DNA of 64,000 bases from Rhodohalobacter sp. 614A (GTDB lineage Bacteria; Bacteroidota; Rhodothermia; Balneolales; Balneolaceae), in contig NZ_JAKEDS010000004.1 in the NCBI RefSeq assembly GCF_021462415.1, forward strand, positions 62,001 to 126,000, given 5' to 3'. Below the pieces are notes generated by a model. The model searched no databases, had not been told where the DNA came from, and worked only from the letters and a program-made list of their open reading frames with translations. Of this stretch, positions 1-64,000 are shown one piece after another. Made by a program: the position numbers and the translations under genes. Every line of letters begins with the position of its first letter. The stretch's first letter is position 1.

Positions 1-446
1 TGGGAGCATGCAAACGCCAGGGCCGTTCCCCACTGACCCGCGCCGGTTTCCGTCGTAATACTTTTTACCCCTTCTTTCTTGTTGTAGTACGCCTGGGGAA
101 CTGCGGTATTTGGCTTATGTGATCCACTCGGACTCACACCTTCATATTTGTAGTAAATTTTTGCTGGCGTATCCAGCATCTTTTCCAAACCCGTGGCGCG
201 ATACATCGGCGTTGGCCGCCAGATCTTGTAGATCTCCCGAACCTCATCCGGAATTTCAATGTACTGCTCTGTGGAGACTTCCTGCTCGATCAATCCCATC
301 GGAAAAATCGGGCTCAGGTCATCCGGTCCGGCCGGCTGGCGTGTTTTTGGATTCAGCGGCGGCAGAGGTTTATTGGGCATATCCGCCACAATGTTGTACC
401 ATTTTGTGGGGATATCCGATTCGTTGAGCATGATTTTTCGGTTCAT
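1..446 (-). CDS. trpB2: Tryptophan synthase beta chain, TrpB2 (TrpB-like) type, 5' part only
   Basis: The first 148 codons of a gene that runs off the left edge. I translated the minus strand from the ATG at 446, which has an AAGGA-type ribosome site just upstream. The N-terminus ([12 protein letters not shown]), the segment [17 protein letters not shown] and the PLP-lysine motif SGSHKPNTA (Lys ~111) match the TrpB2 class, which is longer than ordinary TrpB and often not linked to trpA. TrpB enzymes join indole and serine to make tryptophan with pyridoxal phosphate, in the cytoplasm. No trp gene lies nearby on the visible side. The C-terminal two thirds are outside the window, so intactness cannot be judged. 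Confidence 0.9.
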
Positions 447-537
447 AGGTCCTTCAAGTTTTTGATGAGATTGATATTCATAAGGATAGAATAGTAAAAT
501 AAAAAGGACAGCGATATAAACAACAGGTAAGAATAAT

Positions 538-617
538 GAATATCGAACAAGGAATGACAAATTTTGAAGTTTAAAATACTTCTACATTCTAACTTCGTTG
601 TTCAGTATTCGATATTC
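538..617. repeat. Long imperfect hairpin behind the DUF3127 gene
   Basis: The perfect arms GAATATCGAA (538-547) and TTCGATATTC (608-617) continue inward as an imperfect stem (GAACAA../..TTGTTC, TTTTGAAGT/ACTTCTA..) to a small TTAAAA loop near 573-580. The right arm overlaps the stop codon of the minus-strand DUF3127 gene, so in RNA it would fold directly at its 3' end. It may act as a terminator or RNA-stability element, although there is no clean U-tract. Related AT-rich words (GAATAATGA, CAATATTCGTTATTC) recur near 1050-1090 and 2560-2600, suggesting a local family of such elements. Confidence 0.5.
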
Positions 618-975
618 AAAACGGCACATCGTCTTCATCATAGTCGATCTCTTGGTTTCCTTCCATGGTCATACCCGGAGCACTTGGCGGGGCGTTCACT
701 TCTCCAGAGCCCTGTTCCACTTTCCATGCTTTAACATCCGTGTACCAGTTTCCCTTGTATTCCCGGCTTTGGATGTCGATGTAAACGGTCACTTCCAGAT
801 CTTCTTCCACTGCCTGCTTATCGATGTTATCGCCCCACTGGGTGATGCATACTTTCTTGGGAAACTTGCCCTTTGTTTCGAGGATAAAATCCCGCTTCCG
901 CCAGGGACCGTTTTTACTTTCTCCTGATTGTTCATCTAAAACTTTAAATACCCGACCGCTTAGTTTGAGATCCAT
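616..975 (-). CDS. DUF3127 protein with an SSB-like acidic tail
   Basis: This 119-residue protein matches the DUF3127 family common in Bacteroidota (MDLKLSGRVFKVLDEQSG.., WRKRDFILETKGKFPKKVC, then VYIDIQSREYKGNWYTDVKAWKVE). The pattern of short beta strands is that expected of an OB-fold. After a glycine/proline-rich linker (about 90-108) the protein ends in DYDEDDVPF. This closely resembles the acidic C-terminal tip of single-stranded DNA-binding protein (..DDDIPF), which recruits repair and replication partners. A nucleic-acid role is therefore likely but unproven. The gene stands alone, with the TrpB2 gene about 170 bp further downstream on the same strand. Confidence 0.85.
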   Translation of the reverse strand: MDLKLSGRVFKVLDEQSGESKNGPWRKRDFILETKGKFPKKVCITQWGDNIDKQAVEEDLEVTVYIDIQSREYKGNWYTDVKAWKVEQGSGEVNAPPSAPGMTMEGNQEIDYDEDDVPF

Positions 976-1092
976 TTTGAACTGTCATTATTTTGGTTTG
1001 ATTGATTACCTGAAGATATGAAATGATTTAGTGAATGTTGATTCGGGAATGATGATTGACAAATGTTGAATAATGAGTGTTGAATTTTGAAT

Positions 1093-1128
1093 GGTCATTG
1101 TGAGGAAGTTTTACGACCGCGTCAATCT
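1093..1128. repeat. Partial copy of the interspersed repeat
   Basis: A short, diverged unit (CATTGTGAGGAAG..ACGACCG..CAATCT) matches the central block of the two long copies at 1191-1387 and 2234-2420. It has the same CATTGCGAGG..GGCAATC architecture, in which the two ends can pair as ATTGC/GCAAT. It is non-coding. Confidence 0.6.
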
Positions 1129-1190
1129 ACTGCTTGCGAACAAAATTGAATACTCTTAATGGGATTAAACTTTATCTAATTTCTTGCTTT

Positions 1191-1387
1191 GAGATTGCTT
1201 CGCGTTGTTCGCAATGACCACTGCTCGGTCCATTGCGAGGGAGTATTTATACGACCGCGGCAATCCCCAGACGGAGTCCATGACGACGCGGCAATATACG
1301 ATCTCTCGACACTATTGATTCGTAAAATAGCGGATTGAAGCGTTATCACGTTTTGCTGTGGGATTGCGTTACTTCGTTCGTAATGAC
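1191..1387. repeat. Interspersed repeat, long copy A
   Basis: A ~195 bp non-coding unit made of three palindromic blocks: GATTGC..GCAATGAC, then CATTGCGAGG..CGGCAATCC, then GGGATTGCG..AATGACA. Between the last two sits a non-palindromic stretch (AGACGGAGTCCATGACGACG..). The same unit recurs almost base for base at 2234-2420 in the same orientation. The two copies bracket the PIN toxin/antitoxin genes. An open frame through this copy translates to a CHYERSNAI-type peptide that I treat as spurious. The whole gap 976-1416 holds only this copy and the partial copy at 1093-1128. Confidence 0.85.
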
Positions 1388-1416
1388 ATGAACCTCGGAT
1401 ACTCTCTTTGATTCTT

Positions 1417-1839
1417 TTAAATAACTTCTTCAATACATGTTTTAGGGGAGACAATTTTAACCCTTTTATCTTTTGATTTAAAATCTCCTTGATTTCGGGT
1501 AACAAGGTAGTCGCAGTCATTTTCTAACGCACAATAATATTGCAAAGCATCTTCCAAATCCCGCCACCCGGCCTCAATTGCTTGTCTTACTACTTTATCA
1601 TCAATCGTTCCGATCTCAATATGAGAGCAAAGTAAGCGAAGCAGTTCTGTTGTTTTCTTTGCTCCCATGGAGGGTCTCATCACATAGAAAAGAGTGTCAA
1701 AGGACAGCCCGGAAATCATTAGGATGATTTTACCTTTTTCAGCCTCTTCAAAAATTCTCCCGGAATACTCTACGAATGGCTTTCGATCCATTAAAACATC
1801 CAGGCAAACATTCACGTCAGCTAATACCCTAATCGCCAT
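1417..1839 (-). CDS. PIN-domain ribonuclease toxin (VapC-like)
   Basis: This 140-residue protein has a PIN fold of the PIN_3 type. Acidic residues expected to bind Mg2+ are visible: Asp8 and Asp14 in the first strand and helix (VLADVNVCLDVL), Asp94/Glu96/Asp97 in DLEDALQYY, and Asp110 before YLVTRN (the usual [ST]-[RN]-[ND] end motif). PIN toxins cut RNA and are held inactive by the antitoxin encoded just upstream. The reading frame overlaps the antitoxin gene by 11 bp, the usual sign of translational coupling. The pair is bracketed by copies of an interspersed repeat, which suggests it arrived or can move as a unit. Activity is inferred from motifs only. Confidence 0.88.
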   Translation of the reverse strand: MAIRVLADVNVCLDVLMDRKPFVEYSGRIFEEAEKGKIILMISGLSFDTLFYVMRPSMGAKKTTELLRLLCSHIEIGTIDDKVVRQAIEAGWRDLEDALQYYCALENDCDYLVTRNQGDFKSKDKRVKIVSPKTCIEEVI

Positions 1840-2089
1840 ACTTTTTCAGAATCTCTTTCTCTTTGATCTTTTTGATATCGTTCTCTTTTAGCTCATCAGA
1901 AATTGGAATACTGCCCAGCATTTTAGCAGTCCAGGAACCTTCCTTCGGCTTCCATTTTGTGTCTTCTGATGTTTTTTCTGCCAGATATTGCTCTACTATT
2001 TCTGAAACGCTCGTCCCCTCCCGTTTTGCCAATCGCTTGGCACGGTTCGATATAGACTCTTCAATTGTGAGTGTTAGCTTTTTCTTCAT
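1829..2089 (-). CDS. Antitoxin of the PIN toxin (DUF6364-like, RHH-type N-terminus)
   Basis: An 86-residue basic protein starting MKKKLTLTIEESISNRAKRLAKREGTSVSEIVEQYL. A short beta strand followed by two helices is the ribbon-helix-helix DNA-binding pattern of DUF6364-type antitoxins. The C-terminal half (WKPKEGSWTAKMLGSIPISDELKENDIKKIKEKEIL) is the part that would wrap around and block the PIN active site. It is encoded first in the operon and overlaps the toxin start. Twenty bases upstream lies a pair of CACGTG palindromes that it most likely binds to repress its own operon. Confidence 0.85.
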   Translation of the reverse strand: MKKKLTLTIEESISNRAKRLAKREGTSVSEIVEQYLAEKTSEDTKWKPKEGSWTAKMLGSIPISDELKENDIKKIKEKEILKKYGD

Positions 2090-2105
2090 AGTTTGAATAT
2101 TAAGT

Positions 2106-2134
2106 ACACGTGCAATATAAATTATAACACGTGT
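2106..2134 (-). promoter_or_regulatory. Promoter/operator of the toxin-antitoxin operon
   Basis: Two CACGTG palindromes (2107-2112 and 2128-2133; the outer one extends to AACACGTGTT, 2126-2135) lie 21 bp apart, two turns of the helix, so two antitoxin dimers could sit on one face. Between them, on the minus strand, is TATAAT (2121-2126), a good -10 box that bound protein would cover. The spacing to the antitoxin start codon is about 30 bp. No matching -35 box is obvious. Confidence 0.6.
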
Positions 2135-2233
2135 TTATACCAATAATATTGTTCAACACCAATTTTCAAATCTGTTCTTTGACTCCTGGGAGATAGTAAG
2201 AAACAGACAAGCGGTATGAGATTGCTTCACTAT

Positions 2234-2420
2234 GAGATTGCTTCACTCCGTTCGCAATGACCACTGCCCGGTCCATTGCGAGGGAGTATTTACGACCGTG
2301 GCAATCCCCAGACGGAGTCCATGACGACGCGGCAATATACGATCTCTCGACATTATTGATTGGTAAGAAGCGTTATCACGGTTTTTGCTGTGGGATTGCG
2401 TTACTTCGTTCACAATGACA
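2234..2420. repeat. Interspersed repeat, long copy B
   Basis: A near-identical direct copy of the unit at 1191-1387, starting GAGATTGCTTCACTCCGTTC and ending GTTCACAATGACA. It is preceded by a 16-17 bp local duplication (ATGAGATTGCTTCACT, 2217-2248). Differences from copy A are a handful of substitutions and small gaps. The gap 2135-2597 contains this copy, two partial copies and no gene. Confidence 0.85.
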
Positions 2421-2428
2421 ACCGATCA

Positions 2429-2467
2429 GTCCATTGCGAGGGAGTATTTATACGACCGTGGCAATCT
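2429..2467. repeat. Partial copy of the interspersed repeat
   Basis: This repeats the central block (GTCCATTGCGAGGGAG..TACGACCG.GGCAATCT) immediately after long copy B, so the array here is head-to-tail. Confidence 0.75.
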
Positions 2468-2531
2468 ATTATCTTGTACAATCTATAGATAACTGAAATG
2501 AGAAATGAACAGTTAAGATGTTCCTTCTATG

Positions 2532-2558
2532 TGAATGCTTCACGTTGTTCGCAATGAC
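2532..2558. repeat. Partial copy of the interspersed repeat (first block)
   Basis: Contains only the leading palindromic block (GAATGCTTCACGTTGTTCGC plus AATGAC), equivalent to the first 25 bases of copy A. It lies 40 bp from the end of the ABC-F gene. Confidence 0.6.
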
Positions 2559-2597
2559 TTCAATATTCCTAATTCCTTGATCAATATTCGTTATTCC

Positions 2598-4496
2598 TCA
2601 CCCCTCTTTCTCCGCCAGCTCCAGCCAACGTACTGTTTTTTCATCCACTTCGTCTTTTAATTTCATGTATTTTCCAGACAGCTCTTCCCTTTTTTTATAG
2701 TCGATTCCGGGTTGATTCATCTCCTCTTCCAACGCCTCAACTTCTTCCTCAAGTTGAGCTACCTCTTTTTCCAGTTTCTTGAACTCTTTTCGCTCAGCAA
2801 ACGTCAGTTTATTGGATGTGTTGGATTGCCTGTTTTGATAACTGGTTGTCTTCTTTTCACTCTTCTGAGCCTGAATCTGTCGTTTTCTTTCTGCTTCTTC
2901 CTCTGCTTTCAATTCGCGATACTCACTATATGTACCGTGATGGTCCCGAATCATACCTCTACCTTCAAACGCAAAGTAATGATCTACCAGTTTATCCATA
3001 AAAAACCGGTCGTGAGATACAACGATCAGGCAACCTCCAAAATTCAAAAGAAAGTCTTCCAATATTTGAAGAGTATCCAGATCAAGGTCATTGGTTGGCT
3101 CATCCAGAATCAGGAAGTTAGGATTTTTGATAAGCGTCATCATCAACCCAAGCCGGCGTTTTTCACCACCGCTCAGCTTTTCAACGGGCGTGTATTGCAT
3201 CTCCGGGGTAAACAAAAAGTGCTCTAAAAATTGAGAGGCAGAAATTTGGCTTCCATCAGATAATTCAATGACCAAGGCGACCTCCTTCAAAACATCAATC
3301 ACGCGCATCGTCTCATCAACTTCAATTCCTTTCTGCTGAAAATGCCCGAAAACAATGGTTTCTCCGGAATCTACTTGTCCGGAATCGGCTTGCAATTCAC
3401 CCGTCAGAATTTTTAAAAATGTACTTTTCCCGACCCCGTTCTTCCCGATAATGCCGATCCGTTCTCCCCGTTTGAATGAGTAACTGAAATTGTTCAGAAT
3501 CACTGTTTCATCAAACCGCTTGGAAATATTTTCAAGCTCCAAAATCTTCTTACCCATTCGCTCCATGCCGGCTTCCAGCTGAAGTTCAGACTCCTCCGTT
3601 TTACCCTTCACTTTATCCTTTACATCGTAAAAAGACTGAATCCGGGATTTGGATTTTGACGTTCTCGCTTTGGGGCCGCGTCGCATCCATTCCAACTCTT
3701 TTTTAAAAAGTTGTTCAGCTTTGTGCATCTCGGTCTGGCGAACCGCCTCTCTCTCCGCCCGTTTTTCGAGATAATATTGATAATTTCCCCTATGGTGATA
3801 AAGTTTTCCGTAATCGATTTCGAGGATATGGTCACAAACACGATCCAGAAAATAGCGGTCGTGAGTAACCATGAGTAAGGTGATTTTTGCCTGAATCAAA
3901 TAGCTCTCCAGCCATTCAATCATATCCAAGTCCAAATGGTTGGTCGGCTCATCAAGAATTAAAAAATCAGGATTGTCGATCAGCACAAAAGCCAAAGCAA
4001 CCCGTTTGCGTTCACCACCGGAAAGCGTTGAAATGGATTGGTCTAAATCGTTGATCTTCAGAATTCCAAGGATCTGCTCCATCCGCTGCTCATAATCCCA
4101 GGCATCTGCCGCTTCCATTGCAGCCGTCGCTTTTTCGAACGCTTTTTGAGTTTGGGGATTAAAATCTTCGGCTTGTGCGTGAGCAGCCCGTTCATACTCT
4201 TGAACAATCCTCACAAGTTCCGAATCTCCTTTTGAAATATATTCTTGAATTGTGAGTGCGTCATCAAGCTCGGGTTCCTGCGCCAAATATCCAACACGGA
4301 TACCATTTTGGGTCATTACTTCGCCGGAATCAGCCGGTTCTTTGCCGGCCAGAATTTTTAGTAAGGTAGATTTTCCCGTTCCATTCGGCGCAACAAGTGC
4401 CGTCTTGTCTCCATCTGAAATTCCAAATGTGAGATTTTCGAAAAGAAGATTGACACCAAAACTTTTTGAAAGATTTTCTACAGAGAGGATTGTCAT
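2598..4496 (-). CDS. uup: ABC-F family ATPase, Uup type
   Basis: A soluble protein of 632 residues with two ABC ATPase domains and no membrane segment. Domain 1 has Walker A APNGTGKS (~37-44), signature LSGGERKRVALA and Walker B FLILDEPTNHLD. Domain 2 has GKNGVGKS, LSGGEKRRLGLM and FLILDEPTNDLD. The linker between them carries the ABC-F basic region (RRGPKARTSKSKSR). After residue ~540 there is a lysine/glutamate-rich coiled coil (KEFKKLEKEVAQLEEEVEALEEEM), which is the mark of Uup within the ABC-F group. Such proteins act on the ribosome or on branched DNA intermediates, not in transport. The gene is monocistronic, with interspersed repeats downstream and a divergent Fic gene upstream. Confidence 0.92.
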   Translation of the reverse strand: MTILSVENLSKSFGVNLLFENLTFGISDGDKTALVAPNGTGKSTLLKILAGKEPADSGEVMTQNGIRVGYLAQEPELDDALTIQEYISKGDSELVRIVQEYERAAHAQAEDFNPQTQKAFEKATAAMEAADAWDYEQRMEQILGILKINDLDQSISTLSGGERKRVALAFVLIDNPDFLILDEPTNHLDLDMIEWLESYLIQAKITLLMVTHDRYFLDRVCDHILEIDYGKLYHHRGNYQYYLEKRAEREAVRQTEMHKAEQLFKKELEWMRRGPKARTSKSKSRIQSFYDVKDKVKGKTEESELQLEAGMERMGKKILELENISKRFDETVILNNFSYSFKRGERIGIIGKNGVGKSTFLKILTGELQADSGQVDSGETIVFGHFQQKGIEVDETMRVIDVLKEVALVIELSDGSQISASQFLEHFLFTPEMQYTPVEKLSGGEKRRLGLMMTLIKNPNFLILDEPTNDLDLDTLQILEDFLLNFGGCLIVVSHDRFFMDKLVDHYFAFEGRGMIRDHHGTYSEYRELKAEEEAERKRQIQAQKSEKKTTSYQNRQSNTSNKLTFAERKEFKKLEKEVAQLEEEVEALEEEMNQPGIDYKKREELSGKYMKLKDEVDEKTVRWLELAEKEG

Positions 4497-4604
4497 AGAT
4501 GAACCAAATATTCAATTAGGCAGTGAATATAGAAAGTTTTTCATATGAATAACGAATAGAGAATATGAGGTTTTCTGTAATATGAAAATCCTCAAGACAT
4601 AAAG

Positions 4605-4696
4605 AGACATGTCTAAAGCATAAACATATATTTTATTTATGTCGATAAAATTGATATATTTCGACACATATTTCCAATATATCGAGATCATCGACA
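4605..4696 (+). promoter_or_regulatory. Palindrome-rich leader of the Fic gene
   Basis: Contains the perfect palindrome AGACATGTCT (4605-4614), an inverted pair TGTCGA (4640-4645) and TCGACA (4661-4666), and a third TCGACA (4691-4696) running into the ATG. The two TCGACA boxes are 30 bp apart. The region separates the divergent ABC-F and Fic genes. Because the Fic protein ends in a winged-helix-like domain, these boxes are candidates for self-repression. Confidence 0.45.
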
Positions 4697-5784
4697 TGTC
4701 TTATCATCCTGAAAAACCCTATAACCTGCTGTCTCCCCTTCCGCCGGAAGTGGAATTGGAATCCCCTGCTGTTTTGAAAGCCGCCATTGCTGCAAACAGG
4801 ACATTGGCTGAACTGAAAGGGAAATCAGAAAGCTTACCCAATCCTTCTATACTGGTAAATTCAATTGTATTGCAGGAAGCAAAGGCGAGTTCGGAAATCG
4901 AAAATGTAGTCACCACAAACGACAAACTTTTTACAGCCCTTTCTGCCAATGACAGCACCGTTGATCCGCAAACCAAAGAGGTTCTTCGCTATCGGCAGGC
5001 ATTATGGAAGGGAATTCATTATTTGGAAAATCATTCTCTCAATACAGATTTGTTCATTGAATTAATGCAAATCATTAAAGAGACAGATGCCGGAATCCGG
5101 TCGGAACCGGGTACGGTGATTGCCAATCCAAATACACGGAAAATCATCTATTGGCCGCCAGAGGGCGGGGCGTTGATTCGCAATCTTCTTGTCAATTTAG
5201 AAGCGTACATTTATGAGAAAGACGACACGGATCCACTTATTAAAATGGCTGTGATTCATTACCAGTTTGAAGCGATTCACCCGTTTGATGTCGGTAACGG
5301 GCGAACCGGTCGACTCCTGAATATTCTCTACCTGATAAAAATGAACCTGCTTCATCATCCTACTCTTTACCTCAGTGAAGCAATCATTCGCCAAAAATCT
5401 GAATATTACAGGCGGCTCCGGGCGGTAACCGAAGAGGCCGACTGGGAATCGTGGATTCTTTTTATTCTGGAGGCTGTAAAGGAAACGTCCGACCAGACAA
5501 TGAAACGTATTAATCAAATTCTCACTCTTCTGAATGAAACGGTTGAGTCGGCTAAAAATCAACTACCTGACCGGGTTTACTCCAAGGAACTGATTGAACT
5601 TCTTTTCGAGCAACCCTATTGTAAAGTAAAATTTCTTGTTGACCGGGGAATTGCCAAACGCCAGACCGCAGCAGATTATTTGCGTGAACTTGAAAATATT
5701 GGAATCTTGAAAAGCAAACAGGTCGGCCGCGAAAACCTGTTTCTGAACACCCGGCTTTACGAACTTTTGACGCACACGGAATAA
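4696..5784 (+). CDS. Fic family protein with C-terminal winged helix
   Basis: The start is set at the ATG giving MSYHPEKPYNLLSPLPP, the usual N-terminus of this Fic_N/Fic/HTH family; an earlier in-frame ATG at 4639 would translate the palindromic leader. The 362-residue protein contains the inhibitory helix motif SSEIEN at ~65-70 ((S/T)xxxE(N/G), class II auto-inhibition) and the full catalytic loop HPFDVGNGRTGR at ~195-206. These are the residues needed for AMP transfer from ATP to a target hydroxyl. The last ~80 residues (ELIELLFEQPYCKVKFLVDRGIAKRQTAADYLRELE..) look like a winged helix that can bind DNA. The protein target is unknown. Confidence 0.92.
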   Translation: MSYHPEKPYNLLSPLPPEVELESPAVLKAAIAANRTLAELKGKSESLPNPSILVNSIVLQEAKASSEIENVVTTNDKLFTALSANDSTVDPQTKEVLRYRQALWKGIHYLENHSLNTDLFIELMQIIKETDAGIRSEPGTVIANPNTRKIIYWPPEGGALIRNLLVNLEAYIYEKDDTDPLIKMAVIHYQFEAIHPFDVGNGRTGRLLNILYLIKMNLLHHPTLYLSEAIIRQKSEYYRRLRAVTEEADWESWILFILEAVKETSDQTMKRINQILTLLNETVESAKNQLPDRVYSKELIELLFEQPYCKVKFLVDRGIAKRQTAADYLRELENIGILKSKQVGRENLFLNTRLYELLTHTE

Positions 5785-5820
5785 GGATTTTATCGGTAAC
5801 TGGAGAAAATAAAATTATAA

Positions 5821-6201
5821 TCAAAGTCTTCTTTTCTGCACCAGAACGGAGAGTTCAATCATATTCAAAACATTCTCCAGATCGTAATAAATATCATCTT
5901 CCCAAAACCGAACCAGTTTTATGCCGGAAATTTTGAAATATTTTTGTCTGATCATTTCATTTTCCGCAAGCGAATCCATGGGCTCAGAAGAAGCATTGAG
6001 CTCAATTCCCAGGCGTAGTTTGCTGGAATAAAAATCGAGCACGTATTGATCCACCTTTTTAAGTTGATCAAAATCGAATCCGTGCATTTTACTTTCCTTC
6101 AAATGTTGCCAAAGAATGCCCTGCGAATCAGACCGGTTACGTTCAGGATTTGTTTTCGTTCTATCAAACTCAGGGTGATATAAAATCGTCGATGGATTCA
6201 T
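5821..6201 (-). CDS. DUF559-type (Vsr-like endonuclease fold) protein
   Basis: About 126 residues from the ATG at 6201; the longer frame would begin with a TTG. The pattern VDQYVLDFYSSKLRLGIELN..., then a conserved R (MIRQKYFKISGIKLVRFWEDDI) fits DUF559, a group sharing the fold of Vsr mismatch endonuclease (LDFY..LGIELN carries the D..E metal site). Most DUF559 proteins have ELDG or EVDG at the second site; here it is ELNASSEP, so activity is uncertain. It lies tail to tail with the Fic gene, 36 bp apart, with no sign of a shared operon. Biological role not known. Confidence 0.7.
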   Translation of the reverse strand: MNPSTILYHPEFDRTKTNPERNRSDSQGILWQHLKESKMHGFDFDQLKKVDQYVLDFYSSKLRLGIELNASSEPMDSLAENEMIRQKYFKISGIKLVRFWEDDIYYDLENVLNMIELSVLVQKRRL

Positions 6202-6288
6202 AGTAACTGTATGAACCAAAAACTGCGAATCCCTTACAATTTTTTAAAAAATATTCGCATCAGGAATTAACATCGAGAAAATATTTTT

Positions 6289-6987
6289 TCAGAATGGCAG
6301 TGTATACCCCAGCATCAATGTGATATTCTGGTTGTAGACATCATCGTTCTCTCCATTTTCAATTAACCGCGAAAGCCCGCGATAGTATCGTGCGTCGAGA
6401 GTTAAGGTTCCCAAAAGAGGAATTTGAAAATCGATGCCGGAAACCAGTACATATCCCCTGTCAGATTCTTTGAATGCCGTCTCAAGATCTGAAAAATTTT
6501 CATCGGCGCAATCCTGTATTTCCTGTTCGGTGGTAGTGCCTGTAAATGAAATACTGCAATCCAGCCGAAAACCAAATACCGGTCCGCCCGCAATGTAAGG
6601 ATGAACTACCTTGGTGCTGAGAAATGGCAGTCTTACCTTGGCTAATACCGGAATTTCCACATAGGCCAGGTTGAATTCCAGTTCGTAATCAGGGTCTAAA
6701 TCGTAGTTATTTGGATCCGGATTTTGGATCTCCCATAGCTGTTCAGTAAACCGAGTACCTTTCTCAGCATAATAAATTTCCGGGACCAGGGAAACCGGGC
6801 CAATATTTATGATTGAAAATGAAAGGCCGGCATGTAGCCCCATCAAGTCTTTTGTTTCCGACACATCTTCTCCTACAAAAGTTGAGAGATTAATTCCTCC
6901 ACGCAATCCAATTTGAGAATACGCAGCCGGACTCATCCCAATTAAAATCAGCAGGTTTAACAATAGAACAACGAACGACTTTTTCAT
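6289..6987 (-). CDS. Outer-membrane beta-barrel protein (PorT-like)
   Basis: I chose the second methionine (MKKSFVVLLLNLLILIGMSPAAYSQ), which begins a clean signal peptide cut after the SQ pair; a start 24 bp earlier is possible. The mature ~205 residues open with IGLRGGINLSTFVGEDV, the typical first strand of PorT/OMP_b-brl_2 barrels of Bacteroidota, and alternate hydrophobic strands and short turns to an aromatic C-terminus (NQNITLMLGYTLPF). Two cysteines (CSISF..IQDC) could pair outside the cell. Role: a small outer-membrane barrel, function unassigned. It stands alone, with its own upstream region. Confidence 0.75.
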   Translation of the reverse strand: MKKSFVVLLLNLLILIGMSPAAYSQIGLRGGINLSTFVGEDVSETKDLMGLHAGLSFSIINIGPVSLVPEIYYAEKGTRFTEQLWEIQNPDPNNYDLDPDYELEFNLAYVEIPVLAKVRLPFLSTKVVHPYIAGGPVFGFRLDCSISFTGTTTEQEIQDCADENFSDLETAFKESDRGYVLVSGIDFQIPLLGTLTLDARYYRGLSRLIENGENDDVYNQNITLMLGYTLPF

Positions 6988-7137
6988 AATACTTGATGAT
7001 TTTATACCCATTTACATATGTATGCGTAAAAACCATCTGCATTTGGCCATTTAAATCAGAATAGAGGAAAGGGCCAAAACAAATTAAGTAGCAGTTAAAA
7101 AATCTGCCCGACAAAGGAAAGCGGGTTCATGGCAGAA

Positions 7138-7173
7138 ATAAAAAAGGGTTGCCATTTCTTCAATGACAACCCT
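7138..7173 (-). terminator. Rho-independent terminator of the OmpA gene
   Basis: On the minus strand, AGGGTTGTCATT - GAAG - AAATGGCAACCCT forms a 12-13 bp stem with a tetraloop, followed directly by TTTTTTATTT. It lies 24 bp after the OmpA stop codon. Confidence 0.9.
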
Positions 7174-7196
7174 GAAATTTTTCGATTGATTATTTT

Positions 7197-8462
7197 TTAT
7201 TCAATCGTCAACTCAACACGTCTGTTCAGTTTACGTGCAGTTTCATTTTCATTCGGTACAAGAGGATCTGATTCACCAAATCCTTCTGTAGTAATTCTAT
7301 TTTCATCAATTCCTGATTTAACCAGGTATTCCTTCACAGCTGCTGCCCGACGTTCTGACAAGCCTTGATTATACTCATCAGTGCCGATATCACATGTATG
7401 GCCGGCAACATTGATACTTTCATCAGGATTTTGAGCAAGCGCTCGCACTACTTTCGCAAGTGTTGGCTTGGCACTTTCCCGAATCACAGATGAATCGAAT
7501 GCAAAGAGAATATCATTACCAATTGTCAGTTCAGTTCGGTCTTGTTCTTTAATCATCTGCTCGAGATTATCAAGACGTCTCTCCATTTCATCCATGCGTT
7601 CTTCAAGCATTTCGAGATATTCCTGATGTTCATCAAGACGTGCACTGTTGTCGCTAACTCTTTCATCCAAATCGTCTATACGTCGATCCAATTGATTGAT
7701 CAAACTTGGGTCGAGTGTAGGATCGTATTCATGCCAGTCTGCATCTCTGTCGCTGCCACCAAATTTAATCTGGATACCTGCTGTCAAAGCACTCCAGTTA
7801 TCTGGTGTACGTCTGTGCAAGTCAATTTGCAATTCCGGACGTGTTCTGAAACCATCAATCAGTTCAGAATTAGAGATGTAATAATCGTATTGTGCAAACA
7901 GGTCAATTCGTCGGCCTAAATTAAATCGAACACCGGGTCCGAAAGAAGCAAACATGGCCGGTTCATCGTGGTTCTCACCCTGAAAATGCTCCCAATTACT
8001 TGGTGCTTTATTGTTGACCTCGGTGGAAACATCATTGAAGATGAGCCCCAAGCCCACACTGGCATAAAGTTTTACATTTTCACTGTTTCCACCTAAAAGA
8101 CGGAGAATATCTGCCTGGGTAGAAATCGAGGATGTTATATAGCTATTCTCAAATTCTCTTTCAAAATAGTTATCATCATCCGGATTGGTTGTCATTTTAC
8201 CAAAAGTAAAATTGGTTTGTATGGCTAAAACCGGATTAGCAGCATAGCGAAGATTAAAGCCAAAAGTCGGATCATACTCCGTACCAATATTCATATGACC
8301 GATTGTGACTCCCCCCAACAAACCAATGCTTAATTTGCTTGGCGGTTCGTTTTCTTCCACCAGAGGATCATTTCCGTCTACCGTGTCCTGAGCACTGACT
8401 GTTGAGTAACCTAGTAAAGGTAACAGCAATGTAATGAGTAGTAGTTTGTAAAATGCTTTCAT
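7197..8462 (-). CDS. OmpA family outer-membrane/peptidoglycan-linking protein
   Basis: A 421-residue protein with a signal peptide (MKAFYKLLLITLLLPLLGYSTVSAQ), a ~220-residue N-terminal beta-barrel, a coiled coil of about 60 residues (LDRRIDDLDERVSDNSARLDEHQ...DNLEQMIKEQ) and a C-terminal OmpA/MotB domain. The last has the peptidoglycan-binding pattern (LFAFDSSVI, NVAGHTCDIG, YNQGLSERRA, NRRVELTI). The barrel sits in the outer membrane and the C-terminal domain grips the cell wall; the coiled coil probably spans part of the periplasm. It has a leader of about 100 bp with a TATAAT on the minus strand near 8566-8571, and a strong terminator, so it is probably a highly expressed single-gene unit. 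Confidence 0.93.
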   Translation of the reverse strand: MKAFYKLLLITLLLPLLGYSTVSAQDTVDGNDPLVEENEPPSKLSIGLLGGVTIGHMNIGTEYDPTFGFNLRYAANPVLAIQTNFTFGKMTTNPDDDNYFEREFENSYITSSISTQADILRLLGGNSENVKLYASVGLGLIFNDVSTEVNNKAPSNWEHFQGENHDEPAMFASFGPGVRFNLGRRIDLFAQYDYYISNSELIDGFRTRPELQIDLHRRTPDNWSALTAGIQIKFGGSDRDADWHEYDPTLDPSLINQLDRRIDDLDERVSDNSARLDEHQEYLEMLEERMDEMERRLDNLEQMIKEQDRTELTIGNDILFAFDSSVIRESAKPTLAKVVRALAQNPDESINVAGHTCDIGTDEYNQGLSERRAAAVKEYLVKSGIDENRITTEGFGESDPLVPNENETARKLNRRVELTIE

Positions 8463-8680
8463 AGTTATTTGTTAGTTATGATTAATATTGATCAATCATT
8501 TAAGTTGTTGAGTTATATGTTAAAACAGGCTTTGAGTTCCTTTCTTTCCTTGATGATTTAACTCATTATATAAAAAAATCATTTCCAAATTTTGATCGTT
8601 CCTGAGATCAAATCAATATAAAAATATACAATTCAAAGGATTATTGGAATAGATTTCTGTGTATCTAATTATTTTTGTTG

Positions 8681-8747
8681 GCTTCTGTCAATAAACCGAC
8701 TTGCAGATACCGATGATCTAAAAAGTAAGTTTAGAGCAGACAGAAGC
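8681..8747. other. Perfect 9-bp inverted repeat between the OmpA and lipoprotein genes
   Basis: GCTTCTGTC (8681-8689) and GACAGAAGC (8739-8747) are separated by 49 bases. On the minus strand this lies 14 bp after the lipoprotein stop and is followed by an A-rich, not U-rich, run. It could be a weak terminator of the recO-htrA-lipoprotein operon. The rest of the 299 bp gap is AT-rich leader of the OmpA gene with no further structure that I can see. Confidence 0.4.
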
Positions 8748-8761
8748 AAAAAGAAGATCTC

Positions 8762-9292
8762 TTAGAGAGGCAAACTGCTTAATTCTTCAAGGAACCGGGC
8801 ATCTTGCAACCGATCTTCAAACAAATTATAGAGCGTACTTTTAGTTAAGCTGGCCCTTGCATATGAATAGTGAATGCCCTGATCTGAAACATCATGTTTT
8901 CGTGTGAATGATGCTGATGTAAGCGGGAGATCTGATACGGTATTTCGCAGTTGAATGATAAAAGAAGGTGAACCGTATGTTGATCCATCGGGAGAATCTG
9001 CAAGATCTTCACGAATTTCTTCTGCCGTGCGGTCAATCTCAAAACGTAAATATTCCAGGGAATTTTGGGTTGATAATTCTACCGCTTTGGATGAATCAGT
9101 AGCAGATGCAAGGGAATATCCGTGCAAGGCAAGGGAATCTGATGAAAAATGAACGCCATCATTATACCATGTTGGAACTGTTGTTTCTGTAACAACAGGC
9201 TCCGTTTCCTGTGGCTGCTGAATTGTTTCCTGAGTTGATGAACACGCTGAATAGATAAAAAAAAGTGCTAAGCACCCAATAAAATATCTCAT
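8762..9292 (-). CDS. Putative lipoprotein, LPP20-like
   Basis: A 176-residue protein whose N-terminus MRYFIGCLALFFIYSACSS ends in a lipobox-like YSAC, so the mature protein probably starts at Cys17 with a lipid anchor. After a low-complexity linker rich in Q, E and T, it has the pattern VPTWYNDG ... LHGYSLASATDSSKAVELSTQNSL, which recalls LPP20-type lipoproteins (PxWY, then GxA with a helix of alternating alanines); this similarity is only by eye. It begins 4 bp after the HtrA stop codon, so the two are co-transcribed and may act together in periplasmic quality control. Confidence 0.6.
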   Translation of the reverse strand: MRYFIGCLALFFIYSACSSTQETIQQPQETEPVVTETTVPTWYNDGVHFSSDSLALHGYSLASATDSSKAVELSTQNSLEYLRFEIDRTAEEIREDLADSPDGSTYGSPSFIIQLRNTVSDLPLTSASFTRKHDVSDQGIHYSYARASLTKSTLYNLFEDRLQDARFLEELSSLPL

Positions 9293-9296
9293 TAAA

Positions 9297-10835
9297 TTAA
9301 TTTAGCTTATAGAAGCCGATAGCTCCGTCTGTAGTTCTCAATTTTAAGTCTAAAGATCTGTTGTTTTCAAGAGAATTTGAAATCTCTTTTTCAATATTTC
9401 CCAGATCGTCTGCAATGACTCCATTTAATTCCAAAAGCTCGGCACCTTCTTTTAGTCCTTTATTCCAGGCCTCAGAGTTTGGATGAACACGATAAAGATA
9501 GATGTTGAACTTATCGGGATTTTCCGGTGTAGCAAGTGCTCGCAGTGTGAAGCCGAGAGATCCAAATCGTTGATGTTCAATTCCACGGTCTGAACCACTT
9601 TCGGGAATCTCTTCCCATTGTTCCAGTTCATCTTCTTCTTCATCCAAATTCTGCATTCGGGCTACCGGTTCCGGAACTTTTCTTTCCTCAAGCGTGAGTA
9701 CCCGCTCAAATGTTTGGCCGGATCTCCAGATTGTCAGGTTTACCTCATCTTCGGGCCGGAACATAGCCACTCTTTCCTGCAATAAGTTCGATTCGTTAAC
9801 CGTCTCTCCGTTTACAGCAAGTATTACATCATCAGGACGTAACCCGGCTTCTTCAGCAGGTGAACCCACAACACCGCTGATCATCACGCCCTGGATTTGA
9901 TCCAGGCCGATACGAGCTGCGGTTTGGGCATCCACCGTTTGAATCTGTACTCCCATCAATCCCCTTTTGGGTTCGCCGAATTCAATGATATCTCTGGCAA
10001 TTTTCAAGGCAAGGTTACTCGGCACGGCAAATCCATACCCTTGGTAAGATCCGCTTTGAGTAGCAATGGCTGTATTGATTCCAATCAACTCGCCACTGGT
10101 ATTTACGAGAGCACCACCACTATTTCCACGATTGATGGCAGCATCTGTTTGGATAAAACTTTCAATTCTGTATTCATCATTAATAATCTGAACGTCCCGG
10201 CTGAGAGCTCCAACAATTCCGGCGGTCACTGTTGAACGTAATCGGAAAGGATTGCCAATGGCCAGGACCCACTCGCCCACTTCAACCTGATCGGAATTCC
10301 CGATAACAGCAGCTGGTAATTCAGCACCATCAATTTTCAGCACTGCAAGATCGGTACTTGAATCCCGCCCTACGATTCTTGCTTCAAATGTACGTTTATC
10401 ATTCAGCGTAACGGTGATACCTTCGCGGACCGCATCTTCAATAACATGATTGTTGGTGAGAATATAACCGTCTCTTGAAATGAGTACGCCTGATCCAACC
10501 GTCCGGGCTCTTGGCGGAAGAAACCGTTCCCAGAATCCATCCTCTTCTGGCTCCTCATCGTCAGACCTTCGATTGTTATTTGTAACGATGGTTTCGATGT
10601 AAACCACGGTAGGAGTCACTTTTTTTGCCGCTGTTCTGAAAATAAAGCGGTCATCAATTTTTTCAAGATCTTCATCACTCCAAAAAGGTTCGGCACTTCT
10701 GTTGACTTCCGTGACTTTTACTTCGGCCAAATCGAGCTGAAAAGATCCATTCCGAAACAACATCAGTATCATCCCCATCATAACTCCAATAAGTATGAGC
10801 AGGATACCGGAAAGAATTTTATCGCGAAATTTCAT
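9297..10835 (-). CDS. HtrA/Deg-type periplasmic serine protease with two PDZ domains
   Basis: A 512-residue protein anchored by an N-terminal membrane helix (about 8-27, ILSGILLILIGVMMGMILML). The trypsin-like domain has all three catalytic residues: His130 (TNNHVIED), Asp162 (SSTDLAVL) and Ser239 in NRGNSGGAL. Two PDZ domains follow, the first starting near GVQIQTVD, the second in the last 100 residues and joined by an acidic linker (NLDEEEDELEQWEEIPE). Such proteases degrade or refold damaged envelope proteins. It is translated right after recO (1 bp apart) and followed by a lipoprotein gene. The second PDZ ends in a diverged GxG-poor form, possibly regulatory. Confidence 0.93.
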   Translation of the reverse strand: MKFRDKILSGILLILIGVMMGMILMLFRNGSFQLDLAEVKVTEVNRSAEPFWSDEDLEKIDDRFIFRTAAKKVTPTVVYIETIVTNNNRRSDDEEPEEDGFWERFLPPRARTVGSGVLISRDGYILTNNHVIEDAVREGITVTLNDKRTFEARIVGRDSSTDLAVLKIDGAELPAAVIGNSDQVEVGEWVLAIGNPFRLRSTVTAGIVGALSRDVQIINDEYRIESFIQTDAAINRGNSGGALVNTSGELIGINTAIATQSGSYQGYGFAVPSNLALKIARDIIEFGEPKRGLMGVQIQTVDAQTAARIGLDQIQGVMISGVVGSPAEEAGLRPDDVILAVNGETVNESNLLQERVAMFRPEDEVNLTIWRSGQTFERVLTLEERKVPEPVARMQNLDEEEDELEQWEEIPESGSDRGIEHQRFGSLGFTLRALATPENPDKFNIYLYRVHPNSEAWNKGLKEGAELLELNGVIADDLGNIEKEISNSLENNRSLDLKLRTTDGAIGFYKLN

Positions 10836-10836
10836 A

Positions 10837-11577
10837 TCAGTTATTCAAAATCTTTTCAAAAATTTGGTCGGATTTACGGGGCTTTACTCCTTCTACATGG
10901 TAACGAATATATTTGTCTAAATATTCAATTAACTCACTTAGTTCACTTTTTTTAAAATCCGTCTCAAAAATGGATTCCTTTTTTGAATGTAGTGATTTCT
11001 TTAAAAAAATAAATTGCTGCCACGTAAGACGAATGGACTGATCGCCCTCGGCCTTTGATGATAACGTACCTGATTCTATATTCATATAACCGGCGGATGT
11101 TTCTTCATCCACAGACGGATCCTGTTGTAACCCAATACCAATGAGCTCCATGACCCGAAGCTGTACATAGGGGAAAATAACCCGGCTCGTTTTTTCGTAT
11201 TCGTTGACCCAACTCAGAAATTTTACAACGAAAGCAAATAGAGGTTCATTCACTTCATTTTCATGCAAAACCTGGTTGATCAGCTCCAGTGTTGTTGTGG
11301 CAATGGCCATCTTTTCAAGGTCAATGCGAAGCTGGTCGAGCTTTAACATGGCCGAAGCTTCCGAGAGGGTTTGAACGCTTCGGGTTGGTTTTACATACAC
11401 CACAACTTCCAGAACCTGCCCGGGCACCATAAGAGCAGCAAATTTGCTTTTGGGCCTCTTCGCCCCTTTTGCGATAACTGCAATAATGCCGTGCTTACGG
11501 GTGAACAAAGTAACAATCTGACTCGATTCACTGTAATCAATCGTTCTGAGCACAACGGATTCTGTTTTCGTAACCAT
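10837..11577 (-). CDS. recO: DNA repair protein RecO
   Basis: At 246 residues this is the normal length. The N-terminus VTKTESVVLRTIDYSESSQIVTLFTRKHGIIAVIAKGAKRPKSK is the RecO OB-fold signature. The C-terminal helical part lacks the four-cysteine zinc finger seen in some RecO proteins. RecO helps load RecA on gapped DNA, with RecF and RecR, which are not in the window. It is first in an operon with htrA; the pairing of repair and envelope protease genes probably reflects gene order only. Confidence 0.92.
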   Translation of the reverse strand: MVTKTESVVLRTIDYSESSQIVTLFTRKHGIIAVIAKGAKRPKSKFAALMVPGQVLEVVVYVKPTRSVQTLSEASAMLKLDQLRIDLEKMAIATTTLELINQVLHENEVNEPLFAFVVKFLSWVNEYEKTSRVIFPYVQLRVMELIGIGLQQDPSVDEETSAGYMNIESGTLSSKAEGDQSIRLTWQQFIFLKKSLHSKKESIFETDFKKSELSELIEYLDKYIRYHVEGVKPRKSDQIFEKILNN

Positions 11578-11719
11578 AAAATATACCCTGACTACTTCTT
11601 ATTTCCTTTATATTTCAGACACATAATATCATGTAAAGCTTTTTGCTCATTTGACTGAATATATGCAAGCTTAGCAGAAATAGATTGCTCATTGGTTCTA
11701 CTCAACACGAAAATATGAT

Positions 11720-12661
11720 ATGAAAGTTTATGTAATTATTGTAACTCATAATCCCAAACCATGGTTAAGAAAATGTCTTGACAGCCTGTTAAATTCTAAC
11801 CTGGATCTTCATCCCATTATCGTAGATAACCATTCTGAAGATGGCTCTGTAGAGATTATTAAAAATGAGTATCCTGATTTTCATCTTATTGAATTGGGTG
11901 AAAATGTTGGTTTCGCAGAGGCAAATAATATGGCGATGAAGAAAGCATTATCCCAAAAATGTGATTTTGTATTTCTTCTGAACCAGGATGCATGGATGGA
12001 ACCGAACACTATTGAGAACCTTGTCTCGACAGCTCAGGAGTTCCCGGAATATGGAGTCCTGAGCCCTATTCATATGAACAGATCCGGAGAACTGCTAGAC
12101 TTTAACTATATCCGGTACATTTCCAATCCAGAGGATGAAGGCAGGAATTATTACTCTGATTTAATCAGAGGTAAAAATCTACAGTCACTATACAGGGTCA
12201 ACTTTGTGAATGCTGCGGCCTGGCTAATCTCGAGGGAATGCCTGATGAAAGTGGGATTTTTTGAAGATCGATTATTCAAACATTACGATGAAGACAGGAA
12301 CTACATCCAAAGAGCTACCTTTCACAATTTCAAAACCGGGATCGTACCCGATTCTTTGATTTTTCACGATCGAGAAGACCGAAACGGAACAAAAATCAAA
12401 ACAAAATTTTCTCTGCCGCCGGATATTTCTCATTTCATACTGAATGGAAGTAATATATTAGATGATAAAGCTGTCAGCCGTATGAAAGCTGAAATCAGCA
12501 TGGATTTAAAACGGTCTATCAAAGAGTTTCTCTTTCTGAATTTCAAAAGATCAGGCCGCTTTTTAAAATCATATCGAACAAAGAAACAGTTATTGCCGCT
12601 TATCCTTGCGTGCAGAGAAAAATTCATGGAAATCAATCCACCGGACAATTTCCATGAATAA
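11720..12661 (+). CDS. Family 2 glycosyltransferase (rhamnosyltransferase-like)
   Basis: A 313-residue protein with the GT2 Rossmann-like fold: MKVYVIIVTHNPKPWLRKCLDSLL for the nucleotide site, HPIIVDNHSEDGS, and LLNQDAWMEPNTI at the acidic metal/donor position, close to the LLNPDA form of the WcaG/rhamnosyltransferase subgroup. FVNAAAWLISRECLMKVGFFEDRLFKHYDEDRNY is the typical acceptor region with the ED motif. No membrane helix, so it acts at the inner face of the membrane on a nascent surface glycan. It is a single gene, convergent with the RND gene (7 bp apart). Donor and acceptor cannot be told from sequence. Confidence 0.88.
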   Translation: MKVYVIIVTHNPKPWLRKCLDSLLNSNLDLHPIIVDNHSEDGSVEIIKNEYPDFHLIELGENVGFAEANNMAMKKALSQKCDFVFLLNQDAWMEPNTIENLVSTAQEFPEYGVLSPIHMNRSGELLDFNYIRYISNPEDEGRNYYSDLIRGKNLQSLYRVNFVNAAAWLISRECLMKVGFFEDRLFKHYDEDRNYIQRATFHNFKTGIVPDSLIFHDREDRNGTKIKTKFSLPPDISHFILNGSNILDDKAVSRMKAEISMDLKRSIKEFLFLNFKRSGRFLKSYRTKKQLLPLILACREKFMEINPPDNFHE

Positions 12662-12668
12662 AATACTC

Positions 12669-15185
12669 TCAATCGTGTATCATCTGTTTGTCTTCCAAAA
12701 CCTGAACTATTGATGGCAAAAGAATAAGAGCTGCCAAGAGTGTCATGCCAATTCCAACGACGGCCATCACCCCAATGGATTGTAATCCCGGATGATTGGT
12801 AAACAGCAGACCGGCAAAACCCATCATGGTTGTCAGTGAACCAATGGTTATGTGCTGTCCCGTACTTGACAGAACTTCCCACATATTCTTCTTGCCTTCG
12901 TCACGAAAACGGTGTGCAAGGTGTACACCATTATCACACCCAATACCAAGAATAGCCGGCAAAACTACAAGATTGTAGAAATTAAATTTGAGGCCAAATA
13001 CCAACAAAATTCCAAAGAGCCAAAGCAACCCAATCAGAAGTGGAATGAGTGCAATCAGCGTCCAGCGGAAGCTCCGGAAGGATATGAAAATGAGTATAAA
13101 CACCACAATAAATGTTGCCGTAACCATGTAGGGACTCTCCTTTCGCATCAGGTCGAGCATGGTGGCTGCTACAATGGATGTACTCGCCGAATGGTATACT
13201 TTTCCATCATCGAGAGTTATGTTGCCAATTTCTTCCTTGAACGCAATGGACCTCAACCCGTCAGATAATCCCGATTTGGGATACACAATGACAAAACGGC
13301 CGATCTCGCCATCTTTCGTCATAAACCGGTTTTTTAAATATTCCGGTATGCGATTATCCTCAAGGGGTTCCGTGGTTTGCGAACCTCTTCGAAGAATATC
13401 CAGGTTTTCACTTTCCTGGCCTACTATAAAATCGTTTTGAAGCAGTTGCCGAATTCTTGAAATGTGTTCAAGCTTCTCATTTGCTCTCTCTTCAGTTGGG
13501 GGAAACCGCTCCTGAAGTGCTTCAGCGTCATCAATTAGAGTATTGGGATTTGTATTCATTTTCTCCCGTACCTTATCAAGTACTTTGAAAACATCCTCCG
13601 TATTATCGGCCACAATGTAAGCGGGATTTCTGCGGGTATTACTGTCGGCCCCTTGAATAAAATCCCTGAACTCCTCATACTCTTCGAACTCCGGTTCTAG
13701 CTCACCGAAATCATATTCAAACCGAAGATTTCCAACGAAAAGAAGTACAACTACCGACACTAAAACACCCGTGCCTACAATAAGTTTTGAAAAAGGAAAT
13801 CGCCTGATTGCAGGTTCTGTTGAAACTTCTTCGGATCTCTTAATTAACAATATCCAGTTCCAGCGGTCGAATATTACGATGAGAGACGGTAAGACATACA
13901 ACATACAGAAAAGTGCCAGAATGATACCCAGGCCCGCTATAAATCCAAATTCAGAGAAACCTCTGAAATCTGCTACAAGAAGTATGAACAAGGCTGAAGC
14001 TGTAGTAACGGCACTTACCAAAATTGCCGTTCCCGTTTTTTGGTAGGATGAGATGATACTCTTCTCAATGGATTCGCCTGTTGAGCGGATTTCAATATAA
14101 CGGGCGTAATAATGGATCCCGTAATCAATCCCCAATCCAAAAAGAATGACGAATAAGACAGAGGTCATTGTATTTAAAACACCCAGTACCAAATAAACAA
14201 TGCCAAAGGTCCATGCTAAACTGATTAAAAGCGGCAGGCCAATAATGAGAATAGGAACCGGCAACCGGATAATGTGCTGAAAAATACCGTACTGCTGATC
14301 GCTGTCTACTCCCCTTCGGTAGTTGAAATATTTCTTGATACCAAAGTAGAGCATCACCAAAAGAATGACACTGGAAATTCCAAGAGAAAAGCTATTGTAA
14401 ACGTCATTCATAATCGATTCAAATTCGTTTAAATGACGCTTTAGCCGTCCCCCGAATTGTACTTCCATTTCGGGGTGATAAGAAGCCGGGTTCATGGAAT
14501 CAATCAGGTCCTGGTACTCTTCAAACATATCTTCCAGGTAACGAATATCATTTTGCGAACCGGCAGGATATAGCGAAAGCAAAACAAGAGTACTGTCGAC
14601 ATTGACAGGATATTCAGAAGGAATCAAACTATCGTAGCTCTCTCTGAAATCATCTATCTCTTCAGAGCCTTCATCAGTTTCCTCCTCATCTTCAAAGTCA
14701 TCCGTAAAATCTATAAAAAACGGGTTTGCTTCCTCCCTTGCCTTATCAATTTCCTGCTGTAAAAAATCTTCGATCTGTTGAAGTTCCGGGATTGTGGCAA
14801 GATAAAGGGCATTGTCTTTTAGAACATCCGTTTCCCGTTTTAGCTCTGCCCTGTTAAAATAGTTAATGTTTAATCTTGAATTGTGCAACTGAAGGCTGCT
14901 GTCCATCAGGGCATTTGCAAATTCCAGGTTTGCCTCAAAACTCGGTGATTTTATCCCGACTTTCATTTCAGTTTCGCCACCAGCTATTTCCTGCAGATGC
15001 TCAAGTGCTTGAACATTCGGGTGAGAATCCGGAAGAAGATTGGCAATATCTGTATCAATTTTCAATTGAAGGGCGTATATCCCTCCCAAAACAGCAAGCC
15101 CGATTGATATGATAAGTACCCAAAATGGATGACGGGTATTAAACTCAACAAGGGGTTGTAAAAATCGTATTAGTTTCTGCATCAA
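12669..15185 (-). CDS. RND/MMPL family exporter
   Basis: An 838-residue membrane protein with the internal two-fold repeat of RND transporters. One membrane helix near the N-terminus (PFWVLIISIGLAVLGGIYAL) is followed by a large periplasmic loop (40-245). Five helices (about 250-440) include a GLGIDYGIHYYARY core. A second helix near 465 precedes another periplasmic loop, and a last cluster carries GIGCDNGVHLAHRF and a MMGFAGLLF helix. The conserved acidic residues in the two GxG(D/C)D helices are proton-relay candidates. The length and single-subunit layout fit the MMPL/hopanoid-lipid exporter group, not the three-part drug pumps. No fusion-protein gene is adjacent. Substrate unknown, probably a lipid or envelope component. 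Confidence 0.88.
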   Translation of the reverse strand: MMQKLIRFLQPLVEFNTRHPFWVLIISIGLAVLGGIYALQLKIDTDIANLLPDSHPNVQALEHLQEIAGGETEMKVGIKSPSFEANLEFANALMDSSLQLHNSRLNINYFNRAELKRETDVLKDNALYLATIPELQQIEDFLQQEIDKAREEANPFFIDFTDDFEDEEETDEGSEEIDDFRESYDSLIPSEYPVNVDSTLVLLSLYPAGSQNDIRYLEDMFEEYQDLIDSMNPASYHPEMEVQFGGRLKRHLNEFESIMNDVYNSFSLGISSVILLVMLYFGIKKYFNYRRGVDSDQQYGIFQHIIRLPVPILIIGLPLLISLAWTFGIVYLVLGVLNTMTSVLFVILFGLGIDYGIHYYARYIEIRSTGESIEKSIISSYQKTGTAILVSAVTTASALFILLVADFRGFSEFGFIAGLGIILALFCMLYVLPSLIVIFDRWNWILLIKRSEEVSTEPAIRRFPFSKLIVGTGVLVSVVVLLFVGNLRFEYDFGELEPEFEEYEEFRDFIQGADSNTRRNPAYIVADNTEDVFKVLDKVREKMNTNPNTLIDDAEALQERFPPTEERANEKLEHISRIRQLLQNDFIVGQESENLDILRRGSQTTEPLEDNRIPEYLKNRFMTKDGEIGRFVIVYPKSGLSDGLRSIAFKEEIGNITLDDGKVYHSASTSIVAATMLDLMRKESPYMVTATFIVVFILIFISFRSFRWTLIALIPLLIGLLWLFGILLVFGLKFNFYNLVVLPAILGIGCDNGVHLAHRFRDEGKKNMWEVLSSTGQHITIGSLTTMMGFAGLLFTNHPGLQSIGVMAVVGIGMTLLAALILLPSIVQVLEDKQMIHD

Positions 15186-15283
15186 TTTTTATGTGTACAC
15201 AAGTAAATCACGTAAAATAAGTAATCTCTCACTTAAAAGTGATTTTGATTAAACTGTCCATTCAGTTTTCAACTTATATAATG

Positions 15284-15299
15284 AGCAGTAATTACTGCT
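15284..15299. promoter_or_regulatory. Perfect 16-bp palindrome in a divergent promoter
   Basis: AGCAGTAATTACTGCT reads the same on both strands. It sits about 100 bp from the RND start and 75 bp from the first WP-motif gene, so one regulator dimer could control both directions. No matching site was found elsewhere by eye. Confidence 0.45.
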
Positions 15300-15372
15300 A
15301 AAAAGTTCAAAGTTTTTTAAAATCATTTATCTTTAGAGAGTCATCTGCTAATACATAAAAATTTTAAAATAA

Positions 15373-15873
15373 ATGACAAAGTCTCACTCAAGAAGAGCCA
15401 TGAAAATTATCGGCATTATACTTCTTTGTTACGGAGTTCTTGTCGCTTCTCACAAAGGTGAATTTTGGCCCTTCAGTATTTATCCAATGTTTTCAAAAGC
15501 CGGAAATCCCTGGACAAGGGCAATCGTGCTGGATGTAACAAATACTCCTGATGATGAAATCTGGGAACCGAGTACTCTCTCCGACTTATCTGTTGAACCC
15601 ATTGCTATTGGAAGCTATGGAGTTGACCAGATCGATTTTTCAAATTTCATCTCAAAAACTGAAAATTGGACAGAAAGCCGCCGAAATGCGCTCCGCACAA
15701 TGTTTGGGCCCGGTAATATTGGTTCTGAACGATGGATGACAGCTAAAGTAAATGGCAGATTGGTTGGGGCAGATTCAGTTGTGGTTGTTATTCAACCTTT
15801 TCTTTTGGTTACTGCAGATTCCGTTTATGTAAATCCACGGCTTGAAGAATCAGATTATTTTAGAGGTGAGTAG
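15373..15873 (+). CDS. Small WP-motif membrane-anchored protein, partner of the HTTM-like protein (pair 1)
   Basis: 166 residues; a start at the internal ATG (15400) is equally possible. One membrane helix near the N-terminus (IIGIILLCYGVLVASHKG) is followed at once by EFWPFSIYPMFSKAG, and the rest is soluble and beta-rich, so it should hang outside the inner membrane. The gene 2 kb away at 17897-18379 has the same plan with EPWPAFVFPGFKN after its helix. Both are coupled to a multi-helix membrane protein. Motifs of the WPFxxYPMF kind occur in small proteins next to HTTM genes in other bacteria (from memory of the family, not searched). No enzyme motif is visible. Function unknown. Confidence 0.6.
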   Translation: MTKSHSRRAMKIIGIILLCYGVLVASHKGEFWPFSIYPMFSKAGNPWTRAIVLDVTNTPDDEIWEPSTLSDLSVEPIAIGSYGVDQIDFSNFISKTENWTESRRNALRTMFGPGNIGSERWMTAKVNGRLVGADSVVVVIQPFLLVTADSVYVNPRLEESDYFRGE

Positions 15874-15874
15874 T

Positions 15875-16765
15875 ATGAAATGGTATGAAAAAATTGCAGA
15901 TCAACTATTTGAACCCAATCGAAGTGTTTCTCCCGGGGAACTTTGGTTCTTCAAATTTTTTGAACTCTTTATCGTCTCGTATGTAATTAAATATGCCTGG
16001 GAATGGGGCTTTTATGCACAACTACGCAATTTCGAAGTTGTACTGCCCCTGGGGCTTGCCAACTATATCGATGTTTCGCTTTTCTTTCAAAATCAGCTTG
16101 CACTTGTTGTTGCCGGTTTGATAACCGTATTTGCCGTTCTGGCTTTCTTTCGCCTCGGTACAAAATGGATGTACCCCCTCGTGATGTTCCTTCTGCACAT
16201 GCAATATGTGATCCGTTTTTCTCAGGGAGAAATCCCCCACAGTTCAAACCTGATCGGGATGGCCGTTTTCTGTTTTACAATCGGCGCTATTTTCTTTCCC
16301 GGCAAAAAGCAGATGCCCCGATTTGTTATGGGATCCATTATTTTCTTTGTAGGCTTGGGATATACATCCTCATTTATAGCCAAAATGATAGGCACCGGCA
16401 TCCATTGGTTTGACGGCCGACATCTTTGGCTATGGATTAGCGAAAAAAGCATTGATATTCTTTCCAGGGAAGGAGTGTACAGCCCGAATTTTCTACAACA
16501 AATGGCTCTAAAAAGTACGGCCATAGCTTCTGTGATCCTGCTCTTCGGCTGGTTCACCGAAATGATTGGAGTAACCTTGTGGTGGAAAAAACTTCGTCCG
16601 TATACCGTCACACTTATCATCGGGATGCATCTGGGGATTACAATGACCATGAACATCCGGTTTGATGCATTCGTCATTCAATTGATTTTAATCGGCTATC
16701 CCTGGTATAAATTGCTCGACTCTGTTATCAAAACAACACCAGACTGGATCGAACGAACCATTTGA
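15875..16765 (+). CDS. HTTM-like integral membrane protein (pair 1)
   Basis: Starts at the ATG one base after the stop of the small partner gene (TAGTATG); an upstream TTG in the same frame is not needed. The 296 residues hold about seven membrane helices. The spacing of helices and the patterns GELWFFKFFELFIVSY, KMIGTGIHWFDGRHLWLWI and LFGWFTEMIGV..MHLGI resemble the HTTM/vitamin K-dependent carboxylase-like superfamily, without a carboxylase-specific Cys pair or His-rich active site that I can recognise. The direct coupling to a membrane-anchored protein implies a complex. It converges on pair 2 with a 16 bp gap. Confidence 0.6.
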   Translation: MKWYEKIADQLFEPNRSVSPGELWFFKFFELFIVSYVIKYAWEWGFYAQLRNFEVVLPLGLANYIDVSLFFQNQLALVVAGLITVFAVLAFFRLGTKWMYPLVMFLLHMQYVIRFSQGEIPHSSNLIGMAVFCFTIGAIFFPGKKQMPRFVMGSIIFFVGLGYTSSFIAKMIGTGIHWFDGRHLWLWISEKSIDILSREGVYSPNFLQQMALKSTAIASVILLFGWFTEMIGVTLWWKKLRPYTVTLIIGMHLGITMTMNIRFDAFVIQLILIGYPWYKLLDSVIKTTPDWIERTI

Positions 16766-16781
16766 TGACTGTTTGAAAAGT

Positions 16782-17897
16782 TCAGGGGCTATTCTTTCTT
16801 CTAAATAGAGATTTGATGCAAATATAGAGTACAACCAAAACAGCAAAGAAGAGGAAAATGGATTCATGAAGCATCAGGTCAGATTCTACAAGAAAAAATT
16901 TCTGAACGCTGATCCATTTCAGAATGGAGAAAAGAATTAAAATCGGAATAATAAACCAGGTTACCGATTTGTTTCTGGCTCTTTTTTCATCATATCCTGC
17001 CCAATTTTGAAAAATGGATTTGTTGGACTTATAAATTTGATCCCAATTTAAAAATGCTGCATAGGCCAAGAAATTTGGTAAAAATGAAATGTTTAGAAGC
17101 ATCTTGGTCGAGAAGTGGAAGAGCACTGCAATAACAAGAAAAAACCTAAACCATTTCGATTTACGAATAGAAATCAAAAAACCAATTTCAAAAATAATGG
17201 TAATCCAGTCCAGAAATTCCCAAAAAATCTGGCTGTTTATCTGAATTGCATACCCGGCTAAATAGGCTTCCCGTTCATGGACAAAAAATTGGTTAAACAA
17301 ATGAGCTTTCACAGCATGCGTGGATGGATCCAGCCAGCCTCCCAAAATCTTTGGCCAGCCTGAAGTAAACATCATAAACCCTATAAAAATAGATAACAGT
17401 ACAAGGGGCCAGCTCTCAACAGGTCTCTCGGTTTTAATTTCCGGTGGCTTCATGGAATCGATAGAAAAACGATTCCCCCAATTTGTAAATGCCATCAAAA
17501 TGGGACCCAATGGCACCAATACCTCATGATTGACCTTTCCAATGCTATAAATCAAACCTTGCAAAACGAGTATAAAAATCCCCGATGAAATAGACGCCCA
17601 TTTTGTCTGATACCCTACGAGCATTGCAAATACGGAAAGCAGAGCAAGGCCATATAAAACCTGAAAGATGATAAATGAGGGAAATCCATCAAACAACATC
17701 ATGGGGCCCGGCGGGGGATTATAAAAATCGGCCGGTAAAGAGGCCAGGTATTGGTAATGATCGAATCCCATTCCGGGAATCAAAAAAAACAGAATAAACA
17801 GAGAAGCAATGATTCGGTACAACCCGAGTCCCTCAGCAGACACCGTATACGTCTCAAATATCCAGCGTTCAAACGGTTTTAAATCTTTCTCTTTCAT
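16782..17897 (-). CDS. HTTM domain membrane protein (pair 2)
   Basis: 371 residues, about nine membrane helices. The N-terminus ERWIFETYTVSAEGLGLYRIIASLFILFFLIPG and the following PADFYNPPPGPMMLFDGFPS are close to the HTTM family (vitamin K carboxylase-related; the segment ISLGYRTKWA/GYQTKWASI is typical). KILGGWLDPSTHAVKAHLFNQFF and LVIAVLFHFSTKMLLNISFLPN give the conserved W-D and H positions. It begins inside the stop codon of its partner (TAATG, 1 bp overlap), so they are made together. Substrate and reaction are unknown. Pair 1 and pair 2 share organisation but are clearly diverged, so this is an old duplication or two separate arrivals. Confidence 0.7.
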   Translation of the reverse strand: MKEKDLKPFERWIFETYTVSAEGLGLYRIIASLFILFFLIPGMGFDHYQYLASLPADFYNPPPGPMMLFDGFPSFIIFQVLYGLALLSVFAMLVGYQTKWASISSGIFILVLQGLIYSIGKVNHEVLVPLGPILMAFTNWGNRFSIDSMKPPEIKTERPVESWPLVLLSIFIGFMMFTSGWPKILGGWLDPSTHAVKAHLFNQFFVHEREAYLAGYAIQINSQIFWEFLDWITIIFEIGFLISIRKSKWFRFFLVIAVLFHFSTKMLLNISFLPNFLAYAAFLNWDQIYKSNKSIFQNWAGYDEKRARNKSVTWFIIPILILFSILKWISVQKFFLVESDLMLHESIFLFFAVLVVLYICIKSLFRRKNSP

Positions 17898-18379
17898 TAT
17901 TTAGTAAAATCAATCACTCCGATCAGTTCCCGCTTCGTTGAGTCTGCCACCAAATTATCTCCCCCCGACTCCAGGAAATCAACGCTATGTACGATCTCCA
18001 TACGGCCTACATCCTGTCCGGCAACTTTTTTGCTGTTCTCATAAAAAAACTCCTTTGCCCGGGGCGAGAACTCTTCCAATTCTTTTTGAGCAGGAAATAA
18101 TGAACGCATCAATCCCGCAATTTGAGAACGAGGCAGTTCCGGGAAAAAACGGTATGGCTGTATACTTGTAATCTTTTCTCCCTGAGGATTATAAAACTCA
18201 AATCGAGTTTCCCGGATAAGATAATGATCCTGAATTTGATAGACATTTTTGAACCCCGGGAACACAAACGCCGGCCAGGGCTCTGCTTTGTAATATCCTA
18301 AAATGCCAACCAGAATGTATTGGAGAGGAAGAAAAATAAGGATGACTATAAAAATCTTTCGGACAGTCTTTTCACTCAT
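17897..18379 (-). CDS. Small WP-motif membrane-anchored protein (pair 2)
   Basis: 160 residues with one N-terminal helix (IFIVILIFLPLQYILVGILGYY) followed by KAEPWPAFVFPGFKNVY, the counterpart of EFWPFSIYPMF in pair 1. The rest (IRETRFEFYNPQGEKITSIQPYRFFPELPRSQIAGLMRSLFP...) is soluble and should lie outside the inner membrane. The two proteins align only at this helix-plus-motif block by eye. It is the first gene of its pair and overlaps the HTTM gene by 1 bp. No known enzyme motif is seen. Possibly a substrate, a chaperone or a subunit of the HTTM protein. Confidence 0.6.
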   Translation of the reverse strand: MSEKTVRKIFIVILIFLPLQYILVGILGYYKAEPWPAFVFPGFKNVYQIQDHYLIRETRFEFYNPQGEKITSIQPYRFFPELPRSQIAGLMRSLFPAQKELEEFSPRAKEFFYENSKKVAGQDVGRMEIVHSVDFLESGGDNLVADSTKRELIGVIDFTK

Positions 18380-18708
18380 TATCTATTGATTTCCTAACGC
18401 AGACTTTATCAATCTAAATCTATTTCTATAAGAAGGTTAAGGGAATAACACGGCATTGACAAACGCTAAGAAGGTACAATTTTAATTTTTCTTTCAGTAA
18501 CAATTGTCTTTTTTAATCTGCATTGGATTATTTTCTGGTCAGACAGCCAAACGCTTTTTAATGAATAGTTTTGTTGATCTGGTAAGAACCTTTTACCTTG
18601 AAAAAGATTCTATTTTGTTTTACTTCTTTGGATTACTGCTTTTTTGGGATTCCTCTCTTATTCAAAATAATTTATAAAGCCGGGCGTCATTTTATACTTT
18701 CAATCTGA
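18380..18708. other. Intergenic region before the polysaccharide genes
   Basis: This 329 bp AT-rich stretch separates pair 2 from the first sugar transferase. It contains a 38-codon open frame at 18561-18677 (MNSFVDLVRTFYLEKDSILF, then a hydrophobic YFFGLLLFW) with no ribosome site; it may be the decayed start of a membrane protein or chance. No terminator or repeat is evident. The change of strand at each side means it must hold two promoters, but none is convincing by eye. Confidence 0.4.
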
Positions 18709-19815
18709 ATGAAAAAAGTACTGCATTACAAGACAAATTTTCTGAACAAATCAGAGACTTTTATTGACCGCCTTGTCCAAAATCACCTTTCCTACCAGCC
18801 TATTGCCCTTTGTTATCGAAAAAGAGCCTTTACGGATAACATACGTGTCTTTGAGGTTCCCCAAAAAGGATTGGCATCGTGGATTAATTTTGCAGCTTTT
18901 CACAGTAATATGACGCTTCCTTTTTACAACCAGGTTTTAAGACAAGAAAAACCCGATCTGGTTCATGCACATTTTGGATACGATGCTGTGAAACTTATTA
19001 AAGCTACTCAAAAGTCTGGAATTCCACTCCTCACCAGTTTTTATGGCACAGACGTTTCAAGGTTACCATCCGAATTTGGGTGGAAACGGCGTTATCGAAA
19101 GCTTGCCGCCAATGCCGCACATTTTATCGCTGCCAGCGAATTCATGAAAAATCAGTTAATAAAACTTGGATTTCCTGAGGAGAAAATTTCGATTGTAAGG
19201 TTTGGTGTGGATTTAAATGGGGCAAATTTTAATGAATCCCTCCCTTCAACCCCCAAGGTTATGATGGTGGGACGAATGGTAGAAAAAAAAGGATTTGAAT
19301 ACGGAATACAGGCCATATCCAATCTTAGGGAAAAGGGTATAAAACCTATTGTTAATATCTACGGATATGGCCCCGGCATGAAGGGGCTGAAGGATCTCAC
19401 AAAAAAATCAGGTCTTTTGGAGCAGGTTCATTTTCATGGATATCAACCCGTGGAAAGAATTCTTGAGGCTCACCATCAGCACAGCCTGTTACTGGCGCCA
19501 AGCATAACGGCAAAAGACGGTGACATGGAAGGATTGCCGAACACGATCCTGGAAGCAATGGCACAAGGCACACCGGTTGTTACCACAAGACACGCGGCCA
19601 TTCCCGAAGTGATAGAAGACAAAAAAACCGGCTTTCTCGTAAATGAAAGAGATGCGGACGGCCTTGCAGATATCATGGAAAAAATCTTTCGGAATGAATT
19701 CGACCTCAACCAGATTCGCCATAAAGCCAGGAAAACAATTGAAGAAGCATATAGTATTCAACAAATGGTTCGGAACGTTGAAGCCATTTATGATAAAATA
19801 AACATCAATGATTGA
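18709..19815 (+). CDS. Family 4 glycosyltransferase (WcaL/colanic-acid type)
   Basis: 368 residues with the two Rossmann halves of GT4. The N-terminal half (VLHYKTNFLNKSETFIDRLV, HAHFGYDAVK, LLTSFYGTDVSRL) is typical of WcaL-like enzymes. The C-terminal half carries MVGRMVEKKGFEYGI, YGYGPGMKGL, the donor-binding E in KDGDMEGLPNTILEAMAQGTPVVTT and an end helix. The EGLPNTILEAMA motif is the donor nucleotide-sugar site. It probably adds a sugar to a lipid-linked surface polysaccharide. It ends 11 bp inside the convergent methyltransferase gene, so termination must be shared. Confidence 0.92.
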   Translation: MKKVLHYKTNFLNKSETFIDRLVQNHLSYQPIALCYRKRAFTDNIRVFEVPQKGLASWINFAAFHSNMTLPFYNQVLRQEKPDLVHAHFGYDAVKLIKATQKSGIPLLTSFYGTDVSRLPSEFGWKRRYRKLAANAAHFIAASEFMKNQLIKLGFPEEKISIVRFGVDLNGANFNESLPSTPKVMMVGRMVEKKGFEYGIQAISNLREKGIKPIVNIYGYGPGMKGLKDLTKKSGLLEQVHFHGYQPVERILEAHHQHSLLLAPSITAKDGDMEGLPNTILEAMAQGTPVVTTRHAAIPEVIEDKKTGFLVNERDADGLADIMEKIFRNEFDLNQIRHKARKTIEEAYSIQQMVRNVEAIYDKININD

Positions 19816-20632
19816 TTTCTTCTGCCTGAAGTTTTCTTTCGAAGAAAAAATTCAACCTCTTTTTTTCATCTTTTTTTAAGATCTCCTGAACAGTATCAGT
19901 AAACTGTTTTCCGGAATTTAACTGCACCCTGTTTTCAGCTTCATCATCCATTAAAAAAATGTGGAAGTTTTTCTCGAGAGTTGAATATAAAGACTGATAA
20001 TTTCCTCCGGCACTTAAAATGATCTCGGGATGAAATTCAAGAATAATTGCTCCTACTTTATTCTCTGACAACATTTTTTCCATTCCTTGCAAAACAAGCA
20101 ACTCAGCACCCTCTACATCAATCTTAATTAAATTGATTTCTCTTTTTTCCAGATATGTCATCCAAAAAAAGTCGAGTGTTAAAGAGGGAACGGAAAATTG
20201 TGAGCCGTTTAAATTTTTACTTGTATTAAAAATACTGTGAGATGAAGCATGAGAACTTGCAAAGAAATTTAGCAATCTAAGCTCATTAGAAACAGCAAAG
20301 TTGAACTGAGTTATATTTTTTAAATGAACTGTATTGTCACATAGAGCATGATAATTGGAATGTTCTGGCTCAAATGCATAGACATGCCCACTCTCTCCTA
20401 CAATACCTGATGCAAATCTTGAAAAATATCCGACATTTGCTCCCAGATCTAAAAAAGTATTTCCTTCCTTTAAATTCTTTTTAATCAGATCTTTAATTGT
20501 TGGTTCGTAGGTTCCCTTCGCCATTTTGCCACCTGTAATATGTGCTACATTGGGGGGGAAATACCAGTTATTTTTATACTTATAGAATAAGTAACGACTC
20601 GTTCGCTTGATTTTTTCAATTGGTGAATTCAT
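19805..20632 (-). CDS. FkbM family methyltransferase
   Basis: 275 residues. The S-adenosylmethionine site is FLDLGANVGYFSRFASG (motif I) with VYAFEPEHSNYHALCDN (motif II); IKIDVEGAELLVLQGM is the FkbM signature. These enzymes methylate hydroxyls of sugars or polyketides; in a polysaccharide cluster a sugar O-methyltransferase is the simplest reading. The N-terminal ~30 basic residues are extra. It lies on the minus strand with a 139 bp gap after the flippase, and overlaps the preceding transferase gene tail to tail. Confidence 0.9.
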   Translation of the reverse strand: MNSPIEKIKRTSRYLFYKYKNNWYFPPNVAHITGGKMAKGTYEPTIKDLIKKNLKEGNTFLDLGANVGYFSRFASGIVGESGHVYAFEPEHSNYHALCDNTVHLKNITQFNFAVSNELRLLNFFASSHASSHSIFNTSKNLNGSQFSVPSLTLDFFWMTYLEKREINLIKIDVEGAELLVLQGMEKMLSENKVGAIILEFHPEIILSAGGNYQSLYSTLEKNFHIFLMDDEAENRVQLNSGKQFTDTVQEILKKDEKKRLNFFFERKLQAEEINH

Positions 20633-20771
20633 TTGTACCCTGATAAATTGTTTGAAAAACTCCCATATAAATACGTAGCTCCATTTATATATATTCTCCC
20701 TTAATATATAAATTCGATTGAAAACTGCTAAGGCTTCCTGCCTGAGGAGAGCTGTAATGAATTCGTACTAA

Positions 20772-22292
20772 TTATTTGCCGGACAAGAATTTCAGCATCA
20801 TCCAGTTTTTGAGCTGTCTCCAGTCTTTCCTTGAAATGACATTTGTCACGGTTCCAATAATTGAAAAGAGAACCAGGTAGCTAATAGTGCTCAGAAGTAA
20901 TCCTTTCAATGCTTCATTTTCAGCAATGAGCTCAAACCTTCCAAACCAAATGGGGAGTGCTGCCGCTGCCGAAACTCCCAAGACTTTCAAATAATATGGA
21001 AATGGCAAAACCTTTCGCGCGGGTAGTTCCATATGGCCGCCGATTCTTCGCAGGGTAATGTACCAGTTATATAAATTGGCAATGAGCGTACCCATGGCCG
21101 TCCCGTTTATACCGAATAGCAGGGTTAGTGGAATGCTTAAAATGAGATTCGCAATAACCAGGTTTATACTTAGATACAGCACTCCTTTTGTGTCTCCGAA
21201 TGCCTGGAGGATACTTCCGTAGTGAGTTACCCGAATCAACACAATCAGGTTATATATTTGGAAAGGAAGCACCGCATCGCGATAACTGGTTCCCTCCGAT
21301 TCAGCGATAATGGCAATCAAATCGGAAGCAACAATGATAGAAAGGATCGTGAGTGGAATCACCATTAAGCTTACCTTCTCTACCCCTCTGTACCACAGTG
21401 CCAATAACTCGTCTTTTTTTGATTCAAGCTGGAATTCTACATACCGGCTTATAAGTACGGACCCGACTGCAAACGGAATTACGCGGATAATGGGAACTTC
21501 CTGTGCACCCAGAGAATACTCGGCATAAGCCGCAACTGGAAGCAGAATTGAAACGATAAGTTTATCTACGTTTCGGTTAATTTTATTTACAAGTGCAGAA
21601 AGTCCCAGGGGGATTGAAAAATTGACCTGGGTTTTTACTGAAATCTCAGAATCACTCAGTTTGCCTTCAGGCAGAACCATTTTCATCCAGATCATAGATC
21701 CGACAAACCGGATCAGTCCGTATGCTACGAGCCCATAAACAGCAATCTCCAAACTGTATCCAAGCGCAAGCGGGCCAATCAGAAGGGAAAAGGTTAACAA
21801 ACTGGTAATCATCTCGAACCATGCAGAATCCCGTTGGCGATCTAACGCCAAAAGAATATTTGTAACCGGCCAGGTGGGGATTTCACAAACCGTTACGAGC
21901 GCCATAAACGGCAACAAATACTGAACCTGGTCTATACTGGCGGCATCCCATTCTGTTAAAAGAGAGGGAGCGATGTAACTCACAAGTAAAATGATTGCTC
22001 CTGCAACAATTGCAGAAGCTGATAACAAAAGCGTGGTCTGGGTAACGAACGCACGTTTTGCACTTCCACTGACTCGCTCAAAGAAATAAAATACGCTATC
22101 GGGAAATCCAAGCGTTGCAAGATTCCTGACCATTTCATGAATCATCAGGAGATATATGATGATTGCAAAGTCTGTTTTGGAAAGAAGTTGAATCGTTGCG
22201 ATGGCAATTGCCAGATCAATAACCGTGGTTACAATCCTCGCAAAAACGACGACACCTGCCTTCTCCGATAAATTAGAGCCTTGTTTAGCCAT
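20772..22292 (-). CDS. Polysaccharide flippase (Wzx/MATE-like)
   Basis: 506 residues, about 12-14 membrane helices and little else, with the oligosaccharide-flippase layout: N-terminal AGVVVFARIVTTVIDLAIAIATIQLL, a mid-protein FSIPLGLSALVNKINRNVDKLIVSILL (typical central helix with an Arg-Asn-Lys cluster) and IFAESEGTSY.. near the end. It is expected to flip a lipid-linked repeat unit across the inner membrane. It starts 8 bp inside the end of the upstream glycosyltransferase gene, so they are coupled. No Wzy polymerase is recognisable in the window. Confidence 0.88.
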   Translation of the reverse strand: MAKQGSNLSEKAGVVVFARIVTTVIDLAIAIATIQLLSKTDFAIIIYLLMIHEMVRNLATLGFPDSVFYFFERVSGSAKRAFVTQTTLLLSASAIVAGAIILLVSYIAPSLLTEWDAASIDQVQYLLPFMALVTVCEIPTWPVTNILLALDRQRDSAWFEMITSLLTFSLLIGPLALGYSLEIAVYGLVAYGLIRFVGSMIWMKMVLPEGKLSDSEISVKTQVNFSIPLGLSALVNKINRNVDKLIVSILLPVAAYAEYSLGAQEVPIIRVIPFAVGSVLISRYVEFQLESKKDELLALWYRGVEKVSLMVIPLTILSIIVASDLIAIIAESEGTSYRDAVLPFQIYNLIVLIRVTHYGSILQAFGDTKGVLYLSINLVIANLILSIPLTLLFGINGTAMGTLIANLYNWYITLRRIGGHMELPARKVLPFPYYLKVLGVSAAAALPIWFGRFELIAENEALKGLLLSTISYLVLFSIIGTVTNVISRKDWRQLKNWMMLKFLSGK

Positions 22293-23571
22293 GCTTTAGG
22301 AGGTCGTCAAACACTGAGGCCAGTTCTCCTGATGTATGTTTTGCCTCATAAATATTTCGATCTGGTATCTCTTTCTCAGGTGACAGCAACAAGGTTTCGT
22401 CATCTCTTTTTGCTTTTGCAAATGATTGTAAGAGTTCTGCAATCTCTTTTTTCTCATCGGGATGAACCTGGATACCTGCTTTGCTCCTCATAATAATTTC
22501 TCCTACTTCGGGATTGGGAGCAATTGAAAAAATAGGTACTTCAACAGAGAGATAATCCCAAAGTTTTGCGGGTATAATTTCTTCGCGTTCCATATTTGTG
22601 CTCAATAAAAGAATATCGGCACTTTCCAAAACCGGTACCATTTTCTCGGGTACTACCGGGTCATGATAAATAAAATTTTCTTCAAGTCCGTATTGTTTGA
22701 TCGTCTTCAAACTCTCGGAATCAGGTTCACCAAAACTGTGAATATGAATATAGGAAGCATCTTTCGGGTTCATGGTTTTTAATTCCCTTAGAGCATCTGC
22801 AACTGCGGTAACGGGACTCAAACGCCTGAATCTCCCGAAAAAAATCATATTCAGAAAATCCGGATTCAGCCGATCCCCCCAGGTTTCCTTTTTGTGAACT
22901 CTGGTAAGCGTAGAATCATAAGAATTGTAGATGGTCCTGGTTTTGGATTCCGGCAGATTAAATTTTTCAACATATCTTTTTTCAGTCAAACCCGAAGTAA
23001 AAATCAGTTTATCAGCATTTTGAACAACTCTTTTTTCCACTCGCTTATCAATTCTCATAGAAAACCCTGACCGTTCCCGAAGATTAACTTCAGTCAATGT
23101 CCATGGATCTCTGAAATCTGCAATAAAGGGTTTTGATAAGCTTTGGGACAACTTTTCACCCAGCCATAAACCCGACCAGGGATCCCCGGTGGCCCAAATA
23201 ATATCGGGGTTTACTTGTTTTACCCTGCGAAGAATTTCACCGTATTTCCACCGCAACAGGTAAATCCAGGAATCTATTGGGGTTTGTTTATCCAACCAAT
23301 TGAGAAGCAGATTTTCAGATCCACTCTTTGTTGACTTCGTTTGTGTTTTGGAAGTTGTTCTGTCAAAAGGTGATTTGATCTCAATAATTGAAATGTCATC
23401 GAGAAGCTTTTTTTCCAAATCCGTAAACTCCCCTTCCGGATATGATATAGTGAGTACTACCGGCTGATAGCCATACGAGCTGAGATGAATTGCAAATTTA
23501 AATGGCCTCAGTGCACCTACTCTTCGCCTTGGCAAAAAGTAAGGTGCAATCATCAATACCTTTTTCATCAA
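22285..23571 (-). CDS. Family 4 glycosyltransferase
   Basis: 428 residues. The N-terminus MKKVLMIAPYFLPRRRVGALRPFKFAIHL is a GT4 sugar-acceptor domain start (WxPxGG-like), followed by DIIWATGDPWSGLWLG and FIADFRDPWT. The C-terminal nucleotide-sugar half begins near FLNMIFFGRFRRLSPV, with IYHDPVVPEKMVPVLESADILLLSTNMEREEIIPAKLWDYLSVEVPIF as the donor loop; the usual EGxPxxxLEA box is replaced by EIIPAKLWDYL, the form seen in a recognised subset. Its role is in surface glycan synthesis; the sugar is not predictable. Confidence 0.85.
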   Translation of the reverse strand: MMKKVLMIAPYFLPRRRVGALRPFKFAIHLSSYGYQPVVLTISYPEGEFTDLEKKLLDDISIIEIKSPFDRTTSKTQTKSTKSGSENLLLNWLDKQTPIDSWIYLLRWKYGEILRRVKQVNPDIIWATGDPWSGLWLGEKLSQSLSKPFIADFRDPWTLTEVNLRERSGFSMRIDKRVEKRVVQNADKLIFTSGLTEKRYVEKFNLPESKTRTIYNSYDSTLTRVHKKETWGDRLNPDFLNMIFFGRFRRLSPVTAVADALRELKTMNPKDASYIHIHSFGEPDSESLKTIKQYGLEENFIYHDPVVPEKMVPVLESADILLLSTNMEREEIIPAKLWDYLSVEVPIFSIAPNPEVGEIIMRSKAGIQVHPDEKKEIAELLQSFAKAKRDDETLLLSPEKEIPDRNIYEAKHTSGELASVFDDLLKHG

Positions 23572-23643
23572 TAGCAGTTATCGTTTGAGCATCTATGAGA
23601 TGGTTTTAAAAGTACACCGAAAGGACCAGATTGTCCGAACTTT

Positions 23644-24618
23644 TTATGACTCGTCTATAAGGCTTTGCCAACACTTCTCTGAAAATATATCGAGTGGTTT
23701 TTTTTGATGATACCACCCAAAATGCAAACAATAGGGAGTTACATACAGATAATCTCCCTTCCCGGGAACCGAAGTAAAAATGCTGATTAATATTTTTTGA
23801 AGAAACCGATTTTTCAAGCCTTTTAAATCGTAAATAAATTTGTTGCTAAACAACAGGCATTCCACATTTTTAAAATCTTCGTCGTACCGGGTATAATGTT
23901 CAATAAAATCGAGCTGCGGACTTTCAAAACCATTCAGCCACGGCATCACCTGAACTTTTAGTTTTGCCATTGCCATTGCGAAACTCCATTCGCACGATTC
24001 TTCACTACGCCCTTCCTCTTCTTTTCGGCTTCGAAAGTGGGTTTCCCCTCTCCGGCTTAGCATTGTTTTGGCAAGTTCACAAACTTCTTTCGTTAACTCG
24101 GAATCCGCAGCATAGATCATTCCGGATTGAACCCGGCTTAAATATGTGAGATTAAACCGTCTTAACGTTCTTTTTCGTCGGCGTAACAAAAAATCTTTGA
24201 GTACTGGAAATCCCTTGGCGGCACCAAAAAACAGGTCTGAACTTTGATTTCCGGTGATTGTAAACTTATATGCAGAAAATTGCTTCCAAAGTGCATCCGG
24301 ATTTTTACACCAAAGAATATCACTGTCTAAAAAAAGGTTCCTTTTGAAGGGCATAAAACGGTACACATTGTGCTTAAACCCTGTAATGGAGCGATGTTCT
24401 TCCGGCAGGTGAAAAATATGGGTGAATAGATCGGCTGAAATTTCTGAGAGTAGTTCCTCGTGTTTTTTGGAACAGAAAAGAGCTACCGGGCGCTTTTCGT
24501 CATATCTCCTCAGCGTTTTAATACTTGCTACTGCATGCTTCAGGTACTTTATATTACCATAAGTTGAATACACATAACCTTCGTCTGCAAGTGGAGCACT
24601 GGAGAATGAAGAATTCAT
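23644..24618 (-). CDS. Putative glycosyltransferase, GT8-like
   Basis: 324 residues. VYSTYGNIKYLKHAVASIKTLRRYDEKRPVALFC gives a nucleotide-binding start and NLFLDSDILW a DxD motif (D-S-D) that binds metal and the donor; EWSFAMAMAKLKVQVMPW with the later HYTRYDE would complete the site. This is the usual layout of family 8-type sugar transferases, though similarity is by pattern only. Membrane segments are absent. It begins 9 bp after the MlaC-like gene, so it may be in that operon; its own neighbours are sugar genes. Confidence 0.65.
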   Translation of the reverse strand: MNSSFSSAPLADEGYVYSTYGNIKYLKHAVASIKTLRRYDEKRPVALFCSKKHEELLSEISADLFTHIFHLPEEHRSITGFKHNVYRFMPFKRNLFLDSDILWCKNPDALWKQFSAYKFTITGNQSSDLFFGAAKGFPVLKDFLLRRRKRTLRRFNLTYLSRVQSGMIYAADSELTKEVCELAKTMLSRRGETHFRSRKEEEGRSEESCEWSFAMAMAKLKVQVMPWLNGFESPQLDFIEHYTRYDEDFKNVECLLFSNKFIYDLKGLKNRFLQKILISIFTSVPGKGDYLYVTPYCLHFGWYHQKKPLDIFSEKCWQSLIDES

Positions 24619-24627
24619 GCATTTAAA

Positions 24628-25221
24628 TTATGTTGACGATCGAGCCGCACGGCGCCGCAAACTCTCCATGAGTGCGTCAAAACCCCGCTGCCGAATAATA
24701 CTTTGAAACTGACGCTGATAGGAATCGGCGGTTGAAACCTGATCGATGATGATATCTGTTACCATCCAGTTTTCACTGAAACTTGCAAGATCGTAATCTA
24801 CGGATGTGCGAACATCTTCAAGAGTTGCAGTGGTTTCAACAAATGCTGAATTATCTTCAACCTCAATATTGTTGTAGGCAACTTCAGCCCTGTAAATATC
24901 CAGTCGGTTCAAAGAGTTATCTCGAATTATAGTTGAAAATAAAGATACGAATTCTTCTCTTTCTTCATCGTTAATTTCGTTATAAGTATCGCCCAAAGCA
25001 TACTCTGCCATGGCCTGATAATTGATCACGTCATTAATGATGTCTTTCAGTTGATTCCGCTGTTCCTGAGTGTATTCTGTACCGGATGGACCCAATAATT
25101 CTTTAATCTCCTGATCGCGTGCTTCCAGCATTGTACGGATATTATCTACCTCGGTCTGTGCCGAAACAGAAGGTATAAACCATAATGCCAGGATGAGAAT
25201 AGTGTAAAATGTTTTCAACAT
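24628..25221 (-). CDS. MlaC/Ttg2D-like periplasmic lipid-binding protein
   Basis: 197 residues with a signal peptide (MLKTFYTILILALWFIPSVSAQ). The family pattern of MlaC is present: RNQLKDIINDVINYQAMAEYALGDTYNEINDEEREEFVSLFSTIIRDNSLNRL, then the beta-rich part (VEVEDNSAFVETTATL, SVDYDLASFSENWMVTDIIID, VSTADSYQRQFQSIIRQRGFDALMESL). MlaC carries phospholipids between inner- and outer-membrane complexes. The gene directly follows a tolC-like gene (6 bp), and mlaA, B, D, E or F genes are not visible, so the partners lie elsewhere or this has another export role. Confidence 0.85.
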   Translation of the reverse strand: MLKTFYTILILALWFIPSVSAQTEVDNIRTMLEARDQEIKELLGPSGTEYTQEQRNQLKDIINDVINYQAMAEYALGDTYNEINDEEREEFVSLFSTIIRDNSLNRLDIYRAEVAYNNIEVEDNSAFVETTATLEDVRTSVDYDLASFSENWMVTDIIIDQVSTADSYQRQFQSIIRQRGFDALMESLRRRAARSST

Positions 25222-25227
25222 GTTCTG

Positions 25228-26625
25228 TTAATTTAAATTCAGTTGAGAAATAGGCAGGCCGCCTGCTCTGTGTAATGCCGCTACCTTTTTATTTAAATCA
25301 AAGATATTTTGTTTCAATTGAACTCGAAGTTCAAGCTCTTTTTGTACGGCATCCAGCAAATCTTCAACGTCTCCAAAACCAATATCATAATTTAGTTGCT
25401 CGTTTCGGACCCATTGCCGTGCTGTAACGAGTGCCTCTTCCGTCTGTTGCATTCTTGTTTCAGCGACCACTGCCTCACGATAACGATCATTAAGGTCTAA
25501 TATGATACCGTCGGATAAAGCTTTTTCGAGATCATTTACACGTTTGTACTCAATCCTGGCTTTATCAACCGAAGCACGCATGGAGAAAATATTCAGATTC
25601 TGCCGAATCCCGAACCCAATGCCAACGTTGCCATAGTTTGTAGTATTCCTGATAAAGGGATTGGTTTGCCGGGGCCGATTGGGTGTATGAGCGAAACTAC
25701 CGGTAACCCCGAGAAATAATAATGGATATTGCTGTGCTTTCTCTGCCTCCAACCTGTTTTCGAGAGCAGTGATTCCATATTCTACCCCAAGCATTTCAGG
25801 GCGTTCATCCATTGCAGTTTCAAGATAATAGGAATAATCTTCCAGCTCGTAAGGAACCGGATCCAGAAAGTTTGATTCCGGCACGTAAGTAACACCCGGC
25901 TCAGATTGTAAGGCATAATTCCATACTCTTCTAATGTAAGCAAGCGATTCTTCCACTTCCGTTCTACGCGTTACAAATTCTGCTTGGAAGATTTGAAACT
26001 TAAATACGTCAGACTCTTTCAGATCGGAACTCCCATCTTCCCGCATCTCGTCAATTGTATTTTGTACTGTTCCAAGTTGACTGTTGGCGTCTTCTAAAAT
26101 CCTGGAAATTTCGATGGCCAGCAAGTAGCTGTAATACAGATCGAATAACCTTAGTTCAGCTTCAGCTTTCACAGCACCGAATTCATATTGGGCTGATTTT
26201 GCCCCGGCTTCTGCCGCTTTGACGGCATTTGAAAGTGCACCCCATGTAAAAATTGGTTGCGTAGCAGATATTTCGGCACGGGTAAAAACGGCCCAGTTTT
26301 CCCAATCGTTAGAAAGATCGGGATCCAGATAAAGTTCTCCGTCACCAAGACCCGGCACATTGGTTTTTACACCCGGTACCACTCCGTGTTGTGTGTTCAG
26401 TTCAAATCTGGGTAAAATTCTTTGCCCTCTCATTTCCTGGATACGGTTTTCAGCTAAATCAACTTTTCCGCTTTCATAAGCAACCTGGCCGGAATTTTTC
26501 AGACCTCTGTCTATGAATTCAGTCAGATTAATTGAGAGTGTATCCTGACTTGATGCAGGCCGGCTGCCAAACAGAAAAAGCAGCGCTAATAATCCCGAGA
26601 CGAGTAATTTCTTATAATTTGACAT
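25228..26625 (-). CDS. TolC family outer-membrane channel protein
   Basis: 465 residues; signal peptide MSNYKKLLVSGLLALLFLFGSRPASSQ. Two repeated helical halves carry the usual pattern: LTEFIDRGLKNSGQVAYESGKVDLAENRIQEMRG, and in the second half GITALENRLEAEKAQQYPLLFLGVTG. Proteins of this kind form a trimeric tunnel across the outer membrane and periplasm for ABC or RND exporters. It is first in an operon with the MlaC-like gene. No membrane fusion protein or inner-membrane pump is adjacent, so its partner is not known from this window. Confidence 0.9.
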   Translation of the reverse strand: MSNYKKLLVSGLLALLFLFGSRPASSQDTLSINLTEFIDRGLKNSGQVAYESGKVDLAENRIQEMRGQRILPRFELNTQHGVVPGVKTNVPGLGDGELYLDPDLSNDWENWAVFTRAEISATQPIFTWGALSNAVKAAEAGAKSAQYEFGAVKAEAELRLFDLYYSYLLAIEISRILEDANSQLGTVQNTIDEMREDGSSDLKESDVFKFQIFQAEFVTRRTEVEESLAYIRRVWNYALQSEPGVTYVPESNFLDPVPYELEDYSYYLETAMDERPEMLGVEYGITALENRLEAEKAQQYPLLFLGVTGSFAHTPNRPRQTNPFIRNTTNYGNVGIGFGIRQNLNIFSMRASVDKARIEYKRVNDLEKALSDGIILDLNDRYREAVVAETRMQQTEEALVTARQWVRNEQLNYDIGFGDVEDLLDAVQKELELRVQLKQNIFDLNKKVAALHRAGGLPISQLNLN

Positions 26626-26682
26626 TATGGCGTTTTTCTAAAATTGAAATGTTTAAGCCAAAACGTACGAATATTGTCATTA

Positions 26683-26720
26683 TTTAAAAGAAAAGCCCCA
26701 ACATTGAGTTGAGGCTTTTC
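26683..26720 (-). terminator. Terminator downstream of tRNA-Ser
   Basis: On the minus strand GAAAAGCC(T/C)CAAC pairs across a short loop (CTCAATG) with its complement in GTTGGGGCTTTTC, followed by TTTTAAATAA. It begins 13 bp after the tRNA 3' end. Confidence 0.85.
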
Positions 26721-26733
26721 CTGATGTTTAATG

Positions 26734-26820
26734 CGGAGGGAGAGGGATTCGAACCCCCGGAGACCGCGAGGCCTCAACGGTTTTCAAGACCGCCGCATTC
26801 GACCACTCTGCCATCCCTCC
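26734..26820 (-). tRNA. tRNA-Ser (anticodon UGA)
   Basis: The minus strand folds as an 87-nt class II tRNA. The acceptor GGAGGGA pairs with TCCCTCC, followed by discriminator G. The anticodon loop is CTTGAAA in CGGTCTTGAAAACCG, giving UGA, which reads UCA serine codons. There is a long variable arm and a T loop GGTTCGAATCC. CCA is not encoded. It lies between the tolC-like gene and atpG, with its own terminator. Confidence 0.96.
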
Positions 26821-26899
26821 AAAAAATTTTGATTGATGATTATTTGCTAAAAAATACGTCATTCAAAAATCTTCAATCAGAAATCGTAAATCAAAAAAA

Positions 26900-27790
26900 T
26901 TAATTGTCTTCCAGGGCCGCAGCGCCGGAAACAATTTCAGAAATTTCTGTGGTAATAGCGCTTTGTCTGGCCTGATTATACTCAAGTTTCAGATCTTGTT
27001 CCAGCTCTTTGGCATTTTCGGTTGCATTATCCATAGCTGCCATTCGCGCACCCTGTTCAGAAGCATTCGATTCCAATACAGCCCGCCATAATTGCATATT
27101 CAAATGAACGGGCAAAAGCTTATCGAGAATTGACTCCGGATCAGGTTCGTAAATATAATCAGTTTCCGAAGAAGACTGATCCGTATCCTCAATAAAATCA
27201 GTTTGAAGAGGCAGTACCTCATCAACCAATCTGTTTTGGCTGATAACCGTTTTAAATTCATTAAACGCTATCAGAACCTTATCGTAATTTTCTTCAACGA
27301 AATTATCAGTCGCATACTTCATAATGGCCGATGTTTCTTCGTAATTCAGATTATCGAAGAAACCGGGATATGACTGAACAACGTTATAATTTCGCTTCTT
27401 GAAGTAACCGGATGCTTTCTTCCCGATGGTAATAACATCCAGATCTCCATTCTTATGAAACCCGGCATACTGATCAGATATCGTACTTTCAACTTTTCTG
27501 AAAAGATTATTATTGAATCCGCCGCAAAGTCCGCGATCTGATCCAACAACAATCAACAATACTTTTCGAATCTCTTCCGGTTTGCGCAACAAATCGTTTT
27601 GAATTTCTTGCTGAGCTGATACCAGCCGCGAAACGACTTCTCCCATTTTCTTGGAATAAGGCCGCGTCTCCGTCATACGCTGCTGCGCTTTGCGAAGCTT
27701 TGCTGCAGCCACCATTTTCATGGCTTTTGTAATCTGCTGCGTATTCTGGATGGATGAGATCCGATTTCGTATGTCACGAAGATTCGCCAT
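26900..27790 (-). CDS. atpG: ATP synthase F1 gamma subunit
   Basis: 296 residues. The ends are diagnostic: MANLRDIRNRISSIQNTQQITKAMKMVAAAKLRKAQ at the N-terminus and ASEQGARMAAMDNATENAKELEQDLKLEYNQARQSAITTEISEIVSGAAAL at the C-terminus, which together make the rotating coiled coil. VVGSDRGLCGGFN is the conserved start of the globular part. It is the last gene of the operon, 9 bp after atpA. The expected partners atpD and atpC are not in this cluster. Confidence 0.97.
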   Translation of the reverse strand: MANLRDIRNRISSIQNTQQITKAMKMVAAAKLRKAQQRMTETRPYSKKMGEVVSRLVSAQQEIQNDLLRKPEEIRKVLLIVVGSDRGLCGGFNNNLFRKVESTISDQYAGFHKNGDLDVITIGKKASGYFKKRNYNVVQSYPGFFDNLNYEETSAIMKYATDNFVEENYDKVLIAFNEFKTVISQNRLVDEVLPLQTDFIEDTDQSSSETDYIYEPDPESILDKLLPVHLNMQLWRAVLESNASEQGARMAAMDNATENAKELEQDLKLEYNQARQSAITTEISEIVSGAAALEDN

Positions 27791-27799
27791 CGGTTCCTA

Positions 27800-29413
27800 T
27801 TATTCGTTTGTTGCTATAATTTGATCAATCGTGCTTTGGGCCGTCTCAAGGAGCTCGTCACCAAAAGAATCATCAAGCACACCCGATTCACCCAGCCGAT
27901 CCATTTTCTGTGAGTATTTGGCATGAACCGTTTCGAGGAACATGTTTTCAAACTCACCAATTTGATCAACCGTGAGCTTATCTAGCAAGCCTTCATTGTT
28001 GATTTTCAACAGTGCAATCTGTTGTTCTACCGGCAACGGTTTGTATTCACCTTGTTTCATCAGTTCAACCGTACGTTCTCCACGCTTAAGTTGTCGCTGG
28101 GTAGCTGCATCCAAATCAGACCCGAACTTGGAGAATGCCTCAAGTTCACGATACTGAGCAAGATCAAGCTTCAGTGTTCCAGACAGTTTCTTCATTGATT
28201 TTACCTGTGCAGAACCACCCACACGAGATACTGAAATACCAACATCAATTGCAGGACGAATACCTGAGTTAAAGAGATCGGTATCAAGGAAAATCTGTCC
28301 GTCTGTAATAGAAATTACGTTTGTCGGGATATATGCAGATACGTCACCTGCCTGCGTTTCAATTACCGGAAGTGCAGTCAGTGATCCACCACCTTTCACT
28401 TTCGGTGCAAGTTCTTCAGGTACGTTGTTCATCTGCTTGGCTACCTCATCATTATCAATCACTTTTGCAGCCCGTTCAAGAAGACGGCTATGCAGATAAA
28501 ATACGTCACCGGGATACGCTTCACGCCCCGGAGGTCTTCTCAGAAGAAGTGAAAGTTCACGATAAGCAACAGCCTGCTTCGACAAGTCATCATAAATCAC
28601 CAAAGCATGGCGTCCGGTATCCCGGAAATATTCGCCTATTGCGGCACCTGCAAATGGTGCAATATACCGAAGCGGAGCCGAAGCACTGGCGGGTGCAGAA
28701 ACTACAACCGTATAATCAAGTGCATCATATTCTTTAAGAGTATTCACGATCGATGCAACCGTTGAACCTTTCTGCCCAACCGCTACATAGATACAGAAAA
28801 CCGGTTTGTCAGTATCCTGTGTATTTTTTTGATTGATGATTGTATCGAGGGCTACAGCTGTTTTTCCAGTCTGGCGGTCGCCAATAATCAGCTCCCGCTG
28901 TCCTCGTCCAATCGGAATTAACGAGTCAATTGCTTTAATACCTGTCTGAAGTGGCTCACCCACCGGTTCACGATAAATTACACCGGGAGCTTTTCGTTCC
29001 AAAGGCAAACGAACCGTTTCTCCGGCAATTGATCCTTTACCGTCAAGAGGTTTACCAAGCGGATCAATTACCCGTCCAAGCAGGCCGTCACCAACATTGA
29101 GAGACGCAATACTTTTTGTTCGTTGAACCGTATCGCCTTCTTCAACAACTTTCGTAGAACCAAATAATACAATACCTACGTTGTCCTCCTCGAGGTTCAA
29201 TACCATTCCACGAACGGGGTTTCCTTCATCGTCAATCGAATCAGGTAGCTCCACAAGTTCGCCGGCCTGAACTTTGGAAAGCCCGTATACGCGCGCAATA
29301 CCGTCACCAACTTCCAGAACGGTTCCCACATCGTACACTTCGGCTTCTCCGTCAAAACCGGTCAGTTGTTTTCTTAAAATAGCCGATACTTCATCGGGTC
29401 TGACTTGACTCAT
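27800..29413 (-). CDS. atpA: ATP synthase F1 alpha subunit
   Basis: 537 residues with [20 protein letters not shown], the P-loop [10 protein letters not shown] and the alpha-specific [63 protein letters not shown] is the ATPase alpha/beta family signature. It has the long alpha form with a full C-terminal helical bundle (about 30 residues longer than the E. coli protein). Alpha subunits bind nucleotide but are not the catalytic site, which is in beta, encoded elsewhere. It lies within the atp operon, 17 bp after atpH. Confidence 0.97.
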
Positions 29414-29430
29414 TACTATATCCTAATTTT

Positions 29431-29976
29431 TTATTCAACTGCAGTTGAAGTCAATCGATGCTTCAACTGATTTAATTTAAATTTAACAGATCCATCCACT
29501 ACGGTATCATCTATCCGATACTTCAGCCCGCCAATGAGCTCTTCATCAACTTCTGTTTTAAACTCAACTTTCTTGCCGGTAGTTTGCTCAATACTCTTCC
29601 TCAATGCTTCTAATTGAGCTTTTTCCAGTTTATTGGCGGAAGTAACACTTACTTCTATGATGCCTTTATGGCGATTGTATAATTCAATAAAATTTTTGGA
29701 GATATCCTCAAAAAGAGATTCTCTGTCCTTCTTCGACAAAAGCTCATAGAGCTGAAGGGTAATATCCTGAACCTTATCTTTAAAGATCGCTTCAACTGCT
29801 TTTTTCTTTTGATCTTTTTTAACGATAGGATTTTTCAGGAATAACCTCAGTTCATCAGATGCCCCAATGGTATTTTTAATCAAGAGCATATCTTCCCTGG
29901 CCTTTTCGAGAGTGTCTTGCTCGATTGCTATTTCCAGGAAAGCGTTTGCGTATCGCCGTGCAGCCTTTGTACTCAT
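29431..29976 (-). CDS. atpH: ATP synthase F1 delta subunit
   Basis: 181 residues beginning MSTKAARRYANAFLEIAIEQDTLEKAREDMLLI and with the C-terminal GLKYRIDDTVVDGSVKFKLNQLKHRL, the conserved ATP synthase delta (OSCP) end that ties the b-stalk to the top of F1. It sits 3 bp after atpF and 17 bp before atpA in the usual order. Confidence 0.96.
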   Translation of the reverse strand: MSTKAARRYANAFLEIAIEQDTLEKAREDMLLIKNTIGASDELRLFLKNPIVKKDQKKKAVEAIFKDKVQDITLQLYELLSKKDRESLFEDISKNFIELYNRHKGIIEVSVTSANKLEKAQLEALRKSIEQTTGKKVEFKTEVDEELIGGLKYRIDDTVVDGSVKFKLNQLKHRLTSTAVE

Positions 29977-29979
29977 TGA

Positions 29980-30513
29980 TTAATTGGTTTTTGGCAGATC
30001 GTTGATAAATGAATCAACCAATTCCTTGTTTTTCTCTTTATCCAGTTCTGAGTGGATGATGACAGAGGCAGATTTAACAGCCAGTTCCGCAACTTCATTT
30101 CTAAGATCCTGAAGTGCTCGCTGTTTTTCCTGCTCAATTGTATTGCGGGCGTCTTCGAGAATTTTAGCCGCGTCTTTCTTGGCCTTCTCAATTTTTTCGT
30201 TCCGCAATATTTCGGCATCCTCCAGGGCTTCTTTCCGAATTTTCTGAGCTTTTACTTCAGCTTCGCGTAAAGCTTTTTCGTTGTCTTTGGAGATCTGTTC
30301 CGCCTTGGCAAGAGCCTTTTCAGCGGATTCCAATGACTCCTTGATTCGTTCTTCACGCTCAGAAAGTGCACCCATAATCAGCGGAACAGCATACTTGGCC
30401 ATTACAATCAGAAAAAGAATCAGGGTAATGGCAACCCATATGGCAAATCCACTGTTAAAATTGAGGATTCCTCCCCCACCGCCACTTGCTGCTTCTGCAA
30501 AAATCAGCGTCAT
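29980..30513 (-). CDS. atpF: ATP synthase F0 b subunit
   Basis: 177 residues. One N-terminal membrane helix (GFAIWVAITLILFLIVMAKYAVPLI) is followed by a long charged helix (EREERIKESLESAEKALAKAEQISKDNEKALREAEVKAQKIRKEA..) that forms the outer stalk. Its start overlaps nothing; the gap to atpE is 18 bp. It is a single b gene, so the stalk should be a homodimer. Confidence 0.96.
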   Translation of the reverse strand: MTLIFAEAASGGGGGILNFNSGFAIWVAITLILFLIVMAKYAVPLIMGALSEREERIKESLESAEKALAKAEQISKDNEKALREAEVKAQKIRKEALEDAEILRNEKIEKAKKDAAKILEDARNTIEQEKQRALQDLRNEVAELAVKSASVIIHSELDKEKNKELVDSFINDLPKTN

Positions 30514-30531
30514 GATTGAGTTGATTTATGA

Positions 30532-30798
<267 letters not shown>

Positions 30799-30810
30799 TT
30801 AAAAGTTCTT

Positions 30811-31872
30811 TTATGCGTGCATTTCCACGCCTTCCTCGTAATCATGATGCTCATGTTCTTCAGCAGCCATTCCAATAAATACCGCCGAAAGCAGGGTAAA
30901 AATGTATGCCTGCAATACACCAACAAAGGCCTTTAAAACATAGAGTGCCACGGTCAATGGAACTACTAAAATACTGGACCCGAGACCAAAGGCCGGACTA
31001 AAAAATTCCGTAAAAATAAATATCAGCCCCAAGATACAAATAATCATAATCTTGCCAGACAACATGTTCGCAAACAGACGCACTGCCAGAGCAAGTGGCT
31101 TGGTGAACAAACCTAAAATTTCGATGGGCGTTAAAATCAATCTCATAAGCGGCGGCACGCCGGGAAACATAAACACGTGCTCCCAGTGATCTTTCGAACC
31201 GTTCCACTGTGTGAGAAAAAATGTAAAAGCGGCTAAAATTGCCGTTACTGTAATATCTGCTGTTGCCGTAACACCCCATGGTAACAATCCAAACAAATTC
31301 ATAAAGGTGATCGCAACAAATACCGCAAACAAATACGGAACAAATTTCTTGTATTTACTCTCGGTTATGTTTGGTTTTGCAATTTCATCCCGAACAAAAA
31401 CAAAGGTGAGTTCGAACAAATTCTGAAACCAGCCTGTTGGCTCTGTCTCACGGCCCGCTCCTTTCTTATACTTACGCGCCATGGAAATGGTTATCCAAAG
31501 CGTTAGAACAATGGCAAACCAGAAATACATCAAGTGCGAAGTGATGGACATATCCAACACAATTTCATTCCCTGTTGTAGATACGAGGCTGTGGTCCGGC
31601 AATTCTTCAAATTCTCCGGATTCAACGGCTGCTTCTGTCGTTGCATAAACCTTGGGCAGGGCACTTCCTTCAACAAAAATAATCCGCGGAAGGTATACAT
31701 GGTATCCGGCCACATCAAGATAATGGTGGTCCTGAACTTTCCCGATTACATCGATTGGATTTTCACTCTGACTCTCTTCAGTATCAGTAGCGTCTGCGGC
31801 TGTCAATGCAGTAGGATTTATGGTCAATAAAAAGAGAGCTGTAACAGCTATCCGACGCAAAATTCGACTCAT
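30811..31872 (-). CDS. atpB: ATP synthase F0 a subunit with N-terminal extension
   Basis: 353 residues, about 80 more than the E. coli protein. The extra length is a signal-like start (RRIAVTALFLLTINPTALTAADA) and ~90 residues outside the membrane (ENPIDVIGKVQDHHYLDVAGYHVYLP...). The core then has the expected helices, with the essential arginine in LALAVRLFANMLSGKI and the C-terminal half of the proton path (AYIFTLLSAVFIGMAAEEH). The protein ends in a His/Glu-rich tail (EEHEHHDYEEGVEMHA). Similar extended a subunits are known in Bacteroidota; the extension's role is unknown. 63 bp separates it from atpE. Confidence 0.95.
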   Translation of the reverse strand: MSRILRRIAVTALFLLTINPTALTAADATDTEESQSENPIDVIGKVQDHHYLDVAGYHVYLPRIIFVEGSALPKVYATTEAAVESGEFEELPDHSLVSTTGNEIVLDMSITSHLMYFWFAIVLTLWITISMARKYKKGAGRETEPTGWFQNLFELTFVFVRDEIAKPNITESKYKKFVPYLFAVFVAITFMNLFGLLPWGVTATADITVTAILAAFTFFLTQWNGSKDHWEHVFMFPGVPPLMRLILTPIEILGLFTKPLALAVRLFANMLSGKIMIICILGLIFIFTEFFSPAFGLGSSILVVPLTVALYVLKAFVGVLQAYIFTLLSAVFIGMAAEEHEHHDYEEGVEMHA

Positions 31873-31893
31873 CTTAAAAGGTAGTATTCTCGA

Positions 31894-32259
31894 TTATTTT
31901 GAGAGTTTATAATTCAGAAATATCACTTCGTTTACAGAATGAAAAATATACGAAATTATAAAACTAACAGTAAAACTAAATTCGTGGATTTTTGTCACTG
32001 TAAGAATAAGGATGAATATAACGCAAACGATAAGGAAGCGAACAAACAGTGAGATAAAGTACAGGCGAAGAAAATTCTCGTCGGCATCTTTGTAGATGGA
32101 GGACGAAACCAAGTGAACGATAACTGCAAAGAGCCCAAGAAAATAGCCGGTTGCCCAGCCAATTTGTTCCTGGATTGGCAGCATCAAAATCAGAACCAAA
32201 ACAAGAAGGGCAAATATTAAAACGCTGAGCCGCAAATATTTTGGTACTTCTTTTATCAT
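31894..32259 (-). CDS. Small membrane protein of the ATP synthase operon (AtpI-like)
   Basis: 121 residues with four membrane helices (YLRLSVLIFALLVLVLILML; IGWATGYFLGLFAVIVHLVSS; FISLFVRFLIVCVIFILIL; FSFTVSFIISYIFHSV). It lies between atpZ and atpB, where AtpI is usually found. AtpI proteins help build the c ring or carry ions for it. Sequence similarity to E. coli AtpI is too weak to be sure by eye; position and topology support the call. Confidence 0.7.
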   Translation of the reverse strand: MIKEVPKYLRLSVLIFALLVLVLILMLPIQEQIGWATGYFLGLFAVIVHLVSSSIYKDADENFLRLYFISLFVRFLIVCVIFILILTVTKIHEFSFTVSFIISYIFHSVNEVIFLNYKLSK

Positions 32260-32271
32260 ATCAGAAATAAA

Positions 32272-32487
32272 TCAACTCTTATTCCCTGTGTCTCTTGCGA
32301 TCCTTATGAAAATGGCGAGCATTAAAACAATTCCCAGAAAAATTCCCGACAGTAAAAACCAGGGGGATGTTTGAAATTTTTCATCCAGCCAATAGCCGGC
32401 TAAAATAGGCACGGCAAAGGAGGCTGCAATCTCTACCCCAAGGCTTGCATATTCTAAATACTTTCTATTTTTAGGATCATTGAACAA
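32272..32487 (-). CDS. atpZ: AtpZ/AtpI family ATP synthase accessory protein
   Basis: 71 residues, two membrane helices (YLEYASLGVEIAASFAVPILAGYWLDEKFQT and WFLLSGIFLGIVLMLAIFIRIAR), with the conserved GYWLDxxFxTxPWFLLxGxxLG motif of AtpZ. It is the first atp gene and directly follows the bactofilin gene (11 bp), so the wall genes and the ATP synthase are probably on one transcript. Confidence 0.88.
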   Translation of the reverse strand: MFNDPKNRKYLEYASLGVEIAASFAVPILAGYWLDEKFQTSPWFLLSGIFLGIVLMLAIFIRIARDTGNKS

Positions 32488-32498
32488 ACAATTGCTCG

Positions 32499-32945
32499 CT
32501 ATGCTTTTTCTTTCACCACGGTTGATTCTGCATAATCTGCATCTGTTGCTCCGTCAATATTGGCTTCTTGCGCACCCATTCTGCAGTTACCGTTAATCTG
32601 AGCACCCTCTTCAACCAAAAGAGTTTTGGTTAAAATATCTCCGCCAACTGAGGCCGACTGTCTCAGGCTAAGTTTGCTTGATACTTTAATAGTTCCCTCA
32701 ACTTTTCCTGCAATATCTGCTTCAGCCGAAGTAATATTTCCGTCAATCTGAGCGGTTGAGCTAACGATTACTTTCCCTTTACAAATCACCTCACCTTCCA
32801 GCCGGCCGGAAATGCGAATGTCGTTTTGGGATTTAATGGTTCCTTTTATTTTTGTGCCTTCACTAATCATATTCAGGGAAGGTGATTTTTGAGTTGTACC
32901 GTTCACGTTATTCTCTGGGTTATTGGGTTTATTATTATTAAACAT
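32499..32945 (-). CDS. Bactofilin (polymer-forming cytoskeletal protein)
   Basis: 148 residues. After a disordered, Asn/Lys-rich N-tail the central region is a regular beta-helix of bactofilin repeats (SEGTKIKGTIKSQNDIRISGRLEGEVICKGKVIVSSTAQIDGNITSAEADIAGKVEGTIKVSSKLSLRQSASVGGDI). The short C-tail ends in KEKA. These proteins polymerise without nucleotides and place peptidoglycan enzymes. The upstream gene is an M23 peptidase (8 bp away), the pairing seen where bactofilin guides a cell-wall hydrolase. Confidence 0.93.
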   Translation of the reverse strand: MFNNNKPNNPENNVNGTTQKSPSLNMISEGTKIKGTIKSQNDIRISGRLEGEVICKGKVIVSSTAQIDGNITSAEADIAGKVEGTIKVSSKLSLRQSASVGGDILTKTLLVEEGAQINGNCRMGAQEANIDGATDADYAESTVVKEKA

Positions 32946-32953
32946 TTAGAAAA

Positions 32954-33820
32954 TTACTCCATAAGATACATAAGTGGATTTTGGGGAACACCATTCTTCC
33001 AAATCTCAAGATGCAGGTGAGACCCGGAACTCAAAATCCCGCTGTTTCCAACAAGACCGAGAAGATCGCCTTTCAACACCACATCGCCCTGCTCTTTCAG
33101 AAGTCTGGCACTGTGCTTATAAACACTCATTATGCCATCTGAATGCTGGACGTATATTACATATCCATAGTTAATTGTCCAACCCGTATTCACAACTGTT
33201 CCATCAGCAATGGACCGGAACTCTGTATTCATATTAGCGGCAAGGTCAATTCCGAAGTGCCCGTCATCAGTTGAATAACCTTGCGTTAATACTCCGTCTA
33301 CCGGATAAAAACTTGGAAAATCAGGGCCTTTTGCAAGTTTTGAAGACGTAATAATTTGATTCTGGTTCAGCATCTCAAAGGTTGGAACAGAAACCGAACC
33401 GCGCCATGTGCTATTTTCATCAGCAGCTTCACTATCATTGTATTCTATGATATCATTGTTCACCACAAAACTGGTATCAGGTACCGTTCTCAGGAAGTTT
33501 TTTAAATCATTTAGTTGAACTTCCCGGGCATAGAGTGAATCCTGAAGCGCTTCAACCCTTTCATTAATAGCAATAACTTCATCGCGAAACCGGTCATCAA
33601 TTTGTTGTTGATAGATTGAACTGAGCGGTGTAACGAAGAAAATTGCTACCGTAAAAATAATGGCAAGAACAGCTACAACAATACCCGTTTTTATAACATC
33701 AAGAGATGTAAGCTTGAATGTATTAGACGCATCCGGATCGTTTTCATCCAGAACCACGACGGTCACCTTACCTTCTTTCTCCGAGAATATTTTTCTAAGA
33801 AAATCCCACATTGTATGCAT
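32954..33820 (-). CDS. M23 family peptidoglycan endopeptidase, membrane-anchored
   Basis: 288 residues. A short cytosolic start (MHTMWDFLRKIFSEKEGKVTVVVLDEND) precedes one helix (IKTGIVVAVLAIIFTVAIFFVTPL), a coiled-coil stretch (QIDDRFRDEVIAINERVEALQDSLYAREVQLNDLKNFL) and the zinc peptidase LytM domain. In the last, GYSTDDGHFGIDLAA gives the first His and Asp, and SHLHLEIWKNG gives the HxH. The enzyme should cut cross-links in the wall. The cytoplasmic tail is a candidate contact for the bactofilin encoded next. Confidence 0.92.
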   Translation of the reverse strand: MHTMWDFLRKIFSEKEGKVTVVVLDENDPDASNTFKLTSLDVIKTGIVVAVLAIIFTVAIFFVTPLSSIYQQQIDDRFRDEVIAINERVEALQDSLYAREVQLNDLKNFLRTVPDTSFVVNNDIIEYNDSEAADENSTWRGSVSVPTFEMLNQNQIITSSKLAKGPDFPSFYPVDGVLTQGYSTDDGHFGIDLAANMNTEFRSIADGTVVNTGWTINYGYVIYVQHSDGIMSVYKHSARLLKEQGDVVLKGDLLGLVGNSGILSSGSHLHLEIWKNGVPQNPLMYLME

Positions 33821-33867
33821 GCTGGCGAAAGAAGTCTCTTTCTTTTGATATCAATTACGATTTATAA

Positions 33868-35343
33868 TCAGGATACGGAATAGTTCGGAGCTTCTTTAGT
33901 AATCTGTACGGAATGCGGATGTCCCTCGCGGTAACTGGCTGCTGATATCTGTACAAATTCGGCTTGCTTGAGTTCATCAATAGTGGTTGCTCCTACATAT
34001 CCCATGGCCGCGCGCAAACCACCTGTCATCTGGTGAACCACTTCACTTAAATAGCCTTTATAAGGAACGCGGCCTTCAATTCCTTCAGGAACGAGTTTAA
34101 GATCGTCTTCCACATCCTGGAAGTAGCGGTCGCTGGAACCTTTTGCCATCGCTCCCAAACTTCCCATCCCCCGATACGATTTGTATTTCCTGGATTCATA
34201 AATAATGGTCTCGCCCGGACTTTCATCCACTCCGGCAAACATGGAACCCATCATTACAGCATCAGCGCCACCGGCTATGGCTTTTGGAATATCTCCGGTC
34301 TGTTTGATGCCACCGTCGGCAATCAAACCAATTCCATTTTCCTTGGTGAACTCGGCAATTTCCATAATGGCGGAAAGCTGAGGTACGCCAACACCCGTTA
34401 CAATACGGGTTGTACAAATAGATCCCGGACCTACTCCTACTTTTACAACATCCGCACCGGACTCGGCAAGAGCTTCTGCAGCAGCACGGGTGGCAATATT
34501 CCCGCCAACCACATTCAAATCTTTATAAGTTGATTTAATTTTCCTCACCGCATTCAACACACCTTGCGAGTGTCCGTGTGCCGTGTCAACCGTCACAATA
34601 TCCACACCACATTCTACTAAGGCATCCACGCGATCCATTGTATCGGGTGTAACTCCTACTGCGGCGCCTACCCGCAAACGGCCCATTTCGTCTTTACAGG
34701 CATTTGGGAAGTTCATTTTCTTCTCAATGTCCTTAAACGTAATCAACCCGACCAGCACCTTATTCTTATCAACAATGGGAAGTTTCTCTACTTTATATTG
34801 TTGAAGAATCTCTTCAGCCTCTTCCAAGCTTGTATTTTCTTTTGCAGTGATGAGATCTTCACTGGTCATAATTGTATCGAGACGTTTATCTACGTAGTGT
34901 TCAAACCGTAAATCCCGATTCGTAACAATACCGATTAGTCTATTTCCTTGTTCTACAATCGGTATTCCGCCAATTTTATGCTTTTTCATCAATGCCCGGG
35001 CGTCTTTCACCGTCGCAGTTGGAGGAAGTGTTACGGGATCAACAATCATTCCGCTCTCACTTCTTTTCACCAACCGAACGTGCTCGGCCTGATCTTCGAT
35101 GGACATGTTCTTATGAAGCATGGCAATGCCGCCTTCTCGTGCAAGCGCAATGGCAAGGCGGTATTCCGAAACAGTATCCATCGCCGCACTGAAAACCGGC
35201 GTGTTTAATGTAATGGTTGGAGTGAGTTTTACTTTTGTATCAACATCGCGCGGTAAAACCTGAGAGTAAGATGGTACAAGAAGAACATCATCATATGTTA
35301 ATCCCTGGCGGGTAATACTGGCGAAGGGGGAGGAATTCGTCAT
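33868..35343 (-). CDS. guaB: Inosine-5'-monophosphate dehydrogenase
   Basis: 491 residues, full length. The catalytic loop has Cys310 in [18 protein letters not shown]; two CBS domains (about 100-205; [25 protein letters not shown] and [22 protein letters not shown]) sit within the barrel, and the flap carries [11 protein letters not shown]. The enzyme makes XMP from IMP with NAD+, the committed step to GMP. It lies 47 bp upstream of the M23 gene on the same strand and could share its transcript. Confidence 0.97.
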
Positions 35344-35422
35344 GGAAAAATTTACTTTTTTTACAGTTTGGTAAAGATAAAAAATCCATGTGAACTTCCT
35401 TACCTCAAATCGGAATAAATGT

Positions 35423-35746
35423 TTAGAGTTTTGTCACCTTTAAGGCATTCAGAGCTGTATCCAAAGAGCAGATTCCATCAAGATAACTATTTACCCAAAA
35501 ATCAACGCTCTCACGCCGTCTCTGAACCCCGGCACACGTGGTTGAATAACGGCCATTGAGTTCATCTATATATCCTTTCACGTCTGTTTCGATGGCGAAC
35601 TTGAGTTCGTCAGGCAGATCTCCCCATCCAATCAGGCTGAACATTTCTTCCAGTTCTTTATATTCTTTCTCTGCTTTCCGGAAGATGGAAATAAGAATGG
35701 GTTCGTGTTTTGTGACCAGATTCAATTTTTTTGCTGCATTTGTCAT
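35423..35746 (-). CDS. Small protein of unknown function with strong upstream operator
   Basis: 107 residues from the ATG at 35746 (MTNAAKKLNLVTKHEPILISIFRKAEKEYKELEEMF...); an in-frame start 93 bp earlier would cover the upstream inverted repeats and has no ribosome site. Mostly helical; Cys at SDTTCAGVQ and CSLDTALN. It contains no domain I recognise. It lies 80 bp upstream of guaB's start on the same strand, but the long gap argues for its own promoter. The dense palindromes just upstream suggest tight regulation. Confidence 0.55.
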   Translation of the reverse strand: MTNAAKKLNLVTKHEPILISIFRKAEKEYKELEEMFSLIGWGDLPDELKFAIETDVKGYIDELNGRYSTTCAGVQRRRESVDFWVNSYLDGICSLDTALNALKVTKL

Positions 35747-35753
35747 TGTGATA

Positions 35754-35812
35754 TGTGGTTTGTTTGATGTTATACCACAATGTAAATCGGCAAAGTGACA
35801 AGTGAGTGTCAC
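35754..35812 (-). promoter_or_regulatory. Two inverted-repeat operators before the 35423-35746 gene
   Basis: TGTGGT (35754-35759) and ACCACA (35774-35779) form one imperfect palindrome, 20 bp from arm to arm. GTGACA and TGTCAC with a 6-base centre (35795-35812) form a second, of the TGACA-N6-TGTCA shape used by several dimeric regulators. Both lie within 70 bp of the start codon of the small gene. Confidence 0.45.
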
Positions 35813-35934
35813 CCCTTGATAATTTTTTTTACTCGTCATACCGAACGAACAGAAAGGCTAGTCACCATTCAAGAATATCAGTCCTGACTACGAGATCCTT
35901 CGATTGTTTCATTCCTTCTAAATGAAATACAAGA

Positions 35935-36819
35935 CTACGAGGAAACCCCCATATCCTTGATAAACTTGTGGGCAGCCCAACGGCTTCCCCACCACCCCAG
36001 AAATATGGCCAGCAGAATAATCCCTCCAACTAAATAGTACCATTTACCAAACGGCCAGGAAAGCACGCCGATTTGCGGCATGAAGTACGGAATACCCCAA
36101 TAAAAGAGTGAATAGACAACTACCGCAGCCAGTCCTCCTGCAATCAACCCCTGGAGGATTCCCTCAACAAGAAAAGGCCTGCGGATGAACGCGTTTGTGG
36201 CTCCCACAAGTTTCATGGCTTTTATGAGATCCCGTTTGGCATAAATAGTAAGACGAATGGTATTAAAAACGAGAATCATGGCTACCAGCAAAATGAAAAT
36301 CCCGATAGCTCCGCCAAACATAAAGAGCGTATCCGTTCGGGATTCGATCATCTGTAAAAGTGCCATATTGAATCTTACCTCATCCACCCCTTCATACGTG
36401 TTAATCTCCTGGACGAGAGAATCGACCTGGGCAACGGTATAATCTTCAGTAATAACCAGCCGGAATGATGCGGGAAGAAAATCCAGCTCTGCAATGGCTT
36501 CTCCACCGGTGCCGAATTCCTGCTGAAAAACCTGTGCGGCACTATCTTTTGAAATATAGGAAAGGCCGGTAACACCTGGATTTTCGGTAAGCCGCCCCTC
36601 CATTAGTTGTACTTCTGTGCTATTTAAATCATCAAGAAACACTTCCACTTCCACTTGTTGTTGAAGGAGTTGGGTTACTTCGTAAGCATTATATCCCAAC
36701 CGGAAAAGTACGCCGATCAACAGAACAGCGATAAAAAGCGAGAACATAGAAGTGAGTGCAGCGAGCCGGGCTCTTCCCAATCCTGCAAATCCTTCTTTTA
36801 TAACATATCCTATACTCAT
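35935..36819 (-). CDS. ftsX: FtsX-like cell-division permease
   Basis: 294 residues from MSIGYVIKEGFAGLGRARLAALTSMFSLFIAVLLIGVLF; a start 39 bp earlier would overlap the upstream gene. Topology is one helix, a large extracytoplasmic domain (QVEVEVFLDDLNSTEVQLMEGRLTENPGVTGLSYISKDSAAQVFQQEFG..), then three helices near the end. This is the FtsX fold, which with the ATPase FtsE activates wall hydrolases at the septum. No ftsE lies nearby. The conserved C-terminal IRLTIYAKRDLIKAMKLVGATNAFIRRPFLVEG coupling helix is present, so it should still work with an FtsE elsewhere. Confidence 0.88.
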   Translation of the reverse strand: MSIGYVIKEGFAGLGRARLAALTSMFSLFIAVLLIGVLFRLGYNAYEVTQLLQQQVEVEVFLDDLNSTEVQLMEGRLTENPGVTGLSYISKDSAAQVFQQEFGTGGEAIAELDFLPASFRLVITEDYTVAQVDSLVQEINTYEGVDEVRFNMALLQMIESRTDTLFMFGGAIGIFILLVAMILVFNTIRLTIYAKRDLIKAMKLVGATNAFIRRPFLVEGILQGLIAGGLAAVVVYSLFYWGIPYFMPQIGVLSWPFGKWYYLVGGIILLAIFLGWWGSRWAAHKFIKDMGVSS

Positions 36820-36829
36820 CAAAAAAACT

Positions 36830-38776
36830 CTAATTTGTAAAAAGAACTCTGATTCCAAACCTGAATCGGCGTCCCGGCATGGGGTGTCCTACCGATTCAA
36901 AGTACCCCAGCTGTTCAACTTGGTCAAGTACATTTTCCCATTTCAAAAGTACCATAAACCACCTGATTCGAGCCGACACATCTACATCTAACCGATAGTA
37001 AGAGGGGTTGATAAACTCATTTGTTCCATGCTGCCATCTATTTAATGGTGTAATAAATTCAGCCGTTCGAAACGGATTCAGCGAATAAATTCCGGAAAGC
37101 CCGGCCTTCACAAAGGTGGCACGATCAAAAAGATAGTTTTTCCAATAGAAATTACTCTTAATCCAAATCCTCTCGCCGGATGACGCCAAAGTTTGATTGA
37201 CCGGATGGATACTATCTGAGGAATACTCTTTATATGTGCCGGACACTTCTCCCTCAAAGATCCGTGAATTAAGAGATAGCCATGCCGTTCCGCTGGTTAT
37301 AGTATAAGGATCAATATTTTGGAAAAGATCCTCATGAACAAAAACCGCATTTGTAGTTTCCCTGATATCAGCCCGCACACCAAGCGTAAGAGTTTTCAAA
37401 AAATCAATTTCTGCCTGTGCCCCCAGAAAGTTCGATTCTTCATTAAGCAGATCGGATGAACCCACATACTCTTCTGACTGCCAATATAACGATTGATTAT
37501 CCGGGGCTTTTGACAGAGTTCCGGCAAAACCAGAGAGTCGTATTCGTTGAATGGGCGAAAAAATGAGGCGTCCGGAATATTCTACAGACTCCCGGCCATC
37601 GTCCCAATATTCAGTTGACAAAAACCCGTTGAGTTCAAAAAGCCGGCTGATTTTTTGAGTCGCATCAATGCTTACCTCTCCACCAATCCAGCTGGTTTCT
37701 GCCAGGTTGGATTTCTCCTTTTCATTCAACACAAAACCACGTACGGTTCCATAGATCTCGGTAGAACCAAAAGAAAGCCGCTGCCGGGCAAATAATTCGA
37801 AATTTGAGAAATTTGTTGCCAGCGTATCTGCATTATACTCCAGAGACCATTTGCTGGTTTGATAGTGCAATCCAAAAATAGTTGAAACATTGCTTAATGT
37901 ATCGGCCCTGTGATGCATTTGAACGTACACATCATTCGAAGTTTGATTGGAAGATGCATTAGTCTGGATTGGATTTGCCACAAATGTATTAAATGGAAAG
38001 AAAACCGGATCTGTTATGGAATAACCAAATGGTTCTTCACGGTCCATTCCGTTATTGATGTATCCGAACTTCAGCAGCCATCTGTTATTTAACTGATGAT
38101 ACCCGCGCACAACAGCCTGTTTGCCCACAACTGCGCGTCGGCGATATCCACCTCCATCCCTCCGATCCCAAAATGAAAGCTCCAGGTTTGTTCTTTTTTG
38201 AAAGTTTTGGGTGAATGAAAACTCAAGGCTGCGATGATCATATTTGCTCTCATCAAAATTCAGATAGGTTCGGGGTTGAACCAAATAGTGATCTCTCAAT
38301 ATTGCGCGGGAACGATATGATGCGCCATAACTGGCTTCATAAAAACGACTGATTTTGTGAATGGGCAGCCGGTTCCAGTTTACATTTCCGGTTAGCGGAT
38401 CATTGAGATCCAATCCTTCCAATTCCAAATTCATATGCCGGGTCTCAAAGCTATGGAGAAGAATTCCATCCATTCGTCCTAATGTCCCCGTCCGATAAGT
38501 AATAGCTCCTCTTTCGCTATGAAATTTGTTGAATAGGTTTAAGAGATTCACCCATCGAAGCGTGCTGTCCGTTTCACTCATCTCAAAGGATTCGGGGAAG
38601 TTGTAATTCCAAACATGCACAGTATCGGGAATAACCTCCTCCTCTTCTTCAGCCATGCCGGGAACCTGTCCGGTGGTATCCGCCATAGCGGGTGCAGGCA
38701 GCGTATCCTGAACAGCCTCAATTGGCATCACCTGCAAAAAGCCAAAAACAACAGCAAAGAGTGAAGCTATCAACAT
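36830..38776 (-). CDS. Large outer-membrane beta-barrel protein with plug-like start
   Basis: 648 residues. The N-terminus is hydrophobic (MLIASLFAVVFGFLQVMPIEA) with a possible cut before VQD. A low-complexity stretch (EEEEEVIPDTV) follows, then a plug-like region (RMDGILLHSFETRHMNLELEGLDLNDPLTGNVNWNRLPIHKI), and the rest consists of alternating beta strands to FRFGIRVLFTN. The order recalls the TonB-dependent receptors of Bacteroidota, but without a clear TonB box. It is made from a start 1 bp inside the end of cinA (TGATG) and ends 10 bp before ftsX, so all three are one operon. Ligand unknown. Confidence 0.7.
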   Translation of the reverse strand: MLIASLFAVVFGFLQVMPIEAVQDTLPAPAMADTTGQVPGMAEEEEEVIPDTVHVWNYNFPESFEMSETDSTLRWVNLLNLFNKFHSERGAITYRTGTLGRMDGILLHSFETRHMNLELEGLDLNDPLTGNVNWNRLPIHKISRFYEASYGASYRSRAILRDHYLVQPRTYLNFDESKYDHRSLEFSFTQNFQKRTNLELSFWDRRDGGGYRRRAVVGKQAVVRGYHQLNNRWLLKFGYINNGMDREEPFGYSITDPVFFPFNTFVANPIQTNASSNQTSNDVYVQMHHRADTLSNVSTIFGLHYQTSKWSLEYNADTLATNFSNFELFARQRLSFGSTEIYGTVRGFVLNEKEKSNLAETSWIGGEVSIDATQKISRLFELNGFLSTEYWDDGRESVEYSGRLIFSPIQRIRLSGFAGTLSKAPDNQSLYWQSEEYVGSSDLLNEESNFLGAQAEIDFLKTLTLGVRADIRETTNAVFVHEDLFQNIDPYTITSGTAWLSLNSRIFEGEVSGTYKEYSSDSIHPVNQTLASSGERIWIKSNFYWKNYLFDRATFVKAGLSGIYSLNPFRTAEFITPLNRWQHGTNEFINPSYYRLDVDVSARIRWFMVLLKWENVLDQVEQLGYFESVGHPMPGRRFRFGIRVLFTN

Positions 38777-40044
38777 CAGGGCAGTTGAGGTTTAAGTTCG
38801 TACGGCAGGCTGTCCATTTCCAACAGTTTTCGCCGTACACATTCCAATACTACCATCACCGTTCTCTCTTTATTCACAAGCCGGTTATTTGTAAAGATGG
38901 ATTTCAGGGCAAAATGTTCACCCATAATCCAAAACCCCATCCAGACAAGGCCAACCGGTTTTTCTTCTGTCCCGCCATCCGGACCGGCAATTCCTGTTGT
39001 AGAAACCCCGATATCTGTCTCCAAATGTTCTGCAACTCCCCTGGCCATCTGCAATGCCACGGTTTTGCTTACGGCTCCTTCTTCATCCAACGAGTGTTGT
39101 GAAACACCTAAAATCTCTTTTTTTACTTCGTTAGCGTAGGCTACAACACCGCCCATCATATAGCGTGAACTTCCGGCGATATCTGTAATTTCATTTGCCA
39201 GCAAACCGCCTGTGCAGCTTTCTGCCGTGGCAATCGTCAGGTTTTTCTCAACAAGCAGCTTTCCCACAACTTCAGAAAGAGACAAATCCTTTCCTTGTCC
39301 GTAGATATAATTTCCGGCCCTATCCGCTAATTTCTTTCGAAGCTGTACCAATTTTCCCTCCGAATTTGCGTTGATCCGAATCGTAACTCCACTGGGATTC
39401 GGCAAATATGCAATTCCAACTCCATTTGATGTGTACTCATCCAGGTTCCCGATCTGATCACTTAATGTGCTTTCCGGAATTCCTGCCGTTTTATAATACT
39501 CTGTTATAACTTCGTCACGCTCATGAAAGTATTCGGTTGCCTTTTTTGAAACCTGATTTTCCATCAGGTGCTTCATTTCGTACGGCACTCCCGGCAGGAC
39601 AGCCACACATCTTCCATTTTTTTCAAACCACATGCCGGGTGCCGTTCCCTGTGTGTTGAACAGAACGTCACAGTTTTCCGGCACAAGCGCTTGTTCCCGG
39701 TTTGATTTGGAAAAAACAAAGCCTCTTTTCTCAAAAATGGATTGAATGTGCTTCAATACGTGTTTGTTTTCAACCAATTGGCTGTCAAAGAGTTGGGCAA
39801 CAGCTTTTTTAGTGATATCATCATGCGTGGGGCCCAACCCACCTGTCACAATAGTCAGGCCGGCCTTCTTTAAAGAATCAGAAATCTGTTCTGTAATTGC
39901 AGTAAAATCATCAGGAATAGAAATCATCTTCTGCACAGAAAAACCCCATTCCGTAAGTTTACTGCCAATCCAGGATGCATTTGTGTTAACGGTATCCCCG
40001 ATCAGTAACTCATTGCCAATTGTGATGATATTTGCTTTAATCAT
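38776..40044 (-). CDS. cinA: CinA family nucleotide amidase/ADP-ribose pyrophosphatase
   Basis: 422 residues with the two CinA domains. The N-terminal MoCF part has IITIGNELLIGDTVNTNASWIGSKLTEWGF and TGGLGPTHDDITKKAVAQLF. The C-terminal part, LLVEKNLTIATAESCTGGLLANEITDIAGSSRYMMGGVVAYANEVK then TTGIAGPDGGTEEKPVGLVW, is the PncC amidase with its Ser/Lys site. The enzyme recycles the pyridine nucleotide breakdown product NMN. It heads an operon with an outer-membrane barrel and ftsX, and is divergent from pgsA. Confidence 0.95.
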   Translation of the reverse strand: MIKANIITIGNELLIGDTVNTNASWIGSKLTEWGFSVQKMISIPDDFTAITEQISDSLKKAGLTIVTGGLGPTHDDITKKAVAQLFDSQLVENKHVLKHIQSIFEKRGFVFSKSNREQALVPENCDVLFNTQGTAPGMWFEKNGRCVAVLPGVPYEMKHLMENQVSKKATEYFHERDEVITEYYKTAGIPESTLSDQIGNLDEYTSNGVGIAYLPNPSGVTIRINANSEGKLVQLRKKLADRAGNYIYGQGKDLSLSEVVGKLLVEKNLTIATAESCTGGLLANEITDIAGSSRYMMGGVVAYANEVKKEILGVSQHSLDEEGAVSKTVALQMARGVAEHLETDIGVSTTGIAGPDGGTEEKPVGLVWMGFWIMGEHFALKSIFTNNRLVNKERTVMVVLECVRRKLLEMDSLPYELKPQLP

Positions 40045-40232
40045 AGAAGTGAAAATAGGACTTTGCTGAACATGTATGAAATACAGATCGTATTCCTTTT
40101 ATTAACGACAAAACTCAATAGAATTTTAGAAAATAACCCAAATCTGTTTCACTCGTATACCTGCTTGAAAAACGGATTTAAAATCCGACAGATCTGAATT
40201 ACATTTCATTATCTAGAATGATAACTTAAGGC

Positions 40233-40826
40233 GTGGAAAAAGTACCAAATATTCTTAGCAGTTTTCGGCTTATTCTGGCCCCCATTTTTCTGATTTTATT
40301 TATTCAGGACCAGGTTTTTTGGAGAGCCCTTAGTCTTGTAATCTTTATAGTGGCTGCTGCAACCGATTTTGTTGATGGCTATATTGCCCGCCGATTTAAC
40401 GTTGAAAGTGATTTTGGCGTTTTTCTGGATCCCCTTGCCGACAAATTTCTAACCTTTGCCGGTTTTGTCTGTCTCCCTTTTCTCGATCCCAATCAATTCC
40501 CGTGGTGGGCCGTTGTTCTGATTGTAATTCGCGACATTATCATTACCTCGCTCCGTATTTATGCAAACCGAAAGGGATTTTCAATGGAAACACGAGCTAC
40601 TGCAAAAGCCAAAACAGCTCTGCAGATGGTATTCCTTTACATTGCACTTTTCTTTGGGCTCTTGATGCTTTTCAGGGGCCGATTTGGTGAAGTCATTCAG
40701 AATGTTCTGGCTTCTGATGTTTTCTTTTGGGGAATGATGGTTGTGGTTGCTGTCACGCTGTACTCCGGCATCGAGTACCTGGTCGTTAACCGTGCACTTT
40801 TCAGCAAAAAAGCGGAACGGCCATGA
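40233..40826 (+). CDS. pgsA: CDP-diacylglycerol-glycerol-3-phosphate phosphatidyltransferase
   Basis: 197 residues, starting at a GTG. The CDP-alcohol phosphotransferase motif is intact: TDFVDGYIARRFNVESDFGVFLDPLADKFL (DG-x2-AR-x8-G-x3-D-x3-D). Five to six membrane helices are present. It makes phosphatidylglycerol phosphate. The end overlaps the pgpA start by 4 bp (ATGA), so the enzyme for the next step is co-translated. Confidence 0.95.
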   Translation: MEKVPNILSSFRLILAPIFLILFIQDQVFWRALSLVIFIVAAATDFVDGYIARRFNVESDFGVFLDPLADKFLTFAGFVCLPFLDPNQFPWWAVVLIVIRDIIITSLRIYANRKGFSMETRATAKAKTALQMVFLYIALFFGLLMLFRGRFGEVIQNVLASDVFFWGMMVVVAVTLYSGIEYLVVNRALFSKKAERP

Positions 40827-41296
40827 ATATAAAATTAGTGTTCGGAACACTTTTCGGTACCGGCTTTTTACCCAACGCCCCCGGTACCTGGGGAAGTTTG
40901 GTCACTTTACCTGCTGTTTACATTGTTGCATACTTTTTCCCGCTATTTGGAATTCCCATCTTCTTTGTCACCTCCTGTGTAGTATCCATGCTGTGTGCTG
41001 AAGAAGCGCAAAAAGTTTACGGACATGATCCATCTCAATTTGTGCTTGATGAGTGCGCCGGCCAAAGCCTCGTATTTATTGCAACAGGTTTTACATTTGT
41101 TTTTGTGGAAGATCTTCTGACACTCCTTATTGGATTCCTCTTTTTCCGTTTCTTTGATATTCTCAAACCCCTGGGTATTGATAAGTTGCAAAAATTGCCC
41201 GGAGAAATTGGTATATTAGCTGACGATCTTCTTGCGGGTGTCTATGCGCTTATTTGTCTACATCTTTCGGAGTATATTCACCTTGCACTCTTTTGA
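40823..41296 (+). CDS. pgpA: Phosphatidylglycerophosphatase A
   Basis: 157 residues with the PgpA pattern: FGTGFLPNAPGTWGSLVTLPAVY, the acidic QFVLDECAGQSLVFI that holds the Mg2+ site, FRFFDILKPLGIDKLQKLPGEIGILADDLLAGVYA (with D-D-x3-G). The enzyme removes phosphate from PGP to give phosphatidylglycerol. It overlaps pgsA by 4 bp, one operon. Confidence 0.95.
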   Translation: MNIKLVFGTLFGTGFLPNAPGTWGSLVTLPAVYIVAYFFPLFGIPIFFVTSCVVSMLCAEEAQKVYGHDPSQFVLDECAGQSLVFIATGFTFVFVEDLLTLLIGFLFFRFFDILKPLGIDKLQKLPGEIGILADDLLAGVYALICLHLSEYIHLALF

Positions 41297-41405
41297 GAAG
41301 AGTTTACAGATCGTTATCAAAAACGTTTTTAAAAAATTAAACTGAAACCATATTAATTCATTTTACGATACGTTGTATTTAATTTGACAGAATATTTCGA
41401 AACGC

Positions 41406-42047
41406 ATGATTATTGATAAGACATATTCCAGAGAGCTTGCAAAATCATTACTTGATATTAATGCAGTGATTCTCAGGCCAAACAACCCATTTACGTGGGC
41501 TTCTGGCTGGAACTCCCCCATCTACTGCGACAATCGGTTAACCCTTCGTTATCCCGAAATTCGCAGAAAAATTTCACGGGCTTTTATAAATATTATTGAA
41601 GATAAATTCCCCCAGGTTGAGGTAATTACAGGAACGGCCACAGCAGGAATTCCACATGCCGCCTGGGTTGCCGGCAGCCTTGACAAACCCCTGGCCTATG
41701 TTCGTGCAAAAGCAAAAGCATATGGACTTGGAAACCAGATTGAAGGAGGTGTCGATAAAGGCCAGTCTACCATTGTCATTGAAGATCTTGTTTCTACAGG
41801 CGGGTCTGCCATTTCAGTAATTGATGCACTCCAATTTATTGGTGCCGATGTACAGGGGCTACTCAGCATTTTCACATATGGATTTGATAAATCCGTACAG
41901 AAGTTCGAAGAAAAAGAGATCCCTTTCTACAGTTTAACAGACTACACAACTTTGATTGATGTTGCCCTTGAAACGGGTAAAATCAAAGATGAAGATCTGA
42001 AATTGCTAAACGCCTGGAGAAAGAACCCCGACACATGGCCGAATTAA
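41406..42047 (+). CDS. pyrE: Orotate phosphoribosyltransferase
   Basis: 213 residues. Begins DKTYSRELAKSLLDINAVILRPNNPFTWASGWNSPIYCDNR, and has the PRPP-binding VIEDLVSTGGSAISVIDAL. ITGTATAGIPHAAWVA and VRAKAKAYGLGNQIEG complete the family pattern. It adds ribose phosphate to orotate in pyrimidine synthesis. The next gene overlaps its end by 13 bp. Other pyr genes are not in the window. Confidence 0.95.
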   Translation: MIIDKTYSRELAKSLLDINAVILRPNNPFTWASGWNSPIYCDNRLTLRYPEIRRKISRAFINIIEDKFPQVEVITGTATAGIPHAAWVAGSLDKPLAYVRAKAKAYGLGNQIEGGVDKGQSTIVIEDLVSTGGSAISVIDALQFIGADVQGLLSIFTYGFDKSVQKFEEKEIPFYSLTDYTTLIDVALETGKIKDEDLKLLNAWRKNPDTWPN

Positions 42048-42508
42048 GCAGCAAAGCTCTCGCAACTTTCACAGCAGCATCCTCTGCCCTGATTCTTACC
42101 GAAAGCCTGCGCTTAATCCGAAATTACCGTTATTACAATAATCTTTCTGATAACAGAGCTTCACGTAACGAACTCATCGATAAGGTTCGGGAAGTTCGAA
42201 AACTTTCTTTTGCCCTTCATAACCTGATGAGCAAAAACGAACCCGATGAAGCGCCGTTCTTTGTAACCATTGCAGGTGGAATCAATGATTTGCTGGAAGA
42301 AATTCATCGAAAGCTCCTGTTTTTTGACGCTGACGATATTGTAGATGTAATCCCCAAAATTGATGAGCAGAGAAAGTTTTGGGCTGATTTTAACGAGGTA
42401 GACTTTTATGATTCGGGCTTAGAGAAAGAATTGGAACATTCGATTCCCGAAGCTCTTATTTCAATCGAAAAAATACTGATAGGTCTTCCTCCGTTTGCAA
42501 GTGTATAA
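42035..42508 (+). CDS. Hypothetical protein overlapping pyrE
   Basis: 157 residues with a weak hydrophobic N-terminus (ALATFTAASSALILTESLRLI) and then mostly charged helices (RVRKLSFALHNLMSKNE, PKIDEQRKFWADFNEV). No motif I recognise. The 13 bp overlap with pyrE indicates translation from the same message. It could be a small membrane-bound helper; nothing ties it to pyrimidines beyond position. Confidence 0.6.
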   Translation: MAELSSKALATFTAASSALILTESLRLIRNYRYYNNLSDNRASRNELIDKVREVRKLSFALHNLMSKNEPDEAPFFVTIAGGINDLLEEIHRKLLFFDADDIVDVIPKIDEQRKFWADFNEVDFYDSGLEKELEHSIPEALISIEKILIGLPPFASV

Positions 42509-42546
42509 CTGTTATATCTATCTACTGAATTTAATCTAACTGCTCA

Positions 42547-43011
42547 ATGAAACGGTCTGCTTTACTTCCTCTTTTTGCAGCTTCTGTACTGGTTTTGTCA
42601 GGGCCAAACGAATCCTGTGATGACCACGACCGCCAGGCGAACACAGAGTACCTTCAACAAAACGCTCAAAATGAAGATGTAACTGAAACCGACAGCGGCC
42701 TTCAATACCGTATAATTGAGACGAGTGACGGCCCCGTGCCTGCAGCTTCAGACTCAGTTCGAATAGATTTCGTAGGCAGATTTATTGATGGAACAATCTT
42801 TGATACAACCAGCGATTTGCCCAACGGACTAACATTCAAAGTTGAAAATTTCACACTGGATGGCGTTCGGGAAGGAATCCTGTTAATGGAAGAAGGGGCC
42901 ACTTATGAATTTGTAGTTCCCTCCAACCTGGGTTTTGGAGAAACCACAGCCGGAGACATCTGTCCGGGTACTACTCTTATTTTTGAACTTTCCCTGGTTG
43001 AAATTTTTTAA
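42547..43011 (+). CDS. FKBP-type peptidyl-prolyl isomerase, single domain
   Basis: 154 residues with a signal-like start (MKRSALLPLFAASVLVLSG), a short linker and one FKBP domain (EDVTETDSGLQYRIIETSDG.., VRIDFVGRFIDGTIFDTTSD, GILLMEEGATYEFVVPSNLGFGE). The domain keeps VxxxYxG-like (VRIDFVGR), but Phe and Tyr of the full active site are partly changed. The Cys near SGPNESC lacks a proper lipobox. It should help proline turns in secreted proteins. Followed by a two-domain relative. Confidence 0.85.
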   Translation: MKRSALLPLFAASVLVLSGPNESCDDHDRQANTEYLQQNAQNEDVTETDSGLQYRIIETSDGPVPAASDSVRIDFVGRFIDGTIFDTTSDLPNGLTFKVENFTLDGVREGILLMEEGATYEFVVPSNLGFGETTAGDICPGTTLIFELSLVEIF

Positions 43012-43061
43012 CAGAGAATGTGTCCATTATTTACTCAACGAATATCTTTAAATCTATTTTT

Positions 43062-43865
43062 ATGAAAAATTTTAAACTTGCTTTAATTCCACTTTTTATA
43101 CTTCTAACAGGTTGTCTTGACAGCTCAAGCTCCAGTTATGATGACACTGACGACCTCGCTTTCTACGAAGAATTTTCTCAGCAAAACAACGTAACAAAAA
43201 CAAGCAGTGGACTTTTATATCGCGTTATAGAAGAAGGTGAAGGTGTAAAACCCGGGCCTGAATCTATTGTTTTGGTTCATCTTGAAGGAGCAACTATAGA
43301 TGAAAGTACTTCTGTTAATACATTTGAAAATGATACACCTACTCTTATTCTTCTTCAGTATGACCTTGCGGGTTACCAGGAAGGAATTCAGTTAATGAAC
43401 ATTGGCAGTATGTATGAGATGGTTTTTCCGACACAACTCGCTTTTGGAGATGGTAGGGTGATCCACTTTGAAAGAATCAGACTTTTAAACACACAAGAAG
43501 GTTTTGTTGAAGGTTATACGCAACAAGAGGATGTAACAACTACTGATAGCGGCCTTCGATACCGTGTTATTCAAGAAGGTGAAGGAGAAAGCCCCGATGA
43601 AAATTCTTCCGTTGTTGTAAATTATACGGGCACCTTAATAAATGGCTTGGAGTTTGGTTCACAAGAATCCGTTACATTTAATTTGGGAGGCACAAATCCA
43701 CCAATTGAAGGATTCGGTGAAGGACTCCAATTAATGTCACCCGGCTCAACTTACGAATTTTTATTACCTGCAAATCTTGCGTATGGCAATCAACCTCCCA
43801 CAAATTCTTATATATATCCTGGTGCCGTACTTCTTTTTGAAGTAGAACTTCTCAGTATCCAGTAA
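43062..43865 (+). CDS. Tandem FKBP-type peptidyl-prolyl isomerase lipoprotein
   Basis: 267 residues from the ATG at 43062 (an earlier in-frame start is not a normal signal). The lipobox is LLTGC in MKNFKLALIPLFILLTGCLDSS, so the protein is lipid anchored. Two FKBP domains follow. The first (NNVTKTSSGLLYRVIEEGEG.., VLVHLEGATIDES..) is degenerate: it keeps LxYRVI and EGIQLM but lost the VxVxYxG ring. The second (SGLRYRVIQEGEGESPDENSSVVVNYTGTLI.., GFGEGLQLMSPGSTYEFLLPANLAYG) is complete. The first domain probably binds clients or serves as a spacer. Confidence 0.88.
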   Translation: MKNFKLALIPLFILLTGCLDSSSSSYDDTDDLAFYEEFSQQNNVTKTSSGLLYRVIEEGEGVKPGPESIVLVHLEGATIDESTSVNTFENDTPTLILLQYDLAGYQEGIQLMNIGSMYEMVFPTQLAFGDGRVIHFERIRLLNTQEGFVEGYTQQEDVTTTDSGLRYRVIQEGEGESPDENSSVVVNYTGTLINGLEFGSQESVTFNLGGTNPPIEGFGEGLQLMSPGSTYEFLLPANLAYGNQPPTNSYIYPGAVLLFEVELLSIQ

Positions 43866-43950
43866 AAATATTTGCTTTAGAATTAAGCTGTTAACATTCC
43901 ATTATCTTGGTTATTTTTGATGGCTCAGTCGAGTCAAAGAAACCAATCAA

Positions 43951-45309
43951 ATGAGTAATAAAAGATTCTACATAGAGACGTACGGTTGTCAGATGAACTT
44001 TGCCGATTCTGAAATCGTCAATTCCATCCTTATGAAAGAAGGCATGGAACCAGTGCATTCAGCCGAGGAAGCAGATGTTATTTTTGTGAACACCTGTTCC
44101 ATTCGCGAAAATGCCGAAACCAAAGTCTGGAATCGTCTGAAAGAATTTCGATCACTCAAAAAAGATAAAGGCGATTTGACTGTTGGCGTTCTCGGCTGCA
44201 TGGCTGAGCGAATCCGTGATCAAATCATCGACCAGGAACAACTGGTAGATATTGTTGTGGGACCCGATGCGTATCGCGACATCCCAAATCTGCTTGCAGA
44301 AGTTGATGATGGACGGAAAGCGGTGAACGTTCTTTTATCTCTCGAGGAAACCTATGCCGATATCAGCCCGGTACGAACTAGCGATAACGGTGTAAGTGCT
44401 TTCGTATCCATCATGCGCGGTTGCGACAACATGTGCGCTTTCTGCGTCGTGCCTTTCACAAGAGGCCGGGAGCGCAGCCGTCCCCTGAAAAGTATATTAA
44501 ATGAAATTAAGCAACTCAGTGAGCAGGGATATAAAGAAGTTACCCTTCTGGGACAGAACGTAAATTCTTACAAATATGAAGATATCGACTTTACCCGCTT
44601 GATGGATGAAGCCAGTAAAGTTGATCCGGAAATACGTTTTCGGTTTTCTTCTCCGCATCCAAAAGATTTCCCCGAACCTCTTCTGCACCTGATTGCCGAA
44701 CGGCCGAATCTCTGTAATTACATTCACATTCCGGCTCAATCCGGTAGTTCCACAACTCTGGAACGTATGCGGCGTCCCTATACACGAGAACAGTACCTGG
44801 ATTTGGTTGAGCGAATGAGGGAAATTATTCCCGATGTTTCACTCTCTACAGATATTATCGCAGGTTTTTGTGATGAAACGGATGAGGAACACAAAGACAC
44901 CGTCTCTTTGATGAAAATCGTAGAATACGATTTAGCCTATATGTTTGCCTACTCCGAGCGTGAACGAACACTCGCACATCGAAAATATGAGGATAATGTT
45001 CCCGAGGAAGTTAAAAAGAGACGGCTTTCTGAAATCATTCAACAACAGATGAACATCCAGCAAAAGAATAACAAACTGGAGATTGGCAAGAGACATCTTG
45101 TTCTGGCCGAGGGAGAAAGCAAGCGATCCAGCGAACAGCTTTCCGGCAGAACCGATACAAACAAAATGGTGGTTTTTGACCGCCGTGATTTCCAAAAGGG
45201 AGATTATGTAGAAGTTGAAATCACCGATTGTACGTCTGCTACTTTGATGGCTACTCCTATCCGAAAAACTTCGATCAGAGAATTTTACGCTGAGCCCGCC
45301 CTGGCATAA
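43951..45309 (+). CDS. miaB: tRNA-2-methylthio-N6-dimethylallyladenosine synthase
   Basis: 452 residues with the three MiaB domains. The N-terminal cluster site has Cys13 ([11 protein letters not shown]), Cys49 (NTCSIRE) and Cys83 (GCMAERI). The radical SAM site is [10 protein letters not shown] (Cys158, 162, 165), and the TRAM domain lies in the last ~65 residues. It puts the methylthio group on i6A37 of tRNA. Its miaA partner is elsewhere. A hairpin lies 64 bp downstream. Confidence 0.96.
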
Positions 45310-45372
45310 AGCATCGTTTTAATATCCGTTTATCAGAACGCATCACAGCATGGTTGCGTTAGGTATAATGAT

Positions 45373-45390
45373 GAAACCTTACAGGTTTTC
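45373..45390 (+). terminator. Candidate terminator behind miaB
   Basis: AAACCT-TAC-AGGTTT is a perfect 6-bp stem with a 3-base loop followed by TCTATTT. It begins 64 bp after the miaB stop. The stem is AT-rich and short, so it may be weak. The 207 bp region 45310-45516 also holds the imperfect pair AACGCA..TGCGTT; no gene is visible. Confidence 0.45.
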
Positions 45391-45516
45391 TATTTATTCT
45401 GGTTAAGTGGATGTTAAATTTTCGAAACTATTCAAATCAATGAGGGTTTAAGATGAATAGTTGCCCAAAATTTCTCATCTTCAATGAAGTAAGAATATCA
45501 TTATTATTAACAAAAT

Positions 45517-46677
45517 ATGACGGACTTTAAACCACTCGAAAAAAAGTTAAACGGGTTAGAAAAAAAACTTAAAAAATATCGGGAACTACTTTTGGCAAAT
45601 CTTGTGATGGTTGGAGAAATCCCGGCTCCGACATTTGGCGAAGAAGACAGGATTAAATTTATACTCAATCGTTTTGATGAAGCGGGTTTGACCGACTCTT
45701 CGATTGATGATCAAGGCAATGGTGTTGGCGTACTCTCCGGAAAAGAGGGTAAGTCTTCCATCCTGTTAAATGCCCACGCAGATACGATTTTCTCTGCCAA
45801 GACAGATCATACCATGCAGGTTTCCAGCGGCTCCATTACCGGCCCCGGGGTGGCTGACAACAGCCTTGGACTCGCCGCTCTCATGACACTCCCTTACATT
45901 TTGGAAGATCTCGATATTGAGCTCAAGAAAGACCTGGTTTTATTGGCAGGCGTTCAAAGTCTGGGCCGGGGGAACCTTGAAGGCATCCGCTTCTTTTTGG
46001 AGAACAACCCATTTAAAATAAGTGATGCCATTTGCCTTGAAGGCATTCAACTTGGCCGGCTGAGTTATTCCTCCATTGGAATGTTCCGGGGAGAAATCAC
46101 ATGTACGGTTCCCGAAAGTTATGACTGGTCGCGTTTTGGCGATGCAAGTGCAATTTTGACTCTCAATGAAGTCATCAACAAAATTAATGATATACGGCTG
46201 CCCAAACGGCCACGAACCAGTATTGTAATGGGATCTATCGTTGGCGGTACTTCTTTCAACACCATTGCACGGGATGCAACTCTTGGCTTCGAAGTACGGT
46301 CTGAATCGCAGGAAGTGGTAGAAAAAGCCGGGGAAACCATCCAGGATATTGTGATGGAAGTCTCCTCAAAAACCGGCGACCAGGTAGAACTCGATATATT
46401 TGCGAAACGCAGTCCCGGCGGAATTCCATTTGCCCATCCCCTTACCAACTGTGCACGCGTAGTTATGGAATCGCTGGATATTGAACCGCGCCTGGCACCA
46501 AGTACATCAGAACTTTCTGCCCTCATTGATGAAAAAATCCCCGCACTTACACTCGGAATTACCGTAGGGGAACGAACATTTAAAACCAATGAAACCATTC
46601 AGATAGAGCCGATTTTTAAAGGGCTGGCTCAATTAATCGGAATCATTTTAGCTGTTGACGGAGGATATTGTGAGTAA
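45517..46677 (+). CDS. M20-like protein with degenerate active site
   Basis: 386 residues with the M20/Zn-peptidase fold and a dimerisation domain in the middle (~180-310). The first metal ligands are present (His87, Asp89 in LLNAHADT; Asp114 in GVADNSLGLAAL; Glu175 in CLEG), but the catalytic Glu-Glu is replaced (TVGEEGLG becomes AGVQSLGRG, Ser148-Leu149) and the last His is lost (ERTFKTNETIQIE). It is thus unlikely to be a normal peptidase. The gene overlaps gpgS by 8 bp and is clearly in its operon. A binding or regulatory role is an inference. Confidence 0.8.
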   Translation: MTDFKPLEKKLNGLEKKLKKYRELLLANLVMVGEIPAPTFGEEDRIKFILNRFDEAGLTDSSIDDQGNGVGVLSGKEGKSSILLNAHADTIFSAKTDHTMQVSSGSITGPGVADNSLGLAALMTLPYILEDLDIELKKDLVLLAGVQSLGRGNLEGIRFFLENNPFKISDAICLEGIQLGRLSYSSIGMFRGEITCTVPESYDWSRFGDASAILTLNEVINKINDIRLPKRPRTSIVMGSIVGGTSFNTIARDATLGFEVRSESQEVVEKAGETIQDIVMEVSSKTGDQVELDIFAKRSPGGIPFAHPLTNCARVVMESLDIEPRLAPSTSELSALIDEKIPALTLGITVGERTFKTNETIQIEPIFKGLAQLIGIILAVDGGYCE

Positions 46678-47641
46678 GCTTCAAGATTGGATTGATAATA
46701 ATACCTATCACCATTCAGAATTCTGGGATCTCAAAAAACTGGTAGAGGCTAAAGAAAAAAAGGGATTAAAAATCTCTCTCTGCCTGCCAACTTTGAATGA
46801 AGAGAAAACCATTGGCAAGGAACTTATTATCTTCAAATCAGAACTGGTAGAACGTTATCCCTTAATTGATGAGATTGCTGTAATTGATTCCGGTTCAGAG
46901 GATAACACCCTGGAAGTTGCCAAAAATTATGGCGCGGATACCTATCTGGCATCCGATATTTTACCCGACCTTGAACCCAAAAAAGGTAAAGGCGAAAATC
47001 TCTGGAAAGCTATTTATCAGCTTGAAGGAGATATCATTGTGTATGTGGATGCCGATATCAGTAACATTCATCCGCGCTTTGTTTATGGCTTGGTCGCTCC
47101 TCTCATCCACCGGGATGAAGTTCAATATGTAAAAGCATTTTACGACCGGCCGCTGGCATTTTCTGGCAATGTGCGGGCTTCCGGAGGCGGACGCGTAACG
47201 GAAATTTTGGTAAGGCCCCTTTTCTCACTTTTCTTCCCCGAATTAACGGGAATTATTCAACCACTTTCTGGTGAATATGCGGTTCGCCGGGAAGTACTTG
47301 AAAAGATCGCATTCCCGATTGGTTATGGCGTAGAGACATCTCATTTAATTGATGTCTATCACAATTACGGCCTTCAGGCATTTGCACAAACCGATCTCGA
47401 TAAACGAGTGCACGAAAACAAACCGACACAGGCACTTGGGAAAATGTCGTTCGGTATTCTGCAAACATTCATCAAGCGTGCCAAAGCGCTTGGAATTTTC
47501 GAAAAAGCTGAGCATGAAACTATCCTCAGGCAATTCCAGGTCAAACAGAATCATTACGAACAAAACATGATGGAAATCATTGAAGAAGAGCGACCACCAA
47601 TGATTGAAATCGAAGAATATCGTAAAAAATTCAAGAAGTAA
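46670..47641 (+). CDS. gpgS: Glucosyl-3-phosphoglycerate synthase (GT81)
   Basis: 323 residues from a GTG preceded by GGAGG five bases upstream; a TTG 15 bp earlier is in frame. Motifs match GpgS of mycobacteria: ISLCLPTLNEEKTIG, IAVIDSGSEDNT, PKKGKGENLWKAI, the DxD IVYVDADISN, RASGGGRVTEILVRPL and QPLSGEYAVRRE. It transfers glucose from a nucleotide sugar to 3-phosphoglycerate, the first step to glucosylglycerate, a solute used against salt or nitrogen stress. The operon holds an M20-like gene before it and a HAD hydrolase 17 bp after it. Confidence 0.93.
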   Translation: MSKLQDWIDNNTYHHSEFWDLKKLVEAKEKKGLKISLCLPTLNEEKTIGKELIIFKSELVERYPLIDEIAVIDSGSEDNTLEVAKNYGADTYLASDILPDLEPKKGKGENLWKAIYQLEGDIIVYVDADISNIHPRFVYGLVAPLIHRDEVQYVKAFYDRPLAFSGNVRASGGGRVTEILVRPLFSLFFPELTGIIQPLSGEYAVRREVLEKIAFPIGYGVETSHLIDVYHNYGLQAFAQTDLDKRVHENKPTQALGKMSFGILQTFIKRAKALGIFEKAEHETILRQFQVKQNHYEQNMMEIIEEERPPMIEIEEYRKKFKK

Positions 47642-47658
47642 TCTCTCAGCGACCACCA

Positions 47659-48561
47659 ATGGATTTCACCGATTTGCATGAAAGGTTTGTCAATCTCTCC
47701 AAACCACTTGAACCGATTGACACCGATACCATTCCTACACTTCATCCTATTGAAGGAATTCGTGTTATTGCCTACGATTTTTACGGCACGCTCTTCATCT
47801 CCGGCGTGGGAGATATCGGGATTGATGACGGAAACGTAAATGCCGGTCTCCTTACCGAAACCCTGGAAAATTCAGGGATTAAAATCCTGGACAAAAATGC
47901 CGGTTCTGACGGGTTCAAAATTTATAATGAAGTTGTTGAAGAACAGATCCAAAACCTAAAACAAAACGGAATCGAATACCCCGAACCTGATATCCGAACG
48001 GTTTGGAAAGAGGTTTTGGAAATAATGGAAGAGAAAAACCTCATTGAATATCCCAAAGGAGATTCAATACAAAATGTGGTTTCCGTAGAGTTTGAAGCAA
48101 GAATGAATCCCGTTTGGCCCATGAGTGACGCCGTTGAAACCCTCAAATATTTCAAAGAGAAAGGATTTGTGCAGGGAATTATATCTAACTCGCAGTTTTA
48201 CACGCCCATTGTTCTTGAAGCTTTGACCGAACATTCCCTGGATGAACTTGGTTTCGAAGAAAAACTCCTGCATTGGTCGTTCGAGGAAAACCTAAAAAAA
48301 CCCGGCTTGCAGTTTTACCGGGATTTCATAGATAAACTGAAGAACTTTGACAAAGACCTCGATCCTTCGGATGTGTTATATGTTGGAAATGATATGCTGA
48401 AAGATGTGTATCCCGCTCACGAGCTTGGAATGAAAACGGCTCTTTTTGCAGGTGACAAACGCTCGCTGAAATGGCGGGAAGATGACACCCGATGTAAGGA
48501 TATTATTCCTGACTTGATCATTACTTCGCTTTCCCAATTAAAATCTTTTGTCAAACTTTAA
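47659..48561 (+). CDS. HAD-superfamily hydrolase, probable glucosyl-3-phosphoglycerate phosphatase
   Basis: 300 residues. HAD motif I is DFYGTLF (Asp40, with Tyr42 where most phosphatases have Asp), motif II ISNSQF, Lys in NLKKPGLQFY and motif IV VLYVGNDMLKDVYPAHELG. The start is 17 bp after the gpgS stop and the gene has no promoter of its own, so the step after GpgS (removing phosphate) is the natural role. The Tyr at position 42 is also seen in dehalogenases, so the exact reaction is unproven. It overlaps the convergent phosphorylase gene by 11 bp. Confidence 0.75.
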   Translation: MDFTDLHERFVNLSKPLEPIDTDTIPTLHPIEGIRVIAYDFYGTLFISGVGDIGIDDGNVNAGLLTETLENSGIKILDKNAGSDGFKIYNEVVEEQIQNLKQNGIEYPEPDIRTVWKEVLEIMEEKNLIEYPKGDSIQNVVSVEFEARMNPVWPMSDAVETLKYFKEKGFVQGIISNSQFYTPIVLEALTEHSLDELGFEEKLLHWSFEENLKKPGLQFYRDFIDKLKNFDKDLDPSDVLYVGNDMLKDVYPAHELGMKTALFAGDKRSLKWREDDTRCKDIIPDLIITSLSQLKSFVKL

Positions 48562-50299
48562 TCCATATCACTTTATACGGCGGGAGCTCAACTTCCCCAT
48601 TCGAGACGTATTGGTTTCCTGAAAGAATATCATTGTAACTGGAGCCATTTTTTAAAGGAAGTGGATGCTCTTTCAGATCAACTTTGACATTTTCACCCGT
48701 CACATTTGCCAGCACCAAAACCTTTTCGGTCTTATCAGGATCCCATCTGAGGAGACAGAAAATACGGTCGTCAATATCATATGCTTCCTGGCCGCCAAAG
48801 GGATGAAAAGCCGGGTGTTTTTTTCGGAGTGAAATAACCTCCTTCATGTTGGAGAAAATTCTTGCCGTTGTTGTATCCGGGTCGCTGAGGGCGCTTGTCA
48901 GTTCATCATAACTCCATTTTTTTCGGTTGATGGTTCTGTACCTTCCCGTAATCGAAACACCCTGCAAATTATTCCGGGTAGCTGTAAAGTTATGAAAATA
49001 GATCCCCGGCACCCCCTTCAGGCTAACCGCTAATATCTGCGAACACATATAGCGTCGCTCCTGCTTCGATTGAGATCCGTTAATCACAGTAAATGCATCG
49101 AAATAAGTGATATTTAATTCGTAAGGGGAAAGCGTGCCATCCGGGTTTTTCTTCTCGGAAACAAACCCGCCTTTTTTCTTTACTCCTTCAACCAGTTCAT
49201 TAAACTCATTCTGGGGGACCAACCCTTCCAGCGGACGAACCCCAATTCCGTCATGTGAAGACGTAAAGTTGAAATAGGTACAGTTCTCAGGAAGCTTATC
49301 GAGAGATTTTACCCATTTTGTGAGATAAAACGCATTTTCCGTAAGAATGGCATGAAGTAAAAGCGGAGGCAGGCTAAACTGGTACACCATGTGAGTTTCA
49401 TCGCCATCACCAAAATAACTGATGTTTTCTTTATGAGGAACATTTGTCTCTGTAATGATTGTAGCCTTGGGAGAAAAACAGTCAACCAGGGTTCTCATGA
49501 GTTTCACAATTTCGTGAGTCTCTTTTAAATGAATACAGTTCGATCCAATTTTTTTCCAGATAAACGCCACTGCATCCAGGCGAATCACAGAGAGGCCCTT
49601 GCTCAGGTAAAAGAAAAAGATGTCGAGATATTCAAAAAGTACATCCAGGTTTCTGAAATTGACATCAATCTGGTCATCGCTAAATGTTGACCAGACAAAT
49701 TTCTCACCGTTCTTGGTGTGAACCGGCGTGAGCAGCGGTGTGCTTCTCGGGCGTGTGACTTCAGACAGGTTTTCGGCGGGATCAATCTCAATAAAATAAT
49801 CTTTATATTTTTCCTCTTTCCTCAGGTATTTCTTAAACCATTCGCTGTATCGGGAAGCGTGGTTCATCACAAGATCGGCCATTAATCGAAAATCCTTGCT
49901 CAGTTCCCCGATATCATCCCACCCGCCAAGCCGTTCATCCACCCTTCGGTATTCAACAACAGAGAAACCGTCGTCCGATGAGCTTGGAAAAAACGGAAGA
50001 ATATGCACAGAGCTGATAGTATCGCTCAGGCTTTCTTTCAGAAATTGATGCTGCTTTCTCAGTTTTGAGATGGGCTCACCGCGACTGGGCTGAATCATAT
50101 CCCCATAGGTAATAAGAATATGATCTTTATGTGTCCAAACGTCGTGAAAGGAAACTTTTTTGGAAGGTTTCAGATTATACTTCTGAACGAGCTTCTTCGT
50201 TCGTTTTATACATTCATCAACCCTATCTTTTCCATAAATTACTGTGAAGTGATGTTGTAATTGATCAAGGGTGTTTTCACAAAAAATGTTTTTGGGCAT
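48551..50299 (-). CDS. GH13_18 sugar phosphorylase, probable glucosylglycerate phosphorylase
   Basis: 582 residues, normal for this group. Catalytic residues are Asp242 (SVIRLDAVAFIWKK, nucleophile) and Glu284 (IITETNVPHKENISYF, acid/base), with ADLVMNHAS and FTSSHDGIGVRPLEGL before and after. The pattern is that of sucrose phosphorylase-like enzymes, including glucosylglycerate phosphorylases (known from Meiothermus and others). Placement beside gpgS favours glucosylglycerate as substrate: phosphate would release glucose-1-phosphate and glycerate when the solute is not needed. It is transcribed against the synthesis genes, so build-up and breakdown can be set separately. Confidence 0.85.
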   Translation of the reverse strand: MPKNIFCENTLDQLQHHFTVIYGKDRVDECIKRTKKLVQKYNLKPSKKVSFHDVWTHKDHILITYGDMIQPSRGEPISKLRKQHQFLKESLSDTISSVHILPFFPSSSDDGFSVVEYRRVDERLGGWDDIGELSKDFRLMADLVMNHASRYSEWFKKYLRKEEKYKDYFIEIDPAENLSEVTRPRSTPLLTPVHTKNGEKFVWSTFSDDQIDVNFRNLDVLFEYLDIFFFYLSKGLSVIRLDAVAFIWKKIGSNCIHLKETHEIVKLMRTLVDCFSPKATIITETNVPHKENISYFGDGDETHMVYQFSLPPLLLHAILTENAFYLTKWVKSLDKLPENCTYFNFTSSHDGIGVRPLEGLVPQNEFNELVEGVKKKGGFVSEKKNPDGTLSPYELNITYFDAFTVINGSQSKQERRYMCSQILAVSLKGVPGIYFHNFTATRNNLQGVSITGRYRTINRKKWSYDELTSALSDPDTTTARIFSNMKEVISLRKKHPAFHPFGGQEAYDIDDRIFCLLRWDPDKTEKVLVLANVTGENVKVDLKEHPLPLKNGSSYNDILSGNQYVSNGEVELPPYKVIWIKV

Positions 50300-50480
50300 A
50301 AATAAAACGGTGCTTTATAACTCCTGGTCAGATCTTTATAAAGAACACAACAAACGACGATATCATTTAAAAGTAAAGTCAATATTGGAATAACCCCGTT
50401 TAAACAGGAAAAATTACGCCTTCATTTTATGGCAAGAATCAGATCTTTCTTACATTTACGGTTCAATAAAAATTAGTTAT

Positions 50481-51767
50481 ATGGACAGGCAAGCTCTACA
50501 GGAACGTTATGGAATTATCGGCGAATCTGATGCAATAAAGCAGGTTGTTGATAAAATAATGCAGGTATCCGGTACGGATATTACTGTGTTACTGCAGGGA
50601 GAAAGCGGCGTCGGTAAAGATGTTACCGCACGTGCCATCCACTCTTTAAGCAAAAGAAGCCGAAAAGATATTGTTATTGTCAACTGTGGCGCCATTCCGG
50701 AGGGAATTATAGAAAGCGAGCTCTTCGGACACGAAAAGGGTTCGTTTACTGGCGCACATGAAGCACGCAAAGGATATTTTGAAAAAGCGGATGGCGGAAC
50801 CATTTTTCTTGATGAAATTGGCGACACACCCAAAAATATCCAGGTAAAACTCTTACGGGTTCTGGAAAGTGGTGAATTTTTCAGAGTGGGTTCCAGCAAA
50901 ATGTACACCGCAGATGTCCGCGTTATCGCGGCTACCAACCAGGATTTATGGGAACTGGTAAAAAATGGAAGTTTCCGGGAAGATCTTTATTACCGGCTGG
51001 ATACGGTGAAAATTAAACTGCCGCCGCTCAGAGAACGAAAAGAAGATATTATCCCGATTTTCAGAAAGTTTGTAACGGAATTCTCTTCCAAATACGATTC
51101 CGTTTTCCAGGGATTTTCAGACGATGCAAAGGAACTGTTAATCTCGTACCGGTGGCCGGGAAATGTTCGCGAGTTGAGAAATGTAGCGGAACAATTGGTT
51201 GTACTGGAAAAATCTCAGTTTATTGATAAAGACCGGCTTCAAAAGTATTTGAAAGGACGGCAGCATCTTGGTTCAACCGATAATTTACCGGTTCTCTCCC
51301 GACAGGATCCGGATGATGAGTTTGAAAGTCAACAATCCTCAACCGATACCGGAATTATCTACCGTGCACTTGTTGAAATGAGAACGGATATTTCCGACCT
51401 CAAAAAGATGCTCGCAAAATTTCTTTATTCCACATTCAGCGAGAAGGAAATCAAAGCACTGCCAAGTGCCGTATCCCGAAACATTGATCCCAATGATATT
51501 TCCGGGCATATTCGGGAACAGATGGACGATTCATCGTTGGGTATCCGGTCCGTAGAATCTTCTTTTGACGGTGAAGAAGAAGATGAAGTGGATGAAATTG
51601 AACAGTTCTTTACGGATAAAGAAATCCCATCTATCGAAGAAGCCGAAAAATTCCTGATTGAACAGGCGCTCAAACGATTCGACGGAAATCGACGGAAAGC
51701 TTCAGAAGCACTTGGAGTGAGTGAACGAACCCTTTACCGGAAGCTCGATCAATATGGATTGCAATAG
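50481..51767 (+). CDS. Sigma-54-dependent Fis-family activator without sensor domain
   Basis: 428 residues. The AAA+ domain starts at residue ~10 with Walker A GESGVGKD (40-47), GSFTGA at 87-92 (a Ser form of the GAFTGA loop that meets sigma-54), Walker B GTIFLDEIGD and arginine fingers in FREDLYYRLDTV. There is no receiver, GAF or PAS domain. A linker of ~130 residues precedes a Fis-type helix-turn-helix (KRFDGNRRKASEALGVSERTLYRKLDQYGL). Activity is thus likely controlled by amount or by a partner. It overlaps lptE by 14 bp, which links sigma-54 control to envelope assembly. No sigma-54 promoter was found in its own leader. Confidence 0.92.
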   Translation: MDRQALQERYGIIGESDAIKQVVDKIMQVSGTDITVLLQGESGVGKDVTARAIHSLSKRSRKDIVIVNCGAIPEGIIESELFGHEKGSFTGAHEARKGYFEKADGGTIFLDEIGDTPKNIQVKLLRVLESGEFFRVGSSKMYTADVRVIAATNQDLWELVKNGSFREDLYYRLDTVKIKLPPLRERKEDIIPIFRKFVTEFSSKYDSVFQGFSDDAKELLISYRWPGNVRELRNVAEQLVVLEKSQFIDKDRLQKYLKGRQHLGSTDNLPVLSRQDPDDEFESQQSSTDTGIIYRALVEMRTDISDLKKMLAKFLYSTFSEKEIKALPSAVSRNIDPNDISGHIREQMDDSSLGIRSVESSFDGEEEDEVDEIEQFFTDKEIPSIEEAEKFLIEQALKRFDGNRRKASEALGVSERTLYRKLDQYGLQ

Positions 51768-52269
51768 AAGAACCCGTACATTTTTGATTGCTCTGCTGAT
51801 TCTGTTCTCAGGATGCATCAGCTATAGTTTCACCGGTACGTCCATCCCCTCGGATGTGCAAAACATTTACATTCCATTTTTCCCGGATCAATCACAGAGT
51901 GGGCTTGGTAATTTGAGTGACCGTTTGAACCGTGCGCTTTTAGAACGTTTTGTAAACCAAAGCCGACTTTCGCTGGCAAACGATCAGGAAACATCGGATG
52001 CATTTGTAGAAGGCGCCATACAGAGTTATGTTAACCGTCCGTTCAGCATTGGCGGAGACCAGCAGGCCAACCTGAATGAAGTCAGTATTTCTGTTCGGGC
52101 AACGTTTCAGTTCGCTTCAGATGAAGAACCGCTTTGGACATCGACTTTTACGGGAAGTGCCACGTATGACGTGCTTGAAAATCCTGTTGATGGTGAACTT
52201 GAGGCGGCAGAAACTGCCTTGCAACAAATTGCAAACAACATGTTTAATGATGCCGTTAGCAATTGGTAA
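51754..52269 (+). CDS. lptE: LptE family lipopolysaccharide-assembly lipoprotein
   Basis: 171 residues from MDCNRRTRTFLIALLILFSGC, a lipoprotein signal with lipobox LFSGC. ISYSFTGTSIPSDVQNIYIPFFPDQS and LNRALLERFVNQSRLSLANDQETSDAFVEG match the Bacteroidota form of LptE, which plugs the LptD barrel that puts LPS in the outer leaflet. Its start overlaps the sigma-54 activator gene by 14 bp. LptD is not in the window. Confidence 0.85.
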   Translation: MDCNRRTRTFLIALLILFSGCISYSFTGTSIPSDVQNIYIPFFPDQSQSGLGNLSDRLNRALLERFVNQSRLSLANDQETSDAFVEGAIQSYVNRPFSIGGDQQANLNEVSISVRATFQFASDEEPLWTSTFTGSATYDVLENPVDGELEAAETALQQIANNMFNDAVSNW

Positions 52270-52296
52270 AACGGCAATCTTTCTATAAAATCTGGT

Positions 52297-52929
52297 ATGG
52301 AATTAGAGTCCTATCAAATACCGAAATCGTATCAAAGTTACCTGGAAACGTTTGAAACCGATCCGGAAGCAGCCATTTCGCGCCTAAGAAATCGTATTGA
52401 AAAACGAAATGCCGGGGCCGTTGGGTATTTTTTCCTGGCATGGCTGTATTTAAAAAATGGTGACAAAGAAAATGCACTTGAAGCATCCATGAATGCGAAA
52501 GTGATGGCGCCGGGCAGCCAGTTGATGAGCCGTTTGCACTATTTCATTTCTCATCCCCGTGCATTTGAAGCGTGGGAACCAAAGAAAAACCGCAAGTCGT
52601 TCACACGCGGTCACCTCTCTTTTGATTATGTTCATCCGATTCAGGATCTGGACTCTTTGATTAATAAACTTTCTTCGGTTGAGACCAAAAGAATAAAATT
52701 TGATCCGAATTCTGATGACGACAGGGATTTAAGCCAGAAAAGTTCGGATGTGGATGATATCGTCACGGAAACACTTGCCGTTATTCATGAAAAGCAAAAG
52801 AATTATTCCGCAGCCATTGATACCTATCAGCGATTAAAGAAAGTAAACTCTTCCAAAACCGAGCATTTCGATCAGCAGATTGAACGATTGCAAAATAAGA
52901 TGGAAGAGAAAAAGAATACAGACGGGTAA
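52297..52929 (+). CDS. TPR-like protein of unknown function
   Basis: 210 residues with helical pairs like tetratricopeptide repeats (AGAVGYFFLAWLYLKNGDKENALEASMNAKVMAPGS; VIHEKQKNYSAAIDTYQRLKKVN). A charged linker (PNSDDDRDLSQKSSDV) joins them. No signal peptide. It follows lptE by 27 bp and is probably its co-transcribed partner, but no family can be named. Ends in a Lys/Glu coil. Confidence 0.6.
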   Translation: MELESYQIPKSYQSYLETFETDPEAAISRLRNRIEKRNAGAVGYFFLAWLYLKNGDKENALEASMNAKVMAPGSQLMSRLHYFISHPRAFEAWEPKKNRKSFTRGHLSFDYVHPIQDLDSLINKLSSVETKRIKFDPNSDDDRDLSQKSSDVDDIVTETLAVIHEKQKNYSAAIDTYQRLKKVNSSKTEHFDQQIERLQNKMEEKKNTDG

Positions 52930-52970
52930 TTTTTTACAGCATTCTTTGAAGAAGAACCACTGACCGCAAA

Positions 52971-53606
52971 TTATTCAGCTTTCACAAACGCATTGTGTTT
53001 CTTCTCCCGGCCAATTGTTGTTGCCGGCCCGTGCCCGGGATAAACGGAAGTAGTATCAGGAAGAGCGTACAGTTTCTCCCGAATGGAGGAAGCAAGCAGG
53101 TCAAATTCTCCCTTGTAAAGATCGGTTCGGCCAACGCTGTTATGGAAAATAACATCTCCTGCAATCAGCAGATCTTCTTTTTCGAAATAAAGCGAGACAT
53201 GATCCGGGGAGTGTCCCGGTGTATAGATCACATCGAACTCAAAGTTTCCAAGTGTGAAGCCTTTCTGTTCTTCGAGGGATTCGGGAGTAAAATCAAATCC
53301 GCCGGAGCTCAGACCAAATATTTTGGATTGCTGCTCAAAATTATTCCACAGGTATAAATCAGAATGGTTCAGGTAAACGGGAATATCAAATTCCTTCAGT
53401 ACTTTATGAAGGCCGAGGATATGATCGACATGGGCATGAGTCAGACATACGGCAAGCAACTCTTCTCCTGAATCTTCCAACTCACCTTTAAATGATCTGA
53501 ACTCCCGTTCGTCATAAAATCCGGGATCAATCAAAATGGCATGATCATTTTCGGTGAGTAAATAGGTATTTTCTGAAAATGGTCCTACGGTAAATGTCTT
53601 TAGTTC
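52971..53606 (-). CDS. MBL-fold metallo-hydrolase (glyoxalase II-like)
   Basis: 211 residues from MELKTFTVGPFSENTYLL; a start 39 bp earlier looks like an out-of-family extension. The metal motif VCLTHAHVDHILG (THxHxDH), GHSPDHVS and IAGDVIFHNSVGRTDL, then YPGHGPATTIG, give the two-zinc site. These enzymes usually open thioesters such as S-lactoylglutathione analogues, or act on others. It converges on the TPR gene (41 bp). The exact substrate is not predictable. Confidence 0.9.
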   Translation of the reverse strand, partial: ELKTFTVGPFSENTYLLTENDHAILIDPGFYDEREFRSFKGELEDSGEELLAVCLTHAHVDHILGLHKVLKEFDIPVYLNHSDLYLWNNFEQQSKIFGLSSGGFDFTPESLEEQKGFTLGNFEFDVIYTPGHSPDHVSLYFEKEDLLIAGDVIFHNSVGRTDLYKGEFDLLASSIREKLYALPDTTSVYPGHGPATTIGREKKHNAFVKAE

Positions 53607-53674
53607 CATCGGCAGTTCATAAAAAAAGGATGCAATGAACTTCACTGCATCCTTTAATTTGAAATTGGTGTCGC

Positions 53675-53890
53675 TTACTTATTCTTATTGTAACGTTTGT
53701 TAAAGCGGTCGATTCGGTCAGCTTTCTTCTGAATCTTCTGATCTTTGTTATAGAAAGGGTGATTTTTTGAATCTACCTCGCTCTTGTAAACCCCCTCCTT
53801 AACATTCATGGTACTGCGCGTTGTAAACTCGCTACCATCGCTCATTACAACTGTAATTTCTTTGTATTCGGGATGAATTCCTTTCTTCAT
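53675..53890 (-). CDS. rpmE: Ribosomal protein L31, zinc-free form
   Basis: 71 residues from the ATG at 53890; the longer frame is upstream noise. MKKGIHPEYKEITVVMSDGSEFTTRST and HPFYNKDQKIQKKADRIDRFNKRY are the L31 type-A pattern, but all four cysteines that bind zinc are missing (CxCG is MSDG, CxxC is changed). Such C-minus copies are typically made under zinc shortage, so a second, cysteine-bearing gene may exist elsewhere. It is 98 bp downstream of the DUF3052 gene on the same strand. Confidence 0.93.
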   Translation of the reverse strand: MKKGIHPEYKEITVVMSDGSEFTTRSTMNVKEGVYKSEVDSKNHPFYNKDQKIQKKADRIDRFNKRYNKNK

Positions 53891-53988
53891 GGCTATTTGG
53901 CTGTTGTTCAAAATCTTTTCAGACACCAAAGATAAGGATATCCTCTTCGCTATGCAATTGATTTGATTTGAGAAAATCTTGTCTGCAG

Positions 53989-54399
53989 TTACCGATCTTT
54001 CTTCCGGTACATAAACTTCAATCCCGACCAATCTTCATCCACCGCGCAGATTTTAATATCTACCAATCCGATTTCCAGCCCTAAACGCCGTACGTCAGAT
54101 TCTAAAATATCCGTTTCCAATTTGGATGATTTTTTGATCCAGGAAACCCAAAGCATTCCGCCTTTTTCTAATCTCTTTTTTGCGATAGGAAAATATTCGT
54201 GAAGAACGGCTGCATTTTTTGCGAAGAGGTGGATAAAAGGCACCAGCCCGTCAGATTTTTCATCCGCGATGGTTACCTCTGCTGGTAACTCACCCAACAA
54301 ATCAAAAAAATGTGACGGTGCATTTAGCAAAAGAATAGTATTACCAGCTTTAATACCGAGTTTTTTGACAAGAGGTGTTTTGGAATAACCAGATGGCAT
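53989..54399 (-). CDS. DUF3052 family protein
   Basis: 136 residues (MPSGYSKTPLVKKLGIKAGNTILLLNAPSHFFDLLGELP.., PFIHLFAKNAAVLHEYFPIAKKRLEKGGMLWVSWIKKSSK). This is the DUF3052 pattern, thought to be related to the methyltransferase/Rossmann fold but with no activity known. Its C-terminal end (DIKICAVDEDWSGLKFMYRKKDR) is conserved in the family. It lies 98 bp ahead of the rpmE start on the same strand, with no other linked gene. Confidence 0.8.
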   Translation of the reverse strand: MPSGYSKTPLVKKLGIKAGNTILLLNAPSHFFDLLGELPAEVTIADEKSDGLVPFIHLFAKNAAVLHEYFPIAKKRLEKGGMLWVSWIKKSSKLETDILESDVRRLGLEIGLVDIKICAVDEDWSGLKFMYRKKDR

Positions 54400-54446
54400 T
54401 GATCAACTTTTTATAAGAAAATACTCGGTTTTATATTAAAACAGAA

Positions 54447-54707
54447 TCAATGATTCTTAAACCTGAAAGTGACTGGAATCTGCCCTTCATTGGGTGTACC
54501 GATATGATAAATCTCCCATTCGGCATCGTAATTTGTGATTCGGTCCCGCAGAATGGTTACCAGATTTTCTGAGCTTCCATTATCGGCATCGAAATCAAAT
54601 TTCTCGACACGAAATCGCATCTTTCGGTTTTCTCCATTCACAAATACTTCAAGGTTCACAACTTTCTCTACATTCGGGACGGTAAATTGTACACGGACGT
54701 TTTGCAT
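54447..54707 (-). CDS. Small protein of unknown function
   Basis: 86 residues (MQNVRVQFTVPNVEKVVNLEVFVNGENRKMRFRVEKFDFDADNGSSENLVTILRDRITNYDAEWEIYHIGTPNEGQIPVTFRFKNH). Beta-rich, with no signal peptide and no motif I can name. An antisense frame of the same length is ignored. About 110 bp upstream lies the tandem repeat at 54815-54863, a possible control site. Confidence 0.55.
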   Translation of the reverse strand: MQNVRVQFTVPNVEKVVNLEVFVNGENRKMRFRVEKFDFDADNGSSENLVTILRDRITNYDAEWEIYHIGTPNEGQIPVTFRFKNH

Positions 54708-54814
54708 GGTTTTTCAATTTAGGGATTCATACACATGAATTTATAATCAAGAAATGTGCCAACCCTGATTTAGCGATCATATACACGGTTGTGCTGTCAA
54801 ATAAAATCTATCTT

Positions 54815-54863
54815 GTTCGAAAACAAACAGTTACTGTTCGAAAACAAACAGTTACTGTTCGAA
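54815..54863. repeat. Tandem 21-bp repeat with palindromic core
   Basis: A unit of 21 bp occurs twice in full (54815-54835 and 54836-54856) with a third partial copy (GTTCGAA). Each junction holds AACAGT-T-ACTGTT (54826-54838 and 54847-54859), a palindrome with a single centre base. The palindromes are 21 bp apart, two helical turns, the spacing expected for a regulator that binds as two dimers on one face. It lies between the SulP gene end and the 86-residue gene start. Confidence 0.75.
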
Positions 54864-54885
54864 TTTGGACACAACACCTCAAAAA

Positions 54886-56673
54886 CTACCTGTCAACTCT
54901 TTTCAGGTAATCGCTTAACCGATGAGGCGCTTCTTCTTCAGATTCCTGCTCATCCCTTTCTATATTTTCTTTCCGATCCCACTTATCGAGAAGATATTTT
55001 ACGGCCATATGCGTGCTTTCGTGGAAATGAGTTCCGCCAAGGCTTCTCGCCAATCCAGATCGGGTTAACAATTTCTGAACCGGGGTTTTCATCCCTGCAA
55101 AATGAAACTCGATATTCCAGGTTTCCAGCGTTTCCATGACAGATCGAAGAGCTTCGATTGCTGTCGTATCCAGATCGTTAATACTTTTTGCATCTACAAT
55201 AACCGCACGAATTTTCTTATTTCTCTCTTCACTTTTATGGATGATAAAATCCTTGATGAATTCTGCATTGTTAAAGTTAATGGATGCATCAAACCGGAGG
55301 ATCAGTATTTCCTCAATGGGCGATGCATTTGGGTTTCGGGACAGATCACGATACGTACGTGTCCCTCCTACATGGCCAAGTACAGCAAGATTAGGACGGC
55401 TGGAACGATAGAGCACCATAAGCAACGATCCGCCGATACCTAACAAGATCCCCTCCTGAATACCGATAAAAAGCACACTGAAAAAAGTAAAAATAGCGAT
55501 ATACCCATCTTCCGGTTTGGTTCTGAAGAAATACTTCAGCTCGTCAATATCAATCAGTGATAGCACAGCCAGGATAATAATAGAAGAAAGCGCCGCAATC
55601 GGGATGTAATAGAATAGCGGCGTTAAAAACAGAAGTGTAAGGCAAATGACCGCAGCACAAACCACATTCGACAGGGTTGTTTTCGTTCCCGCCTGCTCAC
55701 TAACCACGGTCCGTGAAAAACTCCCGGAAATCGGCGGACTTTGAAAAAAGCTGCCCACAAAATTTGCCGCACCTATCGCAAAAAACTCCCGGTTTGGATT
55801 GATGGGATATTTGTACTTGCTGGCATATGTTTTACCCAGTGAAATAACTGTCATCAACTGTACTACAACGAGTGTTGTTACCGTTGGGATGAGTCTGCGG
55901 AAATTCTCAAGAGAAATATCCGGAAATTCAAAGGAAGGAAGCCCTGAAGGTATCGGACCAATCAAATCCAGATTGTATAGTTGAAGCTTAAATCCCCAAA
56001 CTACGAGTCCGCTGCTAACCAGCAAAACCAATGCCCTGGGAAACATCGGTTTCCATTTTTTTAGGAGATACAGCATCAGGAAACCGGTAAGCCCGATGGC
56101 TAACGCAACAATATTTACGGATTCGATCTTTTCGATTAAATCGATTAGTAAAATTCCTACATATTGGGAGTTCTCAGTGTCGATCCCGAGAATATTCCCC
56201 AACTGACTGAAACCAATGATCAATGGTGCCGCTGCCGTAAAACCAAAAATTACGGGCTTTGACAGCAGGTTCACCAAAAAACCCATCCGCAGTAATGAAA
56301 GAGCAATGTGAACCAATCCTGCAAACATGGTAAGCAAAATCACAACAGAAACGTATCCGCTTGTACCCGGTTCCGCTATATTGCTTGCGCCTGAAACAAT
56401 AATAATCATGTCGGTAGCTACAACTCCCAGAGACAGATGTCTTGAGGTTCCAAATAACGGATAAATAAGAAGTGGGATAAGCGAACCGTATAACCCGTAT
56501 ATGGGCGATAAACCGGCAATAACCGCGTAAGCCATCACTTGCGGGATCACAATTACCCCAATGGTTAATCCCGCTTTGGTGTCGGCCGTAAACTCATCTT
56601 TTGTATAATCTGAGATCCAGATAAGAATGGTAAATTTATTCCTGATCCAGGAGAGTACAGCCTTCAGGTCCAT
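54886..56673 (-). CDS. SulP family anion transporter with STAS domain
   Basis: 595 residues: about 12-14 membrane helices, then a C-terminal STAS domain (EEILILRFDASINFNNAEFIKDFIIHKSEERNKKIRAVIVDAKSINDLDTTAIEAL). The signature GLTIGVIVIPQVMAYAVIAGLSPIYGLYGSLIPLLIY is that of SulP/SLC26 carriers, moving sulfate, bicarbonate or other anions. AEFIKD..SINDLDTTA carries the switch residues of STAS. It may serve bicarbonate uptake, but no carbonic anhydrase gene is next to it. Single gene. Confidence 0.92.
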   Translation of the reverse strand: MDLKAVLSWIRNKFTILIWISDYTKDEFTADTKAGLTIGVIVIPQVMAYAVIAGLSPIYGLYGSLIPLLIYPLFGTSRHLSLGVVATDMIIIVSGASNIAEPGTSGYVSVVILLTMFAGLVHIALSLLRMGFLVNLLSKPVIFGFTAAAPLIIGFSQLGNILGIDTENSQYVGILLIDLIEKIESVNIVALAIGLTGFLMLYLLKKWKPMFPRALVLLVSSGLVVWGFKLQLYNLDLIGPIPSGLPSFEFPDISLENFRRLIPTVTTLVVVQLMTVISLGKTYASKYKYPINPNREFFAIGAANFVGSFFQSPPISGSFSRTVVSEQAGTKTTLSNVVCAAVICLTLLFLTPLFYYIPIAALSSIIILAVLSLIDIDELKYFFRTKPEDGYIAIFTFFSVLFIGIQEGILLGIGGSLLMVLYRSSRPNLAVLGHVGGTRTYRDLSRNPNASPIEEILILRFDASINFNNAEFIKDFIIHKSEERNKKIRAVIVDAKSINDLDTTAIEALRSVMETLETWNIEFHFAGMKTPVQKLLTRSGLARSLGGTHFHESTHMAVKYLLDKWDRKENIERDEQESEEEAPHRLSDYLKRVDR

Positions 56674-56794
56674 ATCCGGTGATTGAAACCTTGATTGTTG
56701 TGATTAGGGGTTGGCTTTATGAATTAGAAATCAAATGCCTTCCATACACGTCAAAAATACAAATAATTCTTCTGATTATGCGCTCTGATTCTTT

Positions 56795-58327
56795 TTAATC
56801 CATCGTGAAAATAGAAAAATAGATATCGATTCCGTACCAGATATTTCCGATGCGAATATTCTCATCCGGAGCATGCTGATTGTTGTCATGATTGGCAATC
56901 GGAACGATGACAATCGGCTTTTGCATGATTTGTTCAAAATGGTACAGCGGCAGCGTTCCTCCCATCGTTGGGTACAGAATCAAATCATCTGAAGTGGCTT
57001 TTTTGAGGGCATCGACAACCTGCTGTGTCATGGGATTCTCAACAGACGTTCGCATAGCCGGATATCCGCCGCCACGTGTTACCTTGGCTATTTTTTGATG
57101 CTGAAGACGGGTTTCCATATCCGGATCATCCCGAACAATATAATATCCCTGCTTTCTGATATGAGCTTCCACTTTGTCTTTCATATCCTCGGGATTATTT
57201 CCTTTTGCCAGACGAATTCCAAGTGTTGCTGTAGCCGTGGTTGGGATTACATTTCTCGCCAGTTCGCCGGTATTTCCACTCGAAAGTCCACGAATTGTCA
57301 ATGTGGGATACATGTAACTTTCGATGAGCGACCGTCCTTCGTTCTCTGTCCATGTTAATCCAAGGTCTTCCATAATTTCATCATCCACATCCGGCAGTGT
57401 GGCAAACGCTTCTTTATCGGCCTGTGTGATAGGTGCTGTGCTGTCGTTAAATCCATCAATTAAAATTTCACCGGTCTCCTTTTTCATACTGGCGAGTAAT
57501 TCGGCAAGCATCTGTCCGGGAACGGGCGACCAACCTCCATAATGGCCACTATGCAACGGACGCGATGGCCCGTACACAGTTACTTCCATTCCCGTCACAC
57601 CCCGTACACCAAATACAACCTGAGGCCTTCCGCTCTGATGCATTGGCCCATCAAAAAAGAGCCAGAGATCGCCATCCAGTTTTTCCTTATATCGCTCCAA
57701 AATTTGTCGAACGTGGGGCGAGCCGTTTTCCTCTTCCCCATCAAAGAAGAATTTCAGGTTTGATGTGAGTTCAATATCATTTTCCTGGAATGCATCCAAT
57801 GTTGACAACATTGCTGCAAATGGCGCTTTATCATCGGATGCAGATCGCCCATAAATTCTCCATTCCGGGTTGATGGATTCATCGGCTTCAGGAAACTCAA
57901 TCGGTTCTCCCTTATCTTCCATGGAAGCAGAGTACAAAGTCGGTTTCCACGGGGCATGCGTCCAGTTGTTCGGATCAGCAGGCTGGCCGTCATAATGAAC
58001 ATATAAAATCAGTGTTCGTTCGGCTCCGGGTGTATTCAGTTCTCCATAGATAACGGGAGGAACATCCGGCTGCCCGGGCAGTGTTAAGAGTTCCATTTCG
58101 GCACCCCGTTCTTCAAACGCATTCATGATCCACTCAGCATTTTTGTGGATATTCTCAATATCAGACGCCACATTCGGAATGCTCAAAAATTCCAGATAAT
58201 TCTCAAGAATCGAATGCGCGTTATCGTCCCTGTATTCCTGTGCAACTTTCACAGCCTGTGACTGGGCAAAAAGTGAAGTGGATAAGGCTACCAGAAAAAA
58301 GATGGAAAGCGTAAAAATTCTATACAT
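56795..58327 (-). CDS. Secreted M20 family peptidase (dipeptidase-like)
   Basis: 510 residues with a signal peptide (MYRIFTLSIFFLVALSTSLFAQ). All metal and catalytic residues are seen: His in LILYVHYDGQP, Asp in GRSASDDKAPFAAM, the catalytic Glu pair in FFFDGEEENGSPH, Asp in WLFFDGPMHQSG, and the last His in VPIANHDNNQHAPDE. A dimerisation domain (~210-360) is present. It likely trims peptides or amino-acid conjugates in the periplasm. Unlike the M20-like protein at 45517 it looks fully active. Confidence 0.92.
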   Translation of the reverse strand: MYRIFTLSIFFLVALSTSLFAQSQAVKVAQEYRDDNAHSILENYLEFLSIPNVASDIENIHKNAEWIMNAFEERGAEMELLTLPGQPDVPPVIYGELNTPGAERTLILYVHYDGQPADPNNWTHAPWKPTLYSASMEDKGEPIEFPEADESINPEWRIYGRSASDDKAPFAAMLSTLDAFQENDIELTSNLKFFFDGEEENGSPHVRQILERYKEKLDGDLWLFFDGPMHQSGRPQVVFGVRGVTGMEVTVYGPSRPLHSGHYGGWSPVPGQMLAELLASMKKETGEILIDGFNDSTAPITQADKEAFATLPDVDDEIMEDLGLTWTENEGRSLIESYMYPTLTIRGLSSGNTGELARNVIPTTATATLGIRLAKGNNPEDMKDKVEAHIRKQGYYIVRDDPDMETRLQHQKIAKVTRGGGYPAMRTSVENPMTQQVVDALKKATSDDLILYPTMGGTLPLYHFEQIMQKPIVIVPIANHDNNQHAPDENIRIGNIWYGIDIYFSIFTMD

Positions 58328-58337
58328 GAAAATAAAT

Positions 58338-58712
58338 TTAATGGCGGTGATAAAAGCCTTTAAGCGTTTCGTTATCGGGTAAATTCGAAATCATCTGATC
58401 GCTTTTTAAAAAAGTATTCACAGATTGAAAGGCATCTTGTAAGATATCGTATTCGCCCTCTTTCGCAAAAACGGTAAAGCTGAACAGACGCTCTTCCCCT
58501 TCAAAAATGCAGATTCGCCCGTTGTGTGTAATATCACGGTCGAACCGGATTTCCAATCCGTTATAATCAAATGCAGCAATTTTTTTTCCAAGCGGCACTT
58601 GACCATCTTTCTCTCTCTGCTCGATTGTTGAAACGATGGTTTTGATATCGAGGTCCGGTGATTGCTCTGCAACTTTTTCCTTCTTCGAAAACAAATTTGA
58701 AAAGAAACTCAT
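58338..58712 (-). CDS. Hypothetical protein upstream of the M20 peptidase
   Basis: 124 residues (MSFFSNLFSKKEKVAEQSPDLDIKTIVSTIEQREKDGQVPLGKKIAAFDYNGLEIRFDRDITHNGRICIFEGEERLFSFTVF...). The N-terminal 13 residues could form an amphipathic helix. No known domain. It ends 10 bp before the M20 gene start, so they are one operon; the relation is unknown. Confidence 0.6.
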   Translation of the reverse strand: MSFFSNLFSKKEKVAEQSPDLDIKTIVSTIEQREKDGQVPLGKKIAAFDYNGLEIRFDRDITHNGRICIFEGEERLFSFTVFAKEGEYDILQDAFQSVNTFLKSDQMISNLPDNETLKGFYHRH

Positions 58713-58807
58713 TATCTAAATCAATCTGTCACTTTTTTAGCAGAAAAATGAATGTAACGGATATCAAACAGGGAATGAAGTTTTCATTCGAAATAATTGC
58801 AAGATAT

Positions 58808-59491
58808 CTACTCTGCGTGGTAAGGATCTTTTTCGACCAGTGCTCCGTCTTTAAGCCTTATGATGCGTTTGCTGTAAGCCGCCATTTTTTCCGAATGAGT
58901 TACCTGCACAATGGTTACACCTTCCTCGTTTAGTTTCGTAAACATTTCCATGATCTGTTCGCTCTGTTCAGAGTGAAGGTTTCCGGTTGGTTCATCAGCC
59001 AGCAACAATTTTGGACTGCCAATAATGGCTCTCGCCACTCCCACAACTTGTTGTTGTCCACCTGAGAGCTGTGGCGGAAAAAGATCTTTTTTCGCCACAA
59101 TGTTAAACCGGTCCAGCATTTCGGCCACCATTGCCTTCCGCTGTTTGGATTTCACTTTTCGATAGAGCAGTGGCATCTCGATATTTTCGTATACGGTCAA
59201 TTCGTCAATCAGATGATAGGCTTGAAAGACAAACCCGATATGCGATTTATGATAGTCCGATTTTCGTTTCTCGTTGAGGTTATGAACCGGATCACCCAGA
59301 AAAAGATATTCTCCTTCAGAAGCATCATCCAAAAAACCAAGAATGTTTAACAGGGTTGATTTCCCTGCACCACTGGGTCCCATAATCGTTATAAATTCGC
59401 CTTCCTTGATTTCCAGGTTAATATCTTTCAAAATGAAGGTTCGCTGGAACCGTTTGTCGATGTATTTGTAGATGTTATTTAGTTGGATCAT
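58808..59491 (-). CDS. ABC transporter ATP-binding protein (MacB-type)
   Basis: 227 residues. Walker A GPSGAGKST, Q-loop IGFVFQAYHLIDELTVYENIE, signature LSGGQQQVVGVARAI (Q in place of R after the GGQQ), Walker B KLLLADEPTGNL and the switch His in VTHSEK. The group works with large FtsX-like permeases that eject peptides, lipoproteins or antibiotics. It is the last gene of a permease-permease-ATPase locus; a 222 bp spacer before it contains a likely decayed gene junction. Confidence 0.93.
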   Translation of the reverse strand: MIQLNNIYKYIDKRFQRTFILKDINLEIKEGEFITIMGPSGAGKSTLLNILGFLDDASEGEYLFLGDPVHNLNEKRKSDYHKSHIGFVFQAYHLIDELTVYENIEMPLLYRKVKSKQRKAMVAEMLDRFNIVAKKDLFPPQLSGGQQQVVGVARAIIGSPKLLLADEPTGNLHSEQSEQIMEMFTKLNEEGVTIVQVTHSEKMAAYSKRIIRLKDGALVEKDPYHAE

Positions 59492-59508
59492 AGTTTTTTA
59501 AGCTGTCA
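59475..59508. repeat. 34-bp direct repeat, copy 1 (start of the ABC ATPase)
   Basis: The sequence around the start codon of the ATPase (minus strand ATGATCCAACTAAATAA preceded by TGACAGCTTAAAAAACT) is repeated at 59641-59674 with 5 mismatches in 34 bases. The matching copy reads MILLNKIYM where the gene reads MIQLNNIYK, so the duplicate looks like a decayed gene start. Confidence 0.7.
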
Positions 59509-59556
59509 GTCGTCAGCTATCAGCTTTCAGTTTCACCACTCTGATGACTGACAGCT
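59501..59556. repeat. Imperfect inverted repeat between permease and ATPase
   Basis: AGCTGTCAGTCGTCAG (59501-59516) and CTGATGACTGACAGCT (59541-59556) pair with one mismatch around a 24-base loop. It lies just upstream of the ATPase start on the transcript and may limit translation of the ATPase relative to the permeases. A related sequence (AAAGCTGACGGCTGAGAGCT) occurs at 59691-59709. Confidence 0.6.
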
Positions 59557-59575
59557 AAGTATTGACGACTTATTA

Positions 59576-59674
59576 TTATTCACTTCTGATAGCGACCTGT
59601 TAGTTTATAGTGCTTAATCGAAGTTTGGCACATATAAATTTTATTTAGTAGAATCATAAGTTTTTAAGCTATCA
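59576..59674 (-). pseudogene. Probable remnant of a permease end and an ATPase start
   Basis: On the minus strand this spacer has, in order, a decayed start MILLNKIYM (copy 2 of the 34-bp repeat, 59641-59674), then about 40 bases, then VAIRSE-stop (59576-59596). The latter resembles the SLRSE-stop ends shared by both permeases. It looks like a fusion left by deletion between a lost ATPase gene and a lost permease gene. The evidence is short sequence matches, so this is a proposal. Confidence 0.45.
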
Positions 59675-59713
59675 ACCAATCTTTACTGAAAGCTGACGGC
59701 TGAGAGCTGGTAA

Positions 59714-62194
59714 TCATTCACTCCTTAAACTTTCCACGGGATTTACCAGTGTTGCTTTGATGGATTGATAACTCACCGTCAGCCACGCAATAGTAAGCGC
59801 TGAAATACCGGCTAATAGTATTATACCAATTCCAATATCAATTCTGTACGCAAAATTTTGTAGCCATCTGCTCATGACATACCATACGATAGGTACGGCA
59901 ATCAGGAATGCAATTCCAACGAGGTTTGTGAATTCTTTATTCACCAGTAATACAATGTTGGAGGATGAAGCTCCCAGCACTTTACGAACGCCAATCTCTT
60001 TTGTTCGCCGCACAATCATCAGAGAAGCCAATCCGAATAATCCCAAACAGGCAATAACGATCGCAAGTACAGAACCAAACAAAACAATTTGGCTAAGCCT
60101 CTGCTCCTGTCGGTATTGATTATCAACCGCCTGATCTACAAATGTATAATTAAATGGAGTTCCACTAGCTACGGTTGCCCAGCTCTCCTCGATCTTGTCC
60201 ATAAGCGCTGGAAGATCCTGCGAAGAAAACTGAACAGAAATGCGCGGAGTGGGAGATGCAGAGAAGTTTACATTATCAATTCCGCTGAATATTAACCCTG
60301 GATTGATGGTTAAAACCAATGGCTCCACCGCTGTATGAAGCGATTCATAATTGAAATTTTCAACGACACCTATAATTTCATGTTCTTCAAAGTTGGGGCC
60401 CGGCAACCGCATTCCAATTGGATTTTCCCAGCCGTAATCATCCACCAATGCCTGGTTGACGAGAATAGCGCGGCGCTGATCGGATGGATTTTCTTCCGAA
60501 AAATCACGCCCATTTACAATTTGAATTCCGTACGCCTCAACAAAATCGTGGTCCACGATATTAAAATGGAACTCACGTTTTCGATCATTGGATTCTTTGT
60601 AATCCGCGCCGATCCATCCTCCCGCCTGAACAGGTGTAAATGATGACATGCTGATTTGCGAAATCTCTGAAGAACCGGATAGTTCAGATTCTAGGCGATC
60701 TTTCAATTGGCCTGCCTCCCCAAGTACATTTGAAAGTGGATTTCCCGGCCCTGCATTCATATCGGTATTTAAAACAACAACTTGGTCTTTTTGATAACCC
60801 AAGTCTTTTGATCTCATGTAATCAAGCTGGTTTCCGATAATCAAAGTGCCGGCAATGAGTGCGATGGAGAGAGTAAATTGAAATACCACCATCGACTGGC
60901 GAAAAAGGTTTTTGTCACCGGCCACTTTTACTTGTCCTTTAAAAATCTGTACAGGTTTAAATCCGGATAAAATTAAGGCCGGATAACTTCCCGAAATAAA
61001 GCTGATAAAAAATGCTGTACCCAGCAGTACAAGGAAAAGATTAAAACTAAATACCATTTTCAATTCGGTGCCAGACAATGCGTTAAAACTCGGTAAAAGT
61101 AATTCAGCAATAAATATTCCAATACCGAGAGCAATGGTCGTCATCAGGAAAGCTTCACCCCAAAACTGGTACATCAGATGAGTCCGCTCGGCTCCGATTG
61201 TTTTTCGGATTCCAACCTCCTTAGCTCGTGAAGTTGAACGGCTCAAAGACAACGTCATAAAATTCACACAAGCAATGAGGAGTACAAGAATGGCAATCGC
61301 TCCAAGAATATAGGAATAGGTAGGATCGCTGACAGGAGCAATGCCCACGGGAATATCCGTATTCAAATGAATATCAGTAATTGGCTGAAGTCCAACGGTG
61401 TAGACTAAATCTCCGGGATTAAACTCGTCGCCATAACGCTCGCCCAAAACAGTGACCATCATAGAGGCCAACTTAGACTCTAATTGTTCGGCCGTTGAAT
61501 TTTCCTCCAACAGAACATACGTTTCCGGAGAGACATTAAACCAACTTACATGTGCGCCTTCACTAAAAATTTTAGGGCTGTTTGAATAGGGAATCAGCGC
61601 ATTAAACTGGATACTGGAATTAACCGGAGGATCTTCAACAACTCCTGTGACAAGAAAATCCTCGAATCCTTCCCCAATCTGTATGCTCAATACTTGTTGA
61701 AGCGGATTTTGATTCCCAAAATATCGATCTGCTGTTTCTTGGGTGAGAATAATAGAACCAGGGTTTTGAAAAACGACATCAGGATTTCCTTGTATGAGAG
61801 AAAAATCAAACATCTTAAAAAACGTAGGATCCACCATAGAAATCGTTTCTGATGTTGATTCATCCTGATCGGGACGTTTTACAAGGTTTGTAAGATTGCT
61901 GAATCGGCTGGTGGCTTCTACCTCGGGAATATTATTTTCAAGAGTTGAGGCAAGAATGATAGGAGTAGTCGAATTAAAATAAATTTCATCATTTCCATAA
62001 TCCTCGTGAGACCAAGCCCGATAAATACGATCGGATTTTGAATGGAAACTGTCATAACTCCACTCATTTTGAACATACAACCCAATCAACAAACAGCAAG
62101 CAATTCCAACCGCCAGGCCAAAGATGTTGATAAAAGAGTACACCTTGTGTTTAAACAGGTTTCTGAAGGCAATTTTGAAGTAGTTTTTGAGCAT
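59714..62194 (-). CDS. ABC transporter permease, MacB/FtsX type (second of two)
   Basis: 826 residues: FKIAFRNLFKHKVYSFINIFGLAVGIACCLLIGLYV (first helix), a periplasmic MacB_PCD domain, three helices (~290-420: YILGAIAILVLLIACVNFMTLSLSRSTSRAKEVGIRKTIGAERTHLMYQFWGEA), a fourth near 435, a second periplasmic domain and three helices with RRTKEIGVRKVLGASSSNIVLLVNKEF. The doubled FtsX layout is common in Bacteroidota, where such genes come in pairs. It ends NPVESLRSE, as does the first permease. Substrate unknown. Confidence 0.92.
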   Translation of the reverse strand: MLKNYFKIAFRNLFKHKVYSFINIFGLAVGIACCLLIGLYVQNEWSYDSFHSKSDRIYRAWSHEDYGNDEIYFNSTTPIILASTLENNIPEVEATSRFSNLTNLVKRPDQDESTSETISMVDPTFFKMFDFSLIQGNPDVVFQNPGSIILTQETADRYFGNQNPLQQVLSIQIGEGFEDFLVTGVVEDPPVNSSIQFNALIPYSNSPKIFSEGAHVSWFNVSPETYVLLEENSTAEQLESKLASMMVTVLGERYGDEFNPGDLVYTVGLQPITDIHLNTDIPVGIAPVSDPTYSYILGAIAILVLLIACVNFMTLSLSRSTSRAKEVGIRKTIGAERTHLMYQFWGEAFLMTTIALGIGIFIAELLLPSFNALSGTELKMVFSFNLFLVLLGTAFFISFISGSYPALILSGFKPVQIFKGQVKVAGDKNLFRQSMVVFQFTLSIALIAGTLIIGNQLDYMRSKDLGYQKDQVVVLNTDMNAGPGNPLSNVLGEAGQLKDRLESELSGSSEISQISMSSFTPVQAGGWIGADYKESNDRKREFHFNIVDHDFVEAYGIQIVNGRDFSEENPSDQRRAILVNQALVDDYGWENPIGMRLPGPNFEEHEIIGVVENFNYESLHTAVEPLVLTINPGLIFSGIDNVNFSASPTPRISVQFSSQDLPALMDKIEESWATVASGTPFNYTFVDQAVDNQYRQEQRLSQIVLFGSVLAIVIACLGLFGLASLMIVRRTKEIGVRKVLGASSSNIVLLVNKEFTNLVGIAFLIAVPIVWYVMSRWLQNFAYRIDIGIGIILLAGISALTIAWLTVSYQSIKATLVNPVESLRSE

Positions 62195-62209
62195 TTTATG
62201 TGTTGTTTG

Positions 62210-62254
62210 TTGTCAGTTGTTCGTAGCTATCTGTGGCACGTCTACAACTGACAA
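62210..62254. repeat. Perfect 11-bp inverted repeat between the two permeases
   Basis: TTGTCAGTTGT (62210-62220) and ACAACTGACAA (62244-62254) enclose a 23-base loop. It lies in the 84 bp between the stop of the first permease and the start of the second. Its (T/C)TGTCAGT word is shared with the hairpin before the ATPase gene, so the locus carries a series of related stem-loops. Confidence 0.6.
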
Positions 62255-62278
62255 CGATCCACCAACCACTAACTAAAT

Positions 62279-64000
62279 TCATTCACTCCGCAAACTTTTT
62301 ACGGGATTCATAAGTGCTACTTTTATTAATTGAAAACTGATCGTTAAAAACGTAATCAGTAACAACCCAATCCCTGTTGCTGCAAATATTTGCCACGATA
62401 AATTCGTGCTATATTGGTAATTCTGTAACCATTGGTGCATCAGATAATAAGCAACCGGCGTAGCGATGAATAACGAAATAATTACCAGCATGATGAACTC
62501 GCCTGATAACAATCTCCAAAGAGCAAGGTTCGATGCGCCTAAAACTTTCCGCACACCGATCTCTTTTGTACGCTGTTCCGCAACGAAAGTGGTGAGTCCG
62601 AACAGTCCCAAACACGAAATAAAAATGGCTAATACGGCGAAAATCGTAGCAAGATTACCTAACCTCTTTTCGTCCGAAAATTTTTGGGCGTATTCAGTAT
62701 CCACAAATTGATACTCGAATGGCTGACCCGGACTGAACTCTTCAAATATTTTTTTTATAGTATCCAACGCTGTACCTGCACTAACCGATGGATTTAATCG
62801 GAGATTTACGATGGGAGGTACATTTCTGTTGAGGAAGTAAAAAGTGGGCCGGATCGATGCATAAGGTGATTCCATAATCATATCTTTCACAACTCCGATC
62901 ACCTTGAACGCCACCCCATCACTCCACCTGATGGTTTTTCCAACGGGATCTTCCAAGCCCATGTATTTCACCGCGGTTTCATTCAGAATAAACGCCGACG
63001 AATCTGATGGAAAATCTTTTGAAAAATCTCGTCCCTCTTTAATTTCCCAGCCAATGGTTTTTCCGTATTCATAAGAAACCCCACATGTAGGAAACATTAC
63101 GGTTTGATTGGCTTCTTTTCCCTCCCAATAAAAACCACCATTTGTCCGCCAAACCTGTGTGAGCGGATTGGCAGATTCCGCCATTTCCGTAATCGCTCCC
63201 GAATTTTTTAATGTATTTCGTACCGTATCAAAATGATTATGAATATCTGCTGAATGCATTGTAACCGATATCAATCCGGCATGATTGTAACCCAGCGGAC
63301 GATTTTCAGCGAATTGAATCTGGCGAAAAACAATGAGAGTAGCGATGATTAAAATCACAGAAACAGTGAACTGTACAACAACCAACAGCTTTCTCGGAAT
63401 TGAGGCGAATCGTCCTGTCCGAAAGCTCCCTTTTAATATTTTAACCGTATTAAGTTCTGATAAATAGAAAGATGGATAACTGCCTGCAATCAGCCCCAGG
63501 AACAAGGCAGATCCCACCATCATCAACCAAAAGAAAATATTGCTCCAGGGAACAGATAGTTGTTTATCTGCTAAACTGTTAAAAAATGGAAGAGATATCT
63601 CGGCAAATAAGAGTGATAAAATCAACGCGAGGAAAACAACCAGGAATGATTCAATTAAAAATTGATGAATCAATTGTGTTTTAAGAGATCCGATAGCCTT
63701 TCTAACTCCTACTTCCCTGGCTCGTCTTTCACTTTTAGCGGTAGACAAATTCATAAAATTGATGCACGCCAGTAACAGGATAAACACGCCAATCATCCCA
63801 AATAACCAAACAAATGTAATTCGTCCGCCGGTATTTATTCCTCCTTTAAATTCGGAATACAAATGCCATTTACTCATCGGTTGCAGAAAAAGCCGGGGGT
63901 TGCTGGATAATTGTTCTCTGCGAATATTGTTTGACTTGACATCCGCTATCTGTGATGAGACATTCGCCAAATCAACATTTTCGGCAAGCTGTACAAAAAC
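62279..64000 (-). CDS. ABC transporter permease, MacB/FtsX type (first of two), 5' end missing
   Basis: The open frame reaches the window edge (last codons read VFVQLAENVDLANVSSQ on the minus strand), so the true start is outside; the TTG at 63970 is not a start. The visible 573 residues include the first FtsX domain (ITFVWLFGMIGVFILLLACINFMNLSTAKSERRAREVGVRKAIGSLKTQLIHQF), a periplasmic domain and the last domain (TKEIGVRKVLGASNLALWRLLSGEF), ending NPVKSLRSE. Same family as the following permease, so the two probably work with the ATPase gene downstream as a heterodimer or as alternatives. Confidence 0.92.
   Translation of the reverse strand, partial: VFVQLAENVDLANVSSQIADVKSNNIRREQLSSNPRLFLQPMSKWHLYSEFKGGINTGGRITFVWLFGMIGVFILLLACINFMNLSTAKSERRAREVGVRKAIGSLKTQLIHQFLIESFLVVFLALILSLLFAEISLPFFNSLADKQLSVPWSNIFFWLMMVGSALFLGLIAGSYPSFYLSELNTVKILKGSFRTGRFASIPRKLLVVVQFTVSVILIIATLIVFRQIQFAENRPLGYNHAGLISVTMHSADIHNHFDTVRNTLKNSGAITEMAESANPLTQVWRTNGGFYWEGKEANQTVMFPTCGVSYEYGKTIGWEIKEGRDFSKDFPSDSSAFILNETAVKYMGLEDPVGKTIRWSDGVAFKVIGVVKDMIMESPYASIRPTFYFLNRNVPPIVNLRLNPSVSAGTALDTIKKIFEEFSPGQPFEYQFVDTEYAQKFSDEKRLGNLATIFAVLAIFISCLGLFGLTTFVAEQRTKEIGVRKVLGASNLALWRLLSGEFIMLVIISLFIATPVAYYLMHQWLQNYQYSTNLSWQIFAATGIGLLLITFLTISFQLIKVALMNPVKSLRSE

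What the first reader, a model, noticed from the sequence alone, without database searches (positions are those of the whole stretch)
15373..18379. Two convergent modules, each a small WP-motif protein coupled to an HTTM-like membrane protein
Both small proteins have one helix followed by E(F/P)WP(F/A)..(Y/F)P.F and a soluble domain, and each is translationally coupled (TAGTATG, TAATG) to a multi-helix protein of the HTTM type. The partners have diverged strongly yet kept the same order and motif. This looks like a two-component membrane system with duplicated, possibly differently tuned, versions. The reaction and target are unknown. It sits inside a polysaccharide region, so a lipid or glycan modification is worth testing.
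Basis: partly seen in the sequence, partly recalled or inferred. Interest (0 to 1): 0.65.

Follow-up and report, generated by a model that had tools for sequence, protein, structure and literature searches.

The report
Split carboxylase-like membrane enzyme pair
Four neighbouring genes encode two membrane proteins shaped like the vitamin K carboxylase of blood clotting, each with its own small helper protein carrying a conserved membrane-edge motif, in a bacterial surface-sugar gene cluster; what they modify is unknown.

Summary
smA-tmA (15373-16765, +) and smB-tmB (18379-16782, -) converge, each small gene is coupled to its membrane-protein gene, and both motifs read as described. Motif and adjacency hold in relatives: 30/30, 28/30, 75/76, 16/19 and 27/27 loci. 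An smB-like/HTTM pair also lies on a Rhodococcus plasmid.
tmB is a Pfam HTTM protein (38.5 bits, cut-off 27.7). tmA is unknown to Pfam but models as the transmembrane domain of vitamin K carboxylase, GGCX (Z 13.8). Both keep counterparts of its essential Lys218 and His160. The small proteins have no convincing Pfam match.
'Two tuned duplicates' is unlikely. The modules are distinct old families that behave as one set: in four genomes of another genus the operon is smB-[tmB::smA fused]-tmA. The model of that fusion ends smA's helix near the GGCX membrane-embedded linker, with the motif there (low local confidence).
Best reading: a split GGCX-like enzyme whose lid and substrate domain is a separate subunit, tied to surface-glycan genes. 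Chemistry and substrate are inferred.

The parts
15373..15873 (+). smA: 166-aa protein, one N-terminal membrane helix, motif, soluble domain (placed outside the cytoplasm by its positive N-terminus, by eye)
   Evidence: helix seen in the fusion model
15460..15495 (+). smA juxtamembrane motif EFWPFSIYPMFS (residues 30-41)
   Evidence: E30, W32, P33, S35, M39, F40, S41 in 91 of 91 rows of A5 (partly motif-selected); loose motif in 56 of 57 of the set found by similarity
15875..16765 (+). tmA: 296-aa multi-helix protein with the GGCX transmembrane-domain fold; K170 (16382-16384) and H122 (16238-16240) conserved
16782..17897 (-). tmB: 371-aa HTTM protein; K183 (17349-17351) matches GGCX K218, H124 (17526-17528) matches GGCX H160
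17897..18379 (-). smB: 160-aa protein, one N-terminal membrane helix (by eye; not modelled), motif, soluble domain
18251..18283 (-). smB juxtamembrane motif EPWPAFVFPGF (residues 33-43)
   Evidence: E33, P36, P41 in 38 of 38 rows of A6
12669..15185 (-). neighbour: MMPL/RND-type exporter, divergent from smA; a relative lies in 46 of 76 smA loci (47 by a looser count)
18709..19815 (+). neighbour: family-4 glycosyltransferase, divergent from smB; a relative is next to smB in 20 of 32 other smB genomes examined

Best explanation
Each module is a two-polypeptide version of a GGCX/HTTM-type membrane enzyme. The large protein (tmA or tmB) is the membrane core that holds the Lys/His active site, and in GGCX the hydroquinone pocket. 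The small protein (smA or smB) supplies in trans what GGCX carries after that core: the last membrane helix, a membrane-embedded linker (here the WPFSIYPMFS or EPWPxxxFPGF motif) that lines the active site, and a soluble domain outside the cytoplasm that would hold the substrate. Modules A and B, where both occur, work as one set (smB, tmB, smA, tmA). They most likely act at the periplasmic face on a product of the surrounding glycan export locus, by abstracting a proton next to a carboxylate, the step that starts GGCX carboxylation. Shown here: gene pairing, motif conservation, HTTM/GGCX relation of the cores, conserved Lys and His, linkage and natural fusion of the modules, glycan neighbours. 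Inferred: small protein as last helix, lid and substrate domain (model-based, low confidence at the motif itself, modelled for smA only); assembly of all four. Guessed: the reaction and substrate.
For: Cores: tmB exceeds Pfam's HTTM cut-off in whole-genome search (38.5 bits against 27.7), as does the natural fusion (43.1). The tmB profile matches GGCX-like proteins of the genus at E 4.7e-11 over 256 columns, with K183 opposite the counterpart of GGCX K218 and H124 opposite that of H160; both residues are essential in GGCX (PMC9146348, passages; PMC12589487, parts 1-2 of 3). K183, H124, W188, H261 are in 35 of 35 tmB. In tmA, K170 aligns with the same Lys and H122 with tmB H124; K170 and W178 are in 85 of 85, H122 and H252 in 84 of 85 each. 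tmA model: pLDDT 94.4, pTM 0.90; the first 15 rows of its structure comparison are all GGCX, Z 12.1-13.8, best 255 residues at 4.3 A, next unrelated 6.8. Small protein: the tmB::smA fusion model (pLDDT 79.7, pTM 0.78) matches GGCX (Foldseek E 2.8e-6; Z 15.7, 290 residues, 4.5 A). In 15 of 16 GGCX rows the aligned range passes smA's helix (365-389) and ends at model residue 394 or later; in the seven that end at 394-405 the last residue lies opposite GGCX 392-406, the linker with Y395, S398, M401, M402 beside the active site. One system: fusion in 4 of 4 genomes of one genus in which both modules were found; tandem smB-tmB-smA-tmA in L127, L131 and L161/L188; 25 of 27 smB-positive family genomes have smA, 18 of the 25 on one contig, all 18 convergent. 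Glycan link.
Against: No sequence similarity was found between the small proteins and the GGCX-like proteins' C-terminal region (E 0.21 and 0.071). The motif stretch of the fusion model (390-405) has pLDDT under 50, and the ranges give only first and last aligned residue. The fusion joins smA to tmB, yet distance correlations favour smA with tmA (r 0.94) and smB with tmB (0.93) over the cross pairs (0.71-0.76) (no control for the species tree; within the family alone the cross values rise to 0.76-0.87). Most smA-tmA genomes lack smB-tmB (31 of 56 in the family), so A can work without B; B also stands alone in several genomes. tmA has no Pfam HTTM match (0 of 85 at E 0.1) and Foldseek alone gives it only E 0.029. 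The own genome has no VKOR hit, so classic vitamin K epoxide recycling is not evident. Neighbours are partly inherited synteny, and the second smB-tmB copy of the own genome has no such glycosyltransferase beside it.
Confidence: 0.5

Rival explanations
1. Sdp-like peptide maturation: the pairs work like SdpA/SdpB of Bacillus (small protein plus HTTM protein) and process a secreted peptide whose gene is not recognised.
For: Same gene order (small gene, then HTTM gene) and build (one helix, juxtamembrane W/P/F motif, HTTM core); five Sdp operons were found in relatives for comparison; their SdpB profile matches tmB (E 1.3e-5) and tmA (7.8e-5). SdpA and SdpB are required to process SdpC (PMC6818787, passages).
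Against: SdpA is not detectably related to smA or smB (E 0.15 and 0.28); PF17418 is absent from the own genome; no toxin precursor was recognised among the annotated neighbours, which are glycan genes (no dedicated search for one was made); the five SdpB sequences have GGDQ or GGEQ where tmA and tmB keep the GGCX-type His.
Confidence: 0.2
2. True protein gamma-carboxylase: the pairs carboxylate Glu residues of an exported protein, as GGCX does, using menaquinol.
For: GGCX-type core and both essential residues kept in tmB; GGCX binds menaquinone-4 hydroquinone (PMC12589487), and a DUF3047-type gene cluster is a frequent neighbour (25 of 76 loci).
Against: DUF3047 is absent from the own genome; no VKOR hit in the own genome; tmA of the window has Pro in place of the Asn beside the His (P-H-S against N-H); no Glu-rich substrate was identified.
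Confidence: 0.12
3. Two independent, differently tuned copies of one two-component system.
For: Same gene order and similar motifs; profile-level similarity of tmA and tmB; tandem smA-tmA smA-tmA in one Polyangia contig (L154); each module also occurs without the other.
Against: tmB is nearer to GGCX than to tmA; fusions and tandem operons join A with B; in this family B is rarely seen without A (2 of 27).
Confidence: 0.13
4. Non-enzymatic membrane scaffold or transporter helper for glycan export that reuses the HTTM fold.
For: Glycan export genes (MMPL, Wzx-like flippase, Wzi-like protein, glycosyltransferases) surround it in the window or in relatives.
Against: Lys and His of the active site are invariant or nearly so, which a scaffold would not need.
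Confidence: 0.1

Closest known systems
Vitamin K-dependent gamma-glutamyl carboxylase (GGCX; PDB 9l6q, 9wfc, 9bvk, 9bux)
   Same: Fold of the membrane core, catalytic Lys and His positions, order core - last helix - linker - outer soluble domain when the fusion is read
   Different: In the window the last helix, linker and soluble domain would be a separate small gene; no detectable sequence similarity in that part; 9-19% identity in the GGCX structure alignments; no VKOR hit in this genome; substrate unknown
SdpA/SdpB pair of the Bacillus Sdp system
   Same: Small one-helix protein next to an HTTM-type protein, in the same gene order; profile similarity of the HTTM parts
   Different: Small proteins not detectably related; no SdpC-like precursor recognised; no GGCX-type His in the five SdpB compared; different neighbours
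Linaridin HTTM proteins and the grmL gene
   Same: An HTTM protein (crdG) in a peptide-modification cluster (PMC9927463, passage); grmL is indispensable for grisemycin and may encode a peptide epimerase (PMC10373908, passage). That an HTTM protein and a small protein act there as a pair is recalled, not read here
   Different: No sequence comparison was made; the window genes lie with glycan genes, not with a recognised peptide precursor
HTTM domain (Pfam PF05090)
   Same: tmB exceeds the family cut-off
   Different: tmA does not; the small partners have no convincing Pfam match

Membership tests
HTTM domain family (PF05090) | Score above Pfam's gathering cut-off (27.7 bits), tmB | tested here: met
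   38.5 bits by whole-genome search; natural fusion 43.1; but plain hmmscan of P0003 gave none at E up to 1, and 7 of 27 relatives matched at E up to 1
HTTM domain family (PF05090) | Score above the cut-off, tmA | tested here: not met
   No tmA match; 0 of 85 members at E up to 0.1
GGCX (vitamin K-dependent carboxylase) | Fold of the transmembrane core | tested here: met
   tmA Z 13.8 over 255 residues; tmB::smA fusion Z 15.7; predicted models, and tmB of the window itself was not modelled
GGCX (vitamin K-dependent carboxylase) | Catalytic Lys218 and essential His160 | tested here: met
   tmB K183 and H124 by profile alignment, 35 of 35; tmA K170 (E 4.6e-4) and H122 by way of tmB
GGCX (vitamin K-dependent carboxylase) | Propeptide-binding domain in the same chain | tested here: not met
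   Separate genes in the window; one chain only in the tmB::smA fusion of another genus
GGCX (vitamin K-dependent carboxylase) | Sequence similarity of the C-terminal part | tested here: not met
   hhalign E 0.21 and 0.071
GGCX (vitamin K-dependent carboxylase) | Vitamin K epoxide reductase to recycle the cofactor | tested here: not met
   PF07884 not found in the own genome at E up to 0.001, present in 23 of 92 family genomes
GGCX (vitamin K-dependent carboxylase) | Hydroquinone epoxidation and Glu carboxylation | not testable with these tools
   Needs biochemistry
SdpA/SdpB | Small protein belongs to SdpA (PF17418) | tested here: not met
   Absent from the own genome at E up to 10; smA/smB against SdpA E 0.15 and 0.28
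SdpA/SdpB | SdpC-type precursor gene nearby | tested here: inconclusive
   None among the six Pfam-annotated window neighbours; no dedicated search for SdpC was made
Linaridin epimerase pair | Sequence relation to GrmL/GrmH | not tested
   No sequences of these were fetched

The most novel reading that the evidence does not exclude
A four-protein, two-engine split relative of the vitamin K carboxylase, using menaquinol or plain Lys/His acid-base chemistry, that modifies carboxylated sugars of surface polysaccharides (for example uronic acid C5 epimerisation or carboxylation) at the periplasmic face, with the small proteins as exchangeable lid-and-substrate subunits. This would extend GGCX chemistry from proteins to glycans.
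Probability: 0.12. Interest if true: 0.88.

Novelty: new variant of a known kind. Interest (0 to 1): 0.6.

Why it matters
Bacterial HTTM/GGCX-type proteins are found in several settings here (own genome, relatives, Rhodococcus plasmid, Sdp operons), and in the papers seen their job outside vitamin K carboxylation is largely open. If a conserved small gene supplies the last helix and substrate domain, that gives a rule for pairing these orphans, could explain the recurring small-gene-plus-HTTM arrangement (including SdpAB), and offers natural fusions (tmB::smA) as single-chain test objects. The link to glycosyltransferase and exporter genes names a testable product class.

Tried and rejected
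Pfam and NCBIfam scans of the single proteins gave nothing useful; the Srsx hit of tmA (17 bits, cut-off 24.1) and the scattered DUF, ApoC-I, porin and similar hits are weak, hit few members each, and were rejected. PDB sequence searches with P0003 and with the A8 and A5 profiles found no credible relative.

SdpAB membership was tested with five SdpA/SdpB operons from the phylum: HTTM parts related, small parts not.

DUF3047 as substrate: frequent neighbour (25 of 76 loci), but absent from the own genome and present in relatives that lack smA (G010, G012, G013, G015), so not adopted. VKOR gave no support for classic vitamin K cycling. A scan for small conserved ORFs around the fused operon (four loci) gave only four proline- and aspartate-rich ORFs several kb away, no convincing peptide substrate. 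tmA has no match in the plasmid collection.

Two alignments for the fusion model failed because MAFFT put smA rows on tmB (A11) or split their helix (A12). After tests I used A13: 4 fusions, 8 of the 31 separate tmB rows of the first try, 73 smA rows trimmed by six residues, 85 in all. Four tmB rows of A12 (L127, L161, L177, L178) were dropped for this.

The distance-correlation test has no tree control and is weak evidence. Weak hits dropped before counts: smA in G041 and G055, smB in G028 and G066; smB hits in L179 and L180, inside long unrelated ORFs.

Literature: the eight searches in the open library listed no paper that I recognised as describing this pair; subscription papers are not held.
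Full report
WHAT IS THERE. The window holds four genes in two convergent modules. Module A on the + strand: smA (15373-15873, 166 aa) and tmA (15875-16765, 296 aa), separated by one base after the smA stop. Module B on the - strand: smB (18379-17897, 160 aa) and tmB (17897-16782, 371 aa), overlapping by one base. No single protein has a trustworthy Pfam or NCBIfam hit in hmmscan.

RELATIVES. In 92 genomes of the same GTDB family, smA has a match in 58 and smB in 29 (each with one sequence as query). After removing weak fragments (smA in G041 and G055, smB in G028 and G066) I count 56 and 27. In 296 genomes of the phylum, the smA profile matches 36 (one, G213, only a 32-residue fragment) and the smB profile 18, two of them spurious. 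Record titles are Balneolaceae, Rhodothermales or related names and unplaced Bacteroidetes, with Reichenbachiella, a KSB1 bacterium and a Polyangia bacterium among the exceptions; that scan was selected by the motif, so it cannot measure motif conservation. The window's genus is probably Rhodohalobacter (contig lengths of G043 and G068 equal those of Rhodohalobacter records; inference). On Rhodococcus plasmid pDK1 an smB-like protein (profile E 3.2e-11 over 121 of 158 positions, motif EPYPTIRMPGF) overlaps a gene annotated as HTTM, which matches tmB by tblastn at E 4e-23 though not Pfam HTTM in hmmscan; a DCC1-like gene overlaps on the other side and an O-antigen ligase gene follows after 89 bases.

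PAIRING AND MOTIF. A small gene followed by its membrane-protein gene was seen in 30 of 30, 28 of 30, 75 of 76, 16 of 19 and 27 of 27 loci of the five searches (only loci that were delivered, sets overlap in part). The misses are two weak fragments, one contig end, one truncated gene and two spurious hits. In 57 distinct smA proteins found by similarity, GE(F/Y/W)WP is in 57 and a loose form of the long motif in 56. E33, P36 and P41 of smB are in 38 of 38.

THE MEMBRANE PROTEINS ARE GGCX-TYPE. In a whole-genome search with Pfam HTTM (PF05090), tmB scores 38.5 bits and its second copy on contig C1 39.3, cut-off 27.7 (the plain hmmscan missed it). By profile comparison tmB matches the genus's own GGCX-like proteins with E 4.7e-11, SdpB with 1.3e-5 and tmA with 7.5e-6. 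tmA matches the GGCX-like proteins only weakly (4.6e-4), but its model (pLDDT 94.4) superposes on 15 GGCX chains with Z 12.1-13.8; the next unrelated chain has 6.8. Foldseek by itself ranks 13 GGCX chains first but at E 0.029 or worse. Aligning the GGCX-like protein of the own genome to human GGCX and to tmB puts tmB K183 on GGCX K218 and H124 on H160. Both are essential for GGCX (PMC9146348, passages; PMC12589487, parts 1 and 2 of 3). tmA K170 falls on the same Lys and H122 on tmB H124. Columns: K183, H124, W188, H261 in 35 of 35 tmB; K170 and W178 in 85 of 85 tmA, H122 in 84 of 85 (one Tyr), H252 in 84 of 85 (one gap).

THE SMALL PROTEIN AS THE MISSING END OF GGCX. In genomes G109, G114, G151 and G158 of one other genus, tmB and smA are one open frame (520 to 565 aa as called), in the operon smB - tmB::smA - tmA. 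In a fifth genome of that genus (G235) only a truncated smB was found. The AlphaFold2 model of one fusion (pLDDT 79.7, pTM 0.78), made without templates, matches GGCX better than anything else listed (Foldseek E 2.8e-6; Z up to 15.7, next unrelated 5.6). In 15 of 16 GGCX rows the aligned range passes the smA helix (model 365-389). Eight rows end at model residue 449 or later, in the soluble domain (three of them at 8.4-8.7 A); seven end at 394-405 opposite GGCX 392-406; one ends at 292. The tool warns that such ranges give only the first and last aligned residue. In GGCX the TMD-PBD linker, with S398, M401 and M402, is embedded in the membrane; Y395 coordinates the Glu, and M401 and M402 help separate the Glu and vitamin K pockets. 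The smA motif (model 393-404) falls there. Limits: pLDDT at 390-405 is below 50, sequence comparison gives nothing, the partner in this model is tmB, not tmA, and smB was not modelled. Two HTTM proteins of the same genus (L074, L080) show, by eye, the same build in one chain: core, further helix, then a W-x-M-F stretch and a soluble domain.

ONE SYSTEM OR TWO. Of 27 family genomes with smB, 25 have smA (Fisher p 4e-5, not corrected for kinship). In 18 of these 25 the modules share a contig within 7 kb, always convergent; in 7 they lie on different contigs. In Longimonas (L127), L131 and Roseithermus (L161, L188) they are tandem, and in the fused genus tandem and fused. Different arrangements of the same four genes argue for selected linkage. 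Against full dependence: 31 of 56 smA genomes lack smB, and B was found without A in G286, G288, G258, G291 and in the second copy of the own genome. Distance matrices over 31 genomes correlate best within pairs (smA-tmA 0.94, smB-tmB 0.93; cross pairs 0.71-0.76), which favours the pairs of the gene order; within the 24 family genomes alone the contrast is weaker (0.83 and 0.90 against 0.76-0.87).

SURROUNDINGS. The window neighbours are an MMPL exporter, family-2 and family-4 glycosyltransferases, a Wzx-like flippase and an FkbM methyltransferase. A relative of the MMPL exporter lies in 46 of 76 smA loci, a cluster with DUF3047 (by one member) in 25 of 76 (lower bounds because many loci end early). 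The family-4 glycosyltransferase next to smB in the window has a relative (41-61% identical) next to smB in 20 of 32 other smB genomes examined: divergent in 15 of the same family (27-171 bases apart), but co-directional and overlapping smB by 4-13 bases in 5 genomes of the fused genus (smB loci numbered below L088, the own second copy and two spurious hits left out). Wzi-like proteins occur near some relatives, and the Rhodococcus pair is followed by an O-antigen ligase gene.

MECHANISM. Best reading: core plus small subunit form a GGCX-like cavity at the outer face of the inner membrane; the conserved Lys starts proton transfer, probably from a quinol; the small protein closes the cavity and presents the substrate, an exported glycan, glycolipid or attached peptide. 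Steps shown: relation and fold of the cores, residues, pairing, linkage. Steps inferred: lid and substrate role, joint action of A and B. Guess: the reaction. The own genome has no VKOR hit, so an epoxide cycle like the human one is not evident, and acid-base chemistry without oxidation remains open; epimerisation has been proposed for grmL in a linaridin cluster (PMC10373908, passage), and an HTTM protein occurs in such a cluster (PMC9927463, passage).

VERDICT. Observation confirmed; interpretation half right. It is a real two-part variant of the HTTM/GGCX kind with unannotated small partners, and a linkage pattern that makes four-part action plausible and testable. The open-library searches listed under Tried and rejected showed no prior description.

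Noticed in passing
G000 C1:573724-575272 (L002, L195): Second smB-tmB copy in the own genome (tmB 46%, smB 38% identical), without smA-tmA, a few kb from ORFs that look like carA, carB and a carbonic anhydrase and from a TamB/Omp85-like pair (names by eye, not scanned).
   Followed up: partly
G000 C1:237484-238248 and C1:1237247-1238023 (L070, L079): Two full-length GGCX-like HTTM proteins in the same genome that has no VKOR hit; their substrates are unknown.
   Followed up: partly
L074 and L080 (G062, G048): HTTM proteins with a fused C-terminal helix followed by LKLDQRWNMF and a soluble domain, a one-chain version of the same architecture.
   Followed up: no
L124:4777-5652, L183:3410-4138 and others: DUF3047 gene often between the MMPL exporter gene and smA; function unknown, absent from the own genome.
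   Followed up: partly
L154 (Polyangia contig JAUICN010000006.1): Two smA-tmA modules in tandem, with a flippase-like gene, a glycosyltransferase and an MMPL gene nearby.
   Followed up: no
L255 (Rhodococcus plasmid pDK1, 79664-81494): Overlapping cassette of DCC1-like, smB-like and HTTM genes, followed 89 bases later by an O-antigen ligase gene.
   Followed up: partly
relatives of L157:9015-9989 (cluster 4): A roughly 330-aa membrane protein without a Pfam hit, resembling by eye the membrane part of lysyl-phosphatidylglycerol synthase, lies in 30 of 76 smA loci.
   Followed up: no
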